Shown here piece after piece: positions 1-64,000 of a DNA stretch of 64,000 bases. Under the pieces are notes generated by a model that made no database searches, was not told the origin of the DNA, and saw nothing but the letters and a program-made list of their open reading frames with translations. Source of the DNA: a bacterium SCSIO 12643 (GTDB taxonomy: Bacteria; Bacteroidota; Bacteroidia; Flavobacteriales_G; Salibacteraceae). The first letter of the stretch is position 1. Each line of letters starts with the position of its first letter. Where the stretch lies: positions 1,922,001-1,986,000 of the forward strand of contig CP073750.1 in the NCBI GenBank assembly GCA_024398135.1, read 5' to 3'. A program made the translations under genes and the position numbers.

Positions 1-405
1 TCGAGTACCATCCCAGTTATCAGTTTCTTTACGATCGAGTATAACAACTGTTTTCTTTTTAACCACTTTGTTACTGAAAATGAGATAACCTCCTAACTCT
101 ATTTCCAAATTGGGATTGAAGTTTTCTTCTTCTAAAAGTCCTACGTTAAATAGACTTCTTCTTAAAGTGAATTGTGCTCCCACAAACGATGGCAGTATTT
201 CTACATGCCCCCAAACACCCACATTAAATGAAAGAGGGGCAATTATATCGTGTTGCATCATTTCCAAATGAAGTAGATCGGTATTGATGCTCACCATGGG
301 AGACTTTTTAGTCTCGTTGGAGGTGATCGTATAGTTTATTTGTTGTGATAGCAGTGATGAAAGCGGTACGATACATATGACAAAGAGTGTGATAAATTTT
401 TTCAT
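1..405 (-). CDS. Secreted protein of unknown function, partial (C-terminus off the window)
   Basis: Reading the minus strand from the ATG at 403-405 gives 135 open codons to the window edge with no stop, so the gene is cut at its 3' end. The product starts with a lysine-plus-hydrophobic signal peptide (MKKFITLFVICIVPL) that ends near a Ser-Gln-Gln site. The rest alternates polar and hydrophobic residues with Gly and aromatics, as in outer-membrane or surface beta-rich proteins. I recognise no family. It is divergent from the response regulator at 529, and a 20-bp palindrome lies in the shared upstream region. It could be a target of that two-component system, but this is inference from position only. 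Confidence 0.6.
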   Translation of the reverse strand, partial: MKKFITLFVICIVPLSSLLSQQINYTITSNETKKSPMVSINTDLLHLEMMQHDIIAPLSFNVGVWGHVEILPSFVGAQFTLRRSLFNVGLLEEENFNPNLEIELGGYLIFSNKVVKKKTVVILDRKETDNWDGTR

Positions 406-458
406 GAGAATGCTAATTTTTTGTTTCAACAAAGATTTAGCGCTTTGGGAAGGGTTAC

Positions 459-478
459 AATACGCAAGATTGCGTATT
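459..478. promoter_or_regulatory. 20-bp perfect palindrome between divergent genes, candidate operator
   Basis: AATACGCAA-GA-TTGCGTATT is a perfect inverted repeat centred between 468 and 469, about 50 bp before the response-regulator ATG and 54 bp before the divergent secreted-protein start. The 2-base centre is too tight for a good RNA hairpin, so a protein-binding site is more likely than a terminator, although a T run follows it. NarL/FixJ-type regulators bind inverted repeats, so autoregulation is a reasonable guess. Confidence 0.45.
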
Positions 479-528
479 TTTTAATCGTGGAACTACCGTT
501 TAATTTGTATCCATAAAATTGAACACGT

Positions 529-1173
529 ATGATGAATATTATAATAACCGAAGATTTACCGCAATTGGCTTTGGCTTTGAGAAACAAGGTCGAGTTAGCT
601 CCCGAGTTTAAAGTGAAGCACATGGCAAAGAATGGTAAAGATCTGGTGACTTATTTACAGAAAGATCATCAGGTTGATGTGATTCTAATGGATATTAATA
701 TGCCTATAATGAATGGTATTGATGCGACACGGATTGTATCCGAAAGGTGGCCGGCAATAAAAATTGTTATGTGTACTGTATTTGATGATGAGTACTATCT
801 TTTCGATGCGATCATGGCAGGTGCCAGTGGCTATTTATTAAAAGAAGAGCCTCCGGCAAAAATCCATAAATCTATCTATGAAGCATTAGAAGGTGGTGCA
901 CCAATGAGTGCAGAAATTGCGAAAAAATCGTTGAACCTAATTCGAAAAGGAACTCCTAAGAAGGAAAAGAATATTGCTGAAGAATATAATTTAACAACTC
1001 GTGAGCACGAGATTTTGGTAGCTTTATCAAAAGGTTTGAGTTATGAGCAAATAGCTAGTAATTTGTATATTAGCTACGGTACTGTAAGAAAACATGTCGA
1101 AAACTGTTACCGAAAATTAAGAGTGCATTCTAAGGTAGAGGCCATTAATAAACTCAATACATCTAATGATTAG
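529..1173 (+). CDS. NarL/FixJ-family response regulator
   Basis: This is a 214-residue transcription factor with the usual two-domain layout. The N-terminal receiver domain has the acidic pair near residues 8-9, the phospho-acceptor Asp55 in VILMDINMP, and the conserved Lys in YLLKEE near residue 105. The C-terminal LuxR-type helix-turn-helix (about residues 150-210) has the LTTREHEIL start and the IASNLYISYGTVRKHV recognition region. The stop overlaps the start of the downstream histidine kinase by 8 bp, so the two form a translationally coupled two-component pair. Two ATGs are adjacent at 529 and 532; either could start. The signal and regulon are unknown. The palindrome at 459-478 may be its own operator. 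Confidence 0.93.
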   Translation: MMNIIITEDLPQLALALRNKVELAPEFKVKHMAKNGKDLVTYLQKDHQVDVILMDINMPIMNGIDATRIVSERWPAIKIVMCTVFDDEYYLFDAIMAGASGYLLKEEPPAKIHKSIYEALEGGAPMSAEIAKKSLNLIRKGTPKKEKNIAEEYNLTTREHEILVALSKGLSYEQIASNLYISYGTVRKHVENCYRKLRVHSKVEAINKLNTSND

Positions 1174-2992
1174 ATTTATAATTTTCCTTTTGGTATTAAG
1201 TCCGGTATATGCCGTGGGATCTGATGAAGATGCTAAGCGATTGGATGAATTAGAACAACTGGCCCGAACATCATATCGTACTCAAATTGACTCTTCTATT
1301 TATTATGCGCGTGAGATTACGACATACGATTCGAATGCCTATGATACATCATATGCCTTTGCGTTGAATTGGTTGGGGATATGTTACATGAATAAAGGTT
1401 TATCTGATACTGCAAACATGTGGTTTGAAAAGGCCATTGATTTTGCCCGGAGCAGAAGCATTTTTGATATCGTAAATAAAGCATACCTGAATCGGAGTAT
1501 CAATTACTTTGGTCAGGGAGATTATCAAAAAGCTTTAGATCAAAGTTTTAATGCTTTAGAAAGCTTTCACAAAACCGGAGACACCATTGGAGAAGCGCAT
1601 GCGAGCTATAATATTGCCAATGCGTTTAATCGATTAGAACGATACGAAGAAGCAAAAGAGTACTATCATAAGGCGGAGAAAACCTATCAAAATTTAAATC
1701 CGAAATGGAGCCTGGCTAATGTGTACAATGCCTTGGGTACAGTTCATAATTTTAACGAGGCGTATGATTCCGCTATATATTATTTCAACCAAAGTATAGA
1801 TATAAAAGTCGCTGGTGGAGCTGAAGTCTATTGTGCTTCGGAGTATAACAATTTAGCCAGCATCTATGAAATCCAGGGAGATGTAGAAAAATCAAAGAAC
1901 TATTATATTAAATCGTATCAGGCCGCAGAGTATAGGGGAAATTATGCGGTGATGGGGAATAGTCTCCACAATCTGGGACTTCTGTATTACAACCAAAAAC
2001 AAAATGATTCTGCATTATTCTATATGCAAAAGGTGGTTGAAATATTGGATGTTTATGATGATGAGGAAGAAAAGATGCGGATGTTTCTGTTGTATGCCAA
2101 TATCTGGTCTACAGTAGGGCAATATGACAGTGCATTTTATTATCTCAAAACGGGTAGCATGCTTTCAGATAGTATTCGTGGAGTTGAGGTACAAAAAGAA
2201 GCTGTAGCATTACATAAGAAATTTCAAGTAGCCGAAAAAAATGAAAAGCTGGCGTTACAGAAAGTGGAATTATTACAACAAGAGAAAACCCAGTTTTATC
2301 AGTATATCGCCATTGCGAGTTTGTTAATATTAGTAGGCTTCCTTTTATGGACATATATTCAAAAAAGAAAGAATGATCAGTTGCGTTTAAAAGCCTCTTT
2401 AAATGATGAGAGAAGCCGTATTGCGATGGATTTGCATGACCATGTTGGGGCAGAGTTGACTGTTGTGACCTCAAATTTAGATAGCAGAATTTACACTTCT
2501 GAATATCCGGTAGAAAAGCAAAACTTGGAGGGAGTAGTCGCTCAGGTAAGAAAGATTAGTGAAATTCTTAGAGAAACAGTTTGGTCTATACGAGCGGAGT
2601 CTATTATGGTAAAGCAGTTGGGAGAAAGGATTAGAACATTTAGCGAAAGGTTTTCCGAGGAGTCTATAAAATTAGAAATGCATACAAATTGTTCTGACCG
2701 GGTGTTAACTCCTCAAATCGCGCTGACTTCATATCGCGTCTGTCAAGAGGCTATAACCAATGCATTCAAATACTCAAAGGGAACAAAAATCAGTATCAAA
2801 ATAGAACTTAAATCTCATCAATTGATCTTTTCGGTGGAAGATGATGGCATTGGTTTTAATGTGTCTGAATCTGAAGAAAGAGGTTTTGGATTATATAATA
2901 TGCAACACCGTGTAGAAAAGACAGATGGGGAGTTTCATTTAATCTCCGAAGAAAATAAAGGAACTCAAATTAAGTGGCAATTTTCGGTTTGA
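1166..2992 (+). CDS. TPR-sensor histidine kinase (HisKA_3 type)
   Basis: This 608-residue kinase is the partner of the preceding regulator. An N-terminal signal peptide (about 1-18) is followed by a long alpha-helical sensor of tetratricopeptide repeats (about 60-340; recurring A-x-x-Y-N-x-A and Y-x-x-A-x-x-Y patterns), a coiled coil, one membrane helix near 376-398, then the kinase core. The HisKA_3 dimerisation helix holds the phospho-acceptor His424 in MDLHDHVGAEL. The HATPase domain has the N-box near 531 (NAFKYS) and the G-box near 558 (DDGIGF). The TPR domain would lie in the periplasm, suggesting that it senses a protein or peptide, but no ligand can be read from sequence. The kinase type matches the NarL-type regulator. 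Confidence 0.92.
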   Translation: MIRFIIFLLVLSPVYAVGSDEDAKRLDELEQLARTSYRTQIDSSIYYAREITTYDSNAYDTSYAFALNWLGICYMNKGLSDTANMWFEKAIDFARSRSIFDIVNKAYLNRSINYFGQGDYQKALDQSFNALESFHKTGDTIGEAHASYNIANAFNRLERYEEAKEYYHKAEKTYQNLNPKWSLANVYNALGTVHNFNEAYDSAIYYFNQSIDIKVAGGAEVYCASEYNNLASIYEIQGDVEKSKNYYIKSYQAAEYRGNYAVMGNSLHNLGLLYYNQKQNDSALFYMQKVVEILDVYDDEEEKMRMFLLYANIWSTVGQYDSAFYYLKTGSMLSDSIRGVEVQKEAVALHKKFQVAEKNEKLALQKVELLQQEKTQFYQYIAIASLLILVGFLLWTYIQKRKNDQLRLKASLNDERSRIAMDLHDHVGAELTVVTSNLDSRIYTSEYPVEKQNLEGVVAQVRKISEILRETVWSIRAESIMVKQLGERIRTFSERFSEESIKLEMHTNCSDRVLTPQIALTSYRVCQEAITNAFKYSKGTKISIKIELKSHQLIFSVEDDGIGFNVSESEERGFGLYNMQHRVEKTDGEFHLISEENKGTQIKWQFSV

Positions 2993-3045
2993 TTTTTGAT
3001 TGAGAAATGCCATTAATGTATTGAATTAACCAATTAAAATTAAAG

Positions 3046-3645
3046 ATGATCCAACGAATACTATACGTGATTACCTTATTTCTTAGTTCTACAATTTTAA
3101 ATGCACAAAATGAGACAGTTCCTTTGAAAAAAGTGGAATGGAGTGCTCATGTTTTTGGAAATCCTGAAACCAACTTTTCAAAAGATAGGAAATACGCCAC
3201 GAGTAGTGGTTATCAGTTGAAATATATCATTTATCCTCTGGCACACAGAAATACACGATTTGGTTTGGGGTTTGGATATGAACGTTTAAATACGTCCAAT
3301 ATAGATTCGTTCAGTATTCATGAAAATAGAATTCCTTTGCTAGCGTCAGTTAAGTTTTCCACTAGAGATAATGAACTGTTTTTTGCGAAACTAGAATTAG
3401 GTACTGCAGTTGTTTTCGCTTCTGAAAAACACTATGAGAATGGAGATAAAGGAGTCAATCATAGATCAGACATAGGGGCACCCATCCTTATTTCCGGTAG
3501 TGTTGGAATGACATTAATTCATCGACCGGATAAATACAATATCGGTATAGAGTTGGGATATGCTTATAAGCAATATGGATACAAGCATATCCTGGAATAC
3601 AATGCGAATGCAGTTGTTTTTGGAATATTTGCAGCGTTACCTTAA
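3046..3645 (+). CDS. Secreted, probable outer-membrane beta-barrel protein
   Basis: The protein has 199 residues with a signal peptide (MIQRILYVITLFLSSTILNAQ) cut near Ala-Gln. The mature part has many alternating hydrophobic/polar stretches with aromatic ends (for example LKYIIYPLAHR, GLGFGYERL, ELGYAYKQYGY) and no cysteine cluster, which resembles a small outer-membrane beta-barrel. It follows the two-component pair by 53 bp on the same strand and may be co-transcribed with it. Its stop is only 2 bp from the convergent pgk stop. I recognise no specific family, so the function is unknown. Confidence 0.7.
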   Translation: MIQRILYVITLFLSSTILNAQNETVPLKKVEWSAHVFGNPETNFSKDRKYATSSGYQLKYIIYPLAHRNTRFGLGFGYERLNTSNIDSFSIHENRIPLLASVKFSTRDNELFFAKLELGTAVVFASEKHYENGDKGVNHRSDIGAPILISGSVGMTLIHRPDKYNIGIELGYAYKQYGYKHILEYNANAVVFGIFAALP

Positions 3646-3647
3646 AA

Positions 3648-4841
3648 CTAATCTAAGATCGCTTTTACTCCCGGAAGTTCTTTTCCTTCAATAAGTTCTA
3701 ATAATGCTCCACCACCCGTAGAAACGTAACTCACATGATTTTTTAAATCATATTTGTTTACTGCAGCAACAGAATCACCCCCACCTACAAGTGAATAAGC
3801 ATCACTTTCTGTAGCGCGAACTACTGAAAATGCCACTTGCTTGGTTCCTTCTTCGAATTTATCGAATTCAAATACACCCATTGGACCATTCCATAAAATA
3901 GTTCTGGATTGCTCAATACAAGTTTTATAATGCTCAATAGCATCCGGACCTAAATCCATACCCATCCATCCTTCAGGAATGTTTTTGGTTGCACATTCAG
4001 ATCGATCCGCGTCCGGACCAAAAGCATCCGCTACTGCAGAATCCTCCGGTAAAAGAACGTGTACATTTTTCTCATCGGCCATTTCAAGAACCTTCAACGC
4101 AGTATCCAGATAATCATCTTCTACCAAAGAATTTCCTATATCACCACCTTGTGCTTTAATGAATGTATAAGCCATTCCACCTCCGATAAGCAAGTTATCA
4201 ATCTTATCCAGAAGATTTTCAATAATGCTGATTTTTGAAGAAACCTTAGCTCCACCAATGATTGCTGTAAATGGAGGTTTTGGATCATCCATAACCTGAG
4301 CGACATTGTCCAATTCTTTAGCCATTAAAAGACCAAAAACTTTAGAAGTTGGGAAGAATTGTGCAATAATTGCGGTTGAAGCATGTGCTCTATGCGCTGT
4401 ACCAAATGCGTCATTGACATAAATATCACCTAAAACGGATAATGACTTTGCAAAATCTACATCACCCGCTTTTTCTTCAGAATAAAAACGTAGATTTTCT
4501 AATAACAACACCTCACCAGAGTTTAGATTTTCTGCTAAATTCTCAGTTGCAGAACCAATGCAGTTAGATGCGAATTTCACTTCTCTTTCCAGAAGTTCAG
4601 ATAAATGATTTACAATATGCTTTAAAGAAAATTTTTCTTCAGGACCATTTTTTGGACGTCCCAGGTGAGACATTAAGATTACAGATCCTTCGCTGTTAAG
4701 CACATGCTGAATGGTTGGCAATGCTGCACGAATACGCGTGTCATCCGTAATATTCATGTTCTCATCCAGAGGCACATTGAAATCTACACGGATTAAAGCC
4801 TTTTTACCTTTAAAATCAATATCATTTACTGTTTTCATCAT
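3648..4841 (-). CDS. pgk: Phosphoglycerate kinase
   Basis: This cytoplasmic glycolytic enzyme transfers phosphate from 1,3-bisphosphoglycerate to ADP. Its 397 residues match the usual bacterial length. Hallmarks are the N-terminal RVDFNVP substrate-binding motif (about 18-24), SHLGRPK near 58-64, ENLRF and [13 protein letters not shown] near 140-155, the GGAKVSSK loop near 196-203, [10 protein letters not shown] near 315 and the C-terminal GGGDS and STGGGA nucleotide-site motifs. Two in-frame ATGs occur (4841 and 4838); the second matches the usual MKTV-type start. It is divergent from holB, with 175 bp between them. There is no other glycolytic gene beside it. Confidence 0.97.
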
Positions 4842-5003
4842 GTCAATTTTTTTCGCAATTCAATAGTCGTACTTTTTTTAAAAATAGCGAAAGGTTTTTA
4901 ACGGTTTTTATAGGATTTGAACCGATTGTTTAAAATTTATTTTTCTGTTGAAAAACTAGCAATCATGGGCTTGATAAAATGAGTTAAAATAAGGTGTATT
5001 CAC

Positions 5004-5011
5004 TACTTTTG
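5004..5011 (+). promoter_or_regulatory. TAnnTTTG -7 promoter element before holB
   Basis: TACTTTTG matches the Bacteroidota -7 consensus TAnnTTTG and ends 5 bases before the holB ATG. Transcription would begin at or within a few bases of the start codon, implying a leaderless mRNA. No convincing -33 TTTG at the usual spacing was seen. Confidence 0.55.
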
Positions 5012-5016
5012 GCCCA

Positions 5017-6141
5017 ATGCAGTTTGATGACGTAATCGGACATAAAGAACTGAAATCTCGATTAAAAGAGATGATTGATGCAGGACGAATTAGTCATGCT
5101 TTGATGTTTACGGGAAATGAAGGTTCCGGTAATTTGGCAATGGCTTTGGCATTTGGTAGTTACTTATTAGCTAAAAGCAGTCAGGATTTCAATGCCGCTA
5201 TGACCAAATGTGGGAAATTTGTACATCCTGATTTTCATTATTGTTATCCGATTAACCGAACCAAGAAGATTACTGGTTCAAAAATTATGTCCAAGGATTT
5301 TTTGTCTGAATGGCGTGAAGCGCTTTCAAAGAATCCTTATATGTCATCTAGCGAATGGTTGGCGCATTTGGGAATTGCGAATAAGCAAGGGCTGATTAAT
5401 GTGGAGCAGGCACGAGAGATTCTAAAGGATTTAAGCTTAAAACCGTATGAGTCTGAGTTTAAAATCATGTTGATCTGGCTTCCTGAAAAAATGAATAATG
5501 CGACTGCGAATAAATTGCTAAAGATTCTGGAGGAACCTCCGCAAAAAACAGTGTTTTTATTGGTGAGTCAGAATCCTGAACAGCTGATGGCGACCATTCA
5601 GTCTCGTGTTCAGATGATCCATGTAAAACCCATTGGTCAAGCTGATTTAAAAGAAGCTATTGTTCGCAATTTTGAATTAGGTAACGATGAAGCCGAAACG
5701 ATTTCCAAAATATCACAAGGGAATTACCTGGAAGCACAAAAACTGATTAATGATAATGAGGTACGCCAGTTTAATCAGGAGATGTTTATCAAGTGGATGC
5801 GGTTCTTATGGCAAAAGGAGTTTTTAGAGTTGATGCAATGGTCGGAAGTGATCTCAAAATTGGGCCGTGAAAGATTGATGTTGTTCTTTAGATATGGTTT
5901 GCACGTATTTAGAGAAAGTCTGATTATGAATTACGGTTCGTCCGATATCCAGATGACAGGAGGGGCAGAGAAAGGTTTTATTACAAAGTTTTCTCCGTAT
6001 GTGAATCAGCTGAATGCCATTGATATGATTGAACTTTTTGAAGAAGCAGAATATCATATTTCGAGAAATGCCAATCCAAGGATATTGCTGATGGATGTAT
6101 CCCTGAAGATGATGAAATTAGTACGTAAAAAAGTAAAATAA
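5017..6141 (+). CDS. holB: DNA polymerase III subunit delta prime
   Basis: This is the clamp-loader subunit that, with delta and gamma/tau, opens the sliding clamp. The 374-residue protein starts with the typical FDDVIGHKELKSRL segment. The P-loop is degenerate (TGNEGSGN, residues 32-39, with Asn where an ATP-binding Lys would be), as expected for the non-hydrolysing delta prime. The SRC-like arginine-finger region is present as IQSRVQMIHV near 195-203, preceded by the sensor-type stretch LLKILEEPP near 168-176. Of the usual zinc-module cysteines only two remain (in TKCGKFVHPDFHYCYP), so zinc binding may be lost. It begins a plus-strand run with dut 6 bp downstream. Confidence 0.9.
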   Translation: MQFDDVIGHKELKSRLKEMIDAGRISHALMFTGNEGSGNLAMALAFGSYLLAKSSQDFNAAMTKCGKFVHPDFHYCYPINRTKKITGSKIMSKDFLSEWREALSKNPYMSSSEWLAHLGIANKQGLINVEQAREILKDLSLKPYESEFKIMLIWLPEKMNNATANKLLKILEEPPQKTVFLLVSQNPEQLMATIQSRVQMIHVKPIGQADLKEAIVRNFELGNDEAETISKISQGNYLEAQKLINDNEVRQFNQEMFIKWMRFLWQKEFLELMQWSEVISKLGRERLMLFFRYGLHVFRESLIMNYGSSDIQMTGGAEKGFITKFSPYVNQLNAIDMIELFEEAEYHISRNANPRILLMDVSLKMMKLVRKKVK

Positions 6142-6147
6142 GAAGAT

Positions 6148-6585
6148 ATGCTAAATGTAAAGGTGATTAATAAGTCGAAGCATGATTTACCGGAATATGC
6201 TACTGAAGCGGCAGCCGGATTAGATTTAAGAGCAAATATTGATGAGTCGATTATGTTAAAACCTTTGGAAAGAGCATTAGTGAAGACGGGTGTTTTTATG
6301 GAGTTACCTGTTGGATATGAAGCGCAGGTACGTCCAAGATCAGGGTTGGCATATAAAAAAGGAATTACGGTATTAAATTCACCGGGGACTATTGATGCAG
6401 ATTACCGCGGAGAGGTTGGCGTTATTTTGGTAAACCTATCAAATGAACCATTTGAAGTAGTTGATGGGGAGCGTATTGCACAATTGGTGATTGCAAAACA
6501 TGAGCAAATTTCCTGGGAGACCGTTGAAGTTTTGGGAGAGAGTGACCGTGGTGCAGGAGGTTTCGGAAGTACCGGAAAGAAATAG
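6148..6585 (+). CDS. dut: Deoxyuridine 5'-triphosphate nucleotidohydrolase
   Basis: The enzyme hydrolyses dUTP to dUMP and pyrophosphate, protecting DNA from uracil and feeding dTMP synthesis. The 145 residues carry all five motifs of the trimeric family in order: AGLDLRA near 24, RPRSGLA near 62-68, [13 protein letters not shown] near 81-93 with the catalytic Asp, ERIAQLVI near 107-114, and the C-terminal [11 protein letters not shown] arm that closes over the active site. It lies 6 bp after holB and is very likely co-transcribed with it. In other Flavobacteriales dut often sits near flippase genes, which is not the case here. Confidence 0.97.
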
Positions 6586-6645
6586 ATTACGTATCGATCG
6601 TAGGTGATTCTAATTTGAATGGGGAGTTAATCATTTAAACTCGCT

Positions 6646-6653
6646 TATCTTTG
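6646..6653 (+). promoter_or_regulatory. TAnnTTTG -7 promoter element before rbfA
   Basis: TATCTTTG matches TAnnTTTG and ends 20 bases before the rbfA ATG, in the 88-bp gap after dut. This suggests rbfA and the downstream permease can be transcribed independently of holB-dut. Confidence 0.55.
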
Positions 6654-6673
6654 CATGCGCAAAACAATCATAT

Positions 6674-7012
6674 ATGAGTACTTTAAGACAAGAAAAGGTA
6701 TCGGAGTTATTAAGACGTGAGTTTAGTACGATTATCCAACGAATGGAAGGAGATTTCTTACCTGGGAAGATGACCACGGTGACGACTGTTCGTATTAGCC
6801 CTGATTTAAGTTTTGCTAAGGTGTATGTGAGTATTTTCCCAACTGATGATTTGGCTGAGGATGTAGCAGCGCTAAAATCGTTTGCCCCTCAAATCCGTTT
6901 TGAATTGGGAAAGAGAGTGAGACACCAGTTGAGAATTGTTCCTCAATTTGCATTCTATGGAGATGACTCATTAGATTATGCGGAAGAGATTGATCAACTT
7001 TTGAAAGAGTAG
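6674..7012 (+). CDS. rbfA: Ribosome-binding factor A
   Basis: RbfA is a small KH-fold protein that binds the 30S subunit and helps maturation of the 16S rRNA 5' end. The 112 residues begin with the family signature R-x-x-K-V-x-x-L-x-x-R-E-x-S and continue with TVTTVRISPDLSFAKVYVSI (KH core) and the C-terminal FELGKRVRHQLRIVPQFAFYGDDSLDYAEEIDQLL segment. Length is typical. Its stop is 3 bases before the TTG start of the ABC permease, an rbfA-permease pairing known from many Bacteroidota. Confidence 0.95.
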   Translation: MSTLRQEKVSELLRREFSTIIQRMEGDFLPGKMTTVTTVRISPDLSFAKVYVSIFPTDDLAEDVAALKSFAPQIRFELGKRVRHQLRIVPQFAFYGDDSLDYAEEIDQLLKE

Positions 7013-7015
7013 ATT

Positions 7016-8227
7016 TTGAATCTTCCATTTTTTATAGCCAGACGTTATTTATTCTCTAAAAAGAAGAAGAATGTCATTAACCTAATTTCCATTATATCCA
7101 TGTTTGGAGTGGGAGTTGGTGCGTCTGCTTTAATCATTGTTTTATCCGCATTTAATGGAATCAATAATCTGGTAGAGGGTCTGTACTCGAGTTTTGATGC
7201 GGAGATTCGAATTGAGGTTGTTAGAGGTAAAACGTTTGAAGATACTCCGGATTTAAGACATAAGATTCAGGATCACCCATCTGTTGAAAGTTTGAACAGG
7301 TCGCTTGAAGAAACCGTTTTAATTAAATACAAAGACAGCCAGGCATTTGCAGTAATTAAGGGAGTAGACTCTGTGTTTATTACGCAAAGTGGGTTGGATA
7401 GTTTAATGTGGGCAGGAGAGCCTGAACTTAGAGCCAAAAATGGTAATCCAAAATTGATTGTAGGATATATGGTGGCCGAGCAGTTGGGTTTATTTATACA
7501 TAATGCTTTGCAACCTTTGTTTGTTTATGCGGCAAAAAATACCGGAGGAAACCATGTCAACATTGATAATGCGTTTTATATCGAGCCTATTTCACCTTCA
7601 GGGATTTTTGCTATAAATCAGGATATAGATGCAAAGTACACAGTAGCTCCTTATTCATACGTTGAGGAGCTTATTCAAAAGCCAGGGCAGGTGACTGCAT
7701 ATGAATTGAGGTTAGCAGATAAGAGTGACCCTGAGAAAGTAAAAGAAGAAATTCAGGCCTGGATTGGAGATACATACAAAGTGAAAACAAGATATGAGCA
7801 AAATGAATTGTTGTATAAGACCAATAACACAGAGAAATGGGCCACATTTTTAATTCTGACGTTCATTTTGTTAATCGCTACCTTCAACGTGATTGGATCT
7901 TTAACTATTTTAATTTTAGATAAAAAGAGAGACATTTTCGTGTTAAGAGGGATGGGAGCTACGAAACAAATGATCAAAAGAATCTTTTTTGTGGAAGGAC
8001 TTTTGATCTCTTTGACCGGAGGAGGAGTAGGGCTTTTGTTGGGGATAATATTGGTAGTATTACAGTCGCATTTTGGTTTTATTCCAGTAGAAGGTTTACT
8101 GATTGATCACTATCCTGTAGAACTAAAGTTGATGGATATTTTATACATTATCGGTTTGATTACAGTTATAGGGAGTATCGCTGCAATGTTGCCAGCCAGA
8201 GTTGTTTTAAATAGATTTAAGGCTTAA
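7016..8227 (+). CDS. LolC/LolE-type ABC transporter permease (lipoprotein release)
   Basis: This inner-membrane FtsX-like permease resembles LolC/LolE, which extract lipoproteins from the inner membrane for transfer to the outer membrane. The 403 residues show the N-terminal LPFFIARRYLFSKKK signature, a first membrane helix near 20-45, a large periplasmic MacB-like domain (about 50-265), then three C-terminal helices (about 275-300, 318-345, 370-395) with the FtsX motif DIFVLRGMGATKQMI. The start is TTG at 7016. The rbfA stop TAG lies in frame two codons upstream, and the next ATG would remove the first helix, so TTG (or a rarer ATT at 7013) must be used. The LolD ATPase is not in the window. 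Confidence 0.88.
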   Translation: MNLPFFIARRYLFSKKKKNVINLISIISMFGVGVGASALIIVLSAFNGINNLVEGLYSSFDAEIRIEVVRGKTFEDTPDLRHKIQDHPSVESLNRSLEETVLIKYKDSQAFAVIKGVDSVFITQSGLDSLMWAGEPELRAKNGNPKLIVGYMVAEQLGLFIHNALQPLFVYAAKNTGGNHVNIDNAFYIEPISPSGIFAINQDIDAKYTVAPYSYVEELIQKPGQVTAYELRLADKSDPEKVKEEIQAWIGDTYKVKTRYEQNELLYKTNNTEKWATFLILTFILLIATFNVIGSLTILILDKKRDIFVLRGMGATKQMIKRIFFVEGLLISLTGGGVGLLLGIILVVLQSHFGFIPVEGLLIDHYPVELKLMDILYIIGLITVIGSIAAMLPARVVLNRFKA

Positions 8228-8310
8228 GTATTACGTATCAGGTTACTACGGAATTAAAACAAATTATTACTTTAGAAACTGTATTTACGTAACCAAAAAA
8301 CTTAATAACC

Positions 8311-9030
8311 ATGTTAGCACATATTGACATTGAGAAGGTTTTGTTTTTAGATATTGAAACGGTACCCGAGTATCCAAATTATACCGATGTTCCAGAACGT
8401 TTTCAAAAGCTTTGGGATAAGAAGTCAAAGTCTTTTGTCGGAGAAGAAGAAACATCGGCTGATGTATACAATCGGGCAGGGATCTATGCGGAGTTTGGTA
8501 AGATTGTCTGTATTTCTGTAGGGTTTGTGGCCAGAACATCAGAAGGACTTACACTTCGAATCACTTCTTTTGCCAATGATGATGAATCTATTCTTTTAAA
8601 TGAGTTTGCAACGCTTTTAAATAAGCATTATTACAATATTCAAATGCACCGTTTGTGTGGACACAATGGTAAAGAGTTTGATTTTCCATTTATCGCACGA
8701 AGAATGTTAATTCATGGAATGGCATTGCCTGCATTATTAAATATTGGAGGACTAAAACCATGGGAGAACCCTCATCTGGATACGATGACTTATTGGAAAT
8801 TCGGTGAGTTTAAAAATTTCACTTCATTAGATTTATTGGCGGCCATTTTTGAAATCCCAACACCAAAAGATGATATCGATGGAAGTCAGGTATATGGAGT
8901 ATACTATGAAGAAAATGATTTGGATAGAATTGTGGAATATTGCCAAAAAGATGTGGTGACTCTGGTTCAGGTATATCGAAGGTTGGCGGGGCAAAGTTTG
9001 ATTGAAGAATCGAACATTAAAATGGTTTAA
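8311..9030 (+). CDS. Predicted 3'-5' exonuclease, PolB-like
   Basis: This 239-residue protein belongs to the DnaQ-like/PolB-proofreading exonuclease superfamily (the family often annotated as predicted 3'-5' exonuclease related to PolB). Visible catalytic motifs are ExoI with Asp14 and Glu16 in LFLDIETVPE, ExoII in GHNGKEFDFPFI near 118-129, and ExoIII YCQKDV near 212-217. The strongest acidic residues for two-metal catalysis are therefore in place. It stands alone, without a polymerase domain, between the permease and a convergent membrane gene whose stop abuts its own with no spacer. A repair role is likely from the family but not shown here. Confidence 0.85.
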   Translation: MLAHIDIEKVLFLDIETVPEYPNYTDVPERFQKLWDKKSKSFVGEEETSADVYNRAGIYAEFGKIVCISVGFVARTSEGLTLRITSFANDDESILLNEFATLLNKHYYNIQMHRLCGHNGKEFDFPFIARRMLIHGMALPALLNIGGLKPWENPHLDTMTYWKFGEFKNFTSLDLLAAIFEIPTPKDDIDGSQVYGVYYEENDLDRIVEYCQKDVVTLVQVYRRLAGQSLIEESNIKMV

Positions 9031-10389
9031 TTATTCATCTCGCATGCCTTTCTTGGCGGCATCATAATCTGGGGTTTTTAATGATTCGGAATATCCTTCT
9101 GGATAGTTGCTTTGCCCAAAAACCAGAAAATAGGAGTCTTTGGTCATACTATCCCAATGGATAATGCCTCTCCGATATTGCATAGATTGAAATAAGTTTA
9201 ACCCTATAAAAGCAATAATCAATATTCTCGTAATCCATGCGCTAAACTTCCAATGGAAAGTTGTGGCAATGAAAGCTGCCAAAGGAATACTTAAAATTGC
9301 TGTTGCATCTATCATTGGTCTGGATCCAAAACTCCCACCATACCACCAACACCACCAGCTATAGATAATATAAATGTGGGCAATGAAGTAAAGTAGTATG
9401 GCCATTTTAAACTTTGACGCTTTTGATCTGGACCATAATAAAAACAACCCAATAATGGAGAATACCATGATTGGAGCATAAATCAACCAACCTTTACGAA
9501 AGCTAAATAAGCCTTCCAGAATTCGGGGGTCATTAAAGAAGAAGCCTTCATCATTATAGGAATAATAAATCCAATCACCCGTATTCATATGCCAGTACCA
9601 AAGTTGTGGAGTAATTACAAGGCATATGAGAATGAACATCAGTAGAACTTGATAATAATGGGTGAATACATCTTTTAAACGTAATACAAACTCGGCAAAA
9701 GAGCGAACGCCATAAAACAATAGAATAAGAATCACAATGGCATTTATTGGCCGTATTAAGACAATGAGACCGAAAGAGAGCCCGACCCAGATTGCATTTT
9801 TCCAATGGAAGTTTTCCAGCCATTTGATAACCTGCCAGACAAAAAGTGAAATGAGAAAAAAGTTGTAGATATGACTCATTGGACCCTCAGATGTGGTATA
9901 GTAGTAATAATTGGTTCCTAGCGCGATTCCTAATAAGGTAAATGAAACCGTTTTTTCATCGAAGTATTTTAGAAGGAGTTTCCTTTGGATAAAAATGGCA
10001 GCAATAGAAAAGAAAAGAGCAGATAATGCCATGAAAAGATGATAGATCCATGAATACCCATCAGCCGGGATATCCATTAAATGGGCTGAAAGATGTGCCA
10101 GTCCAAAAAAGGGCGTATACATCATTCCCATTCCCATAGTCATCTTTTGAACCTTATTTCCGTTTGGAGCATTTAATGTCCAAATTTCCCTTTTGTCATC
10201 AGCCGGGAGATCATGAATGAATTCAAAAGTTAAGTCCTTGTAAATGAAAGTTGCAGGCAAGTACGAGTAGTACACATACATATCATGTTTGAGCACATCT
10301 CTACTATTCCATTTGGACTGATTAAATAAAGTAAGTGTTAATACGATTGCTATAACCCAAGAAATAATAAGACTAGGAGATAGCTTCAT
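9031..10389 (-). CDS. Polytopic membrane protein, GT-C glycosyltransferase-like
   Basis: The 452-residue integral membrane protein has about ten to twelve hydrophobic helices. It has GT-C-like features: a luminal loop after the first helix with an acidic stretch (KHDMYVYYSYLPATFIY), an IRPINA motif, and a Trp/Tyr-rich loop followed by SFGSRPMID. The same pattern (YLPATFIY-x-DL, PADGYS, GSRPMI) occurs in the 576-aa protein at 12624-14354, so the two are paralogues. I chose the ATG at 10389; a GTG lies directly before it. It follows the GT2 gene with 3 bp between and probably uses the polyprenyl-phosphate sugar that enzyme makes. The acceptor is unknown. Confidence 0.7.
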   Translation of the reverse strand: MKLSPSLIISWVIAIVLTLTLFNQSKWNSRDVLKHDMYVYYSYLPATFIYKDLTFEFIHDLPADDKREIWTLNAPNGNKVQKMTMGMGMMYTPFFGLAHLSAHLMDIPADGYSWIYHLFMALSALFFSIAAIFIQRKLLLKYFDEKTVSFTLLGIALGTNYYYYTTSEGPMSHIYNFFLISLFVWQVIKWLENFHWKNAIWVGLSFGLIVLIRPINAIVILILLFYGVRSFAEFVLRLKDVFTHYYQVLLMFILICLVITPQLWYWHMNTGDWIYYSYNDEGFFFNDPRILEGLFSFRKGWLIYAPIMVFSIIGLFLLWSRSKASKFKMAILLYFIAHIYIIYSWWCWWYGGSFGSRPMIDATAILSIPLAAFIATTFHWKFSAWITRILIIAFIGLNLFQSMQYRRGIIHWDSMTKDSYFLVFGQSNYPEGYSESLKTPDYDAAKKGMRDE

Positions 10390-10392
10390 CAC

Positions 10393-11136
10393 TTACAGTT
10401 CGGACTTAAATGTGGTCTTTGAAAAAATATTGTATTTCAAGATCGAGTAAATGGCGCGCACACCATCTTTCCAACCAATTTTCTTACCTTCTTCGTATGT
10501 ACGACCATAATAAGAAATACCTACTTCATAGATTCTAATCTTTGGAACTCTTGAAATTTTTGCGGTAACTTCTGGTTCAAAACCGAATCTTTGCTCTTTT
10601 AAATAGATGCTTTTGATTGTTTTAGCTTCAAAAACTTTGTAGCATGTTTCCATATCCGTAAGGTTCAGATTAGAGAACATATTTGAAATAAAAGTCAAAA
10701 ACTTATTTCCGATAGAGTGCCAGAAGAATAAAATTCTATGCGGATTTCCGCCCATAAACCTTGATCCGTAAACTACATCAGCAAAACCTGATAGAATCGG
10801 TTTTAAAAGAATATTGTACTCTTCAGGGTCATACTCCAAATCAGCATCCTGAATAACGACATAGTCTCCTGTAGCTTCATTAATGGCTCTGTGAATAGCT
10901 GCACCCTTTCCCATATTTACGGGTTGGTTGTATAACTTCATATCCGCTTCCGGATGCTCTGCGATATACTTTTTAATGGCGCCTTCCGTATCATCGGTTG
11001 AGCAGTCATTGACTAAAACAATTTCCTTCTTGATGTTGTTATTAAGCTTAACAGCTAAAACTTTATCAAGGATCAAATGAATAGTTCTTTCTTCGTTATA
11101 TGCCGGAATAAGTACGCTTAAAGTATTAAATGCCAT
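10393..11136 (-). CDS. Family 2 glycosyltransferase, DPM1/polyprenyl-phosphate-sugar synthase type
   Basis: This is a cytoplasmic GT-A transferase of about 247 residues. It shows the [13 protein letters not shown] start, NDCSTDDT near 43-50, [11 protein letters not shown] near 74-84, the metal-binding DAD at 97-99, and GSRFMGG and ETCYKVF further on, as in dolichol-phosphate mannose synthase-like enzymes. These make a lipid-linked sugar donor for GT-C enzymes, which fits the flanking membrane proteins. A longer start exists at 11154, but that codon lies inside a TACATTTG promoter box, so the ATG at 11136 ([11 protein letters not shown]) is preferred. No C-terminal membrane helices are present. 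Confidence 0.88.
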
Positions 11137-11151
11137 TTCTTGAATTTGGGG

Positions 11152-11159
11152 CAAATGTA
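11152..11159 (-). promoter_or_regulatory. TAnnTTTG -7 promoter element before the GT2 gene
   Basis: On the minus strand TACATTTG matches TAnnTTTG and ends 15 bases before the ATG at 11136. It overlaps the alternative upstream start codon at 11154, which argues for the shorter protein, and suggests an internal promoter for the last two genes of the cluster. Confidence 0.5.
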
Positions 11160-11204
11160 ATTTATTTCGGTGGCTCGTGAAATACTATCGATTTTGAACT
11201 TAAA

Positions 11205-12611
11205 TTATTGTTTTTTCTGGAAGATTAAAACTTCATATTCTTGGCCACCATACACTTGAAATGGATGAACAGGATGAAATTCTTTGAGCTTTACCAATTG
11301 AGAATCCTGTTCCAGATTCGTCTTAGGTAATCCACTTTCATTTGGACTAAAATGTGCATCCCAAATAATAATGGTACCTGGTTTTAAATCTTTATGTGGT
11401 TGGTTGTTATCGTATAACTGGTTTCGACTATGTACATCCGAAAAATGATCTAAGTCCAGTAGATATGCGTTTAAGGGATTGTAATAGATAATGTAGTTTT
11501 CATCCAGATTATTCTCTTTAATATATTTAGCAACCTGATGTAATTCGGTTTCTTCCTGGCCTAAATAAATAGGGAATTTATTTTTGGAAATGCCTTCTAT
11601 AGTGACAATTATAGCAATGAGAACAATGAAGCTCCATTTGGCCCATGGACGGTGTGGTATGAGCCTAAAGAGTTGATCAGTTCCAAATAAAGCGATGCAA
11701 GCCACTGCAGGAACGATTCCGGCCATCACACGAATTAAACCGGCAGATCCACCCATACCATAGGCCCAAACCACACTATGCGCGGAAAAGTATCCTAGTG
11801 CAACTCCCAATATGAGTAATATCGAAATGGATTGGTGATTGAATTTATGTTTGAATACATAAACCAGACTCGTTACAAGTCCTACGGCAAACATAACTAT
11901 GATAGGCCATCCAAAGATACCTGGAGAATGATCTACAAAATGAAGTAGTTTCCCGCTGCCGTACAAAGCCGAAGCATCGTGATATGGGTTTTTGGTGATG
12001 GGCCATAAAAAATCATGATATACAGGATATCCAGCAAGAGACATGACTATGAAACCAGTAAGCAAAAAGAAAATGGACTTGTAGTTTTTTACAAAAATGA
12101 AAGAAAACATTATTAAAGGGAAGAATATAATTCCTTCTGTTCTGGCAAAAGGAACAAAAGACATGGCTATTGCACTGTAAACGTATTTTTTATCTGTAAA
12201 AAGATAAATGGATAGAATGGTGAGAAATGCAAATATTATTTCAGTTAGACTTGAAAATGAAATCAAAAAGAACATTGGAGTAAACACCGTAAATAAAATA
12301 CCTAACCATGAATTCTTGATATGTAGTTTCTCAGCACTCTTATAAACCAATAATCCGGAACCTAAAGCAATGAGAATGTTGAAAGTAACAGCACCTTTAA
12401 ATCCAAATTGGGCTAGAGGAGATGCTAAAATGGTAAACATCGGTTTACCCCAGTGGTCAAAAAATAAATGAGGATGAATAAAAGCCCATTTAGCAAATAA
12501 ATAATGCATATAAGTATCGGCACCACCGGGAGAACCCTCATTAAGCATATTTAAAACCATCATTGCGATAAACAAAATGGCTAACAACAGCCAGGTACCG
12601 AATTTTTTCAT
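11205..12611 (-). CDS. Polytopic membrane protein, possible GT-C mannosyltransferase-like
   Basis: The 468-residue protein has a first membrane helix (about 7-24), an acidic luminal loop (GSPGGADTYMHYLFAKWAF, with the Asp typical of GT-C enzymes), roughly ten further helices and a soluble C-terminal segment of about 110 residues (KENNLDENYIIYYNPLNAY onward). This layout resembles ArnT/PMT-like GT-C enzymes with a C-terminal periplasmic domain, but the substrate cannot be told. It is not closely similar to its two paralogous neighbours. It starts 12 bp after the stop of the 576-aa gene and is probably in the same transcript. It could instead be a polymer ligase or O-antigen-type enzyme. Confidence 0.65.
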   Translation of the reverse strand: MKKFGTWLLLAILFIAMMVLNMLNEGSPGGADTYMHYLFAKWAFIHPHLFFDHWGKPMFTILASPLAQFGFKGAVTFNILIALGSGLLVYKSAEKLHIKNSWLGILFTVFTPMFFLISFSSLTEIIFAFLTILSIYLFTDKKYVYSAIAMSFVPFARTEGIIFFPLIMFSFIFVKNYKSIFFLLTGFIVMSLAGYPVYHDFLWPITKNPYHDASALYGSGKLLHFVDHSPGIFGWPIIVMFAVGLVTSLVYVFKHKFNHQSISILLILGVALGYFSAHSVVWAYGMGGSAGLIRVMAGIVPAVACIALFGTDQLFRLIPHRPWAKWSFIVLIAIIVTIEGISKNKFPIYLGQEETELHQVAKYIKENNLDENYIIYYNPLNAYLLDLDHFSDVHSRNQLYDNNQPHKDLKPGTIIIWDAHFSPNESGLPKTNLEQDSQLVKLKEFHPVHPFQVYGGQEYEVLIFQKKQ

Positions 12612-12623
12612 GATAAATTGCCT

Positions 12624-14354
12624 TTAAGGTTTGTGTATCAGATTGATTTTAATTTGATGTACTTTGATTTTATCAGCGTGTGAAGATACACCAATTTGAA
12701 ATGTTGCACCTTCCGGGATCGTAGGAATCTGATAATAGAAGTCTGCAAAATTATAACGTGTATTTTCCTTTTGTGTAGCTGCAAAAACATGAGGACTATA
12801 CCAATAGATATTTTTCCCGGTAGAGTCGTTTATAGAGAGTACAATTTCCGAATTACCTGTTTCGTATTCAATGTCTGCGACAATATGTACGTGGTTTACC
12901 TGATCCAAATGGAGAATACTATCAGCAATAAATGAAGCGATTATTTCATGTTTTTCCGATTCGAATTGCACGGGAGGATCCATAATGAAATCTTCAGAAT
13001 AAATGACCTGATCTAAGTTGTAGTTGATTGTTTTTCTGAAAAAAACACCTCTGTATTTTTTCTCGGTATGTAAACCAATAAACCTGAATTTATCCCACGT
13101 CATTTCTTCCCAGTCCATGATATAATTCTGGTACTGGAATACTTGTATAATATTAATGGGTATCAAGAACAGGAATAGCAGTGTAAGCACGTGTGAATAG
13201 ATTCTATTCTTGAAATGATTTAAAAACTGCGCGAGGGCAAAGGCAAAAACGATATAGTATTCTATCATGGGTCTGGAACCATAACTAGCGCCATAATACC
13301 ACGACCACCAGGAGGATAGTACATAGGTAATTAATGTGACAAGAATGATAAATATGCCCAGTCGGTAATAGTTTTTGGTTCTAAGCCACACAAACAAACC
13401 TCCAAGTAGCGAAATAAAAAGTAACGGAGTATGAACAAAAGCACCTTTTCGGGCGCTAAATAGAAAATCGAAAAAAGCAGGGGATAAAAAATTAAACCCT
13501 TCATCCTGATATCCCCAAATAAAGAACTGTCCGGTTTGATGCCACCATAATAATGGGACAATACTCACTACAGCTAGAAATATCAAAAAAGCTTTATAAA
13601 TATGGTTGCGATGGGAGAAGAATATGTTTGTGAATGTATTTTTAAAATCTTCAAAAGAATTAAAGAATAAAAGTAGGATCACTGCTGAGATCAAATTCAC
13701 AGGTCTGATAATCGTAATGAATCCCAATATAAATGCCGCAATAAAAAAGTCAATTGTCTTTTGTTTTTGGAGATAAGAATATCCGTAGAAGCTAAATATA
13801 TTGACCAGCGCAAAAGAATATACGTGTGTAAAAGATGGGTCGTATTGCACATAGTTTAAAAGTGGAGTAGCCAGAGTAAATAAGATTAGGATACTCAGGA
13901 TAACAATAGGGTTGATATTAAAGCATAATAATAACCTACGGAGATATAAAAGTCCCAACCATAAATAAAATATAGCCGCAAAGAAGATAGATTTCTGATA
14001 AGGGTAACTGTATCCGTCAGCGGGGTATTTAGAGTTTAAAGCATAGATATGTGCTCCGGCAAAAAAAGGGCTCCAAAGTATAGAAACCCCAGGGAAATAT
14101 TTATTGATTTGTTTTCCGTTGACATGTTTTAAATAACCCGCACTATATGATTTTTGATCATAATAGTCGGTTTGTAACGTGTCGGTATATTTAAAGTTTA
14201 AATCGTGATATATAAATGTAGCAGGAAGATAGTCGTAATAGCCTTTTCCGTCTGCTTTAATAAGTAATTCCTGATTACCGAGGTAATTGTTTATGACAAG
14301 AAGTACTGCTATGATAACAATTACTTCGGAAATCCACAGAAAATACTTTTTCAA
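12624..14354 (-). CDS. Polytopic membrane protein, GT-C-like, with C-terminal periplasmic domain
   Basis: The 576-residue protein is a longer paralogue of the one at 9031-10389. Shared blocks include KGYYDYLPATFIYHDL, SPFFAGAHIYALN, PADGYSY, TIIRPVN and a Trp/Tyr-rich loop ending GASYGSRPMIEY. About eleven helices end near residue 405, followed by about 170 residues that look like a beta-sandwich (IVADIEYETGNSEIVLSI and similar strands) and may bind sugar or the acceptor. It starts 10 bp after the scoB stop, so the cell-wall and CoA-transferase genes may read into it. Its activity is inferred only from architecture and the neighbouring GT2. Confidence 0.68.
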   Translation of the reverse strand: MKKYFLWISEVIVIIAVLLVINNYLGNQELLIKADGKGYYDYLPATFIYHDLNFKYTDTLQTDYYDQKSYSAGYLKHVNGKQINKYFPGVSILWSPFFAGAHIYALNSKYPADGYSYPYQKSIFFAAIFYLWLGLLYLRRLLLCFNINPIVILSILILFTLATPLLNYVQYDPSFTHVYSFALVNIFSFYGYSYLQKQKTIDFFIAAFILGFITIIRPVNLISAVILLLFFNSFEDFKNTFTNIFFSHRNHIYKAFLIFLAVVSIVPLLWWHQTGQFFIWGYQDEGFNFLSPAFFDFLFSARKGAFVHTPLLFISLLGGLFVWLRTKNYYRLGIFIILVTLITYVLSSWWSWYYGASYGSRPMIEYYIVFAFALAQFLNHFKNRIYSHVLTLLFLFLIPINIIQVFQYQNYIMDWEEMTWDKFRFIGLHTEKKYRGVFFRKTINYNLDQVIYSEDFIMDPPVQFESEKHEIIASFIADSILHLDQVNHVHIVADIEYETGNSEIVLSINDSTGKNIYWYSPHVFAATQKENTRYNFADFYYQIPTIPEGATFQIGVSSHADKIKVHQIKINLIHKP

Positions 14355-14364
14355 GAATCGGGTA

Positions 14365-15021
14365 TTAGATACGCATTTCAGGAATATCTCCTTCTACAAT
14401 TAAATTTCCTTCAGTTGCATTTTTAATTTCTTCTACCGAAACTCCAGGTGCTCTTTCAATAAGCTTAAACCCCCCTTCAACAATATCAACAACAGCTAAG
14501 TTGGTGACCACACGTTTTACACATTGTACTCCCGTAATGGGTAGGCTACATTGTTTTAAAAGCTTGGACTCACCTTTTTTGTTAGTGTGCATCATAGCAA
14601 CGATAATGTTATCAGCACTGGCTACTAAATCCATAGCACCCCCCATACCTTTTACCATACGTCCTGGAATTTTCCAGTTTGCAATATCACCGTTATCAGC
14701 TACCTCCATTGCTCCCAAAACTGTAAGTTGTACGTGTTGTCCACGAATCATAGCAAAACTGGTGGCAGAATCAAAATATACTGCTCCAGGTAAATGTGTA
14801 ATTGTTTGTTTTCCTGCGTTGATTAAATCAGCATCTTCCTCTCCCTCGAATGGGAATGGTCCCATTCCTAAAATCCCATTTTCAGACTGGAATTCCACAT
14901 TTACACCTTCAGGAATATAATTAGCAACCAAAGTTGGAATGCCAATACCTAAATTTACGTACCAACCATCTCTCAATTCTTGAGCAATACGTTTTGCAAT
15001 TCCTATTTTATCTAATGCCAT
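14365..15021 (-). CDS. scoB: 3-oxoacid CoA-transferase subunit B
   Basis: This is the beta subunit of the succinyl-CoA:3-ketoacid CoA-transferase family, which moves CoA between succinate and acetoacetate (or a related acyl pair). The 218 residues begin with IAKRIAQELRDGWYVNLGIGIPTLVANY and contain the SENGILGMGPFP motif with the conserved catalytic Glu near residue 47, GGAMDLVASA near 128, and PITGVQCVKRVVTNLAV. Length matches the family. It lies 60 bp downstream of scoA in the same direction. In aerobic Bacteroidota the pair serves ketone-body or branched-chain amino-acid breakdown. The symbol is a family-level assignment. Confidence 0.93.
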   Translation of the reverse strand: MALDKIGIAKRIAQELRDGWYVNLGIGIPTLVANYIPEGVNVEFQSENGILGMGPFPFEGEEDADLINAGKQTITHLPGAVYFDSATSFAMIRGQHVQLTVLGAMEVADNGDIANWKIPGRMVKGMGGAMDLVASADNIIVAMMHTNKKGESKLLKQCSLPITGVQCVKRVVTNLAVVDIVEGGFKLIERAPGVSVEEIKNATEGNLIVEGDIPEMRI

Positions 15022-15081
15022 TTTATAATGTTTTGTAATGTGTCAAATTAATAAATGAGTAATGTTGAATTGGAGATTTAA

Positions 15082-15783
15082 CTAATCTCTGGTTCTTACA
15101 GTTCTTTGTTCAATGCGCTTTTCAAAGTTGGCACCCTTGAAGATACGTTGCACAAAAATTCCGGGAGTATGAATTTCGTTAGGGTCCAACTCACCTGCAG
15201 GAACTAGTTCTTCGACTTCGGCTACGGTAATCTTACCTGCCATAGCCATCATTGGATTGAAGTTTCTAGCAGTTCCTTTAAATACCAGGTTCCCAGCTTC
15301 ATCTCCTTTCCATGCTTTTACAAATGCAAAATCTGCAGTCAAAGCAGTCTCCAAAATATGCGGCTTACCGTTATAAACTCTTACTTCTTTGCCTTCCGCA
15401 ACTTCAGTTCCATATCCGGCAGGGGTAAAGAAAGCTGGAATTCCAGCACCACCGGCACGACATCTCTCAGCCAAAGACCCTTGCGGAATTAGATCAACTT
15501 CTAATTCTCCGCTTAACATTTGACGTTCAAATTCATCATTCTCTCCTACATAAGAAGCAATCATTTTTTTGATTTGTTTGGTCTGGAGCATAAAGCCTAA
15601 ACCAAAATCGTCTACTCCGGCATTGTTTGAAATACATACCAAATTATTGATTTTTGATTCTACGATGGCCTGAATCGCATTTTCAGGAATTCCACATAGT
15701 CCAAAGCCACCAAACATCATGGTCATACCACTTTCAATGCCTTTTGTAGCTTCTTGTGCGTTAGCAACAACTTTATTAATCAT
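15082..15783 (-). CDS. scoA: 3-oxoacid CoA-transferase subunit A
   Basis: This is the alpha subunit that pairs with scoB. The 233 residues show the family patterns GMTMMFGGFGLCGIPENAI near 19-37, ISNNAGVDDFGLG near 51-63, a GSLAERCRAGGAGIPAFFTPAGYGT glycine-rich CoA loop near 101-125, and the C-terminal ELDPNEIHTPGIFVQRIF. It starts 20 bp after the PBP1A stop, so it seems to sit at the end of the ricT-gldH-PBP1A unit. The functional link to cell-wall genes is not obvious; co-location may be only historical. Confidence 0.94.
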   Translation of the reverse strand: MINKVVANAQEATKGIESGMTMMFGGFGLCGIPENAIQAIVESKINNLVCISNNAGVDDFGLGFMLQTKQIKKMIASYVGENDEFERQMLSGELEVDLIPQGSLAERCRAGGAGIPAFFTPAGYGTEVAEGKEVRVYNGKPHILETALTADFAFVKAWKGDEAGNLVFKGTARNFNPMMAMAGKITVAEVEELVPAGELDPNEIHTPGIFVQRIFKGANFEKRIEQRTVRTRD

Positions 15784-15803
15784 AATTTATAGTATTTTAA
15801 AAT

Positions 15804-18266
15804 TTATGTTCCAAAATCAAATTCATCAGTACCACCAGAATTGTTTGATTTGGCTTTCTCACAGTCTAATTCTTTATTGTAATTCAGAGGAGCTTCAAAT
15901 GGTTGTTTAGATAGGTTAAGTGTGGTATCTGCCCATGCTTTTTTCATATAGTAGCCCCATATTGGTAATGCCGTATTTGCACCTTGCCCTTTGGATGTAT
16001 ATCGGAATCGTACAGCACGATCTTCGGCACCTACCCAAACTCCGGTAACCAAATCCGGAGTTAAACCCATAAACCAACCATCTGAGTTATTTTGTGTGGT
16101 ACCTGTTTTTCCGGCAATAGGATATGTTCTTGGAAAACCATCATATTCTCTTTTAGGTGAGTCGTAAAACAAACGCACTCCTGTACCTACAGTTACCCTA
16201 GATCCCCAACGACTTTCATCTTTACCTAAATATGGACCTCTGGCGCCATGAGTAACTCCTTCAAGTAGAGTGACCATTTCATAAGCATTTTCCTCACTCA
16301 TTGCTTCGCGGCTATCTGCTACAAAATCGGCAATCACAACCCCATTTTTATCTTCAATTCTTGAAATGAAAATAGGTTCATGCCAGATCCCTTTTCCAGG
16401 GAAAGTGGCTAATGCGCCAACCATTTCGTATAGAGAAATATCTGCAACACCAAGCGCTAACGAAGGAACAGTGTCTAATTTACTGGTTACCCCCATCCTT
16501 CTGGCGTATTCAATCACGGCAGCTGGGCCATATTGTTTCATTACCCACGCGGTAATGGTATTCATAGAATTAGCCAAACCGTATTTTAGAGACACCATAT
16601 CACCATATTTCCCATCACTGTTTTTAGGTGTCCAGTCTTGTAATAACCCATATTCTCCTTTATGGAATGTGGTTAATACATTTGGAACTTCATAACAAGG
16701 AGAGTGTCCGTTTTGAATGGCTAATGCATAAACAAAAGGCTTAAAGGTAGAACCTACCTGTCTTTTTCCTTGCTTTACATGATCATACTTGAAATATTTA
16801 TAGTTGATTCCTCCCACCCAGGCTTTAATTTCACCTGTATGTGGATCTATAGACATCAACCCACTTTGTAAGAACGATTTGTAGTACTTGATAGAGTCCA
16901 TCGGGGTCATATTCGTATCGACTTCCCCATGCCAGGTGAAAACCTTCATATCTGTTGGCATGTTAAACACAATATCAATAGAATCTAAGGGGTAGCGATG
17001 TATCGTGTGTTGACAATCTTTTGCTGTACATTCCCAAATGGTCTCTCCATTTTCGGACACTGCTTCCTGAACAAAATCTCCTCTTCGGCCGCAGTTAGCA
17101 CATTCTTTACCCGTCATGATAAAATAACGTTGCGATCTTTTCTTTGCACTATTCAGAATTCGGTCAATTTGTTCCTTCTTTAAATCATTACTGAATGGTG
17201 GGTTTTTCCAGCGTTTATTGTTTTTATCAAAATCTTTTTGAAGCTCTTTACTTAGATGTTCGGCTACGGCATATTCGGCATAAGTTTGAAGCTTAGAATT
17301 AATGGTTGTATAGATCTTAATTCCATCTTTATACAGATTGTATTTGCTACCATCAGGTTTGCTATATACATAGTTTCCTTTGGCATCTTTTTCATCCAGA
17401 AGTTTCTTCATTTCTTTTTTTAGAACCTCTCTGAAATAAGGCGCTTGCCCATCTATGTGGGTCATTGTGGTGTAATTTGATCGAAGTGGAAGGACTTTTA
17501 AAGAATCTTTTTGTTCTTGTGTGATATAGCCGTTTTTAGCCATTTGGCCGTAAACTGTATTTCTTCGATTAAAGGTGCGTTCTCTTCTTTTATCTGAACC
17601 TACAGGATTGTAGTAAGTTGGATTTTTCAGCATTCCTACTAAGATTGCAGCTTCATCAATTTGAAGTTCCTCTACCGGTTTAGAAAAATATATCTGAGCA
17701 GCAGACTCGATCCCCTTCGCATTGTGGTTGAAATCAAACTTATTAAGATACATGGCAATGATCTCGTTTTTGGTGTATTGTCGTTCTAGTTGAACAGCAA
17801 TAACCCATTCCATGAATTTGTATTTGATACGTTCAATTTTATTTCCAGCTCGATCAGAAAATAACAGTTTTGCCAACTGTTGTGAAATGGTACTGGCACC
17901 TCCACGTGTTCCCATTGCCGCAATAGCAGTAACCAATCGCTTGATGTCAATCCCAGAATGACTATAGAAACGTTCATCTTCAGTATTCACCAATGCGCCT
18001 ACCAGTGTATCCGGAAGTTGTTCAAAAGGAACGAAGGTTCTGTTTTCTACATAAAATTTACCTAAGACCTTAAGGTCAGAGGAGTAAATTTCAGTGGCCA
18101 GAACACTATTAGGATTTTCTAACTCTTCGAAAGAGGGAAGTGTCCAGATATAACCACTGGATAATGCCCAAAAGAATACGATTGCTAAAGAAATTCCTCC
18201 TAAGAATATAGCCCACATCCAAAGGATGAGTTTAATAAATTTAGGTTTTTCTTTTTCTTTTGCCAT
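15804..18266 (-). CDS. Bifunctional penicillin-binding protein 1A with cysteine-rich insert
   Basis: This class A PBP (820 residues) polymerises and cross-links peptidoglycan. A cytoplasmic tail and one membrane helix (about 12-40) are followed by the GT51 transglycosylase domain with catalytic Glu96 in NTEDERFY and RGGASTISQQLAK, then the transpeptidase domain with Ser506 in GSTFKPF, a later SMN (near 569) and the KTGTT box near 705. Between the two domains is a periplasmic segment with Cys389, Cys392, Cys413 and Cys418 (CX2C-X20-CX4C), which looks like a zinc ribbon. It lies 9 bp after gldH and is surely co-transcribed with it. Confidence 0.95.
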   Translation of the reverse strand: MAKEKEKPKFIKLILWMWAIFLGGISLAIVFFWALSSGYIWTLPSFEELENPNSVLATEIYSSDLKVLGKFYVENRTFVPFEQLPDTLVGALVNTEDERFYSHSGIDIKRLVTAIAAMGTRGGASTISQQLAKLLFSDRAGNKIERIKYKFMEWVIAVQLERQYTKNEIIAMYLNKFDFNHNAKGIESAAQIYFSKPVEELQIDEAAILVGMLKNPTYYNPVGSDKRRERTFNRRNTVYGQMAKNGYITQEQKDSLKVLPLRSNYTTMTHIDGQAPYFREVLKKEMKKLLDEKDAKGNYVYSKPDGSKYNLYKDGIKIYTTINSKLQTYAEYAVAEHLSKELQKDFDKNNKRWKNPPFSNDLKKEQIDRILNSAKKRSQRYFIMTGKECANCGRRGDFVQEAVSENGETIWECTAKDCQHTIHRYPLDSIDIVFNMPTDMKVFTWHGEVDTNMTPMDSIKYYKSFLQSGLMSIDPHTGEIKAWVGGINYKYFKYDHVKQGKRQVGSTFKPFVYALAIQNGHSPCYEVPNVLTTFHKGEYGLLQDWTPKNSDGKYGDMVSLKYGLANSMNTITAWVMKQYGPAAVIEYARRMGVTSKLDTVPSLALGVADISLYEMVGALATFPGKGIWHEPIFISRIEDKNGVVIADFVADSREAMSEENAYEMVTLLEGVTHGARGPYLGKDESRWGSRVTVGTGVRLFYDSPKREYDGFPRTYPIAGKTGTTQNNSDGWFMGLTPDLVTGVWVGAEDRAVRFRYTSKGQGANTALPIWGYYMKKAWADTTLNLSKQPFEAPLNYNKELDCEKAKSNNSGGTDEFDFGT

Positions 18267-18275
18267 GAGGTAAAT

Positions 18276-18749
18276 TTAAGAATTTATCTGTTTTAAGATC
18301 ACGCCAATATTTTGAACATGAGGTAAAAAATCATGACGCATACCATGTTTAATTTTCATGGTATAGGTACCTTCTTTAACGAATTTGAAACTTTGATGAA
18401 TCAAGATAGGATTGTCGATGAGGTCTCCAACTCCGCTTCCAATCCATCTACCATCCGGATAAGCCATTGGGCAGTTTATGGAGTCTGTATGGGTGTATCC
18501 ATCCGGTTCTGTTGTTTCGACAAATAACCAAAGGTTTTGATATGCATAGTCCGGAGTAATTCTTACATCAAATATTAGGTTATACTTATTTGAAGTATCC
18601 GGAGCATCAAACGAAAATTCAATAGGTTTAGAATAATCCCATCCTTCAGCATCAACATTCTGAAGTTGCTCATATACCACGTCATCGTTACATGATGCAA
18701 AACTGATCAAGATACTAAGCGTTAGGATGGAGTAGATTAACCTTTTCAT
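18276..18749 (-). CDS. gldH: Gliding motility lipoprotein GldH
   Basis: This 157-residue lipoprotein is required for gliding in flavobacteria. The signal peptide ends in a lipobox with Cys20 (SFASC). The mature part shows the family patterns VYEQLQNVDAEGWDYSKPI, NLIFDVRITPDYAYQNLWLF, CPMAYPDGRWIGSGVGD and the C-terminal HGMRHDFLPHVQNIG. Its ATG overlaps the ricT stop by four bases (ATGA) and PBP1A follows 9 bp later. That order is common in Flavobacteriales and supports the call. Its presence plus the T9SS subtilase suggests the cell glides or at least has the T9SS/gliding machinery; the other gld genes are outside this window. Confidence 0.93.
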   Translation of the reverse strand: MKRLIYSILTLSILISFASCNDDVVYEQLQNVDAEGWDYSKPIEFSFDAPDTSNKYNLIFDVRITPDYAYQNLWLFVETTEPDGYTHTDSINCPMAYPDGRWIGSGVGDLIDNPILIHQSFKFVKEGTYTMKIKHGMRHDFLPHVQNIGVILKQINS

Positions 18750-20164
18750 TCTTTATTTTCACCTACGTTCTTCGGTTTACGATTTTGGTTGTTTCTATTT
18801 CTATTGTTGCGATTCTTATTAGACTTATTTTTTGCCGTTGCATTCGGACTCTTTTTGCGATTTGAATCATTTTGACCTTTAGCCTGATTTTTGTTTTGAT
18901 CGTTGTTTTTTGCTTGCGAACGATTACCAGATTTTCTTCTTGACGGTCTTTTTTGTTCTTTTTTCGCTACATCCTGCTTCTCTTTTTGATCAGGTTTGTT
19001 TTGTCCTTTGTTTTGAGAACGATTCTGTGGTTTCTTTCTCTTTTTGTTTTTACTTCGGCCTTTACTTTTTGTATCGAAACGTGTTAAACTGTCTTGCCCA
19101 ACTACATTTCCAAATTCAGGCTCCATTTCAATTTCCTCAGTAAAATCAGCAAACTCTTCTAAGTCTTCCGGTTGTTCATCGCGTTTGTTCATTTCAATAA
19201 TTTCATGAACACGATCAATCGAAAGTGCAACTATCTTGGAGTTATCCCCAATATAGCTGTACCACATAATACCTTTGAAAATATCAGATTTAAAACAGTA
19301 TGCTTTTCCTTTTATTGTGCGCAATTTAACATCACTACTAGGAAATCCTTTCAATGCGTCTAAATAACTGTCTAATTCGAAGTTCAGGCAACATTTGAGT
19401 TTACCACATTGACCCGCTAGTTTTTGCGGATTAATAGATAGTTGCTGATATCTTGCTGCGTTGGTAGATACTGAACGGAAATCAGTTAACCAGGTAGAAC
19501 AACATAGTTCTCTACCACAAGAACCAATACCACCCAATCTTCCTGCTTCCTGGCGGGAGCCAATTTGACGCATTTCAATTCTAATTTTGAACTGATCAGC
19601 TAAATGACGAATAAGTTCTCTGAAATCCACACGCTCATCAGCGGTATAGTAAAATGTAGCTTTACATCCATCCGCTTGATATTCTACATCCGAAATCTTC
19701 ATATTTAATTTCAGTTCCGTAGCAATATGTCTGGCCTTGAGCATTGTCGGGCGTTCCAATGAAAGTGTTTCCTGCCACTTTTCAATCTCCGCCTGATTTG
19801 GTTTTCTCAGTATGTTTTTGATGTCTTTAGAATCGGTTGGGCATTTTTTAATGCGCATTCTCCGCTTCACCAGCTCACCGAGCATACTGACAATTCCTAT
19901 GTCATATCCATTCTGGGATTCAAGCACCACAGGCTCTCCAGGATGAATATCAAGTTTATTTTTATTTCTAAAAAACTCTTTACGAGTATTTTTAAACTTA
20001 ATCTCAACAAGGTCGAAATCATTATATCTGGAAGGTTCCATTCCAGTCAACCAACTGTATACATTGAGCTTATCGCATCCCGATGTAGAACAAGAACCAC
20101 TTGATTTACAACCACCAGAAACATTACTCGAATCAGAAACACTGCTGCAGTTTGTACACCCCAT
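18746..20164 (-). CDS. ricT: PSP1-domain regulatory iron-sulfur protein RicT
   Basis: RicT (YaaT) belongs to a Y-complex that, in Bacillus, binds iron-sulfur clusters and affects RNA processing; its role in Bacteroidota is unclear. The 472 residues have a Cys-rich N-terminus (Cys 3, 6, 19, 25, 30), the PSP1 core (about 40-290) with the cysteine motifs CGRELCCSTWL and CGKLKCCLNFE, and a disordered tail of about 110 residues made mostly of Asn, Lys, Gln, Arg and Ser. The tail looks RNA-binding. It is the first gene of the ricT-gldH-PBP1A unit and is divergent from the TetR gene. Confidence 0.92.
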   Translation of the reverse strand: MGCTNCSSVSDSSNVSGGCKSSGSCSTSGCDKLNVYSWLTGMEPSRYNDFDLVEIKFKNTRKEFFRNKNKLDIHPGEPVVLESQNGYDIGIVSMLGELVKRRMRIKKCPTDSKDIKNILRKPNQAEIEKWQETLSLERPTMLKARHIATELKLNMKISDVEYQADGCKATFYYTADERVDFRELIRHLADQFKIRIEMRQIGSRQEAGRLGGIGSCGRELCCSTWLTDFRSVSTNAARYQQLSINPQKLAGQCGKLKCCLNFELDSYLDALKGFPSSDVKLRTIKGKAYCFKSDIFKGIMWYSYIGDNSKIVALSIDRVHEIIEMNKRDEQPEDLEEFADFTEEIEMEPEFGNVVGQDSLTRFDTKSKGRSKNKKRKKPQNRSQNKGQNKPDQKEKQDVAKKEQKRPSRRKSGNRSQAKNNDQNKNQAKGQNDSNRKKSPNATAKNKSNKNRNNRNRNNQNRKPKNVGENKE

Positions 20165-20259
20165 ATACTTTTCTTTTCGAGAATTATTTCAATTCAAACA
20201 AAGGAAAGAATTTTATTCAATTTTTAGTTACCCAATAGACGATATTTAGAGAATTCAAT

Positions 20260-20283
20260 AAAATATACCAATTGGTATATTTT
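20260..20283. promoter_or_regulatory. 24-bp perfect palindrome, TetR-family operator 1
   Basis: AAAATATACCAA-TTGGTATATTTT is a perfect palindrome that ends 17 bp before the TetR-gene ATG and immediately upstream of its TATATTTG box. A bound repressor dimer would block the promoter. The core TATACC-n4-GGTATA recurs at 20915-20930. Confidence 0.8.
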
Positions 20284-20285
20284 TA

Positions 20286-20293
20286 TATATTTG
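20286..20293 (+). promoter_or_regulatory. TAnnTTTG -7 promoter element of the TetR gene
   Basis: TATATTTG matches TAnnTTTG and ends 7 bases before the ATG, implying a leader of only a few bases. It sits 2 bp from operator 1. Confidence 0.6.
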
Positions 20294-20300
20294 CATTTCC

Positions 20301-20897
20301 ATGCCTTCAAAATCACAAATAACAACGGAATATATCATTAAGACGGTATCACCGGTTTTTAATCGTAAGGGTTATTCAGGAACGAGTATAAGTGATATTA
20401 CTGCAGCTACAGGTTTGACCAAAGGGGCGATTTATGGAAATTTCACGGATAAGAACGAATTGGCAGTTCGTGCATTTGTTTATAATGTGAAACTGGTTTC
20501 TGCCAAAATAGAAAAGGCTATTTCTTCTTCGGATAATAGTTTGGGGAAGCTCTATGCGATTTCTGATTTTTATAAAGATTATTACCAATTCACTTATGAA
20601 TTTGGAGGATGTCCCATTTTGAATGTGGGTATAGATTCCAATCATCAGAATCCGGCTTTGTTGGAGAAAGTAAAAAAGGCCATACGTAATTTACAAAGTA
20701 ATCTGGCGATCATTATTCAAGAAGGGATTAATGAAGGTGAAATCAAAAAGGACGTAGATCCTAAATTGTATGCGCGGAGAATATTTTCGATGGTGGAAGG
20801 GGGAATTTTTATGTCTACCGTTTTGAAAGATAAGACCTATATGGAAGATTTAACAGAGGCAATCACCAATCTGATCAATAAAGAGTTAAAGCGGTAA
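20301..20897 (+). CDS. TetR/AcrR-family transcriptional repressor
   Basis: The 198-residue regulator has an N-terminal helix-turn-helix (about residues 10-57; RKGYSGTSISDITAATGLTKGAIYGNFTDK in two parts) and an all-helical ligand-binding C-terminal half. The C-terminal half contains FGGCPILNVGIDS near residue 102, a pattern often seen in TetR proteins with a TetR_C-type ligand domain. A 24-bp palindrome covers its own promoter and a near-identical site precedes the hydrolase gene 38 bp downstream, so the likely regulon is these two genes. The inducer is unknown; a hydrophobic ester or lipid would suit the hydrolase. Confidence 0.92.
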   Translation: MPSKSQITTEYIIKTVSPVFNRKGYSGTSISDITAATGLTKGAIYGNFTDKNELAVRAFVYNVKLVSAKIEKAISSSDNSLGKLYAISDFYKDYYQFTYEFGGCPILNVGIDSNHQNPALLEKVKKAIRNLQSNLAIIIQEGINEGEIKKDVDPKLYARRIFSMVEGGIFMSTVLKDKTYMEDLTEAITNLINKELKR

Positions 20898-20914
20898 ATT
20901 TTTTTAAACTAAAA

Positions 20915-20930
20915 TATACCGATTGGTATA
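20915..20930. promoter_or_regulatory. TetR-family operator 2, upstream of the hydrolase
   Basis: TATACCGATTGGTATA differs from the operator 1 core TATACCAATTGGTATA at one position. It ends 5 bases before the hydrolase ATG, in the 38-bp gap after the regulator gene, so a bound dimer would block expression of the hydrolase. Confidence 0.75.
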
Positions 20931-20935
20931 AAAAC

Positions 20936-21766
20936 ATGATAAGAGTAATAAGACAATATCACAAAACACTTTCTGCAGTGAGTCCCAATCTGGCGGCAAA
21001 TTCAGCATTTGAATTATTTAAGAAAGTACGTAAGAAAGCTATTCGTGATCGTGAGAAGCCGTTTTTTGAACGTGCAAATCAATATGATTTAGAATTTCAA
21101 GGTAAGCAGATCCATTGCTACGAATTTGGAAATCCGGAAAATGATATCGTGATTTTACTTCATGGGTGGGATTCTAATTCAGGTTGTATGTATCGATTTG
21201 TAGATCCACTTTTAGAGAAAGGGAAGTACGTTTTAAGTTTTAATTTACCCGGGCATGCGTTTTATGAAGATTCGAAGACGAATTTACATGAGGCCAAACT
21301 GGCATTCCAGCACTTTATGAATTCACTACCAAAAGGAAAAAACATCTCCATCGTTTCGCATTCTTTTGGTTCAGCGGTAACTGCTTTTGGTTTGGCGAAT
21401 ATGGATTTGAAAGTAGATGAATTAGTGTTTTTAACTTCACCAAATGAGATGGAGGACATTTTTGTGGAATTCAAAAATATGATTGGTTTAAATGATAAGT
21501 CTTTTAACATTTTGAAAAATAAGGCCAACAAGATTTTGGGTGAACGTTTAGAAGATATTTCAGTTGCGAAGAAATTAGAAGCGGCCAAATTCGATCATCT
21601 GTACTTATTTCATGATCAATCAGATAAAGTTTTGCCATACGGAAACTCTTTAGCGATCCATGACCATATTTCGGATTCGACATTGTATAAATACGATCAA
21701 ATTGGGCATTATAGAATGTTGTGGAATGAAGATTTGGTGAATGAGGTGATCTCTGTTTTGAAATAG
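20936..21766 (+). CDS. Alpha/beta hydrolase
   Basis: This 276-residue enzyme has the alpha/beta-hydrolase fold. The oxyanion-hole region is VILLHGWDSNSG near 71-82. The nucleophile elbow is SHSFGSA with Ser143. The likely acid is Asp227 or Asp230 in FHDQSDKVLP, and the base is His258 in QIGHYRM. An N-terminal extension of about 45 residues precedes the core. No signal peptide is seen, so it should act in the cytoplasm. The substrate is unknown (ester, lipid or thioester). The gene is controlled with the TetR gene through paired operators. Its stop is 2 bp from the convergent flippase gene. Confidence 0.9.
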   Translation: MIRVIRQYHKTLSAVSPNLAANSAFELFKKVRKKAIRDREKPFFERANQYDLEFQGKQIHCYEFGNPENDIVILLHGWDSNSGCMYRFVDPLLEKGKYVLSFNLPGHAFYEDSKTNLHEAKLAFQHFMNSLPKGKNISIVSHSFGSAVTAFGLANMDLKVDELVFLTSPNEMEDIFVEFKNMIGLNDKSFNILKNKANKILGERLEDISVAKKLEAAKFDHLYLFHDQSDKVLPYGNSLAIHDHISDSTLYKYDQIGHYRMLWNEDLVNEVISVLK

Positions 21767-21767
21767 A

Positions 21768-23264
21768 TTAGATATTCACTCGATCAAGAATTCTTTTGAT
21801 GTCTTTCCATTCCCAAATCAGGATGACACCTAGAAATGCCAGCAAGAAAGTTGTACTTGTGAGATAATGAAGTATTTCGCTATCTATAATAATCCATGTA
21901 CTTAAATACCATAAACCGAAAGCGAGAACAGAGTATCCTAAAATCTTGAATAAATTGTAAGGGATTGGGAAGTAATGATTTCCCAATAGATAACTGGCCA
22001 AAGCCATAATTCCATAAGCACTAAATGTGGTCCATGCTGCTCCTACATATCCAATTTTAGGGATAAGATAAATATTCATTCCAATAGTAATCACAGCTCC
22101 CAAAATTGCGAGCCCAGCCCCATAGATCGTGCGGTGCGTCATTTTATACCAAACAGATAGATTATAGATCCACCCCAGGAATATGTTGGCAAACAATAGA
22201 ATTGGTACAATCGATAGTCCTACCCAATAATCGGAATTACGAATTAGAATCTTGAATAAATCGAGATAGAGCATGACCATTAAAAAAATGGTAGTTACCA
22301 CAATAGTGTACCATTTCATTACGTCCGCATATACTTTTCGGTCATTGCCTTCATAATCTTGCGCAAAGAAGAAAGGTTCCGCTGCGTATCTGAAAGCCTG
22401 AGTGAATAGTGTAATGAGTACTGCCAATTTATACACCGCTCCGTAAATACCTACTTGTGCCAATGCGGCTTGAGTTCCCATTTCGGGTTCTAGTAAGATT
22501 CTGATGAGTCTGCGATCTAATGTTTCATTAATGATTCCGGCAAACCCTGCAATAACCAGAGGGGAAGCGTACTTAAAGAGTTTTTTCATCAATGATGGAT
22601 TGATCTGAAAACTAAAACCTTGATATGAAGGAGCTATAAGTATGAATTTAACAATGGCCTGAGCCAGATTTGCAATGAAAATGTATCCAACACCAATGTT
22701 AGGGTCAAAAACCGCATCGGTAATAAAATTACCTCCATTCCTATAAACAGTGATGCAATACCAAACAAAGAATAAGTTCAAACCAATGTTAACCCCTATA
22801 CTGGCGAAGTTGATCAGGGCAAATTTTAAAGCTTTTTGTTGCGTCCGCAATTGGGCCAGTGGAATGACGGATAGCGCATCAAAACCTAATGTAAATCCCA
22901 TCCAGATGACGTATTCCGGATGGTCAGCATATCTCACAGCTTCTGCCAGATCAGTAGTAAAAAAAACAGTGGTAAGGATAAAGAGAACAGAAGTTAATGT
23001 GACAAAAAATAAACTGGTCCTAAAAACTTCCTCAGGAGTATATTCTTTTTTATTGGTAAATCTGAAATACGCAGTTTCCATTCCCCAGGGTAAAATAACC
23101 GCAATGAACGCAACCAACGCATAAACATCATTGACTACCCCATATTCAGCGGGAACAAAGATGGAGGTATAAATGGGGAATAATAAATAATTTAAAAACC
23201 TGCCCAAAATACTAGGAAGTCCGTATATGGCAGTTTGCCCGGCAAGCTTCTTTAATTTACTCAT
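21768..23264 (-). CDS. Polysaccharide biosynthesis / Wzx-type flippase (MATE-like)
   Basis: The 498-residue integral membrane protein has about 12-14 helices and starts with KKLAGQTAIYGLPSILGRFLNYLLFPIYT, the opening typical of flippases of the MVF/oligosaccharidyl-lipid (Wzx-like) family. Such proteins move lipid-linked glycans across the inner membrane. Charged Arg/Asp pairs in the middle (ETLDRRLIRILLEPEMG) fit the family. It is a stand-alone gene, away from the GT-C cluster at 9-14 kb, though the two might serve the same surface glycan. The substrate cannot be read from sequence. Confidence 0.88.
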   Translation of the reverse strand: MSKLKKLAGQTAIYGLPSILGRFLNYLLFPIYTSIFVPAEYGVVNDVYALVAFIAVILPWGMETAYFRFTNKKEYTPEEVFRTSLFFVTLTSVLFILTTVFFTTDLAEAVRYADHPEYVIWMGFTLGFDALSVIPLAQLRTQQKALKFALINFASIGVNIGLNLFFVWYCITVYRNGGNFITDAVFDPNIGVGYIFIANLAQAIVKFILIAPSYQGFSFQINPSLMKKLFKYASPLVIAGFAGIINETLDRRLIRILLEPEMGTQAALAQVGIYGAVYKLAVLITLFTQAFRYAAEPFFFAQDYEGNDRKVYADVMKWYTIVVTTIFLMVMLYLDLFKILIRNSDYWVGLSIVPILLFANIFLGWIYNLSVWYKMTHRTIYGAGLAILGAVITIGMNIYLIPKIGYVGAAWTTFSAYGIMALASYLLGNHYFPIPYNLFKILGYSVLAFGLWYLSTWIIIDSEILHYLTSTTFLLAFLGVILIWEWKDIKRILDRVNI

Positions 23265-23363
23265 TGAAGATGTGTCTATGATTCCAGTGGCGAAAAGTAC
23301 GCATAACTCATGTTAAAATCGAATTTGATTTTTTAGAGTTTTCAATAGTTAGGGGTGAATCAT

Positions 23364-23729
23364 TTATAACGTAGATTCTATACTATATTTTGCTAATCCC
23401 AAAGGTAAATCACCTTTTTCGTGAACGGCATTATCACGTAAAATTTGTAACTGCAGTTCTCCTTTGCCAGAAATGAGTTCAATTTCAAACCAAACAGGAG
23501 AGCCGTCTTCAAATTCAGTAAGCAACTCAGACTCCCAATTATAGGTGTTGATAGGGCCAACTGATTTCGTGCCGCCATTTTGCAATTTATACGATACTCT
23601 ATAAGTTGGGATACCATTCCCCAGATTTACGATTTTATATTGAACCGTCCACATTGGAATGGGATCCTGTTTACAGGATGAAAGTCCAAATGCGATTAAC
23701 ACAAAAAAAAGTAATGCGGATTTACTCAT
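23364..23729 (-). CDS. Small lipoprotein of unknown function
   Basis: The 121-residue product has a lipoprotein signal peptide with Cys19 in the lipobox (GLSSC), so it should be anchored in a membrane. The mature part of about 100 residues looks beta-rich (WTVQYKIVNLGNGIPTYRVSYKLQ, VWFEIELISGKGELQLQIL) with a C2- or Ig-like flavour, and no cysteines after the lipidated one. I recognise no family. It is divergent from tadA with 50 bp between. A small weak inverted repeat lies downstream but is not a convincing terminator. Confidence 0.7.
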   Translation of the reverse strand: MSKSALLFFVLIAFGLSSCKQDPIPMWTVQYKIVNLGNGIPTYRVSYKLQNGGTKSVGPINTYNWESELLTEFEDGSPVWFEIELISGKGELQLQILRDNAVHEKGDLPLGLAKYSIESTL

Positions 23730-23767
23730 TTTGCTAAGGTAAAGGAAGTTTGATTGTGGTCAAATCT

Positions 23768-23775
23768 TATTTTTG
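23768..23775 (+). promoter_or_regulatory. TAnnTTTG -7 promoter element before tadA
   Basis: TATTTTTG matches TAnnTTTG and ends 4 bases before the tadA ATG, so transcription would start at or next to the start codon (leaderless). A TTTG at 23749-23752 lies 15 bases upstream, somewhat shorter than usual -33 spacing. Confidence 0.6.
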
Positions 23776-23779
23776 AAAT

Positions 23780-24226
23780 ATGAGTTTATCAATACAATCT
23801 GATGCGCATTTTATGAAGTTGGCTTTGGCCGAAGCTCAGAAGGCATTTGAAATGGATGAAGTGCCGGTCGGGGCTGTTATTGTGAGTAACGGAAGAGTGA
23901 TTGCACGCGCACATAATATGACGGAACGCCTTAATGATGTGACAGCTCATGCCGAAATGCAGGCTTTTACTGCAGCATCAGAGGCTTTGGGTGGTAAGTA
24001 TTTATTGGATTGTACTTTATATGTGACATTAGAACCTTGCGTTATGTGTGCTGGCGCATCTTTTTGGACACAAATTAGCCGTATAGTATATGCTGCTCCG
24101 GATGAGAAACGTGGGTTTAATCGAATAAAAACAGAGTTACTTCATCCGAAAACAAAAATAGAAGGTGGGTTAATGGCTGCAGAGAGTGCTGATTTGCTGA
24201 AAACTTTCTTTAAAGGAAAGCGATAA
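23780..24226 (+). CDS. tadA: tRNA-specific adenosine deaminase
   Basis: TadA converts the wobble adenosine 34 of tRNA-Arg(ACG) to inosine. The 148 residues contain the cytidine-deaminase-fold zinc site: His57 and catalytic Glu59 in TAHAEMQAF, and Cys87 and Cys90 in EPCVMCAGA. VPVGAVIV near 28-35 and GGFNRI-like KRGFNRIKTELLHP in the C-terminus are typical of TadA rather than guanine deaminase. Length is normal. It converges on the haemoglobin gene with one base between the stops. Confidence 0.95.
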   Translation: MSLSIQSDAHFMKLALAEAQKAFEMDEVPVGAVIVSNGRVIARAHNMTERLNDVTAHAEMQAFTAASEALGGKYLLDCTLYVTLEPCVMCAGASFWTQISRIVYAAPDEKRGFNRIKTELLHPKTKIEGGLMAAESADLLKTFFKGKR

Positions 24227-24227
24227 A

Positions 24228-24605
24228 TTATTTTTGGTAAATCGTTTTCATTTGAATCATTGTAGCTATACTTAAAGCTCTTGTTTTAGCTTCACGTGCG
24301 TGGTCACCGATAAATAAATCGTCTACAGTTTCATTGAATAGCTTTAGCCAGGTTTCAAACATGTTCTTGGTAAATGGGAACTTAAAATGAAGTTGTTTGT
24401 GTACGGCCATTGGATTTCCTTGATAACCAGGATTTTTTAAAATAATAGCTTCCCAGAAATCATACATTTTAGGTAAATGAGCTTCCCAATCCAGTTTTGC
24501 TACACCGTTAAACATATGGTCTAACTCTGGATCCTGTTGAACCCTTTCATAGAATGAATTTACCATTAGGATTATATCCTCTCTGGACGTGATATCTTTT
24601 TTCAT
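24228..24605 (-). CDS. Group III truncated haemoglobin
   Basis: This 125-residue globin matches group III truncated haemoglobins (2-on-2 fold). Visible are the B-helix FYERVQQDPELDHMF, the DFWEAI region near 49-54, the probable haem-binding His69 in PMAVHKQL and the following FETWLKLFNETVDDLF helix. Such proteins are linked to NO or reactive-oxygen chemistry and oxygen management. The gene starts 2 bp after ackA and so is the third gene of a pta-ackA-globin transcript, which suggests expression when oxygen is limiting and acetate is made. That regulatory link is inference from gene order. Confidence 0.9.
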   Translation of the reverse strand: MKKDITSREDIILMVNSFYERVQQDPELDHMFNGVAKLDWEAHLPKMYDFWEAIILKNPGYQGNPMAVHKQLHFKFPFTKNMFETWLKLFNETVDDLFIGDHAREAKTRALSIATMIQMKTIYQK

Positions 24606-24607
24606 GC

Positions 24608-25798
24608 TTAGTTTAATAATTGGTATACCTGTCCGGCAATTTCAAGTTCTTCGTTAGTTGGAGTAATCAGAATTTTCACTTTGGATTCAGGTGTTTGAAT
24701 TTCTCGGATTCCTTTAACTCTGAGATTATTCTTTGTATGATCTATGTGGATACCGAGATGACCCATTTCTGCACATACCATCTTTCTAATGAGCGCGCTA
24801 TTTTCACCTACACCAGCGGTAAACACGATTCCGTGAATAGGTCCTATTGCTGCGATATATGCTCCAATGTATTTTTTAATTCTGTATGTATAGACATCCA
24901 AAGCAAGTTGAGAAAGTGCATCACCATTCTCAGCTTTTTCAGTAATATTTCTAAGATCATTCTCTCCGGCAAGGCCCTTCATTCCGCTTTCTTTGTTCAG
25001 CAGATTTTTTACTTTTTGAATAGAGTATCCTTTTTCTTCTTCTAAATAAAAGATAATCCCCGGGTCTAAATCACCTACACGAGTACCCATAACCAATCCG
25101 GCCAGTGGAGTCATGCCCAATGAAGTATCAATAGACTTTCCGTTTTTTACTGCAGCCATACTGGCACCGTTTCCCAAATGAATGGTGATGAGGTTTACCT
25201 GGTTTACATCGATTCCAAGATGCTCAGCAGATACTCTGGTAACATATCGGTGTGATGTACCATGGAATCCATAGACACGAATTCCATAATCATTATACAA
25301 ATATTGTGGAATGGCATAATGATAGGCTTTTGGAGGCAATGTATGATGAAACGCGGTGTCAAATACTGCTATTTGTTTGGCGTCTGGAAAAACAGATTCG
25401 GCTACTTCTATTCCTTCGTAATTTGGTGGATTATGCAGTGGTGCGAGTCCAAAAAGTTCCTTGATTTTAAGTTTGACCTGCGCATCAATGATCGTTGTTT
25501 TTTGGAATGTTTCTCCCCCATGAACCACACGATGTCCTATGCTTTCAACTTCTCTGGTATCTGAAATCAACTTGTAAGTTGGATCCAGTAACCAATCCGA
25601 AACGAGTTTTAATCCGGTTTGATGATTGGCAATGACACGCTCTTCTTTTTTTTCCTGATCTTGAGTAGACATCTGAATGACGCCATTTTTTTCACCGATT
25701 CGTTCAACCAGGCCTACAGCTAATTGTGTACCTGAAGGCATATCGATCAATGCGAATTTAATAGAAGAACTACCTGTATTGATAACTAGTGTTTTCAT
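24608..25798 (-). CDS. ackA: Acetate kinase
   Basis: AckA forms ATP from acetyl phosphate and ADP, or the reverse in acetate assimilation. The 396 residues carry the ASKHA-fold markers: the N-terminal LVINTGSSSIKFAL phosphate loop, GHRVVHGGE near 86-94, FDTAFHHT near 146 with the catalytic Asp, HGTSH near 179, LITIHLGNGAS near 203 and the adenosine loop FTAGVGENS near 328. Length fits the family. It starts 4 bp after pta and the two clearly form the Pta-AckA pathway. Confidence 0.97.
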   Translation of the reverse strand: MKTLVINTGSSSIKFALIDMPSGTQLAVGLVERIGEKNGVIQMSTQDQEKKEERVIANHQTGLKLVSDWLLDPTYKLISDTREVESIGHRVVHGGETFQKTTIIDAQVKLKIKELFGLAPLHNPPNYEGIEVAESVFPDAKQIAVFDTAFHHTLPPKAYHYAIPQYLYNDYGIRVYGFHGTSHRYVTRVSAEHLGIDVNQVNLITIHLGNGASMAAVKNGKSIDTSLGMTPLAGLVMGTRVGDLDPGIIFYLEEEKGYSIQKVKNLLNKESGMKGLAGENDLRNITEKAENGDALSQLALDVYTYRIKKYIGAYIAAIGPIHGIVFTAGVGENSALIRKMVCAEMGHLGIHIDHTKNNLRVKGIREIQTPESKVKILITPTNEELEIAGQVYQLLN

Positions 25799-25802
25799 GA
25801 TT

Positions 25803-27896
25803 TTAATTTACAGATTGAATTGCGGTGATGGTAACTGTGTTGACAATATCATCTACCAAACATCCACGACTTAAATCATTTACAGGCTTTTTGAGCCCCT
25901 GTAGAACAGGTCCAACGGCTAGAGCTCCGGTTTCTCTTTGAACAGCTTTGTAAGTGTTGTTTCCGGTATTTAAATCCGGGAATACCAGTACCGTGGCTTG
26001 TCCCGCAACCGGAGAGTTTGGTAGTTTCTTTTGACCAACAGCCAAATCTACTGCAGCATCATATTGAATCGGACCTTCGACCAAAATGTCCGGACGAAGT
26101 TTTTTAACTATTTCTGTAGCCTCACGTACTTTTTCTACATCAGCACCTTTTCCGGAAGACCCGGAAGAATACGACAACATGGCTACTTTAGGTTCAATAC
26201 CAAATCGTTTGCTGGTGTCTGCAGATGAAATAGCAATTTCAGCAAGCTGCTGGGCATTTGGATCCGGATTAATTGCGCAATCACCATAAGCGACTACACG
26301 ATCTTCCAGAAGCATAAAGAATACTGAAGATACGGTTTGTGAACCCTCAGAAGTTTTAATAATCTGTAATGCCGGTCGAATGGTATGTTGTGTGGTATGC
26401 GCTGCTCCGGAAACCATTCCATGTGCATCTCCGTGATGTACCATCATTGTACCGAAATAGGAAACATCGGTTAGTGCATCCATGGCCATATCCATATTCA
26501 CACCTTTATGCTGTCTCAAATTGAAATATTCCTGAGCGTATTTTGCACGTAGAGGTGAGGTTTGAGGATTTATAATTTCCAGTTGCTCATAATCAATACT
26601 GATGTTATTTTGATGGGCTAGTGATTTTACCATAGCCTCATCACCAAGTAGAACCAAATCGACTAAATTCTGACTTTGCAGGATCTCAATTGCCTGTAGA
26701 ATTCGAATGTCATTTCCTTCCGGAAGTACAATTTTACGTCTATTATTCCCTGCGATTTTTCTAAGATGATATAAGAACATCTTAGGGGTCATACCCTTGG
26801 ATTTTAATCCAGCAAGTTTCTTAAAGAATTTAGATGCCTCTACATATTTATCAAAAAGATCTAGGCTTAAAGCGATTTTTTGTGTGTCTTTTTGATGAAT
26901 GCTGGATTTTACCTGCTCCGCTTTCACAGATGTTTCAAATGTGAAGCTATCAACGGATAATACAGGGATTTTTTGTGGAAGTCCATCGATTACTTCAAGT
27001 GTTTCGTCTGAAGGTAACATTCCACCAGTCAGAACTATTCCAGAGACATTAGGTCTTTTGTTAGACATGCTGGCTTGCATCGCTCCAACTAAAATATCGG
27101 TTCGATCCCCGGGAGTGATCGCCAAACTTTTTTCGGTCATGAGTTTAAAGTAGTTATTTAAACGCATGGCCACAGTTTGAAAATCGTATACCAGATTATC
27201 CAGATGTTCATGACCGAACAGAACCTTTGCATTCAGTTGTTCTGCAATTTCTCGAACGGACGGACTACTTAAAATTTTATTCGTTGGAATTGCAGATAGC
27301 TCTCCCGCGTGTTCCGGAAGTTCTTTGCGAAGTTTACTTAATAATTCTGTCCTACGCTCCGGTTGAACTTTATTAATGATGGTGCCTAAAATTTTACAAT
27401 TGTGGTCCTGGTATGATTGGATGGCCCATTGAATTGGGGTAAGAATATCATCAATATCACGCCCAAGTCCCTGACCTAATACCAAAACAGGTAAATCGAG
27501 GTTTTTTGCGATCAGGGCATTGAGGTCCAATTCAAACTCTGAACCATCACCAATATAATCTGTTCCCTCACAAATAACAAAGTCGTAAGCTTCCTCGAGT
27601 TGCTTGTATTTATTGATAACCTGTTCAATAAACTGGTCAAATTTGTTATGAGCCAGTAAATTAAGTGCCTCAGTACGTTCCATAGCATAAGTGCTCTCGT
27701 ATGGCTGATCCAGGTTATGGTGATTTAATATAAGTTCAATGTTATGGTCTTTACATCCAACTTGTGTATCACGAATAATGGGCCTAAACAGTGCGACTTT
27801 TTTAGTATGACGAAGGGCCACCTCAAAACAGCCCAAAGCAATTAGAGTCTTTCCTGAATATGGCTCTGATGATGAGATATATAAAGAACGTGCCAT
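25803..27896 (-). CDS. pta: Phosphate acetyltransferase, long form
   Basis: Pta swaps acetyl-CoA and phosphate for acetyl phosphate and CoA. The 697 residues have the long (class II) architecture: an N-terminal P-loop-like domain (SSEPYSGKTLIALG near 7-20) related to BioD/CobB, a DRTGG domain (about 215-330), and the C-terminal PTA catalytic domain (about 375-690) with KIVLPEGNDIR, VSGAAHTTQHTIRPALQII, MLSYSSGSSGK, VEGPIQYDAAVD and VFPDLNTGN. The N-terminal domain is regulatory in enterobacteria. It is first in the pta-ackA-globin operon and has its own TAACTTTG box. Confidence 0.96.
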   Translation of the reverse strand: MARSLYISSSEPYSGKTLIALGCFEVALRHTKKVALFRPIIRDTQVGCKDHNIELILNHHNLDQPYESTYAMERTEALNLLAHNKFDQFIEQVINKYKQLEEAYDFVICEGTDYIGDGSEFELDLNALIAKNLDLPVLVLGQGLGRDIDDILTPIQWAIQSYQDHNCKILGTIINKVQPERRTELLSKLRKELPEHAGELSAIPTNKILSSPSVREIAEQLNAKVLFGHEHLDNLVYDFQTVAMRLNNYFKLMTEKSLAITPGDRTDILVGAMQASMSNKRPNVSGIVLTGGMLPSDETLEVIDGLPQKIPVLSVDSFTFETSVKAEQVKSSIHQKDTQKIALSLDLFDKYVEASKFFKKLAGLKSKGMTPKMFLYHLRKIAGNNRRKIVLPEGNDIRILQAIEILQSQNLVDLVLLGDEAMVKSLAHQNNISIDYEQLEIINPQTSPLRAKYAQEYFNLRQHKGVNMDMAMDALTDVSYFGTMMVHHGDAHGMVSGAAHTTQHTIRPALQIIKTSEGSQTVSSVFFMLLEDRVVAYGDCAINPDPNAQQLAEIAISSADTSKRFGIEPKVAMLSYSSGSSGKGADVEKVREATEIVKKLRPDILVEGPIQYDAAVDLAVGQKKLPNSPVAGQATVLVFPDLNTGNNTYKAVQRETGALAVGPVLQGLKKPVNDLSRGCLVDDIVNTVTITAIQSVN

Positions 27897-27913
27897 GACA
27901 TGAAATTTTAGAG

Positions 27914-27921
27914 CAAAGTTA
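27914..27921 (-). promoter_or_regulatory. TAnnTTTG -7 promoter element before pta
   Basis: On the minus strand TAACTTTG matches TAnnTTTG and ends 17 bases before the pta ATG. It would start the pta-ackA-globin transcript. Confidence 0.55.
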
Positions 27922-28013
27922 GGCTATTATTGGATTTACTGGTGTTTAAAAACATGAAGTTTGAAGGCTGAGGACTTGATATATATCAGTGTTTTTGTGC
28001 AATTATTTTACAC

Positions 28014-28046
28014 AAAAAAAGCTTCTGGTTATTAGAAGCTTTTTTT
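28014..28046 (-). terminator. Rho-independent terminator of pyk
   Basis: A stem AAAAAAAGCTTCT / AGAAGCTTTTTTT with a 7-base loop (GGTTATT) lies 20 bp after the pyk stop, with a T run on the minus strand. The adenine tract also gives a T run for the other direction, but no plus-strand gene precedes it. Confidence 0.85.
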
Positions 28047-28066
28047 AATGATTAAAAGAATGAAAT

Positions 28067-29491
28067 CTATATGTAGCTTAATCGAATCATATTACTCATG
28101 CCCTTACTTTTGATTGGCATACTGGCAATATTTACAACTAAATCATCCTCTTCCAATTGGCCTGTAGCTCTAAGTTTGGCTTTAATATCTTCAATGGTTT
28201 CATCGGTACTAACAAATTTATCGTAGAAGAAAGTACGTGTGCCCCAAACCAAACTCATCATCTTTAAAAGTCTACGGTTTCCGGTAAATACATAAACTCC
28301 GGCTTTTGGTCTGAAGCTGGAAACCTTGAGTGCGGTGTAACCGGAAAAAGTCATGGTGACGATCGCTTTAGCCGAAACCTTCTCCGCGAGGTCCAATGCT
28401 CCAAAACAAATATTGTCTGAAATGTATCTTTTGGTGTTAATTAATGGCTGGAAATCTGCGTTATAGATCCCATCAAATGTTTCAGTTTGCTTAATGATTC
28501 GAGTCATGACTTTAATTACGTCTACCGGATGCTCCCCAACTGAAGTTTCACCGCTAAGCATAACCGCATCGGCTCCGTCCATAACCGCATTGGCCACGTC
28601 ATTTACTTCTGCACGTGATGGAGTGATACTATCGATCATAGATTCCATCATTTGCGTAGCGATAATAACAGGTTTGGCCATCTGTTGGCATTTTAGGACG
28701 ATTTCTTTTTGAAGCAATGGAACTTCTTCTAAAGGAACTTCCACACCCAAATCTCCGCGTGCAACCATAACGGCATCCGTCACTTCAATAATATCATCCA
28801 GATTTTTAATCGCCTCAGGCTTTTCAATTTTAGCTATAATTCTGGAGTCTTTTTCTTTGCCAGTGATGATTTCACGAAGCTCTATAATGTCTTTAGCTTC
28901 ACGTACGAATGACAACCCTATCCAGTGAATGTTTTGTTCCAAAGCGAATTCCAGATCTTTAAGATCTTTTTCGGTTAAACTTGGCATAGATATTTTGGTA
29001 TCCGGAAGATTAACTCCTTTTCTGGAATGTAGAGGACCGCCATAAACCACTTCTAGAAGTGCTTCATCCATGCCATTAGACTCAACAACTTTGAATACCA
29101 GTTTTCCATCATCTACCAGTATTTTGTCTCCTATTTCGACATCTTTAGGAAAAGATTCATAGTTAATATGAACTTTATCAATATCACCTAAATAGGGTTT
29201 GGTGGTGAAAGTCATTTGATGACCTTGCTCCAACATGATAGGTTCGGAATATAAATTCCCAATTCGGATTTTGGGACCTTGAAGATCACCAAGAATTCCA
29301 GTATGTGTATTGAGTTCGTGATCTAGTTCACGAATTGTTTTGATTGTTTCAATTAGGTCTTGATGTACGGCATGTGAGAAATTAATTCTACATACATTCA
29401 CTCCTTCCAGTATCAGTTGTTTGATTGTTTCTCTGGAAGATGTAGCCGGACCTAAAGTGGCAACAATTTTAGTTCTTTTGGGAGCGTTCAT
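28067..29491 (-). CDS. pyk: Pyruvate kinase
   Basis: This final glycolytic enzyme makes pyruvate and ATP from phosphoenolpyruvate. The 474 residues have KIVATLGPATSS near 7-18, the substrate and metal motifs NFSH near 37-40, GDLQGPKIRIG near 68-78, the active-site IIAKIEKPEAIKNLDDII near 218-235, MVARGDLGVE near 240-249, the MMESMI region near 277 and DGADAVMLSGETSVG. The C-terminal domain is typical of the bacterial tetramer. Its ATG overlaps the stop of the IPExxxVDY gene (TAATG), so the two are coupled. A strong terminator follows. Confidence 0.97.
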   Translation of the reverse strand: MNAPKRTKIVATLGPATSSRETIKQLILEGVNVCRINFSHAVHQDLIETIKTIRELDHELNTHTGILGDLQGPKIRIGNLYSEPIMLEQGHQMTFTTKPYLGDIDKVHINYESFPKDVEIGDKILVDDGKLVFKVVESNGMDEALLEVVYGGPLHSRKGVNLPDTKISMPSLTEKDLKDLEFALEQNIHWIGLSFVREAKDIIELREIITGKEKDSRIIAKIEKPEAIKNLDDIIEVTDAVMVARGDLGVEVPLEEVPLLQKEIVLKCQQMAKPVIIATQMMESMIDSITPSRAEVNDVANAVMDGADAVMLSGETSVGEHPVDVIKVMTRIIKQTETFDGIYNADFQPLINTKRYISDNICFGALDLAEKVSAKAIVTMTFSGYTALKVSSFRPKAGVYVFTGNRRLLKMMSLVWGTRTFFYDKFVSTDETIEDIKAKLRATGQLEEDDLVVNIASMPIKSKGMSNMIRLSYI

Positions 29492-29901
29492 TATGTAAGT
29501 TTTGTTTTGACTTTATCTAAAGTCACAGGGAAAGCAGTCAGTACACTTTCTATTTGTTTGATCTTTTTTAGTGCATCTTCAAAATCCAATTCTTCGTAAA
29601 ACCCTGTAACCACCATGAAGTAGTCAATTTGCTTTTGTGTGGGAACCAACAGAGATTTTTCTCCATGATTGCTAATTAAATGAAGTGTGAATTTTTCCGA
29701 TGGATTGGTCCAGTTAAAGTATGCATGTCCATCCAGTTCCTGGATGAAGTAAATATTATCCGGATACTCTTGGGTTGCTTGTAGTTCACATTTTAAAGCA
29801 CGATTAATTTCCCAAGCAAATTTGATGCTTTTTTGGTGACAACTGATCGCAATAACAAAAGCATCAGCATCGGAATCTATTTTAAGGCGCTTTAAAGCCA
29901 T
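29491..29901 (-). CDS. IPExxxVDY family protein (unknown function)
   Basis: The 136-residue protein fits the small family placed between rnc and pyk in Flavobacteriales and annotated by its IPExxxVDY motif. Here the motif is LVPTQKQIDYFM near residues 84-95, in which Val-Pro and Ile-Asp-Tyr match. The rest is a mixed alpha/beta sequence with no signal peptide, so it is cytoplasmic. The biochemical role is not known. The position between rnc and pyk, with a one-base overlap into pyk, supports the family call more than the motif alone. Confidence 0.8.
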   Translation of the reverse strand: MALKRLKIDSDADAFVIAISCHQKSIKFAWEINRALKCELQATQEYPDNIYFIQELDGHAYFNWTNPSEKFTLHLISNHGEKSLLVPTQKQIDYFMVVTGFYEELDFEDALKKIKQIESVLTAFPVTLDKVKTKLT

Positions 29902-29997
29902 ATGAACTCAATTAACCGGACTAAATTAAGGAAAAACGATCCTGAAAGCTTCACATTTTTTGTTAAGGAATTAAAGGGTTAATGTTAAAAAGTGTGC

Positions 29998-30705
29998 TTA
30001 TGATTCAATTTGTTTTAGAGCTTCAGCAGCAGCTTTTTGCTCTGCCTTCTTTTTAGATGCTCCAAGAGCGCTTGCAATTTCGTTACCATCAAAAATCACC
30101 TTGCTTTGAAATGATTGTGGTTCTTCTCTTTGGAAAATGGAAGTGTGAAAGTGTACTTTGACTTTGTTTTTTTGAGCTTTTTCAATCACACGACTCTTAG
30201 GATCAGGTTCTTGCGTTAAAATTGTATTGAAGTCAACATGTGGAGCAAGAATCTGATTACGAATAAACTTATTCGTGGCTTTAAATCCTTTATCCAGGTA
30301 ATAGGCTCCGATAACTGCTTCTAAGGCATTTCCACTCAAAGATGTTTCTTTGATTTCACGTCCCATCTGTACTTCAATAAGTCGGTCTAATTGAAGTGCA
30401 ATGCCCAGATTATTTAGACTGGAACGACTCACAATTCTGGAGCGAATTTGTGTTAAAAAACCTTCTTTTCCTTGTGGAAACTTCTCATATAAAACTTCTG
30501 CAACCACAGAGTCTAATATAGAATCTCCCAGAAATTCCAGACGTTCATTGTTTTGAAATGAACTTTCGTAAACGGATTTATGTCGTAAAGCCTGAAGATA
30601 TAACTCAGGCTTTGATGTCCGAATACCTAAAGATTTTAATAATGTACGGAGATGGGGATTTTCCTTCTCAAGAATAGCAGTCTTCCTGTTAAAGAAGCCA
30701 AACAC
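29998..30705 (-). CDS. rnc: Ribonuclease III
   Basis: RNase III cuts double-stranded RNA in rRNA and mRNA processing. The 235 residues have the catalytic signature ERLEFLGDSILD near 59-70 (with the conserved Glu and Asp), a second acidic set in NALEAVIGAYYLDKG near 127-141, and a C-terminal double-stranded RNA-binding domain with the ASKKKAEQKAAAEALKQI helix. Length is normal for the family. It lies 5 bp after fabF and belongs to the acpP-fabF-rnc run; the flavobacterial gene order acpP-fabF-rnc-IPExxxVDY-pyk is intact. Confidence 0.96.
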   Translation of the reverse strand: MFGFFNRKTAILEKENPHLRTLLKSLGIRTSKPELYLQALRHKSVYESSFQNNERLEFLGDSILDSVVAEVLYEKFPQGKEGFLTQIRSRIVSRSSLNNLGIALQLDRLIEVQMGREIKETSLSGNALEAVIGAYYLDKGFKATNKFIRNQILAPHVDFNTILTQEPDPKSRVIEKAQKNKVKVHFHTSIFQREEPQSFQSKVIFDGNEIASALGASKKKAEQKAAAEALKQIES

Positions 30706-30710
30706 AAATA

Positions 30711-31967
30711 TTAACCTTTGTATTTTCTAAATAATACAGAAGCGTTGTGTCCACCAAAACCAAAAGTGTTGCTTAAGGCTGCATTTACTGTACGTTTTAC
30801 TGATGAACCGAAAGTTAAATTCAAGTCAGAATCAATATTTTCATCATCTGTAAAGTGATTGATCGTTGGTGGGATCTCATCATTATGTACAGCTAGAATT
30901 GTAGCGATAGACTCAACTGCACCAGCAGCTCCAAGTAAGTGACCTGTCATTGATTTTGTAGAACTAATATTAAGCTTGTAAGCATGTTCTCCAAATACAG
31001 ATTTGATTGCTTTAATTTCAGCAATATCGCCTAGAGGTGTTGATGTTCCATGAACGTTGATATAATCTACGTCTGTAGGTACTGCATCGTTAAAATCAGA
31101 TAGTGTCTGCTTCATCACGTTAATGGCGCCCAACCCTTCTGGGTGAGGAGCAGTAATGTGATGTGCATCAGCAGTCATTCCACCACCAATTAACTCTGCA
31201 TAAATCTTCGCACCACGCGCTAGAGCGTGATCTAATTCCTCAATAATTACGGCACCACTACCTTCACCCATAACGAAACCATCACGGTCTGCATCAAATG
31301 GACGAGAAGCTGTTTCAGGAGAATCATTTCTTAAAGAAAGCGCTTGCATAGCGTTAAATCCTCCAATTCCCGATTCTGTAATTGCCGCTTCAGCACCACC
31401 AGTTACCATTACGTCAGCTTTACCCAATCTAATAAGGTTAAAGGCATCAATCATAGCATGTGTAGAAGAAGCACAAGCAGAAACGGTTGCATAATTCGCT
31501 CCTCTAAAGCCATACTTGATAGAAATCTGGCCAGCAGCGATATCTGCAATCATTTTAGGAATAAAAAATGGATTTAGTTTTGGTTTAAAATCGGTCTTAG
31601 CCAAACCAACAACTTCATCCTGATAAGTTTCGATTCCACCAATACCTGAGGCAAAGATGACCCCAACTCGATCTAAATCGAGTTTTTCCGGGTCTAAATT
31701 TGCATCTTTAATGGCTTCATCCGAAGAGATATGAGCGAATTTGGCATACTTATCCATTCGTCTACCTTCTCTTCGATCAAAATATCCATCTACGTCAAAG
31801 TCTTTGACTTCACACGCAAATTTCGTTTTGAAATGCTCCGTGTCAAAATGGGTGATCAAAGCTCCACCACTTTTACCGGCAACTAATGCATTCCAATATT
31901 CAGGTACATTATTACCAATAGGGGTGATTGCCCCTAGTCCAGTTACAACTACTCGTTTTAACTCCAT
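30711..31967 (-). CDS. fabF: 3-oxoacyl-[acyl-carrier-protein] synthase II
   Basis: FabF elongates fatty acids by condensing malonyl-ACP with acyl-ACP. The 418 residues carry the KAS II triad: the active-site Cys in VSACASSTHAM near 164-172, the first His in NVHGTSTPLGD near 303, and the second His in STKSMTGHLLGAAGAVE near 340. RVVVTGLGAITPIGNNVPEYW at the start (in two parts) is the normal N-terminus. It lies 24 bp downstream of acpP and 5 bp upstream of rnc, a standard fatty-acid cluster. Confidence 0.97.
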   Translation of the reverse strand: MELKRVVVTGLGAITPIGNNVPEYWNALVAGKSGGALITHFDTEHFKTKFACEVKDFDVDGYFDRREGRRMDKYAKFAHISSDEAIKDANLDPEKLDLDRVGVIFASGIGGIETYQDEVVGLAKTDFKPKLNPFFIPKMIADIAAGQISIKYGFRGANYATVSACASSTHAMIDAFNLIRLGKADVMVTGGAEAAITESGIGGFNAMQALSLRNDSPETASRPFDADRDGFVMGEGSGAVIIEELDHALARGAKIYAELIGGGMTADAHHITAPHPEGLGAINVMKQTLSDFNDAVPTDVDYINVHGTSTPLGDIAEIKAIKSVFGEHAYKLNISSTKSMTGHLLGAAGAVESIATILAVHNDEIPPTINHFTDDENIDSDLNLTFGSSVKRTVNAALSNTFGFGGHNASVLFRKYKG

Positions 31968-31991
31968 CTCAACAGGGATTAGATAAAAAAA

Positions 31992-32225
31992 TTATTTGTT
32001 ATCTGTAATGTAAGTTACAGCATCTCCAACGGTTGCAATATTTTCTGCTTGATCGTCTGGGATAGCGATTTCAAATTCTTTTTCAAACTCCATAATTAAT
32101 TCAACTGTGTCTAGTGAGTCTGCACCTAGATCGTTAGTAAATGAAGATTCTAGTGTTACTTCACTTTCGTCAACTCCTAATTTGTCAACGATAATAGCTA
32201 TTACTTTTTCTTTAACTTCTGACAT
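31992..32225 (-). CDS. acpP: Acyl carrier protein
   Basis: This is the carrier of growing acyl chains in fatty-acid synthesis. The 77-residue acidic protein has the phosphopantetheine site Ser37 in [12 protein letters not shown]. It is the first gene before fabF and rnc. An 83-bp gap separates it from the deiodinase-like gene upstream on the same strand. Confidence 0.97.
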
Positions 32226-32308
32226 CTCTGTAAGATATTTAATGTTAATTTATAATCGCGGCAAAGAAAAATAAAAGATGAGTGTTAAACAAGTTTTTAC
32301 AATTTGTT

Positions 32309-32977
32309 TCAATAGTATGCGATAATGTCGTTTTTGTCCTTTCTTTTTAGGTCGGGAACCTTCACGTTATCAAGGGGTAAGCCAACAGGTATGAGTAGGT
32401 ATGGTTGTTCGTTTTCCGGACGATTTAGAATCTTTTTTAAAAATCTCATCGGACTTGGCGTGTGTGTGAGGGCAAATAATCCTGCATTATGGATTGCTGA
32501 AATCAGAAATCCTACAGCAATCCCGACAGATTCATTTACATAATAATTATTGAGTTTTTGATTATCCTCTCCAAACTCATAGGAATGCTTCATTACTATA
32601 ATAAGGTATGGTGCGATATCAATAAACTCTTTAATGTGATTTGTATCGAATTGCTTTAAATCTTCAAGCCATTCTTCACTCATTCTACGCGTATAGTTCT
32701 CGTATTCTTCTTTTTCTGCTGCTTCTCTGATTTTGCTTTTTATTTCCGAATCTGAAACGATACAAAATGTCCATGGCTGTTTATGTGCACCAGAAGGAGC
32801 AGTAGAAGCGGTTTGAATGATATTTTCTAAAATTTCAATTGGAAAAGTCTGATCCGAAAATTCACGTAAAGATCTTCTTTTGTCCATGTGTTCGTAGAAG
32901 TCTTTACTGCGTTGTAGCATTTCATCAGTAGGATAGGTAGTTGGATGATAAGGAATGAAATTTTCGGAATGACTCAT
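32309..32977 (-). CDS. Nitroreductase-fold flavoprotein, iodotyrosine-deiodinase-like
   Basis: The 222-residue protein has the FMN-binding nitroreductase fold, with RRSLREFS near 34-41 and TAPSGAHKQPWTF near 59-71. It resembles iodotyrosine deiodinase (IYD) over nearly all its length. The residues that bind the zwitterion of iodotyrosine in animal IYD (Glu, Tyr and Lys, spaced E-x3-Y-x20-K) are present here with the same spacing as Glu91, Tyr95 and Lys116. VPDLKRK near 209 also matches. It is third in an operon after dihydroorotase and a DUF4296 lipoprotein, 3 bp from the latter. It could reductively dehalogenate halotyrosines or reduce another compound. Confidence 0.85.
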   Translation of the reverse strand: MSHSENFIPYHPTTYPTDEMLQRSKDFYEHMDKRRSLREFSDQTFPIEILENIIQTASTAPSGAHKQPWTFCIVSDSEIKSKIREAAEKEEYENYTRRMSEEWLEDLKQFDTNHIKEFIDIAPYLIIVMKHSYEFGEDNQKLNNYYVNESVGIAVGFLISAIHNAGLFALTHTPSPMRFLKKILNRPENEQPYLLIPVGLPLDNVKVPDLKRKDKNDIIAYY

Positions 32978-32980
32978 ATT

Positions 32981-33361
32981 TTATTTCTGTTTTTGTTTTT
33001 CTGCTTCTTTAAGTAAAGCTTCTTCTTTTGTAAGAATGACTATCACACTATCATAAAGTTCCTGCATTTTCTTAGGGGAATCTTCATAATATTCAAATGA
33101 TGTTTTGAACTGAGGAAGCGTTACATTATGAGCGTTAAATATAACATTATAGTTTTGAAGTACAAGTTCCGAATTGTCTTTACCTCTAATACTAAGTCTT
33201 CTTTGAAAACGGGCCTCAACTTTACAGATGTCAGCCAGAACCTCGATCATTTGAGGTTCTGGAATTAAATCTTCTGGTTTCTTGTTGTTTTCATCATTAA
33301 TACAAGAAGATATTAATGATGTGATTAGAAGGCCTAAAAATAAAATGAGTTTGTTATTCAT
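32981..33361 (-). CDS. DUF4296 lipoprotein
   Basis: The 126-residue product has a lipobox with Cys20 (LISSC) and the DUF4296 pattern LIPEPQMIEVLADICKVEA just after it. The remainder is helical and basic at its end (KEEALLKEAEKQKQK). DUF4296 proteins of unknown function are commonly found next to dihydroorotase in Flavobacteriia, as here (2 bp after pyrC, 3 bp before the deiodinase-like gene). Anchoring in the outer or inner membrane cannot be told apart. Confidence 0.85.
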   Translation of the reverse strand: MNNKLILFLGLLITSLISSCINDENNKKPEDLIPEPQMIEVLADICKVEARFQRRLSIRGKDNSELVLQNYNVIFNAHNVTLPQFKTSFEYYEDSPKKMQELYDSVIVILTKEEALLKEAEKQKQK

Positions 33362-33363
33362 GA

Positions 33364-34698
33364 TTATCTATCAAATTCAAGTCTTTGACCTTGTTTGGAA
33401 TCATCTATTGTGCCATTGTTATAAGCCATATGTCCATTCACAAATGTTTTTTCGACTTGAGTTCTAAACGTGGTCCCTTCAAATGGCGACCAGCCACATT
33501 TATATAATATGTTGCTTTTGTCAACGGTCCAGGGTTTATCCGGATTGATTAAAACCAGGTCTGCAAAGTATCCTTCTCTAATGAATCCTCTGCTTTTAAT
33601 GCTGAAGAGCTTGGCTGGATTATGGCACGCTTTTTCAACGGTTTTGGTAATGTCAAGAACACCATCTAAATGGAATTCCATTAATGCTGTAAGTGAATGT
33701 TGAACCAATGGGCCACCAGAAGGGGTTTTGGTATAAACTCCTGTTTTTTCTTCCAGTGTATGTGGTGCATGATCAGTTGCAATGATATCTAATACGTCAT
33801 TATTCAAGGCATCAATTAATGCTTGTCTGTCTTCTTCATCTTTTACCGCAGGATTCCATTTGATAAAAGCTCCTTTGGTTTTATAATCATCTCGATTGAA
33901 CCATAAATGATGTGTGCATGCTTCTGCAGTGATTCTTTTATCCAAAAGTTTGCCTTGTTCAATCAGTTCTAATTCCTTTTTAGTAGAAAGGTGCATGATG
34001 TGAAGTTGAGAACCATTTTCTTTGGCTAAACGAACCGCTTTACTGGATGATTTGTAACAGGCTTCATGACTACGAATATCTGCGTGATGTTCGTAAGGAA
34101 TATCATCACCGAATTTCTCAACGTATTTCTGCTGGTTTTCTTTTATGGTGTCATCATCTTCACAGTGCGTAGCAATAAGAACCGGTGAGTCCCTGAATAC
34201 ATTATCTAAAGAGTTGTCATTATCTACAACCATATCACCCGTTGATGATCCCATAAATATTTTGATTCCGCAGATTCTAGATGGATCAATACTTCTAATC
34301 TCATTGATGTTACTATTTGTAACACCTAAATAGAACGAGTAATTTCCTAATGAAGTTTTTGCAGCGATATCGTATTTCTTTTCCAGTTCTTCGATGGTTA
34401 CCGCTTGAGGAACTGTATTAGGCATTTCCATAAAAGTGGTAATTCCACCTGCCACTGCAGCAGTTGATTCTGATTGGATATCTCCTTTGTGTGTCAATCC
34501 TGGCTCTCTAAAATGTACCTGATCATCAATTAATCCCGGAATTAGGAATTTATTTTGAGCATCAATGACATGGTCGGCTGATGGGAGTTCAGAAGTTTCT
34601 GTACCTACTTTAGAGATGATTTCATTCTCAATAAGAACAAATCCATTAAAAATTTCGCCTTCATTTACAATACGGGCGTTTTTGATTAATGTGCGCAT
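33364..34698 (-). CDS. pyrC: Dihydroorotase
   Basis: This enzyme closes carbamoyl-aspartate to dihydroorotate in pyrimidine synthesis. The 444 residues show the metal-binding DDQVHFREPGLTHKGD near 58-73, the THCEDDD histidine near 177, the HIMHLSTKKE histidine near 234, and the catalytic Asp in IIATDHAPHTLEEK near 310. It is a type I-like dihydroorotase. Some relatives are allantoinases, but the operon context fits pyrimidine synthesis. A TATTTTTG box precedes it. It heads the operon with the DUF4296 lipoprotein and the deiodinase-like flavoprotein. Confidence 0.92.
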   Translation of the reverse strand: MRTLIKNARIVNEGEIFNGFVLIENEIISKVGTETSELPSADHVIDAQNKFLIPGLIDDQVHFREPGLTHKGDIQSESTAAVAGGITTFMEMPNTVPQAVTIEELEKKYDIAAKTSLGNYSFYLGVTNSNINEIRSIDPSRICGIKIFMGSSTGDMVVDNDNSLDNVFRDSPVLIATHCEDDDTIKENQQKYVEKFGDDIPYEHHADIRSHEACYKSSSKAVRLAKENGSQLHIMHLSTKKELELIEQGKLLDKRITAEACTHHLWFNRDDYKTKGAFIKWNPAVKDEEDRQALIDALNNDVLDIIATDHAPHTLEEKTGVYTKTPSGGPLVQHSLTALMEFHLDGVLDITKTVEKACHNPAKLFSIKSRGFIREGYFADLVLINPDKPWTVDKSNILYKCGWSPFEGTTFRTQVEKTFVNGHMAYNNGTIDDSKQGQRLEFDR

Positions 34699-34718
34699 AT
34701 AGTTTTATTTATGGTGTA

Positions 34719-34726
34719 CAAAAATA
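34719..34726 (-). promoter_or_regulatory. TAnnTTTG -7 promoter element before pyrC
   Basis: On the minus strand TATTTTTG matches TAnnTTTG and ends 20 bases before the dihydroorotase ATG, in the 71-bp gap after the subtilase gene. Confidence 0.55.
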
Positions 34727-34769
34727 AAACAACTATGGTCACACTATCTTTGGATAAGAGGACTATTCA

Positions 34770-37700
34770 TTATTGTTTAACAAATTGGCCGGTACTTAAT
34801 TCTTGATGGTTATTTAGTAATTGGAATATGTATGTTCCTGCGCTTAGATTAGAGACATCAATTTTCCATAAGAATGAGCTATTTATGTTGTTGTAGTTTC
34901 TTTTTAGTATGATTTGGCCACTTGTATTCATAATTATTAACTGAACATTTTTTAGTTCCGCATGCGCTCCATAAAATGAAATTTCATTAGACACTGGATT
35001 TGGGAAATAAGAAATATTCAGCTTATTTGATATTTCAGGAGTAGATAAAGGCCAAAGTTCCACGGTGATGTCGGCAGTGTCCTTACATCCGTTTTGATCA
35101 ATTAAAATAGCTTGTAAATATCCTGTAGGATTGGTTCCCCAATTTACTGTGATTTGATTATTATAGTTAGTAGCAATTGTTCCTCCGGTAACATTCCAAC
35201 TATAAAATGCTCCATTTTGAGCATTTAAATTATAGGCTGCAACTGTATTTTGTGAAGAAATAATAGGACCAGAAATATTTCCAATCACAGGATTTGAGTG
35301 AACATCTACATTGTAAGACATATTTCCGGAACAACCTACTGTTGTGGTATAAGTAATGGTATGTGTACCAACACCAGCAGCATTAGGATTGAAAATACTA
35401 TCCGTCATTCCCGCAGTTCCCGAAAAAGTTCCTCCAGCAGGATTTCCAATTAAAATAACACTTGAATCATTCAAACAATAAGAAGAGGAAATGTTCACTA
35501 TTTGAGGAGAGCCGTCATGAATAGTTGCGACTTGTACAGCAGAGTCAGCACAACCGTTATTAGAAACCGTATATGTAATATTTACATTACCGATTCCATT
35601 TACTGTGGGGTCTAATATATTATTATTTACACCAATTCCGGAATACGTTCCACCGGTGGGTGATCCTCCGGTTAAAGTTACAGGACCTCCTGTTAGACAT
35701 ATAGATGGGATTGGAGAGAAGCTTACTGTTGGAGGTGCATTTACTGTGAATATAGCATTTCCTGGTATTGCACAAGGATTGTTTGTATCAAAATACGTTA
35801 TTGTATAAGTTCCTGGTCCAGCAGCTGCCGGATCAAAAGTATTCCCATTTACTACTCCTGTTCCTGAATAAAAACCTCCTGCAGGAAATCCACTAGAAAT
35901 GGTGAAAGGAGAATCTCCACTACAAACGGTGGTATCAGAAAGTGAATAAAGAACACTATTTACTACATTGATTTGACTGGAATCTGTAGCTGAACACGAG
36001 TTGTTATCTGTAAATGAATAATAAATAGTGTGGCTACCTAATCCCGCACTAGTGGCGTTAAAGGTAGACCCAGTTACAAACGACCCTGAATAGGTGCCTC
36101 CAGTAGGTGATCCTCCGGTAAGTTGTACGGCACTTGAAATTTGACATACATCATTAAATGTACCTAGCGAAACATTAGGTAATGGATTCACAGTGATTGT
36201 AGAATTTGCAGCAGAAATACATAATCCGCCTGGTCCAAAATAGGTAATGGTATGTGTACCTGCACCAGCTAATGCCGGATTAAATGTTCCTGCTAAAGTG
36301 TCTACTCCGGGTCCTGCATAATTCCCCATGATTGGAGACCCTCCGGTTAAAGCAAATGTTGGAGCATCTATACAGACATCATTAAAAGCACCCAATGAAG
36401 CTGCTGCTCCTGCAATGACAGTCAGATTTGAGGTTGCCGAACCACTACATCCGCTTGGGTCTGTATATATATATGTAATAGTATGTGTGCCCATTCCGGC
36501 AATAGCTGGATCAAATATGTTGTTGGATACCCCAGGTCCGGAATATGTTCCTCCTGAAGGTTGTCCTCCTCCTAATGTAAACGCTGCGCTATTGCTACAT
36601 ATAGATGCAGGTAAAGCAGGCAATGTTACAGTTGGTGGGTTGGTTACCGTAATATTTTGAGAGCTTGATCCGGAGCAAGTTCCGGAAGTTACAGTATAAG
36701 TTAAAGTATGTGTCCCTAGCCCTGCAACAGCTGGATCAAATACACCATTGGTTACACCAGGACCTGTCCATACACCTCCAGAAGGAGAGCCTCCGGTTAT
36801 GGTTAATGCCATTCCGCTCACACAAATATCATTAAGCGGTTGAGTCGTTGGACTTGGAACAGGAGTAACAGTGATATAGTTGGTTTGCGTAATACTATCT
36901 GAGCCATTTACGTTCGTTGCTTTAAGTTTTACCGCATAAGTACCTGGAGTATTATACACAATTGCAGGGTTTGCATTTGTTGCACTCGAAGGAGTCCCTC
37001 CGGTAAAAGTCCATTCTAAACTAGTTGGGTTTCCAGTAGATGCGTCACTGAAAAATACGGTATCACCAATGCAAATATTGGTTGGTGTACCAGTAAATGC
37101 AGCTGTTGGAGCCGGAGATACCGGGTTTAATTGAATCCCTGAAATAATAAGAGAATAATTTTGAGAGGCAGCCAGTGACCCTTTATGAGAGATAGAAAAA
37201 GTATAGGCACCGGCAATTGGCGCATCAAAAACTACCTTTTCCACGTTGTCTTTAGTGTTATCTGCTTTTACTGCTGCGTTTGAAGGCATTGCAGAATTTA
37301 AAGTCCATGGCATTTTTATAGTTCCTGAAGGTCCGGTGATTCTTAAATCCAAATCATTAACTAACATTGAGGTGGTAGGGTCTAATGATGGTGCTACCGG
37401 AGTTCCGGCAGGATCATTCCACACGATGGTTGCTTCGATATCTTGTAGTCCGTTTGAATAATAGGTGAAAGTTGCGGTTCCGTTATTAGACAATGATGAC
37501 TCAATGATTCTGTTGGTGAGCGTATCAGCAATAAGATCTGCAGCACCTTTAGCATTTAATAACCCCCAACCAAAAGAAAAATCAGGTCCGGGATTGGTGC
37601 CAGCTTCATTAGCAGTATGAATTACCAAAGCCTTTAGAGTTGATGCTTTCATGAAGGTGCTGTTAGAGTCATTATACATCTCTTGAAGTAATGCTAAAGA

Positions 37701-38834
37701 ACCTGTGGCATTTGGAGCGGACATTGAAGTTCCGCTACTGGAATAATAATCTGTAGTATTATCCGCTCCCGTAGAATACAATGAAACCCCATTTGCTACG
37801 ATATCTGGCTTAATACGTCCATCGTCTGTTGGACCCCAGCCACTAAAACTCGACATTACTACATCACTCGCTTGAGAATATCCACTTGGAATATCATTTA
37901 CAGCACCTACCGTTAAAATATTTTTGGCATTTCCATTAGAAGAAATACAATCATAACCATCAACTCCTCCGTCCTGAGGACGTGATACCGTTGAGGTCAC
38001 CCATCCGTTAAGGTTGTCAAATATTTCATGTGATGTTACTGAACTTGGTGGAAGATCATTTCTATCATTACCAGCGGATTTCACAATAAGATAATCAGGA
38101 GCAGCATTAGCAATTTGATCCCAACTTTGAGCTCTGAAAGTATAGAATCCGAATTGGTAATCTTCTGTACCACTAATAGTGGTGTCGCCATACCATCTCC
38201 AGGTACCGTTATTCATTTCTCTCCATCCGGTTATGGTACCATAGGAATGGTTAGAGATAATTCCGGTAGCTGAGAATGTAGTCATTTCACTGGCGTCACT
38301 ATAGAAATCATGTGCGCGAACAGTAGCAGCTGTCGCCATTCCTTTTGCATTTGCAACAACACCTGATGCGATCATAGTTCCACAAACATGTGTCGCATGG
38401 TCACTATTACTGGACGGATTATCTACTTGTGTTACTCGTCCGGTTAGTTCTTGATGGGTGCCCAGGACTGATCCCCCATCCCATTCTCCGATAATCATCC
38501 CGTTACCCGTTAATCCGTATCCATTTGTGGCTCCGGCAATGATGAGATTCGTTCCAACTGTGGCTGCAGCATTGGTATTATCTGTAGAATAGAATATTGG
38601 AAATCCGGTTGGTGTAAATCCTACCAAACCAATGATGTGTCCATTGCCATCAATTTCGAGAATTTGTGCCTGACCTTTTTGTTGTAAAACAGCCGCTTTT
38701 GTACTATCCTGAATCTCTTGTGATCTGAATTGTTGAAATAGTCGAAGCAGTTCTTTTTGATCAGAAATGTTTTTTTGCTGAGCAAAAGAGAAAAAAGGAA
38801 TGACAATACATAAAGTGGTAAGAAATCTAATCAT
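34770..38834 (-). CDS. Secreted subtilisin-like (S8) protease with PKD, seven Ig-like repeats and T9SS signal
   Basis: The 1354-residue exoenzyme has a signal peptide (about 1-18) and an S8 peptidase domain with catalytic Asp119 (GEWDGG), His146 (DHATHVCG) and Ser370 (SGTSMSAP). A jelly-roll P-domain-like region and a PKD domain (about 580-655) follow, then seven tandem repeats of about 74 residues (about 659-1177), one more PKD-like domain, and a C-terminal T9SS sorting domain of about 80 residues beginning ISYFPNPVSNEI. It should be exported through the outer membrane by the type IX system. It follows a TATATTTG box. Protein or surface-polymer breakdown is the likely role; the target is unknown. 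Confidence 0.93.
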   Translation of the reverse strand: MIRFLTTLCIVIPFFSFAQQKNISDQKELLRLFQQFRSQEIQDSTKAAVLQQKGQAQILEIDGNGHIIGLVGFTPTGFPIFYSTDNTNAAATVGTNLIIAGATNGYGLTGNGMIIGEWDGGSVLGTHQELTGRVTQVDNPSSNSDHATHVCGTMIASGVVANAKGMATAATVRAHDFYSDASEMTTFSATGIISNHSYGTITGWREMNNGTWRWYGDTTISGTEDYQFGFYTFRAQSWDQIANAAPDYLIVKSAGNDRNDLPPSSVTSHEIFDNLNGWVTSTVSRPQDGGVDGYDCISSNGNAKNILTVGAVNDIPSGYSQASDVVMSSFSGWGPTDDGRIKPDIVANGVSLYSTGADNTTDYYSSSGTSMSAPNATGSLALLQEMYNDSNSTFMKASTLKALVIHTANEAGTNPGPDFSFGWGLLNAKGAADLIADTLTNRIIESSLSNNGTATFTYYSNGLQDIEATIVWNDPAGTPVAPSLDPTTSMLVNDLDLRITGPSGTIKMPWTLNSAMPSNAAVKADNTKDNVEKVVFDAPIAGAYTFSISHKGSLAASQNYSLIISGIQLNPVSPAPTAAFTGTPTNICIGDTVFFSDASTGNPTSLEWTFTGGTPSSATNANPAIVYNTPGTYAVKLKATNVNGSDSITQTNYITVTPVPSPTTQPLNDICVSGMALTITGGSPSGGVWTGPGVTNGVFDPAVAGLGTHTLTYTVTSGTCSGSSSQNITVTNPPTVTLPALPASICSNSAAFTLGGGQPSGGTYSGPGVSNNIFDPAIAGMGTHTITYIYTDPSGCSGSATSNLTVIAGAAASLGAFNDVCIDAPTFALTGGSPIMGNYAGPGVDTLAGTFNPALAGAGTHTITYFGPGGLCISAANSTITVNPLPNVSLGTFNDVCQISSAVQLTGGSPTGGTYSGSFVTGSTFNATSAGLGSHTIYYSFTDNNSCSATDSSQINVVNSVLYSLSDTTVCSGDSPFTISSGFPAGGFYSGTGVVNGNTFDPAAAGPGTYTITYFDTNNPCAIPGNAIFTVNAPPTVSFSPIPSICLTGGPVTLTGGSPTGGTYSGIGVNNNILDPTVNGIGNVNITYTVSNNGCADSAVQVATIHDGSPQIVNISSSYCLNDSSVILIGNPAGGTFSGTAGMTDSIFNPNAAGVGTHTITYTTTVGCSGNMSYNVDVHSNPVIGNISGPIISSQNTVAAYNLNAQNGAFYSWNVTGGTIATNYNNQITVNWGTNPTGYLQAILIDQNGCKDTADITVELWPLSTPEISNKLNISYFPNPVSNEISFYGAHAELKNVQLIIMNTSGQIILKRNYNNINSSFLWKIDVSNLSAGTYIFQLLNNHQELSTGQFVKQ
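35300..36860 (-). repeat. Seven tandem about-74-residue repeats within the subtilase gene
   Basis: The translated segment (residues about 659-1177) repeats seven times with the pattern IC...GG-P-GG-YSG-GV...FDP...AG-GTHTITY...C. Each unit has one Cys near its start and one near its end, which could form a disulfide within the repeat. The DNA copies are diverged, so the repeats are old rather than a recent slippage product. Confidence 0.8.
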
Positions 38835-38863
38835 GTTGTTATGTTTAGGATAGACATCAGTCG

Positions 38864-38871
38864 CAAATATA
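38864..38871 (-). promoter_or_regulatory. TAnnTTTG -7 promoter element before the subtilase gene
   Basis: On the minus strand TATATTTG matches TAnnTTTG and ends 29 bases before the subtilase ATG. Confidence 0.55.
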
Positions 38872-38937
38872 ACTGATTTGATTTTGAATAAATTATATTA
38901 AAGTGCTAGAGGCTTTAACTAATAGGGCATAAAATGC

Positions 38938-38972
38938 AAAAAGCCCCTATGTTTTGAGACATAAAGGCTTTA
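38938..38972 (-). terminator. Rho-independent terminator after the DUF3109 gene
   Basis: On the minus strand AAAGCC-TTTATG-TCTCAAAA-CATAGG-GGCTTTTT forms a stem (AAGCC/GGCTT plus TATG/CATA with mismatches) followed by T-rich sequence. It lies 115-149 bp after the DUF3109 stop and upstream of the subtilase promoter, separating the two genes. Confidence 0.65.
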
Positions 38973-39086
38973 TAGCATGACGATTCCTAAACCGATGTGA
39001 AAGTACACATTTGTTTGGTTCGCAAAACACGGGAATTAAAAAAGTAATTAACAACTTGTGAATAACTCTATTTGAAAGTGAGTGAA

Positions 39087-39668
39087 TTACAGCTCTTTCT
39101 CTACCAGGGCTGCGATTTCTACAAGGTCATTATACCAGTCAGGACCATACTTTCGTATGAGTGGTTCTTTAAGAAAGCGATATACAGGAACACTAAGTTC
39201 TTTACCAAGTGTACATGCCTCGCTACAGATATCCCATTCATCATAATTGATCGCATCAAATTCTCGATATGATTTAATTCGAATCGGGTATAAATGACAT
39301 GAGATGGGTTTGGGCCAATCAATTAATCCATCATTATAAGCTTTTTCGATTCCGCATAAAGCCATTCCATCATCTCCAAAAATAACATAGGCACATTCTG
39401 CATTGTTAATTAATGGAGTTTCGTACTCATTGTCTTTTTGATCGAAAACTGAAGTGCCTTGTTGTTCAATCGCTTCAACACCCTCAGGTCTTAAGTAGGG
39501 TTTTACCTTATCGTAAACCTCTTCCAGAATTTGTTTTTCTTGATCTTCTAAAGGAGCCCCAGCATCACCAGCAATGCAACATTCTCCTTTACATGCCGAA
39601 AGATTACAAACGAATTCTTTTTGGAAAACATTTCTAGATACAATCGTTTTACCTACTTCGATCATCAT
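39087..39668 (-). CDS. DUF3109 family cysteine-rich protein
   Basis: The 193-residue cytoplasmic protein begins with a cluster FVCNLSACKGECC near 19-31 and has further cysteines at AECAYV, LCGIE, SCHLYP and DICSEAC. This is typical of the DUF3109 family, related to YkgJ-like proteins that are thought to bind zinc or iron-sulfur. Function is not established. Two ATGs are adjacent at its start. The nearest TAnnTTTG-like box (GATATTTG) has one mismatch, so the promoter is uncertain. It is flanked by a terminator and by the divergent histidine kinase gene. Confidence 0.8.
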   Translation of the reverse strand: MMIEVGKTIVSRNVFQKEFVCNLSACKGECCIAGDAGAPLEDQEKQILEEVYDKVKPYLRPEGVEAIEQQGTSVFDQKDNEYETPLINNAECAYVIFGDDGMALCGIEKAYNDGLIDWPKPISCHLYPIRIKSYREFDAINYDEWDICSEACTLGKELSVPVYRFLKEPLIRKYGPDWYNDLVEIAALVEKEL

Positions 39669-39765
39669 GAATTATTTGAGTGCAAATATCCTTTTTTTGA
39701 ATTCATGACCAATCAAATCCTTATTAATTTCTATTATTGTTTCAAGCGCACAAATTGATTGATAC

Positions 39766-41484
39766 TTGAAAAAAACTTACTACATACTATCGATATTTTT
39801 ATTGATTGGGCTTGAGTTGTTTGCCCAAAATGAAAAGCTTGACTCGCTTCATAATAAGGCCGAAGAATATAATTTAAAAGGAAGTTATGCGGAGCTGTTT
39901 TTAACATACGATGCTCTAAGAAATGAGTACGTTAATTTAAAAGATACGAATGAGATTGTTGCTACCATTTTGAATATGGCTGATGCGAGTAGAGGTGGAG
40001 GAAGTCATTCTGAAGCTTTAAAAGTGCTGGATAATCTGGAAAGCTCGGATTATCACTTAACGGTTTTAGATCAGATAGAAATGGATTTGATTCGAGGGTC
40101 CATTCATTATGAATTACACCATAGAGATAAGGCTATTCATTGGGCTCAGGAAGGTTTGAGACTTAGCTTGCAAGAGAATGAACAAGGAAACTTAGCACTT
40201 TTGTATAACCTTTTAGGAGCGTGTTATGTTGAGGTAGATACAGATTCTGCATTAAAGTATTTAGATGCTTCGGTAGAAATATTTTTGATGGAAGAAGATA
40301 GTGCAGGAGTGATATTGCCGAGAATTAATATGGCTCGTTTATATATGGAGCGAGGCGAACAAGAGATGGCGGTTAAAATGTTGCTATCATCACTTGAAAT
40401 ATTAGATCAATACGAAGTGGCTATTTATAGAAAAATGGCCTATGATTTTTTGGCTATTCTATACATTGAAATGAAGGATTATGAGAATGGGATTAAATAC
40501 ATGAAGCTTAGGGATAGTGTTAATTACATGATTAATAATAGTCAAATCAAATTTAGAATTACGCAGTTTCAGGATGAGCTAGAGCGTCAGAGAGCGGAGA
40601 GCGATTTGATGACTTTACAGGCCAAAGTGGAAATAGCAGAGGTAAAGAATAATCGTGATAGTATTATTATCACCTTAGGATTGGTATTGGTGGTTGTATT
40701 GGGGATGTTCCTATTTTTTACTGTTCGAAACAATAAGCGTATCCGGGTATTAAATACAGAATTGAAACAAAAGGCTGATGAGTTAGAGCGATTGAATGGC
40801 TTTAAGAATAGGGTGTTATCGGTTATAAGTCATGATATGCGATCTCCATTAGCACAAGTGATCACTTTTCAGCAAGCTAAGAATTCAGGTGTAAGTTTTG
40901 ATGAAGAAGAGATTGCTGAAATGGATAAAACTATATTAGCAAGTGTGCAAAATGGTTTGTTGATATTGGATAATCTTTTGAAATGGGCGAACAGCCAATT
41001 TAATGGAATGTCTATTGATTTAGTAAGTTTTGATTCTTTTCATTCCATATCTGTAATACTGAATCAAGTAAGTCAATTAGCTAAAGAGAAGCATTTGAGC
41101 TTGACCACTTATGCAGATCATATTGATGTGGAAACGGATGAGGCATTGTTTCAGATTGTGATTAGAAATATTGTAAGTAATGCCATTAAATTTAGTCCAT
41201 TGGGTTCTGAAATAGAAGTGAGAACTGAATTATTGGATGGTTTTTTCAAAGTTAAAATTCGTGACCAGGGTTCGGGTATTTCCCAATCCGTATTGGATAG
41301 TTTAGAAATAGGAAAGGATATTAAAGCTGAATTGGGAAGTTTGGGAGAGAAAGGCGCTGGAATCGGGTTGACACTTTCCATTGAATTCGCAAAGTTGATT
41401 CGGGGGACACTAGCATTTAAAAATTTGGAAGGAAAGGGTACAGAGGTGGTGTTTACCATACCCCAAAAACTTAAAGACTCCTAG
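39766..41484 (+). CDS. TPR-sensor histidine kinase without adjacent regulator
   Basis: The 572-residue protein has a signal peptide (MKKTYYILSIFLLIGLELFA), TPR-type helical repeats (about 25-255), a membrane helix near 301-321, a coiled coil, and the kinase core. The HisKA phospho-acceptor is His356 in VISHDMRSPLAQV. The HATPase domain has NIVSNAIKFSP near 467, DQGSGIS and GEKGAGIGLTLS. The start is TTG at 39766: an in-frame TGA lies two codons upstream and the signal peptide begins at once. No response regulator adjoins it. The core differs from the HisKA_3 kinase at 1166, so it is a different type despite the similar sensor. Confidence 0.9.
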   Translation: MKKTYYILSIFLLIGLELFAQNEKLDSLHNKAEEYNLKGSYAELFLTYDALRNEYVNLKDTNEIVATILNMADASRGGGSHSEALKVLDNLESSDYHLTVLDQIEMDLIRGSIHYELHHRDKAIHWAQEGLRLSLQENEQGNLALLYNLLGACYVEVDTDSALKYLDASVEIFLMEEDSAGVILPRINMARLYMERGEQEMAVKMLLSSLEILDQYEVAIYRKMAYDFLAILYIEMKDYENGIKYMKLRDSVNYMINNSQIKFRITQFQDELERQRAESDLMTLQAKVEIAEVKNNRDSIIITLGLVLVVVLGMFLFFTVRNNKRIRVLNTELKQKADELERLNGFKNRVLSVISHDMRSPLAQVITFQQAKNSGVSFDEEEIAEMDKTILASVQNGLLILDNLLKWANSQFNGMSIDLVSFDSFHSISVILNQVSQLAKEKHLSLTTYADHIDVETDEALFQIVIRNIVSNAIKFSPLGSEIEVRTELLDGFFKVKIRDQGSGISQSVLDSLEIGKDIKAELGSLGEKGAGIGLTLSIEFAKLIRGTLAFKNLEGKGTEVVFTIPQKLKDS

Positions 41485-42161
41485 AAGTGATATCTGACAG
41501 CGAGCAGGATGTCAATGCCATTACTATTGATTTGATTGAAGTTTGAGTTCAAATACTCGAAATAGTAAGGCAAGTTTTGTTTAGGTTTAATATTAAATCG
41601 TTCTATTCTATACCGAATTCCTGCTTTGAAGTTAAAGTTGTTGACGACATAAGTTGCTCCAAATCCAGCTTGAATTCCAGTGGTTCCGGCATAATTAATC
41701 CTATGTGTTTCGTTATTCAATTTGATAATTAAATCATTTGGAATAGAATAAAGAAGACCTGCATTAAAGTCTAAAAGAAATGTGGGGTTGACTTCAACAA
41801 AGTATTTACCATTTAAATGAAAATTAAAACGATTGAAAGAATACCCTTGTTCCTGAATTTGTCCGGAGTATTGCGTGTTGTAAAATTCCTTATTAATAGT
41901 ATAGGAAAGAGACGTTTCAAGATATACCAAATTTGTGAGTTTTAAACCCAGCCCAACTTCCGGACTAAATCCTTTTCCCAATTCAATTTGTAAAGACTTC
42001 GTGCCGTCCGATAAAGAGTTATTCAAAACAGTATTATAGGTGTAGCTATTCATTCCCATACCAAAACCAATTTTGGTAACGGCATAAAACTCACTTGTGC
42101 CAAATTGAGCAAAGACCCAAAGTGGTAAACCGAATAGAACAGATGTAATAACCCTTTTCAT
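41481..42161 (-). CDS. Outer-membrane beta-barrel protein (porin-like)
   Basis: This protein of about 226 residues starts MKRVITSVLFGLPLWVFAQ (signal peptide) and continues with many amphipathic strands with aromatic girdle residues, for example YAVTKIGFGMGMNSYTYN, LVYLETSLSYTI, FKAGIRYRIERF and a final ILLAVRYHF. Phe as the last residue is typical of outer-membrane proteins. A TTG start at 42182 falls within a TATCTTTG promoter box, so the ATG at 42161 is chosen. It shares its stop region (CTAG) with the convergent kinase gene. The specific function is unknown. Confidence 0.8.
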   Translation of the reverse strand: MKRVITSVLFGLPLWVFAQFGTSEFYAVTKIGFGMGMNSYTYNTVLNNSLSDGTKSLQIELGKGFSPEVGLGLKLTNLVYLETSLSYTINKEFYNTQYSGQIQEQGYSFNRFNFHLNGKYFVEVNPTFLLDFNAGLLYSIPNDLIIKLNNETHRINYAGTTGIQAGFGATYVVNNFNFKAGIRYRIERFNIKPKQNLPYYFEYLNSNFNQINSNGIDILLAVRYHF

Positions 42162-42179
42162 TTTTAAGAATCGAACATG

Positions 42180-42187
42180 CAAAGATA
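42180..42187 (-). promoter_or_regulatory. TAnnTTTG -7 promoter element before the porin-like gene
   Basis: On the minus strand TATCTTTG matches TAnnTTTG and ends 18 bases before the ATG at 42161. It argues against the longer TTG start at 42182. Confidence 0.55.
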
Positions 42188-42249
42188 AGGATGTAAAAAA
42201 TCGATTAAAATGAAAAGCACCTACTTTTTAACAGTAAAAAGTGTGTTAT

Positions 42250-43965
42250 TTATACGTTTGATCTATCCATTGATGAAGTAGTAGGGAATACTTTATGAGC
42301 AATTAGAGCTGTAATGATCACGGTGAAACTTCCAATTACATTATACCATAAATATCCCAAATCTATATAGTCGTATACGGTAAGGAAATGTAAAATTAAA
42401 ACTAGCGTCTGTCCGGTCAATGCGCCTATTAATAGTGCATTTTGTTTAATGCTCTTTATAAAGAATGCCACTAAGAAGATTCCGAGAATAGTACCATAAA
42501 ATAAAGAACCTAATATATTTACCAATTGGATGAGGTTGTCAAATAAATGAGCAGATAAGGCAATTCCAATGGCCAATACTCCCCAAATAATAGTGAGTAC
42601 TTTGGATGCGATTACATAATGTTGATCTGAAGCTTCTGTTTTATACAATCTTTTGTAATAATCAATCATAGTAGTAGAAGCTAAAGCGTTTAGCTCACTT
42701 GCGGTAGATGACATGGCCGCTGATAGAATCACCGCTAATAGCAAACCAATGACTCCGTGCGGAAGATATTTTAGAATAAAGGTCAGGAATACGTAATCCG
42801 TATCTTTTCCATCCACATTGACATCGGCATCTTTTATTACTGTTTTTAGCTCTTTTCGAATATCCTGAGACTTTTGATATAGGTCTATGGATTGTTTTTT
42901 GTATTGCGCTTTTTCTTCGGATGATTCTGCGGATAGATAATTTTCAATAGCTTGTTTCTTTTCAGAAAAAGTCGCAGAATAGTCAGATTCTAGTCTTTTG
43001 AATTTATCTACTTGTTCGGTTTGATATACTTTTTGTTTGCCTGGTGTATTGAAAAATGCGGGAGGTTCATTGAATTGATAAAAAACGAAAACCATTAAAC
43101 CGACAAACAGAATAAAGAATTGCATAGGGATTTTTAAGATGGCATTAAACATCATGCCCATCCTACTTTCTTTCAGATTTTTCCCACCCAGATATCTTTG
43201 AACTTGAGATTGGTCGGTTCCAAAATAGGATAGTGATAAGAAAAAACCACCTAGAAGTCCGGTCCAAATGGTATAGCGGTTTTTAAGGTTGAATTCCGTA
43301 TCAATGATTTCCATCTTGCCCATGATTCCTCCAATATCTATGGCCTGGGCAAAACTGATTCGCGTACCCAGGTTTTCCAGGATCAGAAAGAATGCAGTAA
43401 ACATTCCAAACATAATGATACCCATCTGCCACTTCTGGGTTAAACTCACTGCTTTTGTACCTCCTGAAACGGTGTATATAATGACTAATATCCCAACGAA
43501 GATGTTGGTAAGGTCTAAATCCCATCCAAGTAATGAGGATAAAACAATGGATGGTGCATAAATGGTGATGCCTGCAGCCAGGCCTCTGGATATCAAAAAA
43601 AGGAAAGCTGTAAAAAGCCTGGTTTTAAGTCCGAAACGTTGCTCTAAATATTCATAAGCGGTATAAACATTAAGCTTATAATAAATAGGTATAAAAACCG
43701 CTGAGACAATGATAAGTGCAATGGGAAGTCCGAAATAGAATTGAACGAAACCCATACCATTTTCATAAGCCTGCCCTGGAGTGGAAAGAAAGGTGATTGC
43801 ACTGGCTTGAGTGGCCATAACGGATAAGCCAATAGTCCAGGAATTCATTTGGTTGTCACCTTTCAGGTAACTCGAAATACTGCTGTTTTTTCGTGTTTTC
43901 CAGGCACCATATAACACGATGAATAATAAGGTGCCGATTAAGATGATCCAATCTAATGCTACCAT
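42250..43965 (-). CDS. Sodium:solute symporter (SSS family)
   Basis: The 571-residue transporter has about 13 helices and the SSS pattern, such as the N-terminal WIILIGTLLFIVLYGAWKTRK, GQAYENGMGFVQFYFG near 64-79 and RGLAAGITIYAPSIVLSSL near 126-144. A hydrophilic, partly coiled loop of about 85 residues (about 300-385) sits between helices. Substrates in this family include sugars, amino acids and carboxylates, and none is given by the sequence. The gene is the third of an operon with the PIG-L deacetylase and a 35-aa membrane peptide whose stop overlaps its start by 7 bp. The pairing suggests uptake of a product or substrate of the deacetylase. Confidence 0.9.
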   Translation of the reverse strand: MVALDWIILIGTLLFIVLYGAWKTRKNSSISSYLKGDNQMNSWTIGLSVMATQASAITFLSTPGQAYENGMGFVQFYFGLPIALIIVSAVFIPIYYKLNVYTAYEYLEQRFGLKTRLFTAFLFLISRGLAAGITIYAPSIVLSSLLGWDLDLTNIFVGILVIIYTVSGGTKAVSLTQKWQMGIIMFGMFTAFFLILENLGTRISFAQAIDIGGIMGKMEIIDTEFNLKNRYTIWTGLLGGFFLSLSYFGTDQSQVQRYLGGKNLKESRMGMMFNAILKIPMQFFILFVGLMVFVFYQFNEPPAFFNTPGKQKVYQTEQVDKFKRLESDYSATFSEKKQAIENYLSAESSEEKAQYKKQSIDLYQKSQDIRKELKTVIKDADVNVDGKDTDYVFLTFILKYLPHGVIGLLLAVILSAAMSSTASELNALASTTMIDYYKRLYKTEASDQHYVIASKVLTIIWGVLAIGIALSAHLFDNLIQLVNILGSLFYGTILGIFLVAFFIKSIKQNALLIGALTGQTLVLILHFLTVYDYIDLGYLWYNVIGSFTVIITALIAHKVFPTTSSMDRSNV

Positions 43966-44066
43966 AATGATGAAATGAAATAGTAAACAAGAATTTGAAT
44001 CAGTAGGAAAACCAGAACTCCGGCATACACCTTAGTCCAGTTATATTTTTTTTCACCTTCTTCCAT
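43959..44066 (-). CDS. 35-residue single-pass membrane micro-protein between deacetylase and symporter
   Basis: The minus strand from the ATG at 44064-44066 reads MEEGEKKYNWTKVYAGVL followed by VFLLIQILVYYFISSLW and a stop at 43959-43961. This gives a charged N-terminus and one membrane helix of about 18-20 residues. It begins 2 bp after the deacetylase stop and its last 7 bases overlap the symporter ATG, so it is packed like a translated gene. Small accessory peptides next to SSS symporters are known in other bacteria, and this could be such a partner for complex stability or regulation. It is below most annotation length limits. Confidence 0.75.
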   Translation of the reverse strand: MEEGEKKYNWTKVYAGVLVFLLIQILVYYFISSLW

Positions 44067-44068
44067 TG

Positions 44069-46546
44069 TTATTGATTGGTTGAGTTTTCATCCTGGCTTA
44101 CATCTTTACCATAGCTAATGATGTTGCCAAATAATTTATATGCGCCCAAAACTCCTGCAGGTAGCTGTCGGAAGAATGAGATTCCGGTAAATACATATTG
44201 ACCTTTTCCGTAATCAGTTACCAGTAGACTTCCTTTAGCCATATCTTCGTTGGTGTCGTTCCAGCCAATGATAGGAGTGTAATGTTCGTCCCATGACCCG
44301 GCAAAATACAAGCCTCTTTCCTGGACCCAATGATCAAAATCACTTTCGTTGATTGGATTGGGGTATTTAAGAATAGGATGATCTCTTTGTAAAAGTTTTG
44401 GAGAGGCATCTTCTTCAGTTACACGTGTGCGAGATAGCCTAAAAGGATATGGACCTAATTCTTCGGTGACCAGTCCCCGGTTAGTGTTATATTGAACAAG
44501 TACAAAACCACCATTATATACATAGGTATTTAATATAGGTGAAGCACTTTTCATGGCTTTAACTTTATTAAATGCGCGAATGCCAATAATTACTCCGTCA
44601 TAATGTTTTAAGCTTTCTGCAGATATATTTTCAGGATCCAAAACCGTTACCGTACAACCGATCTCTTTAAGTGCAGAAGGTATTTCGTCACCAGAACCTT
44701 TAATATATCCCCAGTTTTTTCGTGTAACCTTAATAGGTGTATTGATAAAGCGCATTTGTGCTTCCGGTAACACTACTTGTGTTGGAATATGTGGATATTC
44801 AATTTCTATCAGGCTGTTTTTGAATGGGCTCTGAGGAGTTTCCCAAACGACAGCTTTTAGTTGTAATATTTCCGAATCAATTTGATCCAAAGTGAAAGAA
44901 ATAGGAATGCTTTGATTTGCTTTAAGTTGTGGTATGCTTTGTGCTTCTGATTTTTGAATTCCTGATGAGGTTTCCCATTGCAATTGAACTTTCACATTTT
45001 TAGTATCGCGATTACCTCTTACATGTAAATGTATTTTGTTGTGGAGTGATACTTTTTTGTCAAACTTCACGGTAATTGGCTCAACGATGTTTACCGGGCG
45101 ATATAATTCTCCACGCACGCGATCAGTCCATTTATAAAGTAGCGGACGTTTGTATTCAATAGTTCCGCGAGAAGTTTTAAATGTAAATGTAGCTTGAACC
45201 GATGGGTTGTTTTCAGGTTGAGAAATCAGATTTCTGTGAGTTACGTTAAACCAGTCTGCTGATGATGTGTTTTCCAACCAGTACGGTGTCGTAGTTTGTG
45301 AAGAAGTCATCATAGAATCTGTTATCTCCAAATATGAATTGTTCAATGTTTTGTTAACCGTTTGTATACGATCAGAAATCTGAATGGATTGTAATTCATA
45401 CGGATAGTTGCTTTGAGAAATGGCGTAAGTATGGTAGGTGAACTCTTCATTTTTAATAAGTAATGGCGAGTTTGTTCTGAAATCTAACCATAATCCACCG
45501 CAAGCCGCAATGATGTTTTTTAGCTCATACTCCTTTTGATCCTGATAGTTGTTTTGAGGCATTTCTTTAATGTCGAAATAAAGATTCACTAAATCTTCAA
45601 TGCTTTTTTGAGGATTTAGAGGGTCGAATTTGCTTCGAATAGCGTTCCATTTTTTCTCAATCTTTTTTCCGCCTTCCAGATCAGACCAGGCTCTGAATTT
45701 ATTTTGTAAGACGTCTTTTTGAGTGGAATCACCTTTGATTAATTTGAAGTATTCAATTCGATCTCCGCGTTGAATACTCATCCCGAATCCCTGACTTTGA
45801 TGTTGGCTTCTGCTCACAGAGGCTATCTCAGAATAAGAAACTCCAAGTTGCGAATCATATGCACCTATGTTTAAGGTTACATATTCATCTTTATGATTTG
45901 CGATGTCTTTATTCCACCAGGAACTTTCATTCCAATACAATTTTTGAGTTTCCCATGTGCCATATTTTTTAGCGGATTCAGGAAATCTGTTTGGGTCGGC
46001 TGCGGCATCAAACGCTTCTGCTGCAATTATCGCTGAAACTGTATGATGTCCATGACCTGCACGGCTGTCTGGAGGGAACCGGGTCACAATAACATCGGGT
46101 TTGAATTTTCTAATAACCAGAACGGCATCTGCCAAAAGGCTGTCTTTTTCCCAATGTTTAAAAGTTTCCTCCGGAGATTTGGAATAACCAAAATCAATAG
46201 CTCTTGAAAAGTATTGGGTTCCACCATCAACGCTTCTAGCCTGAAGAAGTTCTTGAGTTCGAATAATGCCAAGAAGAGCGCCTTTTTCATCTCCAATTAG
46301 GTTTTGACCACCATCACCCCGTGTTAATGAAAAATATGCGGTATTCACATTTAGCCCTTTACTCATGTAAGCAATAAACCGGGTGTTTTCATCATCTGGG
46401 TGGGCTGCGAAATACAATACATTATTTAAAACACCGATGCGTTCAATTTGTTTTTGGATCTCAGTTCCCTGATAAGATGGTTGTTGACAAAATGCTTGAA
46501 TTTGAAATAGAGCTATGAAGCTAAATATGATTGATTTCATATACAT
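44069..46546 (-). CDS. PIG-L (LmbE-like) deacetylase family protein, extended
   Basis: The 825-residue secreted or periplasmic protein has a signal peptide (about 1-20; start at 46546 or at the ATG for M3 at 46540) and an N-terminal PIG-L domain (about 40-290) with the metal-binding AHPDDE motif at His49 to Glu53 and a later RAGHGHHTVSA near 164. These enzymes remove N-acetyl groups from GlcNAc-type substrates. The C-terminal half has beta-rich domains and a final region (about 620-815) resembling a type 1 glutamine-amidotransferase/Trehalose-utilisation-like fold (KHYDGVIIGIRAFN). It is followed directly by the micro-protein and the symporter. Confidence 0.85.
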   Translation of the reverse strand: MYMKSIIFSFIALFQIQAFCQQPSYQGTEIQKQIERIGVLNNVLYFAAHPDDENTRFIAYMSKGLNVNTAYFSLTRGDGGQNLIGDEKGALLGIIRTQELLQARSVDGGTQYFSRAIDFGYSKSPEETFKHWEKDSLLADAVLVIRKFKPDVIVTRFPPDSRAGHGHHTVSAIIAAEAFDAAADPNRFPESAKKYGTWETQKLYWNESSWWNKDIANHKDEYVTLNIGAYDSQLGVSYSEIASVSRSQHQSQGFGMSIQRGDRIEYFKLIKGDSTQKDVLQNKFRAWSDLEGGKKIEKKWNAIRSKFDPLNPQKSIEDLVNLYFDIKEMPQNNYQDQKEYELKNIIAACGGLWLDFRTNSPLLIKNEEFTYHTYAISQSNYPYELQSIQISDRIQTVNKTLNNSYLEITDSMMTSSQTTTPYWLENTSSADWFNVTHRNLISQPENNPSVQATFTFKTSRGTIEYKRPLLYKWTDRVRGELYRPVNIVEPITVKFDKKVSLHNKIHLHVRGNRDTKNVKVQLQWETSSGIQKSEAQSIPQLKANQSIPISFTLDQIDSEILQLKAVVWETPQSPFKNSLIEIEYPHIPTQVVLPEAQMRFINTPIKVTRKNWGYIKGSGDEIPSALKEIGCTVTVLDPENISAESLKHYDGVIIGIRAFNKVKAMKSASPILNTYVYNGGFVLVQYNTNRGLVTEELGPYPFRLSRTRVTEEDASPKLLQRDHPILKYPNPINESDFDHWVQERGLYFAGSWDEHYTPIIGWNDTNEDMAKGSLLVTDYGKGQYVFTGISFFRQLPAGVLGAYKLFGNIISYGKDVSQDENSTNQ

Positions 46547-46562
46547 TGAGATTGTGAAGTTT

Positions 46563-46570
46563 CAAATATA
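46563..46570 (-). promoter_or_regulatory. TAnnTTTG -7 promoter element before the PIG-L gene
   Basis: On the minus strand TATATTTG matches TAnnTTTG and ends 16 bases before the first ATG of the deacetylase gene. Confidence 0.55.
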
Positions 46571-46784
46571 GTTGCAGAAATTATTAGAAGGGGCATTTTG
46601 TCTTTTCAAGATTAAAAATTGTGATTTCTGTAACAAAAATTCAGGTTTTTAAGATTTAAAAACATCAAAAATGAGAAGGTATAAATTGGGAATATAGGTT
46701 AAAAAAAGATGTGGATAGATTGAAAATGAGACGGATGATTTTGGGATTTATAGAGTCAAATTTTTGCTATAAAATAAAAATCTT

Positions 46785-46803
46785 ATTTAGAACGGTTCTA
46801 AAT
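46785..46803. promoter_or_regulatory. 19-bp palindrome upstream of the act operon
   Basis: ATTTAGAAC-G-GTTCTAAAT is a perfect inverted repeat with one central base, 56 bp upstream of the TATATTTG box of actA. It is a plausible binding site for a regulator of the respiratory operon. Confidence 0.5.
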
Positions 46804-46859
46804 TAAAAAACCAATTGTCATATTTTTGACGTTTATTAACACAAACTTTGCCTTTCTAC

Positions 46860-46867
46860 TATATTTG
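46860..46867 (+). promoter_or_regulatory. TAnnTTTG -7 promoter element of the act operon
   Basis: TATATTTG matches TAnnTTTG and ends 57 bases before the actA ATG. A second match (TATTTTTG at 46821-46828) lies farther upstream. No clear -33 TTTG was seen. Confidence 0.55.
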
Positions 46868-46924
46868 CGAGCTATTAAAACGCGTAAGCGAAGAATTAAA
46901 TTTAAGCATTGAAATACGCTCCAC

Positions 46925-48196
46925 ATGAGTCTAAAAATTTCGATTAATAAGTATAAAGTGCATTTAGGTGTGCTTTCTTTGTTTCTAGTTTTGGCCTTTT
47001 CAGGGTTTTCACAAGACGGAAAAACATTATTTAAAGCCAATTGTGCGGCATGTCATAAGATAGATAAGAAACTAGTTGGTCCTGCTCTTGCTGGGGTGGA
47101 AGATCGCTGGGAGAGTAAAGAAAATCTTATTGCATGGATTAAAAATTCAAGCGAATATTTAAAGAACAATCCAGGTGATTCTTATGCTCAAGATCTATTC
47201 AAAGAGTATAATCAATTGCAGATGGCAGCTATGCCACTTACAGATGATGAGGTTAATGCGATCTTAGCATATGTAGCAGCGCCACCAGCAGAGAAAAAAC
47301 AAGCTCCTACGCAAGAAGTGGTGACTGAGGCTCCGGCTGAAGATTACACTAATATTTGGTTGTTGGCATTTACGGCAATCTTCTTGGTAGTGATTGGGGT
47401 GTTGTTAAACGTAAAAGATTCTCTAAAGAAATTATTGTTAGATCTTAAGGGTGAAGAAGGTTTAGCTGCAATCGGAGAAGTTAATGATATAGGTCTGTCT
47501 CGCATGGCTCAAATGGGAATGTGGATGGATAACAACAGAAAAATGGTGATTGCTTTTGCAGCCGTTGGTTTTATTGTGTTGTTGTATATCATTTGGTTGC
47601 CATTGTTTAATGTGGGTGTTTATACAGGATATGCGCCAGAGCAACCAATTAAATTCTCTCACAAAATTCACGCAGGAGATGACGGTATTGATTGTGTGTA
47701 CTGTCACTTTGGAGCTGAGAAAGGACGTACTTCTGGAATTCCACCAGTTAATGTATGTATGAACTGTCATAAAGGTATTGAGTCTGGAAAACGTTGGGGA
47801 ACTGAAGAGATTAGTAAAATCTACGAAGCTGCAGGATGGGATCCGGAAAATCAAAAATATAATCCAAGAAAACAAAACCCGATTGAGTGGGTGAAGATTC
47901 ACAACTTGCCTGATCACGTTTATTTTAATCACTCTCAACACGTAGTTGTTGGTGGGGTAGATTGTAAAGAATGTCACGGTGATGTGGCTACTTTCGACTA
48001 CCCAATGCACCAGGAAAATGACCTAACAATGGGATGGTGTATCGAGTGTCACAGAACAAAAGAGGTTAAAATGGAAGGAAATCCATATTATGATAAACTT
48101 CATGACCAATTGGTGGAGAAGTATAAAGATCAAGGTTTAGAGTCGTTTACTGTAAACCAAATTGGTGGAATCGAATGTGCAAAATGCCATTATTAA
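46925..48196 (+). CDS. actA: Alternative complex III subunit ActA (multihaem cytochrome c)
   Basis: This is the multihaem subunit of the quinol:cytochrome c/oxygen oxidoreductase that replaces the bc1 complex in many Bacteroidota. The 423 residues have a signal peptide, a mono-haem cytochrome c domain (CAACH at 40-44, axial Met probably in AAMPL), a membrane helix near 140-155, another near 205-230, and a C-terminal pentahaem part (CVYCH, CMNCH, CKECH, CIECH, CAKCH). Haems move electrons from the ActB clusters. It opens actABCDEF, with ActB 29 bp later. Confidence 0.94.
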   Translation: MSLKISINKYKVHLGVLSLFLVLAFSGFSQDGKTLFKANCAACHKIDKKLVGPALAGVEDRWESKENLIAWIKNSSEYLKNNPGDSYAQDLFKEYNQLQMAAMPLTDDEVNAILAYVAAPPAEKKQAPTQEVVTEAPAEDYTNIWLLAFTAIFLVVIGVLLNVKDSLKKLLLDLKGEEGLAAIGEVNDIGLSRMAQMGMWMDNNRKMVIAFAAVGFIVLLYIIWLPLFNVGVYTGYAPEQPIKFSHKIHAGDDGIDCVYCHFGAEKGRTSGIPPVNVCMNCHKGIESGKRWGTEEISKIYEAAGWDPENQKYNPRKQNPIEWVKIHNLPDHVYFNHSQHVVVGGVDCKECHGDVATFDYPMHQENDLTMGWCIECHRTKEVKMEGNPYYDKLHDQLVEKYKDQGLESFTVNQIGGIECAKCHY

Positions 48197-48225
48197 TAAG
48201 TTAGCCATAACGAGAAAAGACAGAT

Positions 48226-51200
48226 ATGAGTAATTCAAGACAATACTGGCAAAGTGTTGAGCAGCTGGAAAACAGCGAAGAGTTCGTTGCAAAGCATCAG
48301 AATGAGTTTTCAGAGGAGTTGCCTTTAGATCAGTTTCTAGAAAAAGAAGAATTAAGTACTACATCAACGTCAAGAAGGGATTTTCTGAAGTTTGTGGGAT
48401 TTAGTCTTACCGCTGCAACGTTAGCAGCATGTGAGGCTCCGGTAATGAAATCTATACCTTATGTGGTGAAGCCAGAAGAGGTGACTCCAGGTATAGCTAA
48501 CTACTATGCATCTTCTTATTATGATGGATTTGAGTTTGCACCAATTTTGATCAAAACAAGAGAAGGTCGTCCAATTCATATCGAGGGAAATAAGGAAAGC
48601 GAAATGACACGTGGTGGTATTACTGCACGTGTAAATTCATCTCTTTTAGGATTATATGACGAAGCAAGAGTTAGAAATCCTAGATTAAACGGAGAAGAAA
48701 CCAAATGGAGTAAAGTAGATAAGGCGGTTAAAGCAAGTTTGAAATCTGCGAAAAAAGTTAGAATTCTTTCTAACTCTATTATTTCTCCATCAACGCAAGC
48801 TGCATTCGATTTGTTTGCATCAAAATTAGGTAGCGAAGAAGCTCCTGTTGATTTTAAACACGTAACTTACGATGAGAGTTCATCAGCAGGTATCTTAATG
48901 GCGAATAAAAATTACTTCGGTAAAGCAATTATTCCAAGTTATAGATTCGAGAATGCTAAAGTTGTGGTAAGCTTTGGAGCAGATTTCCTTTCTACATGGT
49001 TAAATACTTTAGAGTATTCGGATGGTTATTCTGCAAACAGATTGCCGGACCATGGAGAGATGTCTCGTCACTACCAGTTTGAAGGAAGTTTTTCTTTAAC
49101 AGGAACAAATGCAGATATTAGAGGAGCAGTAAAACCAAATGAAATTGGTTTAGCAGTTATTGCATTATATAATGAAGTTGCGAAAGCAACAGGAAACGCA
49201 TCTATTAAAGGAGCGAAATTTGAAGATGATAACGATGTTGCCGGAAAGATTAAATCTGCTGCAAAAGATTTGTTGTCACACAAAGGGAAATCATTAGTAG
49301 TTTGTGGATCTAATGATATCGCAACTCAAGAGGTGGTAAATGGTTTGAACCAAATGTTAGGTTCTTATGGAAAGACCATTGATATCACAAAACCATTAAA
49401 CATTCGTAAGTCAAACGATCAGGAATTTGCAGATTTAGTTGCTGAGATGAAATCAGGTTCTGTAGATACTTTATTGATTTATGGTGTGAATCCAGTGTAT
49501 AGTGCTCCAGCAAGCTTGGATTTTGCAGGTGCATTAAGTAAAGTGAAAATGTCGGTTTCATTCTCAGATAAAGCAGATGAAACAGGAAGCATGACTACTG
49601 TCTTGGCTCCGGACAATCACTACTTCGAAAACTGGAATGATTATGTTCCTGTTGAAGGTTCAGCATTTATTGCACAACCTGTTATTCGTCCATTGTTTAC
49701 GAAAACTAAGACACAACAAGGAACACGTCAGGCACAAGAAAGTATTTTAAGATTCGTAAAAGTAAGAATGAGCTTTTACGATTTCATGAGAGAGAATTGG
49801 AAAACAACAATTCTTCCTTTACAAACAAAATATAGCTCATTTGATGAGCTTTGGAATAACACGGTTCATGATGGATTTGTACATTATACACCGGCTCCAG
49901 TTCCTCAAACTTTAGAGGCGATTATTCCAACGGATATTAATACATCTGCATCTAACGTAGTAAAAGGCTCTAAAGCTTCTGGAATGGTAGCTGAGTTATT
50001 TACTGAAACAAAGATGGGAATCGGGAATCAAGCGAATAACCCATGGTTGCAAGAGTTGCCAAATGCATTAACTAAGGTAACCTGGGATAACTATGTAGCG
50101 ATGAACCCGGCAGATTGTAGAGCACAAGGGTATAATACTACTTATGGTCAGCAGTTACCAGCATCTTTGGTAAATGTTTCAATTGGAGGATCAACTTTGA
50201 AATTACCAGTGATCGCTACTCCAGGTCAAAAAATTGGAACTGTTTCTATCGCATTAGGTTATGGTAGAACAAAGACTGGTAGAGTGGTTGATCAAGGTGA
50301 TATGGTTGCTCCTGATGGTTCTAAAACTATTGGTGCAAACGTATTCCCAGCTGTGAATGCAAAAGGTTCAACATTCAATTATTACGTGGATAACGTAACT
50401 ATTGAATTGGCAGAAGAAAAAGAATACCCGGTAGGTTTAGCGCAAACGCACTTTACTGAAATGGATCGTAAGATTGTGAATGAAACGTCTATTGCAACAT
50501 ATGCAAAAGGAAAAGATGTTTACAATCCGGACCCAACAGTGGTTGATTCTTATGGTGTTTCTCAAAAAGTTGAAAAACTTGATTTATGGGCAGTTCAGGA
50601 TATTGCTACTGGTCATAGATGGGGAATGACAATTGACTTAAACTTATGTTATGGTTGTTCTGCTTGTGTTACAGCTTGTCATTCTGAAAACAACGTTCCT
50701 GTTGTAGGTAAGGATGAAGTTCGTAGAAATAGAATCATGTCCTGGTTAAGAATTGATCGCTATTTCTCTTCTGACATGAGCAAAGCTACTCAGGGAGATA
50801 CAGGTAAGATTGATATGTACCGTCAAATGGAAGTTCCTTCAGACTATCCAGAGGCTGTACACCAACCAGTAATGTGTCAGCAATGTAACCACGCTCCTTG
50901 TGAAACTGTATGTCCGGTTGCTGCAACTACACACAGTGATGAAGGTTTAAATCAAATGACGTATAACAGATGTATTGGTACAAGATATTGTGCGAATAAC
51001 TGTCCTTATAAAGTACGTAGATTTAACTGGTTCAATTACGTTGGCGATTCTAAGTTTACAGATGTAAACCCTTCACAAAATGATTTAGCGAGAATGGTTC
51101 TTAACCCGGATGTCGTGGTAAGATCTCGTGGTGTGATGGAAAAATGTAGTTTCTGTGTACAAAGAATTCAAGCGGGTAAATTAGAAGCTAAGAAAGCAGG

Positions 51201-51537
51201 TCGTCCGGTTCAGGATGGTGAGGTGACAAGTGCATGTTCTGCAGCTTGTGCAACTGGAGCTATCAGATTTGGAGATTTGAATGATGATAAAACACAAGTT
51301 AGTAAAGTGTCTAAAGATGAAAGATCTTATCACTTGCTAGAGGAAGTAGGTACACAACCTAACGTGTTCTATCTAACTAAAGTTAGAAACGTGGATGAAG
51401 AGCGTATCCCACCAGGTATTGGTCATGGAGCTGCTCACGGTGGTGATCACGGTCACGATGCACATGGAGGTCACGAAGCGGAAGCTCACGGTGAAGCCCA
51501 TGAAGAAGCGCATAACGAAGAACATTCAGCACATTAA
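48226..51537 (+). CDS. actB: Alternative complex III subunit ActB (molybdopterin-oxidoreductase-like, Fe-S)
   Basis: This large peripheral subunit (1103 residues) has a Tat-type twin-arginine start (Arg50-Arg51 in SRRDFLKF) and the molybdopterin-oxidoreductase fold without clear cofactor ligands, as known for ActB. The C-terminal ferredoxin-like part has four Cys sets: CYGCSACVTAC, CQQCNHAPCETVC, CIGTRYCANNC and CSFCVQ...CSAAC. These give the three 4Fe-4S and one 3Fe-4S clusters of the family. The last 40 residues contain 11 His, an unusual tail. It follows actA and precedes actC by 33 bp. Confidence 0.94.
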   Translation: MSNSRQYWQSVEQLENSEEFVAKHQNEFSEELPLDQFLEKEELSTTSTSRRDFLKFVGFSLTAATLAACEAPVMKSIPYVVKPEEVTPGIANYYASSYYDGFEFAPILIKTREGRPIHIEGNKESEMTRGGITARVNSSLLGLYDEARVRNPRLNGEETKWSKVDKAVKASLKSAKKVRILSNSIISPSTQAAFDLFASKLGSEEAPVDFKHVTYDESSSAGILMANKNYFGKAIIPSYRFENAKVVVSFGADFLSTWLNTLEYSDGYSANRLPDHGEMSRHYQFEGSFSLTGTNADIRGAVKPNEIGLAVIALYNEVAKATGNASIKGAKFEDDNDVAGKIKSAAKDLLSHKGKSLVVCGSNDIATQEVVNGLNQMLGSYGKTIDITKPLNIRKSNDQEFADLVAEMKSGSVDTLLIYGVNPVYSAPASLDFAGALSKVKMSVSFSDKADETGSMTTVLAPDNHYFENWNDYVPVEGSAFIAQPVIRPLFTKTKTQQGTRQAQESILRFVKVRMSFYDFMRENWKTTILPLQTKYSSFDELWNNTVHDGFVHYTPAPVPQTLEAIIPTDINTSASNVVKGSKASGMVAELFTETKMGIGNQANNPWLQELPNALTKVTWDNYVAMNPADCRAQGYNTTYGQQLPASLVNVSIGGSTLKLPVIATPGQKIGTVSIALGYGRTKTGRVVDQGDMVAPDGSKTIGANVFPAVNAKGSTFNYYVDNVTIELAEEKEYPVGLAQTHFTEMDRKIVNETSIATYAKGKDVYNPDPTVVDSYGVSQKVEKLDLWAVQDIATGHRWGMTIDLNLCYGCSACVTACHSENNVPVVGKDEVRRNRIMSWLRIDRYFSSDMSKATQGDTGKIDMYRQMEVPSDYPEAVHQPVMCQQCNHAPCETVCPVAATTHSDEGLNQMTYNRCIGTRYCANNCPYKVRRFNWFNYVGDSKFTDVNPSQNDLARMVLNPDVVVRSRGVMEKCSFCVQRIQAGKLEAKKAGRPVQDGEVTSACSAACATGAIRFGDLNDDKTQVSKVSKDERSYHLLEEVGTQPNVFYLTKVRNVDEERIPPGIGHGAAHGGDHGHDAHGGHEAEAHGEAHEEAHNEEHSAH

Positions 51538-51570
51538 TTAAGAATAATATTACGATTAAAATAAAACCGA

Positions 51571-52956
51571 ATGGTTAAGGAAGCAGAAGTTAGGGATCCG
51601 TTAATTCTTGGTAAGGATGTAACTTACCACAGTATTACCGAAGACGTTTGTCGTCCAATTGAAAGTAAAGCAGGCAGATTATGGTGGCTTGTATTTGGTA
51701 TTTCAGTAATCCTCGCAATATGGGGAACTGGAATGATTCTATATACTATCGGACGAGGTATTGGTGTATGGGGTCTGAACAATACAATTGACTGGGCCTG
51801 GGATATTACCAATTTCGTTTGGTGGGTAGGTATCGGTCACGCAGGAACATTGATTTCAGCGGTACTGTTATTGTTCCGTCAGAAATGGAGAATGGCAATT
51901 AACCGTTCTGCTGAGGCGATGACAATTTTCGCTGTAATCATGGCAGCATTATTCCCAGGAATTCACATGGGTAGAATTTGGTTAGCATATTTCGTTTTCC
52001 CTGTACCGAATCAATTTGGTTCTCTTTGGGTAAACTTTAACTCACCACTATTATGGGACGTATTCGCGATTTCGACTTATTTCTCGGTATCGTTTGTGTT
52101 CTGGTATATTGGTTTGATTCCTGATTTCGCAACTATCCGTGATAGAGCAAAAGGACCTATCGCTAAAAAAGTATATGGTTTATTAAGCTTTGGATGGACT
52201 GGAAACGTGAAAGCATGGGTTCGTTTCGAAGAAGTATCATTGGTATTAGCAGGTTTGGCTACTCCGTTGGTATTCTCAGTACACTCGATCGTATCTATGG
52301 ACTTCGCAACTTCTGTAATTCCTGGGTGGCATACAACTATCTTCCCTCCATACTTCGTTGCTGGGGCGGTATTCTCAGGGTTTGCCATGGTACAAACGTT
52401 ATTATTAGTTGTAAGAAAAGTATTGCATTTTGAACACTACATTACATTCCAGCACATTGAGTTGATGAACCGTATTATCACGATTACTGGTTCAATTGTA
52501 GGTGTAGCATACTTATCTGAGTTATTTATCTCCTGGTATTCTGGTGTAGAGTATGAGGGATATGCATTCTTGAATAGAGCAACCGGACCTTACTGGTGGT
52601 CATATGCAATCATGATGACTGCAAACGTGATCTCTCCACAGTTATTCTGGTTTAAGAAATTAAGAACAAGTTTATTGTTCTCTTTCTTCATCTCTATTAT
52701 CGTAAACATCGGTATGTGGTTTGAGCGTTTCGTAATTATCGTTACTTCTCTACATAGAGATTACATTCCTTCTAACTGGTCTATGTTCCATCCGACATTT
52801 GTGGATATAGGTGTGTATTTAGGAACAATCGGAATCTTCTTCGTGTTATTCTTTGGATTCACCAGATTATTCCCTGTGTTAGCGCTAAATGAGTTAAAAT
52901 CTATCTTGAAATCTTCAGGTGAAGCGTACCGTGATAAAGATACTGGACACCACTAA
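51571..52956 (+). CDS. actC: Alternative complex III subunit ActC (NrfD-like quinol-binding membrane subunit)
   Basis: The 461-residue protein of the NrfD/PsrC family has about ten membrane helices. It opens with RDPLILGKDVTYHSITEDVCRPIE, an ActC-like start, and the helical bundle includes WWVGIGHAGTLISA near 86-99 and GIHMGRIWLAYFVFP near 130-144. In the complex it contributes a quinol site and pairs with ActF. It is preceded by actB and followed 24 bp later by actD. Confidence 0.94.
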   Translation: MVKEAEVRDPLILGKDVTYHSITEDVCRPIESKAGRLWWLVFGISVILAIWGTGMILYTIGRGIGVWGLNNTIDWAWDITNFVWWVGIGHAGTLISAVLLLFRQKWRMAINRSAEAMTIFAVIMAALFPGIHMGRIWLAYFVFPVPNQFGSLWVNFNSPLLWDVFAISTYFSVSFVFWYIGLIPDFATIRDRAKGPIAKKVYGLLSFGWTGNVKAWVRFEEVSLVLAGLATPLVFSVHSIVSMDFATSVIPGWHTTIFPPYFVAGAVFSGFAMVQTLLLVVRKVLHFEHYITFQHIELMNRIITITGSIVGVAYLSELFISWYSGVEYEGYAFLNRATGPYWWSYAIMMTANVISPQLFWFKKLRTSLLFSFFISIIVNIGMWFERFVIIVTSLHRDYIPSNWSMFHPTFVDIGVYLGTIGIFFVLFFGFTRLFPVLALNELKSILKSSGEAYRDKDTGHH

Positions 52957-52980
52957 TATTTGTAGCTAAAAGCAAGAAAA

Positions 52981-53532
52981 ATGACTAAAGAGAAATTTAT
53001 ATACGGAATGTACAATGATGACGACTTAATGATAGCCGGCATCAAACAATTACAGGCCAAAGGAATTCACGTGAGAGATGCCTATTCTCCATTTCCAGTT
53101 CACGGACTTGAAGATGTTTTAGGAATTAAATGGACGCGTATTGCGATTGCTGCATTTATATACGGAATTACCGGATTAACATTAGCAGTATTGGCAATTA
53201 ACTATATGATGATTATAGACTGGCCTTTGAACATTGGTGGGAAGCCAAACTTCCATTTTTACCAAAACGTTCCTGCGTTTGTTCCAATTATGTTTGAGTT
53301 TACAGTATTGTGTGCGGGTCACGGTATGGCGATCACATATTTCTTCAGAAATATGACTTTGCCAGGGATGCCAGCGAGAAATCCACACCCAAGAACTACT
53401 GATGATCATTTTGCAATTGAAATTGCAGCTAAAGAAAATACGAACTTCTCTAAAGAGCAAATCGAAGAAATGGTAGCTGAGTCAGGTACTGTTGCTGTAT
53501 TTGAAAAAGAGAGAATTGTAAAATTCCTATAA
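52981..53532 (+). CDS. actD: Alternative complex III subunit ActD (DUF3341)
   Basis: The 183-residue small membrane subunit of ACIII has the DUF3341 pattern: a soluble start with MYNDDDLMIAGIKQL, SPFPVHGLEDVLG near 37-49, two membrane helices (about 58-80 and 100-120), then NPHPRTTDDHF and a C-terminal helix. It anchors the complex. The gene order actA-B-C-D-E-F is intact. Confidence 0.93.
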   Translation: MTKEKFIYGMYNDDDLMIAGIKQLQAKGIHVRDAYSPFPVHGLEDVLGIKWTRIAIAAFIYGITGLTLAVLAINYMMIIDWPLNIGGKPNFHFYQNVPAFVPIMFEFTVLCAGHGMAITYFFRNMTLPGMPARNPHPRTTDDHFAIEIAAKENTNFSKEQIEEMVAESGTVAVFEKERIVKFL

Positions 53533-53543
53533 TCGACTAAACA

Positions 53544-54206
53544 ATGAAAAGAAACGATTTAAATGTATTAAGTATTGCTAAGAAGATTTCTGGAGCATTA
53601 TTTATTGGTCTTATAGGATTGAGTTTACATTCTTGTTCATCCGATCCTAATTCTCCTGGAGTGGAGTATATGCCAGACATGTATAGAAGTCCGGCACTAG
53701 AGCCAAATATGAGACAAGAGGACGAGTATGCTAAAGACAGTATGGAAGTACGTCTACCTGCAGAAGGAACTATTCCTCGTGGTTACATGCCGTTTATGAT
53801 TCCTGAATCAAATGAAGGATACGCTATGGCAGCGGATTTAAAAAATCCAATTTCTTACAGTGATGAAGTTTTAAAAGAAGGTAAAGTAATTTACGGTAAA
53901 ATGTGTTCGCACTGTCATGGTAAAACCGGTAAAGGTGACGGAGGTGTAATTAACAATTCTGATTTTCCACCACCACCAGCGTATGATGGATCAATTAAAA
54001 ACTTACCAGCTGGTAAGATCTTTTACTCGATCACTTATGGTAAGAACATGATGGGATCACATGCATCTCAAATTTCGCAAGAGGATAGATGGAAATTGGT
54101 ATTCTATGTTCAGAAGTTACAAGGACATGATGTTGCAGCTTTATATGCTAAGGACGCAGCGCAGGAAGTAGCGGCTGATACTGTAGTACTCGCTGATTCA
54201 CATTAA
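53544..54206 (+). CDS. actE: Alternative complex III subunit ActE (lipoprotein cytochrome c)
   Basis: This 220-residue mono-haem cytochrome c subunit has a lipoprotein signal with Cys31 (LSLHSC), so it is anchored by lipid on the outer face. The haem motif is CSHCH at 121-125; a Met in GKNMMGSHASQI is the likely sixth ligand. In the complex ActE passes electrons towards the terminal oxidase. It sits 11 bp after actD. Confidence 0.93.
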   Translation: MKRNDLNVLSIAKKISGALFIGLIGLSLHSCSSDPNSPGVEYMPDMYRSPALEPNMRQEDEYAKDSMEVRLPAEGTIPRGYMPFMIPESNEGYAMAADLKNPISYSDEVLKEGKVIYGKMCSHCHGKTGKGDGGVINNSDFPPPPAYDGSIKNLPAGKIFYSITYGKNMMGSHASQISQEDRWKLVFYVQKLQGHDVAALYAKDAAQEVAADTVVLADSH

Positions 54207-54250
54207 AAAATATAGTTCTAAGATTTAATAATACAAGAAACTTTAGATAA

Positions 54251-55432
54251 ATGGACCAATTCACTTTTACAGATAAATCCAAAAAGATCTTTATCGCATT
54301 GATTTTGATTGGAGTTGCATCGATCATCTACGGAATTGTAGACGGAGATGTTAGTGGTCATCGTATATGGACTAGTGCCTTGATTAACGGCTGGTTCTTT
54401 TTTAGTACAGCTTTAATGGGTACCGTATTTATTGCTATCAATTCAGCTGCACAATCAGGTTGGATTGTGGTTTTAAAGCGTGTTTTTGAAGCCGTAAGTT
54501 TATATGTGCCAATTGGAGCAGTTACATTAATTATCGTGTTTATCGCATCATCTATGCAATGGAATCACATCTATCACTGGATGGATCCTGAAGCTGTGGC
54601 GCATGATCCAATTTTACAACATAAAGAGCCTTATCTGAACTTGCCATTCTGGTGGACAAGAGCTATCGTTATGCTTGGAGTTTGGACACTTTTTACTCTT
54701 ATTTACAGAAGAAAGTCTTTGAAAGAAGATATGGAAGGTGGAACAAAAATCTACAAAGCAAGTATGGTAACTTCAGCGATCTTTTTGGTATTCTTCGGTT
54801 ATACATCTGTTGTTGCAGCATGGGACTGGTTAATGTCAATTGATGCACACTGGTTCTCTACACTTTATGGATGGTATGTATTCTCTGGTATGTGGATTAG
54901 TGGTATGATCATGGTATTCCTAATCACGCATTACTTGATGAGCAAAGGATATTTAAAAGAAGTAAATGCAAGTCATATTCATGATTTAGGGAAATTCATT
55001 TTCGGTATATCTTTCTTGTGGACTTACTTATTCTTCAGCCAGTTTATGTTGATCTGGTATGCAGATATCCCGGAAGAGGTAACTTACTATATTCCTCGTA
55101 TTAATGATTATACAGTTTCTTTCTGGTCAATGGTTCTAATCAACTTCTTAGTGCCAATGTTATTCTTGATGTCTAAGACTACAAAAAGAAACAGAAATAT
55201 ACTTGCTTTTGTATCGGTTATTATTTTCTTTGGCCACTGGATGGACATCTATTATTTGATCACTCCTGGAGCTATGAAAGCAGACGGACACATTGGTGTT
55301 GTTGAGTTAGGAATGATGCTAGGATATTTAGGAATGTTCCTGTTTGTGGTGTTTAAAGAACTTGCAAAAGCTCCGTTGGTGGTTAAAAACCATCCGTTGC
55401 TTGATGAGAGTAAACATCATCATATTAATTAA
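54251..55432 (+). CDS. actF: Alternative complex III subunit ActF
   Basis: The 393-residue membrane protein has about ten helices and is paralogous in fold to ActC (NrfD-like). It contains SSMQWNHIYHWMDPEAV near 94-110, AAWDWLMSIDAHWFSTLYGWYVFSG (in two parts) near 187-211, and RNILAFVSVIIFFGHWMDIYY near 312 (in two parts), all hallmarks of ActF. It ends in a short His-rich KHHHIN. A terminator follows, so the act operon ends here and cox has its own control. Confidence 0.93.
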   Translation: MDQFTFTDKSKKIFIALILIGVASIIYGIVDGDVSGHRIWTSALINGWFFFSTALMGTVFIAINSAAQSGWIVVLKRVFEAVSLYVPIGAVTLIIVFIASSMQWNHIYHWMDPEAVAHDPILQHKEPYLNLPFWWTRAIVMLGVWTLFTLIYRRKSLKEDMEGGTKIYKASMVTSAIFLVFFGYTSVVAAWDWLMSIDAHWFSTLYGWYVFSGMWISGMIMVFLITHYLMSKGYLKEVNASHIHDLGKFIFGISFLWTYLFFSQFMLIWYADIPEEVTYYIPRINDYTVSFWSMVLINFLVPMLFLMSKTTKRNRNILAFVSVIIFFGHWMDIYYLITPGAMKADGHIGVVELGMMLGYLGMFLFVVFKELAKAPLVVKNHPLLDESKHHHIN

Positions 55433-55440
55433 GAAATTAG

Positions 55441-55484
55441 TGAAGCATCAGATGATATAAATCTGGTGCTTCATTTTATTTTTT
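55441..55484 (+). terminator. Rho-independent terminator of the act operon
   Basis: TGAAGCATCAGAT-GATATAA-ATCTGGTGCTTCA forms a 13-bp stem with one G-U pair and a 7-base loop, followed by a T-rich run to 55484. It lies 8 bp after the actF stop. Confidence 0.85.
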
Positions 55485-55503
55485 GGTAGTTGATTCTACC
55501 AAA
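55482..55503. promoter_or_regulatory. Inverted repeat upstream of coxB, candidate operator
   Basis: TTTGGTAG-n6-CTACCAAA is a perfect 8-bp inverted repeat with a 6-base spacer, 35 bp before the coxB ATG and just after the act terminator. No T tract follows, so a protein site is more likely than a second terminator. Confidence 0.5.
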
Positions 55504-55538
55504 TTGAAACGTAAAATTTATAAACCAAATCAATCAAT

Positions 55539-56729
55539 ATGGGCTTTTTATTAGGCTTCGCTACACTGTTAGGTGTGATTTTAATTGTTCAAATCATTCG
55601 CGTATTTGAACTTACTTCAAAACTTAGTGGTAATGACCAGTCAACTGTAAGTTGGAAAGACAATCGTGCTAGAGCGTTTTCGTGGTTATTATTTTTAATT
55701 GGATATTTCGGGTTATTTATATGGGTGGTTCTTAGATGGGGACCTCATGTACTACCTGAAGCTGCTTCGGTTCATGGAGAAAGTATTGACTTTTTATTTG
55801 ATTTAAACTGGCTGATTATTATCGTAGCATTCGTTATTACTCATGTGGTATTTGTAGCGTTTGTGTTGAAATTCTATGCAAGACCTGGTTCTAAAGCAGA
55901 GTTCATCACACATAACAATAAGCTTGAGATGGTTTGGACGGTAGTACCAGCATCTGTATTGGCAGTAATCATTATCTACGGTTTAAAAACCTGGGATGAA
56001 TTTAATGGTGATGTTGCTGAGGATGCAATCAATATCGAGTTATATGCAAAGCAGTTTGATTGGACTGCTAGATACGCAGGTACTGATAACCAATTAGGAA
56101 AAGCAAACTTTAATTTCATCAATACTGTAAATCCACTTGGATTGGTAACTGAAGCTACTATTGATATTCGTATCGAGGAGCTGAATGCTCAAATTGATGA
56201 ATTGAATGAGGAGTTGAAGCACGTACCAGAAGATGGTTTAAAAGAAAAAGAAAAACTTGCTGCAATTCATCATAAAGAAACTCAGTTGGCAAAAATTCAT
56301 GCATTCAGAAGAAACAATGAATTGGCGAAAAATGCGGCTAAAGATGATAAGTTAGTAAAGGTTGAAATGCACATTCCTGTAGGACGTCAGGTGAATATTC
56401 AAATGCGTTCTCAAGATGTAATTCATAGTGCATTTATGCCTCACTTTAGAGCGCAAATGAACTGTGTTCCTGGGATGATTACTCGTATGAGATTTATTCC
56501 TACGATTACTACTGCAGAAATGCGTAAGAAAACTGGTAATCCTGAATTCGATTATATCTTGTTATGTAATAAGATTTGTGGAGCGGCTCACTATAACATG
56601 CAAATGAATATTATAGTAGATACTCCAGAGGATTACGAGAAATGGATAGCAGAGCAAGGCACATTTAATTCAAAATTAATGGCAGCTTTGGGATTAACAG
56701 AAACGGATAATAAACTAGCTCTTAAATAA
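55539..56729 (+). CDS. coxB: Cytochrome c oxidase subunit II (CuA type)
   Basis: The 396-residue protein has an N-terminal helix, two membrane helices near 45-65 and 87-110, then another near 140-150 and the CuA cupredoxin domain. The CuA ligands are seen in HSAFMPHF (His) and LLCNKICGAAHYNM (C-x3-C-x3-H-x2-M). An insert of about 65 residues (about 208-274), charged and coiled-coil-like, interrupts the cupredoxin domain; I do not recall it at this place in typical flavobacterial CoxB. It feeds electrons to CoxA and follows the act operon, forming a respiratory block. Confidence 0.94.
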   Translation: MGFLLGFATLLGVILIVQIIRVFELTSKLSGNDQSTVSWKDNRARAFSWLLFLIGYFGLFIWVVLRWGPHVLPEAASVHGESIDFLFDLNWLIIIVAFVITHVVFVAFVLKFYARPGSKAEFITHNNKLEMVWTVVPASVLAVIIIYGLKTWDEFNGDVAEDAINIELYAKQFDWTARYAGTDNQLGKANFNFINTVNPLGLVTEATIDIRIEELNAQIDELNEELKHVPEDGLKEKEKLAAIHHKETQLAKIHAFRRNNELAKNAAKDDKLVKVEMHIPVGRQVNIQMRSQDVIHSAFMPHFRAQMNCVPGMITRMRFIPTITTAEMRKKTGNPEFDYILLCNKICGAAHYNMQMNIIVDTPEDYEKWIAEQGTFNSKLMAALGLTETDNKLALK

Positions 56730-56745
56730 TTAATAAGCATTGACT

Positions 56746-58521
56746 ATGAGCAACACAGCACACGCAGCGGATCATCATCACGAAACGTTTATTAGCAAAT
56801 ACGTATTTAGTCAGGATCATAAGATGATTGCTAAGCAATTCCTGGTAACAGGGATGTTTATGGCAACTATTGGTATGATCATGTCTATTCTATTTAGAAT
56901 TCAAATTGCATGGCCTGGTGAAGGTTTTGCAATTGTAAATTTCTTCCTGGGAGATAAATGGGCTCCAGAGGGTATTATGGATCCAAACATGTATTTGGCT
57001 TTAGGTACCATCCACGGAACTATTATGGTATTCTTCCTTTTAACAGCTGGTTTAAGTGGAACATTTGCCAATTTATTGATTCCTTACCAAATTGGAGCTC
57101 GTGATATGGCTTCAGGATTTATGAATATGTTATCATACTGGTTATTTGCAGGTTCTTCTGTAATCATGGTGATCTCATTGTTTGTTGAGTCTGGACCGGC
57201 ATCAGCAGGTTGGACAGTTTATCCTCCATTGAGTGCATTACCACAAGCAATGCCTGGATCAGGTTTGGGTATGACATTATGGTTAGTGAGTATGACATTG
57301 TTCATCGCATCGTCTATGATTGGTGGTTTGAACTATATCGTTACGATCGTTAACCTTCGTACCACAGGTATGAAGATGACACGTCTGCCATTAACAATTT
57401 GGGCTTTATTGGTAACTGCAATTATTGGTTTGTTATCATTCCCAGTGTTATTATCAGCAGCACTATTATTATTATTTGATAGAAGTTTCGGAACATCATT
57501 CTACTTGTCAGATATCTTCATCGCTGGTGAGGCATTAGATTACAATGGTGGTTCTCCAATTTTATTCGAGCACTTATTCTGGTTCTTAGGTCACCCGGAG
57601 GTGTATATCATTTTATTACCTGCCTTGGGTCTGACTTCTGAGATTATTGCAACCAATGCACGTAAACCTATTTTCGGTTATAAAGCGATGATCGGTTCTA
57701 TTTTGGCAATTGCATTCTTATCATTTATCGTTTGGGGTCACCATATGTTCGTAACAGGTATGGATCCATTCTTAGGAAGTGTATTTACATTTACCACTTT
57801 GTTGATTGCAATTCCTTCAGCGGTAAAAGTATTTAACTACATTACGACTTTATATAAAGCAAATATTCAGTTTACGCCTGCGATGATGTTCTCAATCGGT
57901 ATGATTTCAACATTCATCTCTGGTGGTTTAACTGGTATTATTTTGGCGGATTCTGCATTAGACATTACAGTTCACGATACTTACTTTGTTGTCGCTCACT
58001 TCCATATTGTAATGGGATTCTCTGCTGTAAATGCGATGTTTGCAGGTGTGTATCACTGGTTCCCAAAAATGTATGGTAGAATGTTAAACCAAAAAATGGG
58101 TATAGCGCATTTCTGGTTGACTCTGATCTCTGGATATGGAGTATTCTTCCCAATGCATTTTTTAGGATTGGCAGGTGTACCTAGAAGATATTATACAAAT
58201 TCAGAGTTTCCATTATTCGACACTTTCGTTGACATGAACGTGTTGATGACAGTATTCGCAATTATTGCCGGGTTCGCTCAGGTGATCTTCTTCTTTAACT
58301 TTTTCTATTCAATTAGAAGAGGACCAAAAGCACCTCAAAATCCATGGAGAGCAAATACATTAGAATGGACTACTCCTGTTGAGCATATCCACGGAAACTG
58401 GCCAGGTGAATTACCTGTAGTTCATAGATGGGCTTACGATTATAGTAAACCTGGAAAACCAGAAGATTTTGTACTACAAACTGTACCTTTGGAGGACGGT
58501 GAAGTAGATGGAGAGCACTAA
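56746..58521 (+). CDS. coxA: Cytochrome c oxidase subunit I
   Basis: This is the haem-copper oxygen-reducing subunit (591 residues, about 12-14 helices). Low-spin haem and CuB ligands are seen in GTIHGTIMVFF (His), FWFLGHPEVYI (CuB His and the crosslinked Tyr), WGHHMFVTG (two CuB His) and HDTYFVVAHFHIVMG (haem His ligands). These mark an A-type oxidase. I chose the ATG at 56746; a TTG at 56740 would add two residues. It lies 16 bp after coxB; its stop overlaps the next reading frame by 14 bp. CoxC and CoxD are not seen nearby. Confidence 0.96.
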   Translation: MSNTAHAADHHHETFISKYVFSQDHKMIAKQFLVTGMFMATIGMIMSILFRIQIAWPGEGFAIVNFFLGDKWAPEGIMDPNMYLALGTIHGTIMVFFLLTAGLSGTFANLLIPYQIGARDMASGFMNMLSYWLFAGSSVIMVISLFVESGPASAGWTVYPPLSALPQAMPGSGLGMTLWLVSMTLFIASSMIGGLNYIVTIVNLRTTGMKMTRLPLTIWALLVTAIIGLLSFPVLLSAALLLLFDRSFGTSFYLSDIFIAGEALDYNGGSPILFEHLFWFLGHPEVYIILLPALGLTSEIIATNARKPIFGYKAMIGSILAIAFLSFIVWGHHMFVTGMDPFLGSVFTFTTLLIAIPSAVKVFNYITTLYKANIQFTPAMMFSIGMISTFISGGLTGIILADSALDITVHDTYFVVAHFHIVMGFSAVNAMFAGVYHWFPKMYGRMLNQKMGIAHFWLTLISGYGVFFPMHFLGLAGVPRRYYTNSEFPLFDTFVDMNVLMTVFAIIAGFAQVIFFFNFFYSIRRGPKAPQNPWRANTLEWTTPVEHIHGNWPGELPVVHRWAYDYSKPGKPEDFVLQTVPLEDGEVDGEH

Positions 58522-59182
58522 GCTTAATAAAACTATAAAAGGAAAGCCCTTGCCGTTGTGCAAGGGCTTTTTTGTTGTGCTATTATTGATGGTTTCAACT
58601 ACATCTATGTATGCACAATTTTTTGATTCTATTGAAACCAGTTTAAAATATAAACCCAGATTGGATTTAAAGCTGGAGTCCCGAAATTCTTTTTTTGCAA
58701 ATGAATGGGCAATCATAAGTGGTGCACGTGCGGGATTGGATTTTAATAAGACCTTTAAATTGGGAGTTGGTTACAGTTGGTTAAGAAAGGAAATTCAACA
58801 CGCCATTATTGTGGATGATAGGTCTGTAAATGCAGATTATTTCTTTCATTACGGGGTGTTCTATGCGGAGTATACCTTTTACAAAGTGAAGCCTTTTTCT
58901 ATGAGTATATATGCTTCTGTGGGAGGCGGAAGGTCCTGGGATAGATATATTGACCTCAATGGAGAGCGACAGACGGCTAATAGTAGTTTTGTTTTTGTGT
59001 ATGAACCCTATATGACTGGAATGGTTGATGTGCTAAAGTACTTCTCGGTTGGTGCGGGTATGGGTTTTAGATTGGTCGCTTCCGGAAGTGATTTTTCACG
59101 TAAGCGCCTGAATACATTAATTTATGTTTTTAAGCTCAAAATAAAACTACCCGAATTGCTGGATGATACCGTCCGCAAATAA
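58508..59182 (+). CDS. Secreted protein, probable outer-membrane beta-barrel, unknown function
   Basis: The 224-residue product has a hydrophobic stretch ending SMYAQ (signal peptide) and a mature part rich in amphipathic strands with aromatics (LKYKPRLDLKLESRNSFF, GVGYSWLRKEIQHAII, FSMSIYASVGGG). It overlaps the coxA stop by 14 bp when started at ATG 58508. A strong terminator hairpin lies within the first 22 codons, so the true start might instead be GTG at 58577, after the hairpin. Either choice keeps the signal peptide core. I recognise no family. Confidence 0.65.
   Translation: MESTKLNKTIKGKPLPLCKGFFVVLLLMVSTTSMYAQFFDSIETSLKYKPRLDLKLESRNSFFANEWAIISGARAGLDFNKTFKLGVGYSWLRKEIQHAIIVDDRSVNADYFFHYGVFYAEYTFYKVKPFSMSIYASVGGGRSWDRYIDLNGERQTANSSFVFVYEPYMTGMVDVLKYFSVGAGMGFRLVASGSDFSRKRLNTLIYVFKLKIKLPELLDDTVRK
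58543..58575 (+). terminator. Rho-independent terminator of coxBA, inside the next reading frame
   Basis: AAAGCCCTTGC-CGTTGT-GCAAGGGCTTT forms an 11-bp stem with a 6-base loop, followed by T3G at 58571-58574 (six T in a row at 58568-58573, part of the stem). It starts 22 bp after the coxA stop. Confidence 0.75.
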
Positions 59183-59201
59183 ATACCTAATAATAGGTAT
59201 T
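59182..59201. promoter_or_regulatory. Palindrome upstream of the CbiX-lipoprotein gene
   Basis: AATACCTA-ATAA-TAGGTATT is an 8-bp perfect inverted repeat that begins at the last base of the preceding stop codon, 60 bp before the CbiX-lipoprotein ATG. It lacks a T tract, so it could be an operator or a weak RNA hairpin. Confidence 0.4.
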
Positions 59202-59261
59202 GTCGGCCCTTTTCTTTTGTCATTCATTTGTCACTAAATAGAATGAATCTAAATAAGGGAA

Positions 59262-60167
59262 ATGAAAAATTATATAATACTATCCATATTAATTTGGGTA
59301 TTAGGGTCATGTAGTGGTACGAAGAGTGAGGAAAAGGCTTCTACAGGAAAAGGAAAAAAGACTGCAGTGTTAATTGTGAATCACGGTTCTGTGGCGGAAT
59401 CCTGGCGTAATCAATTATTAGATATTGAGACAAAGATTGAGGATGAGTTATTGGCGCAACCTGGTATTGCGGACGTAAGAACTGCGTTTATGGAATACAC
59501 TGAGCCTTCTATTGCAACACGAATGAAGGAGTTTGACGAGGAAGGTTATGATGAAGTAGTTATTGTACCGGTTTTTTTGACTGTGAGCTCTCATTATTCA
59601 CATGACATTCCGGTCATTGTTGGTTTAAGTGCTGACCCTAAGATTAAGGAAGAGCTTAAGAAAGAAAAAATAGAAGTGTATCGTGCAAAAGCAAGAGTTA
59701 CAATTGCACCGCCATTGGATTACTCTTCGATTTTGAAAAAGAACGTAGAACGTAGAGTAAACGCTTTAAGTAAGAACCCGGACAATGAGGGAGTACTTTT
59801 AGTGGCATACGGTGATCAGCAATATAACCAGCAATGGGAAGAAATGGTGGAGAACATCGGTAAATATCTTAAGATGAAAACCGGACATAAGGATATTGCT
59901 TATGCATGGTGTGGTCATTTGGTTCATTATTCAACAGAGCCAACAATCAAAGGGATCGAAAAATTGCAGGAATTAAATGACAATGTCGTAGTGGTTCCTG
60001 TTCTTATTGCGAATGACCCATATTTCCAAAAGGATATTATCCAGAAGGCGGTTGATGCGGTCAAGGTGGATGATAACGTACTATATGTACAGGATGCTAT
60101 ATTACCTGATGACAACGTTAATAATTGGGTGAAGGACATTGCAATTAAAACCGTGAAAGGTTTATAA
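59262..60167 (+). CDS. CbiX/SirB-domain lipoprotein (extracytoplasmic chelatase-like)
   Basis: The 301-residue protein has a lipobox with Cys17 (VLGSC) and two related domains. The first (about 32-150) matches the CbiX/SirB class II chelatase fold: VLIVNHGSV with His41, and VPVFLTVSSHYSHDIP with His110 (and His113), where metal and tetrapyrrole ligands sit. The second (about 175-295) keeps the pattern but has LVAYGD and ANDPYFQKDI in place of the histidines. Known family members insert Co, Ni or Fe in the cytoplasm; this one should be outside, which is unusual. The NosR-like gene starts 4 bp after it. Confidence 0.85.
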   Translation: MKNYIILSILIWVLGSCSGTKSEEKASTGKGKKTAVLIVNHGSVAESWRNQLLDIETKIEDELLAQPGIADVRTAFMEYTEPSIATRMKEFDEEGYDEVVIVPVFLTVSSHYSHDIPVIVGLSADPKIKEELKKEKIEVYRAKARVTIAPPLDYSSILKKNVERRVNALSKNPDNEGVLLVAYGDQQYNQQWEEMVENIGKYLKMKTGHKDIAYAWCGHLVHYSTEPTIKGIEKLQELNDNVVVVPVLIANDPYFQKDIIQKAVDAVKVDDNVLYVQDAILPDDNVNNWVKDIAIKTVKGL

Positions 60168-60171
60168 TGAA

Positions 60172-61533
60172 ATGAATTTGAATAATATACCTGTAAAGAA
60201 GGTGCTTGCAACATTGATTGCAGGTGCCTTTTTTTTGTTTTTCTGGATAAATGGCCCGTTACAGGTTGCGGATGTTTTGGGAGATCTTGAAATTGAAGAA
60301 ACAGAATATGCCAAACCTATTTTAGTTGGAGCGCATCGTGAAACAAAGTCATTTGGTGAGATCGGTGATGTAGAAACGAGAGGAGATGGCTGGGTATTGA
60401 TCGACAAGCAAGATACTGGCGTTGATAATTTCGGCATGGTAGCTTTAGAAGGAGAAAATGTGGCGTTTGATCCGGAATATCAAAGGAGATTAGAGGGGAA
60501 GATTAAAAAGTTGATAGATGATCCTATACAGACGAAGCCGGTTATTGATGGAGACTTTTTATATATCGAGGTAAAGTGGAAGGATAAAACATATTATTAT
60601 GCCGAAAGCGGAGGTATTATTCGTCATATCAAAGGTTATGGTGGTCCTATCAATGTGGGAATTCTGATAAATGATAATGGCGCTTTAGAACGAGTGTATC
60701 ATATATCTTCTAAAGAAACACAAAGCTATCTGGTGAAGGTTCAGAAAGCTGGTTATTATAATACCTATGTAGATCTGCCCCTGGAAGAAATGCATGAAAT
60801 TGATGCGGTTTCGGGAGCGACTTTAACAACTACTGCAATAGCATCTACAGTTACGGATTTGGTGCATCAGTTTAGCGAGGAGTTTACCGATCATTTGGAT
60901 CAGGATAGATGGATGAGTTCTTTTACGGTCGAAGCAATAGATTCCTGGTTGTGGATACTCCATATTATGGTTATAGGATTAATGTTTGTTTATGGTTTCC
61001 AGAAAAAATACAAGAAATCGAAACGAGACATTAGAATCTTGAGCATCGTTTCTGTGGTTTATATTGGGTTTTTTATGAATAGCTCTTTTACCTATATTAG
61101 TTTTATTCATCCGTTTCTGGGAACTACCCTATCTCCATTGATTGCATTTTATGCGCTATTCTCCATTTTAGGGGGCATATGGGGACGAAACACCTATTGC
61201 ACATATGTTTGTCCATTTGGTCATGTTCAGCGCTTGAGCGTCCAAATTTCGGGTAAAAGATGGGTGTCTAAATTCTTTCTATCCAATAAGTGGGTGAGTG
61301 GAATTAGAAATGCGTTTGCTATTGTTTTATTAACCGGAGTTTTATTGGGTCTAAGATCCTGGGGAAATTATGAAGTTTTCCCTGATTTATTCGGATTGGA
61401 TTTTGCTTCGGGGTGGTTATTGGTAGGAATATCTGTAGTTTTAATTAACCTGAAGTTTCCATTTATCTGGTGTAGAATCGCATGCCCGACCGGAGCGGTG
61501 TTAGATGGAATCTCCACTGTTTGCAAGAAGTAA
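60172..61533 (+). CDS. NosR-like membrane flavoprotein with FMN-binding domain and two CX3CP motifs
   Basis: The 453-residue protein has one membrane helix (about 11-30), a periplasmic FMN-binding domain with the ApbE flavinylation motif DAVSGAT (211-217, with Thr217 the predicted covalent FMN site), then about five helices. The CX3CP motifs are Cys343/Cys347 in CTYVCPFGH and Cys434/Cys438 in CRIACPTGA. NosR and related proteins have this layout and move electrons across the inner membrane to the periplasm. No nitrous oxide reductase is nearby. Close linkage to the CbiX lipoprotein suggests a metal or tetrapyrrole redox job. Confidence 0.85.
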   Translation: MNLNNIPVKKVLATLIAGAFFLFFWINGPLQVADVLGDLEIEETEYAKPILVGAHRETKSFGEIGDVETRGDGWVLIDKQDTGVDNFGMVALEGENVAFDPEYQRRLEGKIKKLIDDPIQTKPVIDGDFLYIEVKWKDKTYYYAESGGIIRHIKGYGGPINVGILINDNGALERVYHISSKETQSYLVKVQKAGYYNTYVDLPLEEMHEIDAVSGATLTTTAIASTVTDLVHQFSEEFTDHLDQDRWMSSFTVEAIDSWLWILHIMVIGLMFVYGFQKKYKKSKRDIRILSIVSVVYIGFFMNSSFTYISFIHPFLGTTLSPLIAFYALFSILGGIWGRNTYCTYVCPFGHVQRLSVQISGKRWVSKFFLSNKWVSGIRNAFAIVLLTGVLLGLRSWGNYEVFPDLFGLDFASGWLLVGISVVLINLKFPFIWCRIACPTGAVLDGISTVCKK

Positions 61534-61554
61534 TTATTAATCATAAGTATAAAA

Positions 61555-61584
61555 AAAGCCCGACTCTAATTAGAGTCGGGCTTT
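61555..61584. terminator. Bidirectional terminator between NosR-like gene and atpG
   Basis: AAAGCCCGACTCTAA-TTAGAGTCGGGCTTT is a perfect 30-base palindrome between two convergent genes. A run of seven T follows it on the minus strand, so it chiefly ends the atpA-atpG transcript. Confidence 0.88.
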
Positions 61585-61610
61585 AGATATTGTAAATAAA
61601 ACGTATAATC

Positions 61611-62489
61611 TTAAGCGTTCATTGCTTCTGCACCGGAAACGATTTCTAGAATCTCCGTTGTAATAGCAGTTTGACGCGCTTTATTATAAGTTAATTTTAG
61701 ATCTTTTAGTAGTTCAGATGCGTTGTCAGTCGCTTTATGCATCGCAGTCATACGTGCACCTTGCTCTCCGGCAAATGAGTCCAAAATCGCCTTGAAAATT
61801 TGAGTTTTCAAAGATTTAGGAACGATTACATCCAAAATATCTTCTTTGTTTGGCTCGAATATGTAGTCCACTGTAGCACTTGAATCATTGCTTTCTGGTG
61901 GAACAACAGGTAGGAACTGCTCTTCAACTACAATTTGAGTAGCCGCATTTTTGAAAGTATTGTATACCAATACGATTTCATCAAATTGACCTGCAGCGTA
62001 TGCATCCATAACCTTTTGAGCAACCTGCTCTACGTTATCGTAGGTGAGATCATCGAAAAGTTCGTTTGCATGCTCTGGTAAAGTTCCATCAGTAACAGCA
62101 TATCCGTCACGAACCATTACATCGGCTGCTTTCTTCCCAATGCTAAGCACTTTTACATTCTTATCCGAATACTTGTTATCGATAAGATCTTTTGTTGCTT
62201 TAACAATTTGAGAATTAAAACCACCACATAAACCACGGTTTGATGTGACAGGAATCAATAAAACATTTTTCACTTCGCCATGAGGACCGTAGATGCTTTC
62301 TGAAGAATCCAAGCTTGAAGTTAAATTGGATAAAACTTCAGTTAGTTTTTCAGAAAAAGGTCTCATTTGAGTAACTGCATCTTGTGCTTTTTTAAGCTTA
62401 GCTGCAGATACCATTTTCATGGCAGAGGTGATTTGCATCGTTGAATTCACCGATGTAATCCTGTTTCTTACCTCTTTTAAACTTGCCAT
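61611..62489 (-). CDS. atpG: ATP synthase F1 subunit gamma
   Basis: The gamma rotor shaft couples proton flow in Fo to ATP formation in F1. The 292 residues have the N-terminal coiled helix ASLKEVRNRITSVNSTMQIT with the MVSAAKLKKAQ region, SNRGLCGGFNSQI near 82-94, and the C-terminal helix ARMTAMHKATDNASELLKDLKLTYNKARQ (in two parts) with the conserved end TTEILEIVSGAEAM. It follows atpA by 28 bp on the minus strand and is the end of that transcript. Confidence 0.96.
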   Translation of the reverse strand: MASLKEVRNRITSVNSTMQITSAMKMVSAAKLKKAQDAVTQMRPFSEKLTEVLSNLTSSLDSSESIYGPHGEVKNVLLIPVTSNRGLCGGFNSQIVKATKDLIDNKYSDKNVKVLSIGKKAADVMVRDGYAVTDGTLPEHANELFDDLTYDNVEQVAQKVMDAYAAGQFDEIVLVYNTFKNAATQIVVEEQFLPVVPPESNDSSATVDYIFEPNKEDILDVIVPKSLKTQIFKAILDSFAGEQGARMTAMHKATDNASELLKDLKLTYNKARQTAITTEILEIVSGAEAMNA

Positions 62490-62517
62490 TATTTACGTTT
62501 TTAACGTGTTCTAAAAT

Positions 62518-64000
62518 TTAGTATGCAGCTGTCATATCAGCAGCTACTTTTTCCAATACATCAGTTTCAGCGTTGGTATATTTACCAGCTCCTAATGCAT
62601 CTAAAGTTGCTTTATGAGAAGTTCTCATAGTTTCTAAGAATTCACCTTCAAATTTCTTGATATCCTTTACAGGAACAGCTTGAAGTAATCCTTTAGAACC
62701 TAAATAGATAATTGCCACTTGCTCTCCTACCGGTAGTGGTGAGTTTTGAGCTTGTTTCAAGATCTCCACGTTTCTAGCACCTTTATCAAGTACAGCTTTA
62801 GTTGCAGCATCCAAATCAGAACCGAATTTAGAGAAAGCCTCTAACTCACGGTATTGAGCCTGGTCAAGCTTCAATGTACCTGCTACTTTTTTCATTGATT
62901 TTACCTGAGCAGAACCACCCACACGAGATACAGAGATACCCACGTTAATCGCAGGACGTACACCTGCTAGGAATAAGTTAGACTCCAAGAAAATCTGTCC
63001 GTCAGTAATCGAAATTACGTTAGTTGGAATATATGCAGATACGTCACCCGCTTGAGTTTCAATAATTGGAAGTGCTGTTAATGAACCACCACCTTTTACT
63101 TTGTCTTTTAATGACTCAGGTAAATCGTTCATTGTTTTAGCGATATCATCATCAGCGATTACTTTAGCAGCACGCTCTAATAATCTTGAGTGAAGATAGA
63201 ATACGTCACCTGGATAAGCCTCACGACCTGGAGGACGTCTTAATAGAAGTGATACCTCACGATACGCAACAGCTTGTTTTGATAAATCATCATACACAAT
63301 TAAAGCTGGACGACCGGTATCACGGAAATACTCACCAATTGAAGCACCTGCGAATGGTGCATATACTTGCATTGGTGCTGGATCAGAAGCAGAAGCAGAT
63401 ACAACAGTAGTATAAGCCATAGCTCCAGCATCCTCTAAAGTTTTAACGATCTGTGCAACTGTAGAAGCTTTTTGTCCAATCGCTACATAAATACAGTATA
63501 CAGGCTCGCCTTTATCATAAAATTCTTTTTGATTGATAATCGCGTCAATAGTAACGGTAGTTTTACCGGTTTGACGGTCACCAATAACCAACTCACGTTG
63601 TCCTCTTCCTACAGGAATCATCGCGTCAATAGACTTAATTCCAGTTTGAAGTGGCTCGTTTACAGGCTGACGGAAAACAACACCAGGAGCTTTACGCTCT
63701 AATGGCATTTCAACCAACTCACCTTGAATTGGACCTTTACCATCAATTGGATTTCCTAATGTGTCAACCACACGGCCAACCATACCTTCACCTACGTTGA
63801 TTGATGCAATACGATTAGTACGTTTTGCTGTTGAACCTTCTTTTAAGTCCCCTTCAGGTCCTAAAAGTACAGCACCAACATTGTCTTCTTCAAGGTTCAA
63901 CGCCATACCTACCAAGCCATTTTCAAACTCAATAAGTTCACCGTATTGGATGTTAGTTAAACCATAAATTCTTGCAGTACCATCACCAATTTGGAGAACG
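62518..64000 (-). CDS. atpA: ATP synthase F1 subunit alpha, partial (5' end off the window)
   Basis: The gene is open to the window edge: the reading frame continues upstream of 63915 with [20 protein letters not shown], a normal part of the alpha beta-barrel domain, so the first 30 or so residues are missing. Present are the Walker A loop GDRQTGKTT, the [25 protein letters not shown] segment (in two parts) and the C-terminal helical domain. Alpha alternates with beta in the F1 hexamer. The rest of the atp operon should lie upstream on this strand, outside the window. Confidence 0.97.

Follow-up and report, generated by a model that had tools for sequence, protein, structure and literature searches.

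A CbiX-type chelatase lipoprotein encoded beside a NosR-like flavin/Fe-S membrane protein: a putative extracytoplasmic haem de-chelation module

The means by which bacteria extract iron from haem while leaving the ring intact are understood only in part. The proteins closest by sequence and fold to the lipoprotein described here, SirB and CfbA, are cytoplasmic, act on sirohydrochlorin and have no lipobox and no known redox partner. Another class II chelatase, CbiK-P of Desulfovibrio vulgaris, resides in the periplasm and is titled a cobalt chelatase in its structure entry. In Porphyromonas gingivalis, FetB (IhtB) belongs to the Iht system, a haem system with a TonB receptor, and has been proposed to take iron out of haem (PMC10913741). 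The Bacteroides protein HmuS removes haem iron and is encoded beside HmuY and a TonB receptor, with the resulting Fe(II) drawn as going to FeoB; the enzyme is NADH dependent, and the route of electrons to the haem iron is, according to its authors, not yet known, with flavodoxin mentioned as a possibility (PMC12583661).

The locus studied here lies in a window of 64,000 nucleotides from the genome of bacterium SCSIO 12643. An initial annotation had described two genes 4 bp apart, and their open reading frames were found on the same strand at positions 59262 to 60167 and 60172 to 61533. The features of the first gene are as follows.

59262 to 60167, forward strand: CbiX-type (class II chelatase) lipoprotein, 301 amino acids (open reading frame, Pfam, alignment, AlphaFold2 model)
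59310 to 59312, forward strand: codon of Cys17, the expected lipid attachment site of the lipobox LGSC (lipobox pattern)
59382 to 59384, forward strand: codon of His41, first chelatase histidine, HGS motif (invariant in 28 of 28 sequences; aligned to the CfbA HGS histidine)
59592 to 59594, forward strand: codon of His111, second chelatase histidine, HxxxDIP motif (invariant in 28 of 28; aligned to CfbA)

The lipoprotein matches PF01903 (CbiX) in two stretches with an E value of 1.5e-18 and 67.4 bits, against a curated cut-off of 22, and both this assignment and the lipobox cysteine agree with what had been claimed. An alignment of 28 such lipoproteins from two phyla, the window sequence counted in, has 46 invariant positions, among them His41, Glu78, His111, Asp115, Glu138 and His219. 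By profile alignment, His41 and His111 fall on the two CfbA histidines found in its HGS and HxxxDIP motifs, which we take to be the catalytic histidines of that enzyme; the first histidine was thus correctly placed by the initial annotation, and the second is residue 111 rather than 110. The AlphaFold2 model (pLDDT 83.8) has the two-lobed chelatase fold, and structure comparison aligned it to SirB with a Z score of 18.9 over 239 residues (rmsd 3.7), to ferrochelatases at Z of about 15, to CbiK-P (2xvx) at 14.8 and to FetB (9b86) at 13.6. By score, modelled fold and histidine pair, the protein is a class II chelatase of the CbiX family, with metal insertion or removal as its predicted activity.

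Since CfbA and SirB give the nearest family models and structures, and since this is the sole PF01903 protein found in the genome, one might take it for an ordinary sirohydrochlorin chelatase of cobalt, nickel or sirohaem metabolism. We regard that as very improbable given the lipoprotein signal, a score of 83.7 bits against the cut-off of 120 for the CfbA equivalog model NF033198, and the haem neighbourhood of the gene elsewhere. The lipobox pattern is present in 22 of the 25 CbiX open reading frames at the 24 loci described below; one of the remaining three is cut by a contig end, one has a late start and one is a divergent second copy. The signal agrees with the earlier claim that a chelatase fold is sent outside the cytoplasm. 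Such a location is not unprecedented, FetB/IhtB and the periplasmic Desulfovibrio CbiK being known cases.

The second gene encodes the membrane partner, with the following features.

60172 to 61533, forward strand: NosR-like membrane flavo/Fe-S protein, 453 amino acids, with an N-terminal helix, an FMN_bind domain and C-terminal membrane helices carrying two CX3CP motifs (Pfam, alignment, model)
60802 to 60822, forward strand: DAVSGAT flavinylation motif, residues 211 to 217 (invariant residues in the alignment)
61198 to 61215, forward strand: first CX3CP motif, residues 343 to 348 (sequence, alignment)
61471 to 61488, forward strand: second CX3CP motif, residues 434 to 439 (sequence, alignment)

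All three motifs had been recognized in the initial annotation. Pfam matched the partner to FMN_bind (E 4e-10) and Fer4_5 (E 2e-5), and both domains were matched in 19 of 19 members of the partner family; D211, A212, G215, A216 and T217 are invariant in the same number of sequences. Going by ApbE targets, Thr217 is presumably the FMN attachment site. The protein combines an FMN_bind domain and a D-x-x-(S/T)-G-A-T motif, and the genome encodes one ApbE, so that the partner is a predicted ApbE-flavinylated protein in which covalent FMN would be expected on Thr217. Family knowledge and hydropathy would place the FMN domain in the periplasm.

The resemblance to NosR that had been proposed extends to the FMN_bind domain and the CX3CP membrane part and goes no further. 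NosR proper is ruled out as the identity of the partner by a score of 34.2 bits against a cut-off of 1000 for NF046105 and by the missing C-terminal ferredoxin domain; we take a C-terminal 2x[4Fe-4S] ferredoxin domain to belong to NosR, none occurs among the Pfam matches of the 19 family members, and the window protein stops 14 residues past the second CX3CP motif. As claimed earlier, a Pfam scan of 18 proteins of the window found no nos genes. The structural model of the partner is of low confidence (pLDDT 68.8), and a fold search with it gave no match at E 0.001. The best matches short of that threshold were RnfG subunits (E 2e-3), with a match length that fits the FMN domain. A widespread stand-alone family was also considered and rejected: 24 of 296 Bacteroidota genomes have a match, which is full-length in the window's own genome only and partial in the other 23.

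The initial annotation had proposed a search for a conserved neighbourhood in other genomes. Scanning genome contigs with the lipoprotein alone gathered 24 loci, mainly from Flavobacteriales and other Bacteroidota, with several from Gammaproteobacteria including sponge symbionts; one locus, L016, is from the cultured Maribacter polysiphoniae DSM 23514. The NosR-like gene directly follows the lipoprotein gene on the same strand in 22 of these 24 loci, while in L020 and L024 the contig stops right behind the lipoprotein gene. Gaps between the two genes range from -35 to +14 bp except in two loci with a shortened partner reading frame (L005 and L009); the partner reading frame is shortened or split in four loci overall (L005, L009, L015 and L023). 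Because the relatives were fetched by the lipoprotein alone, adjacency on one strand in 22 of 24 exceeds chance, and with members from Bacteroidota and Gammaproteobacteria the pairing is conserved across two phyla. That a chelatase fold and a membrane redox protein form an envelope unit, as had been suggested, is supported by this conserved pairing; a placement on the surface lies outside that support. The CbiX/NosR-like module is patchy among related genomes: 5 of 60, the window's own included, carry the lipoprotein, and two of these five, G297 and G296, are identical in DNA to two of the 24 loci, L002 and L022. L108 is likewise the same DNA as L002.

The genes around the pair in relatives point to haem. 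A TonB receptor belonging to one BLAST cluster occurs in 17 of the 24 loci, HmuY in 14 and both in 13, whereas neither was present in six (L002, L005, L013, L014, L022 and L024) within the contig stretch covered. PF14064 was matched by all 20 HmuY proteins scanned, from 14 loci. The haemin receptor model TIGR01785 was matched, beside other receptor models, by all 19 receptors scanned (17 from the loci and 2 from the window's own genome) out of 30 in the BLAST cluster; the L107, L018, L064 and L003 receptors score below the TIGR01785 cut-off of 316.85 bits. The best model was a B12 receptor for L003 and a siderophore-type receptor for L064, and receptor substrates are not settled by model scores. 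The tightest arrangement is that of L107, from a genome of the window's own family, in which genes for an HmuY-like protein, CbiX, the NosR-like protein, a TonB-dependent receptor and HmuY touch or overlap in that order; the CbiX protein there shares 73% identity with the protein of the loci that it matches best. The first HmuY-like protein of L107 is named by BLAST only, its Pfam match being a type IX secretion tail.

The association also appears at the level of the phylum. In a sample of 296 Bacteroidota genomes, PF14064 occurs in 96 and PF01903 in 49. Of the 60 CbiX places, 15 lie within 5 kb of HmuY, spread over 14 of these 49 genomes, the window's own being outside the 14; 0.1 places would be expected from match numbers and genome sizes. 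The cases inspected in this set include distant CbiX proteins with what appears by eye to be a plain signal peptide and not a lipobox. Genomes with a relative of the lipoprotein have HmuY in 15 of 19 cases (own genome included) versus 81 of 277 for the others (Fisher's test, 2.3e-5), a test that ignores phylogeny and in which 11 of the 19 relatives are weak matches, 10 of these from a single family. HmuY, TonB receptors matching the haemin model, and FeoAB point to haem as the substrate and not to cobalt or nickel, which narrows the earlier list of Co, Ni, Fe or haem; the haem context of the pair is well supported. Cobalamin or nickel use is not a first choice given the HmuY neighbours, though the L003 receptor scores best as a B12 receptor.

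The setting in the window itself is different. In this genus the pair lies apart from haem loci, between genes for alternative complex III (ACIII)/cytochrome oxidase and for ATP synthase. Upstream are the ACIII genes, coxB and coxA, followed by the first feature listed below; downstream, on the opposite strand, are atpG and atpA. These cox and atp genes were named from sequence, outside the Pfam scan.

58508 to 59182, forward strand: 224-residue protein, weakly outer-membrane-barrel-like (E 0.077), the upstream neighbour in this genus; at most a candidate member of the unit
59237 to 59253, forward strand: degenerate match, with 3 mismatches, to the box TTTAGAATNATTCTAAA, lying 8 nt upstream of the start codon of the lipoprotein gene; a candidate iron-regulator site (consensus match)

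Adjoining ACIII, coxB and coxA in the window and in L002 and L111, the pair could deliver or remodel haem for these respiratory complexes. We consider such a role improbable even for this genus, because among the loci inspected only those of the window's genus have this position, and most others lie with HmuY or a TonB receptor. The window's own genome has two HmuY-receptor loci away from the pair, ordered HmuY, TonB-dependent receptor, FeoA, FeoB, HmuY and HmuY, TonB-dependent receptor, HmuY. It also has one ordinary ferrochelatase, so the organism need not depend on outside haem. No match to CobN/HmuS (PF02514) was found in this genome, which is 97.93% complete.

A palindromic box near TTTAGAATNATTCTAAA, at no more than 2 mismatches, was present upstream of CbiX, receptor and HmuY genes in 9 of 51 regions (0.06 expected) and upstream of other genes in 6 of 188 (0.22 expected). 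The count of 9 in 51 is not independent, since the consensus was read off those same upstream regions. In the window's genome there are 30 sites versus 9 for a reversed control; the genes behind the 12 of these 30 that were inspected, in 10 stretches, include a receptor, a sufA-like gene with sufB and a DUF6686 gene. The receptor matches a siderophore receptor model below its cut-off, and several other genes behind the inspected boxes have no visible iron link. No good copy of the box was found before the HmuY operons of this genome. The orthologous site in L002 has 2 mismatches. Sites with 3 mismatches are not rare in the window, whose 64 kb hold 3 of them where chance predicts 1.9, so only its place speaks for the one before the lipoprotein gene, and as proof of iron control it is weak.

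On this evidence we propose that the pair is an extracytoplasmic haem de-chelation module in which the partner supplies an electron for Fe(II) release, a reading to which we assign a probability of about 0.58. We infer that haem is the substrate, that the partner would reduce the haem iron and that the chelatase would release it as Fe(II). HmuY would capture haem, the TonB-dependent receptor would import it and the CbiX-type lipoprotein would receive it, with the haem probably sitting in the class II chelatase cleft with His41 and His111. To judge from its family, the NosR-like protein would pass electrons from the membrane or cytoplasm via two CX3CP Fe-S centres to a covalent periplasmic FMN, and this FMN may then reduce the haem iron from Fe(III) to Fe(II). 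Run in reverse, the chelatase would free Fe(II) and protoporphyrin, and the Fe(II) could enter through FeoAB, whose genes in this genome lie within an HmuY-receptor operon. Several points run against this reading. The pair in the window is not beside HmuY or a receptor, six of the 24 loci show neither, and receptor substrates are unsettled. SirB, CfbA and ferrochelatase, as class II chelatases, are inserting enzymes, and the electron might go to Fe(III) already released rather than to haem.

The lipoprotein may instead be a forward chelatase that loads another metal, such as Mn or Co, into porphyrin outside the cytoplasm while the partner keeps the metal reduced. Its fold and histidines are those of inserting enzymes, but insertion of a divalent metal requires no electron, and FeoAB and the iron-type box in the surroundings point to iron gain. 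A 2026 review describes FetB of P. gingivalis as inserting Mn into protoporphyrin, with removal of Fe as a further possibility (PMC13402209); the body of FetB, however, has no detectable sequence relation to our lipoprotein, whose profile matches 9b86 at E 0.077 over an N-terminal stretch only. Taken together, we judge metal insertion to be distinctly unlikely.

A sister clade offers a further view of the position beside the chelatase. In three families and in genome G338, from a fourth (f55), the gene next to the lipoprotein encodes a PepSY_TM protein of 187 to 241 residues in place of the NosR-like protein. Both of the PepSY_TM proteins scanned with Pfam match PF16357, and the family aligns at 53 to 57% identity to the protein of locus L109. 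The operon of L109 runs HmuY-like protein, CbiX, PepSY, receptor, HmuY, which is the order of L107 with one gene exchanged. In a midpoint-rooted tree of 36 lipoproteins, two of them with the partner gene beyond a contig edge, all 10 PepSY-linked proteins fall on one side of a branch with 100/100 support, and the L109 lipoprotein lies outside the NosR-linked clade. We reject repeated partner swaps on the strength of this single split.

Two unrelated membrane families in one slot are as expected if the slot is electron supply, and we suggest that it may be, filled by either a NosR-like or a PepSY protein. With the swap, flavinylated membrane proteins would gain a new role. Extracytosolic reduction of iron is reported for one PepSY protein, VciB (PMC8238504); another proposal is that PepSY proteins act as permeases for siderophores rather than as reductases (PMC7190382), and a pepSY gene is named in a figure legend on Porphyromonas haem loci (PMC12106395). 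These links of the PepSY family to iron and siderophore uptake (PMC8238504, PMC7190382), and the PDB deposit of FetB as a haem-binding protein, would suit a lipoprotein that only binds or shuttles haem beside a membrane iron reductase or permease for free or siderophore-bound iron. Against such a carrier, which we think unlikely, stands the conservation of the two chelatase histidines and several acidic residues without exception in 28 proteins from two phyla, seemingly beyond the needs of a carrier; the HmuY neighbours favour haem over siderophores. In its full form the de-chelation proposal is of a self-powered haem de-chelatase, a class II chelatase reversed outside the cytoplasm by a dedicated transmembrane electron donor. 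Evolution would have exchanged the donor, NosR-like or PepSY, and kept the chelatase; we advance this tentatively, at somewhat less than even odds.

Compared with known systems, FetB/IhtB, CbiK-P and HmuS are precedents for the pair. CbiK-P shares its class II fold and a location outside the cytoplasm with our lipoprotein and differs in its cobalt assignment; we know of no redox partner for it. The partner shares the FMN_bind domain and CX3CP membrane part with NosR/PceC-type proteins, and we take it to resemble PceC; it falls far short of the NosR model cut-off, no C-terminal ferredoxin domain was found in it, and no Nos setting was seen. FetB/IhtB, the nearest in concept, is likewise a lipoprotein with the class II fold but is CbiK-like and works with an ABC transporter, IhtC-E, and a membrane flavoprotein partner is not mentioned in the passages describing it (PMC10913741); no iht-type ABC transporter genes were seen among the scanned part of the neighbours here. 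In Rhodothermus marinus, cbiX lies beside hmuY in a cluster figure of a paper on glycosidases, in a passage that names it for cobalamin biosynthesis without a link to haem iron or a redox partner (PMC6987092). In literature coverage that mostly excluded subscription journals, we found no paper describing a unit of CbiX lipoprotein and NosR-like or PepSY protein and none joining CbiX and flavinylation, and the words chelatase and CbiX are absent from the main text of a survey of flavinylated systems (PMC8238504). The new aspect seems to be that a CbiX-type enzyme has a partner dedicated to it, either flavin/Fe-S or PepSY.

HmuS is a CobN-like class I chelatase and membrane bound, whereas here a class II lipoprotein has a candidate electron donor encoded beside it. 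The pair links chelatase and candidate donor in one two-gene unit in Bacteroidota and gammaproteobacterial genomes, so the reduction step is directly testable. If the proposal is correct, the pair would be, to our knowledge, the first haem de-chelatase with an electron route encoded beside the enzyme, and a self-powered de-chelatase would be, after HmuS, a second and independent way of solving the same problem.

Elsewhere in the SCSIO 12643 genome, at 2669-3013 of stretch L133, a DUF6686 gene lies downstream of a perfect copy of the box, the palindromic candidate iron-regulator site found upstream of some CbiX, receptor and HmuY genes, and this placement suggests a tie of DUF6686 to iron. Small proteins of the DUF6686 cluster are also contained in four haem loci of relatives (L006, L007, L012 and L025; the Pfam test covered L006 only). 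The same genome has an operon in which a haem-type receptor and a ferrous iron importer are combined in a single unit:

Genome 1144241-1151172 (L062 6242-13173): HmuY-TonB receptor-FeoA-FeoB-HmuY operon

Within the window, a perfect palindrome, TTTAGAACGGTTCTAAA (46786-46802), with two mismatches versus the iron-type box, is found about 120 bp upstream of the alternative complex III operon. Closer to the CbiX and NosR-like pair is the following gene:

Window 58508-59182: gene for a 224-amino-acid protein, overlapping the end of coxA

Its product had no good match in Pfam (a barrel model gave an E value of 0.077), and it is kept close to the pair in L002 and L111.

A Thiotrichales locus (L023 2187-9664) contains a TonB receptor, HmuY, CbiX, the NosR-like protein and a second, divergent CbiX that lacks a lipobox. 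In family f18, with a PepSY_TM protein in place of the NosR-like partner, one PepSY gene sits between two CbiX lipoproteins, one of them strongly diverged (L065, L068 and L031). The CbiX proteins of family f24 (L038, L039, L040 and L044) bear only a remote likeness to the window lipoprotein and have an apparent plain signal peptide; HmuY adjoins them, and stretches that extend far enough, such as L115 and L116, hold a TonB receptor there as well.
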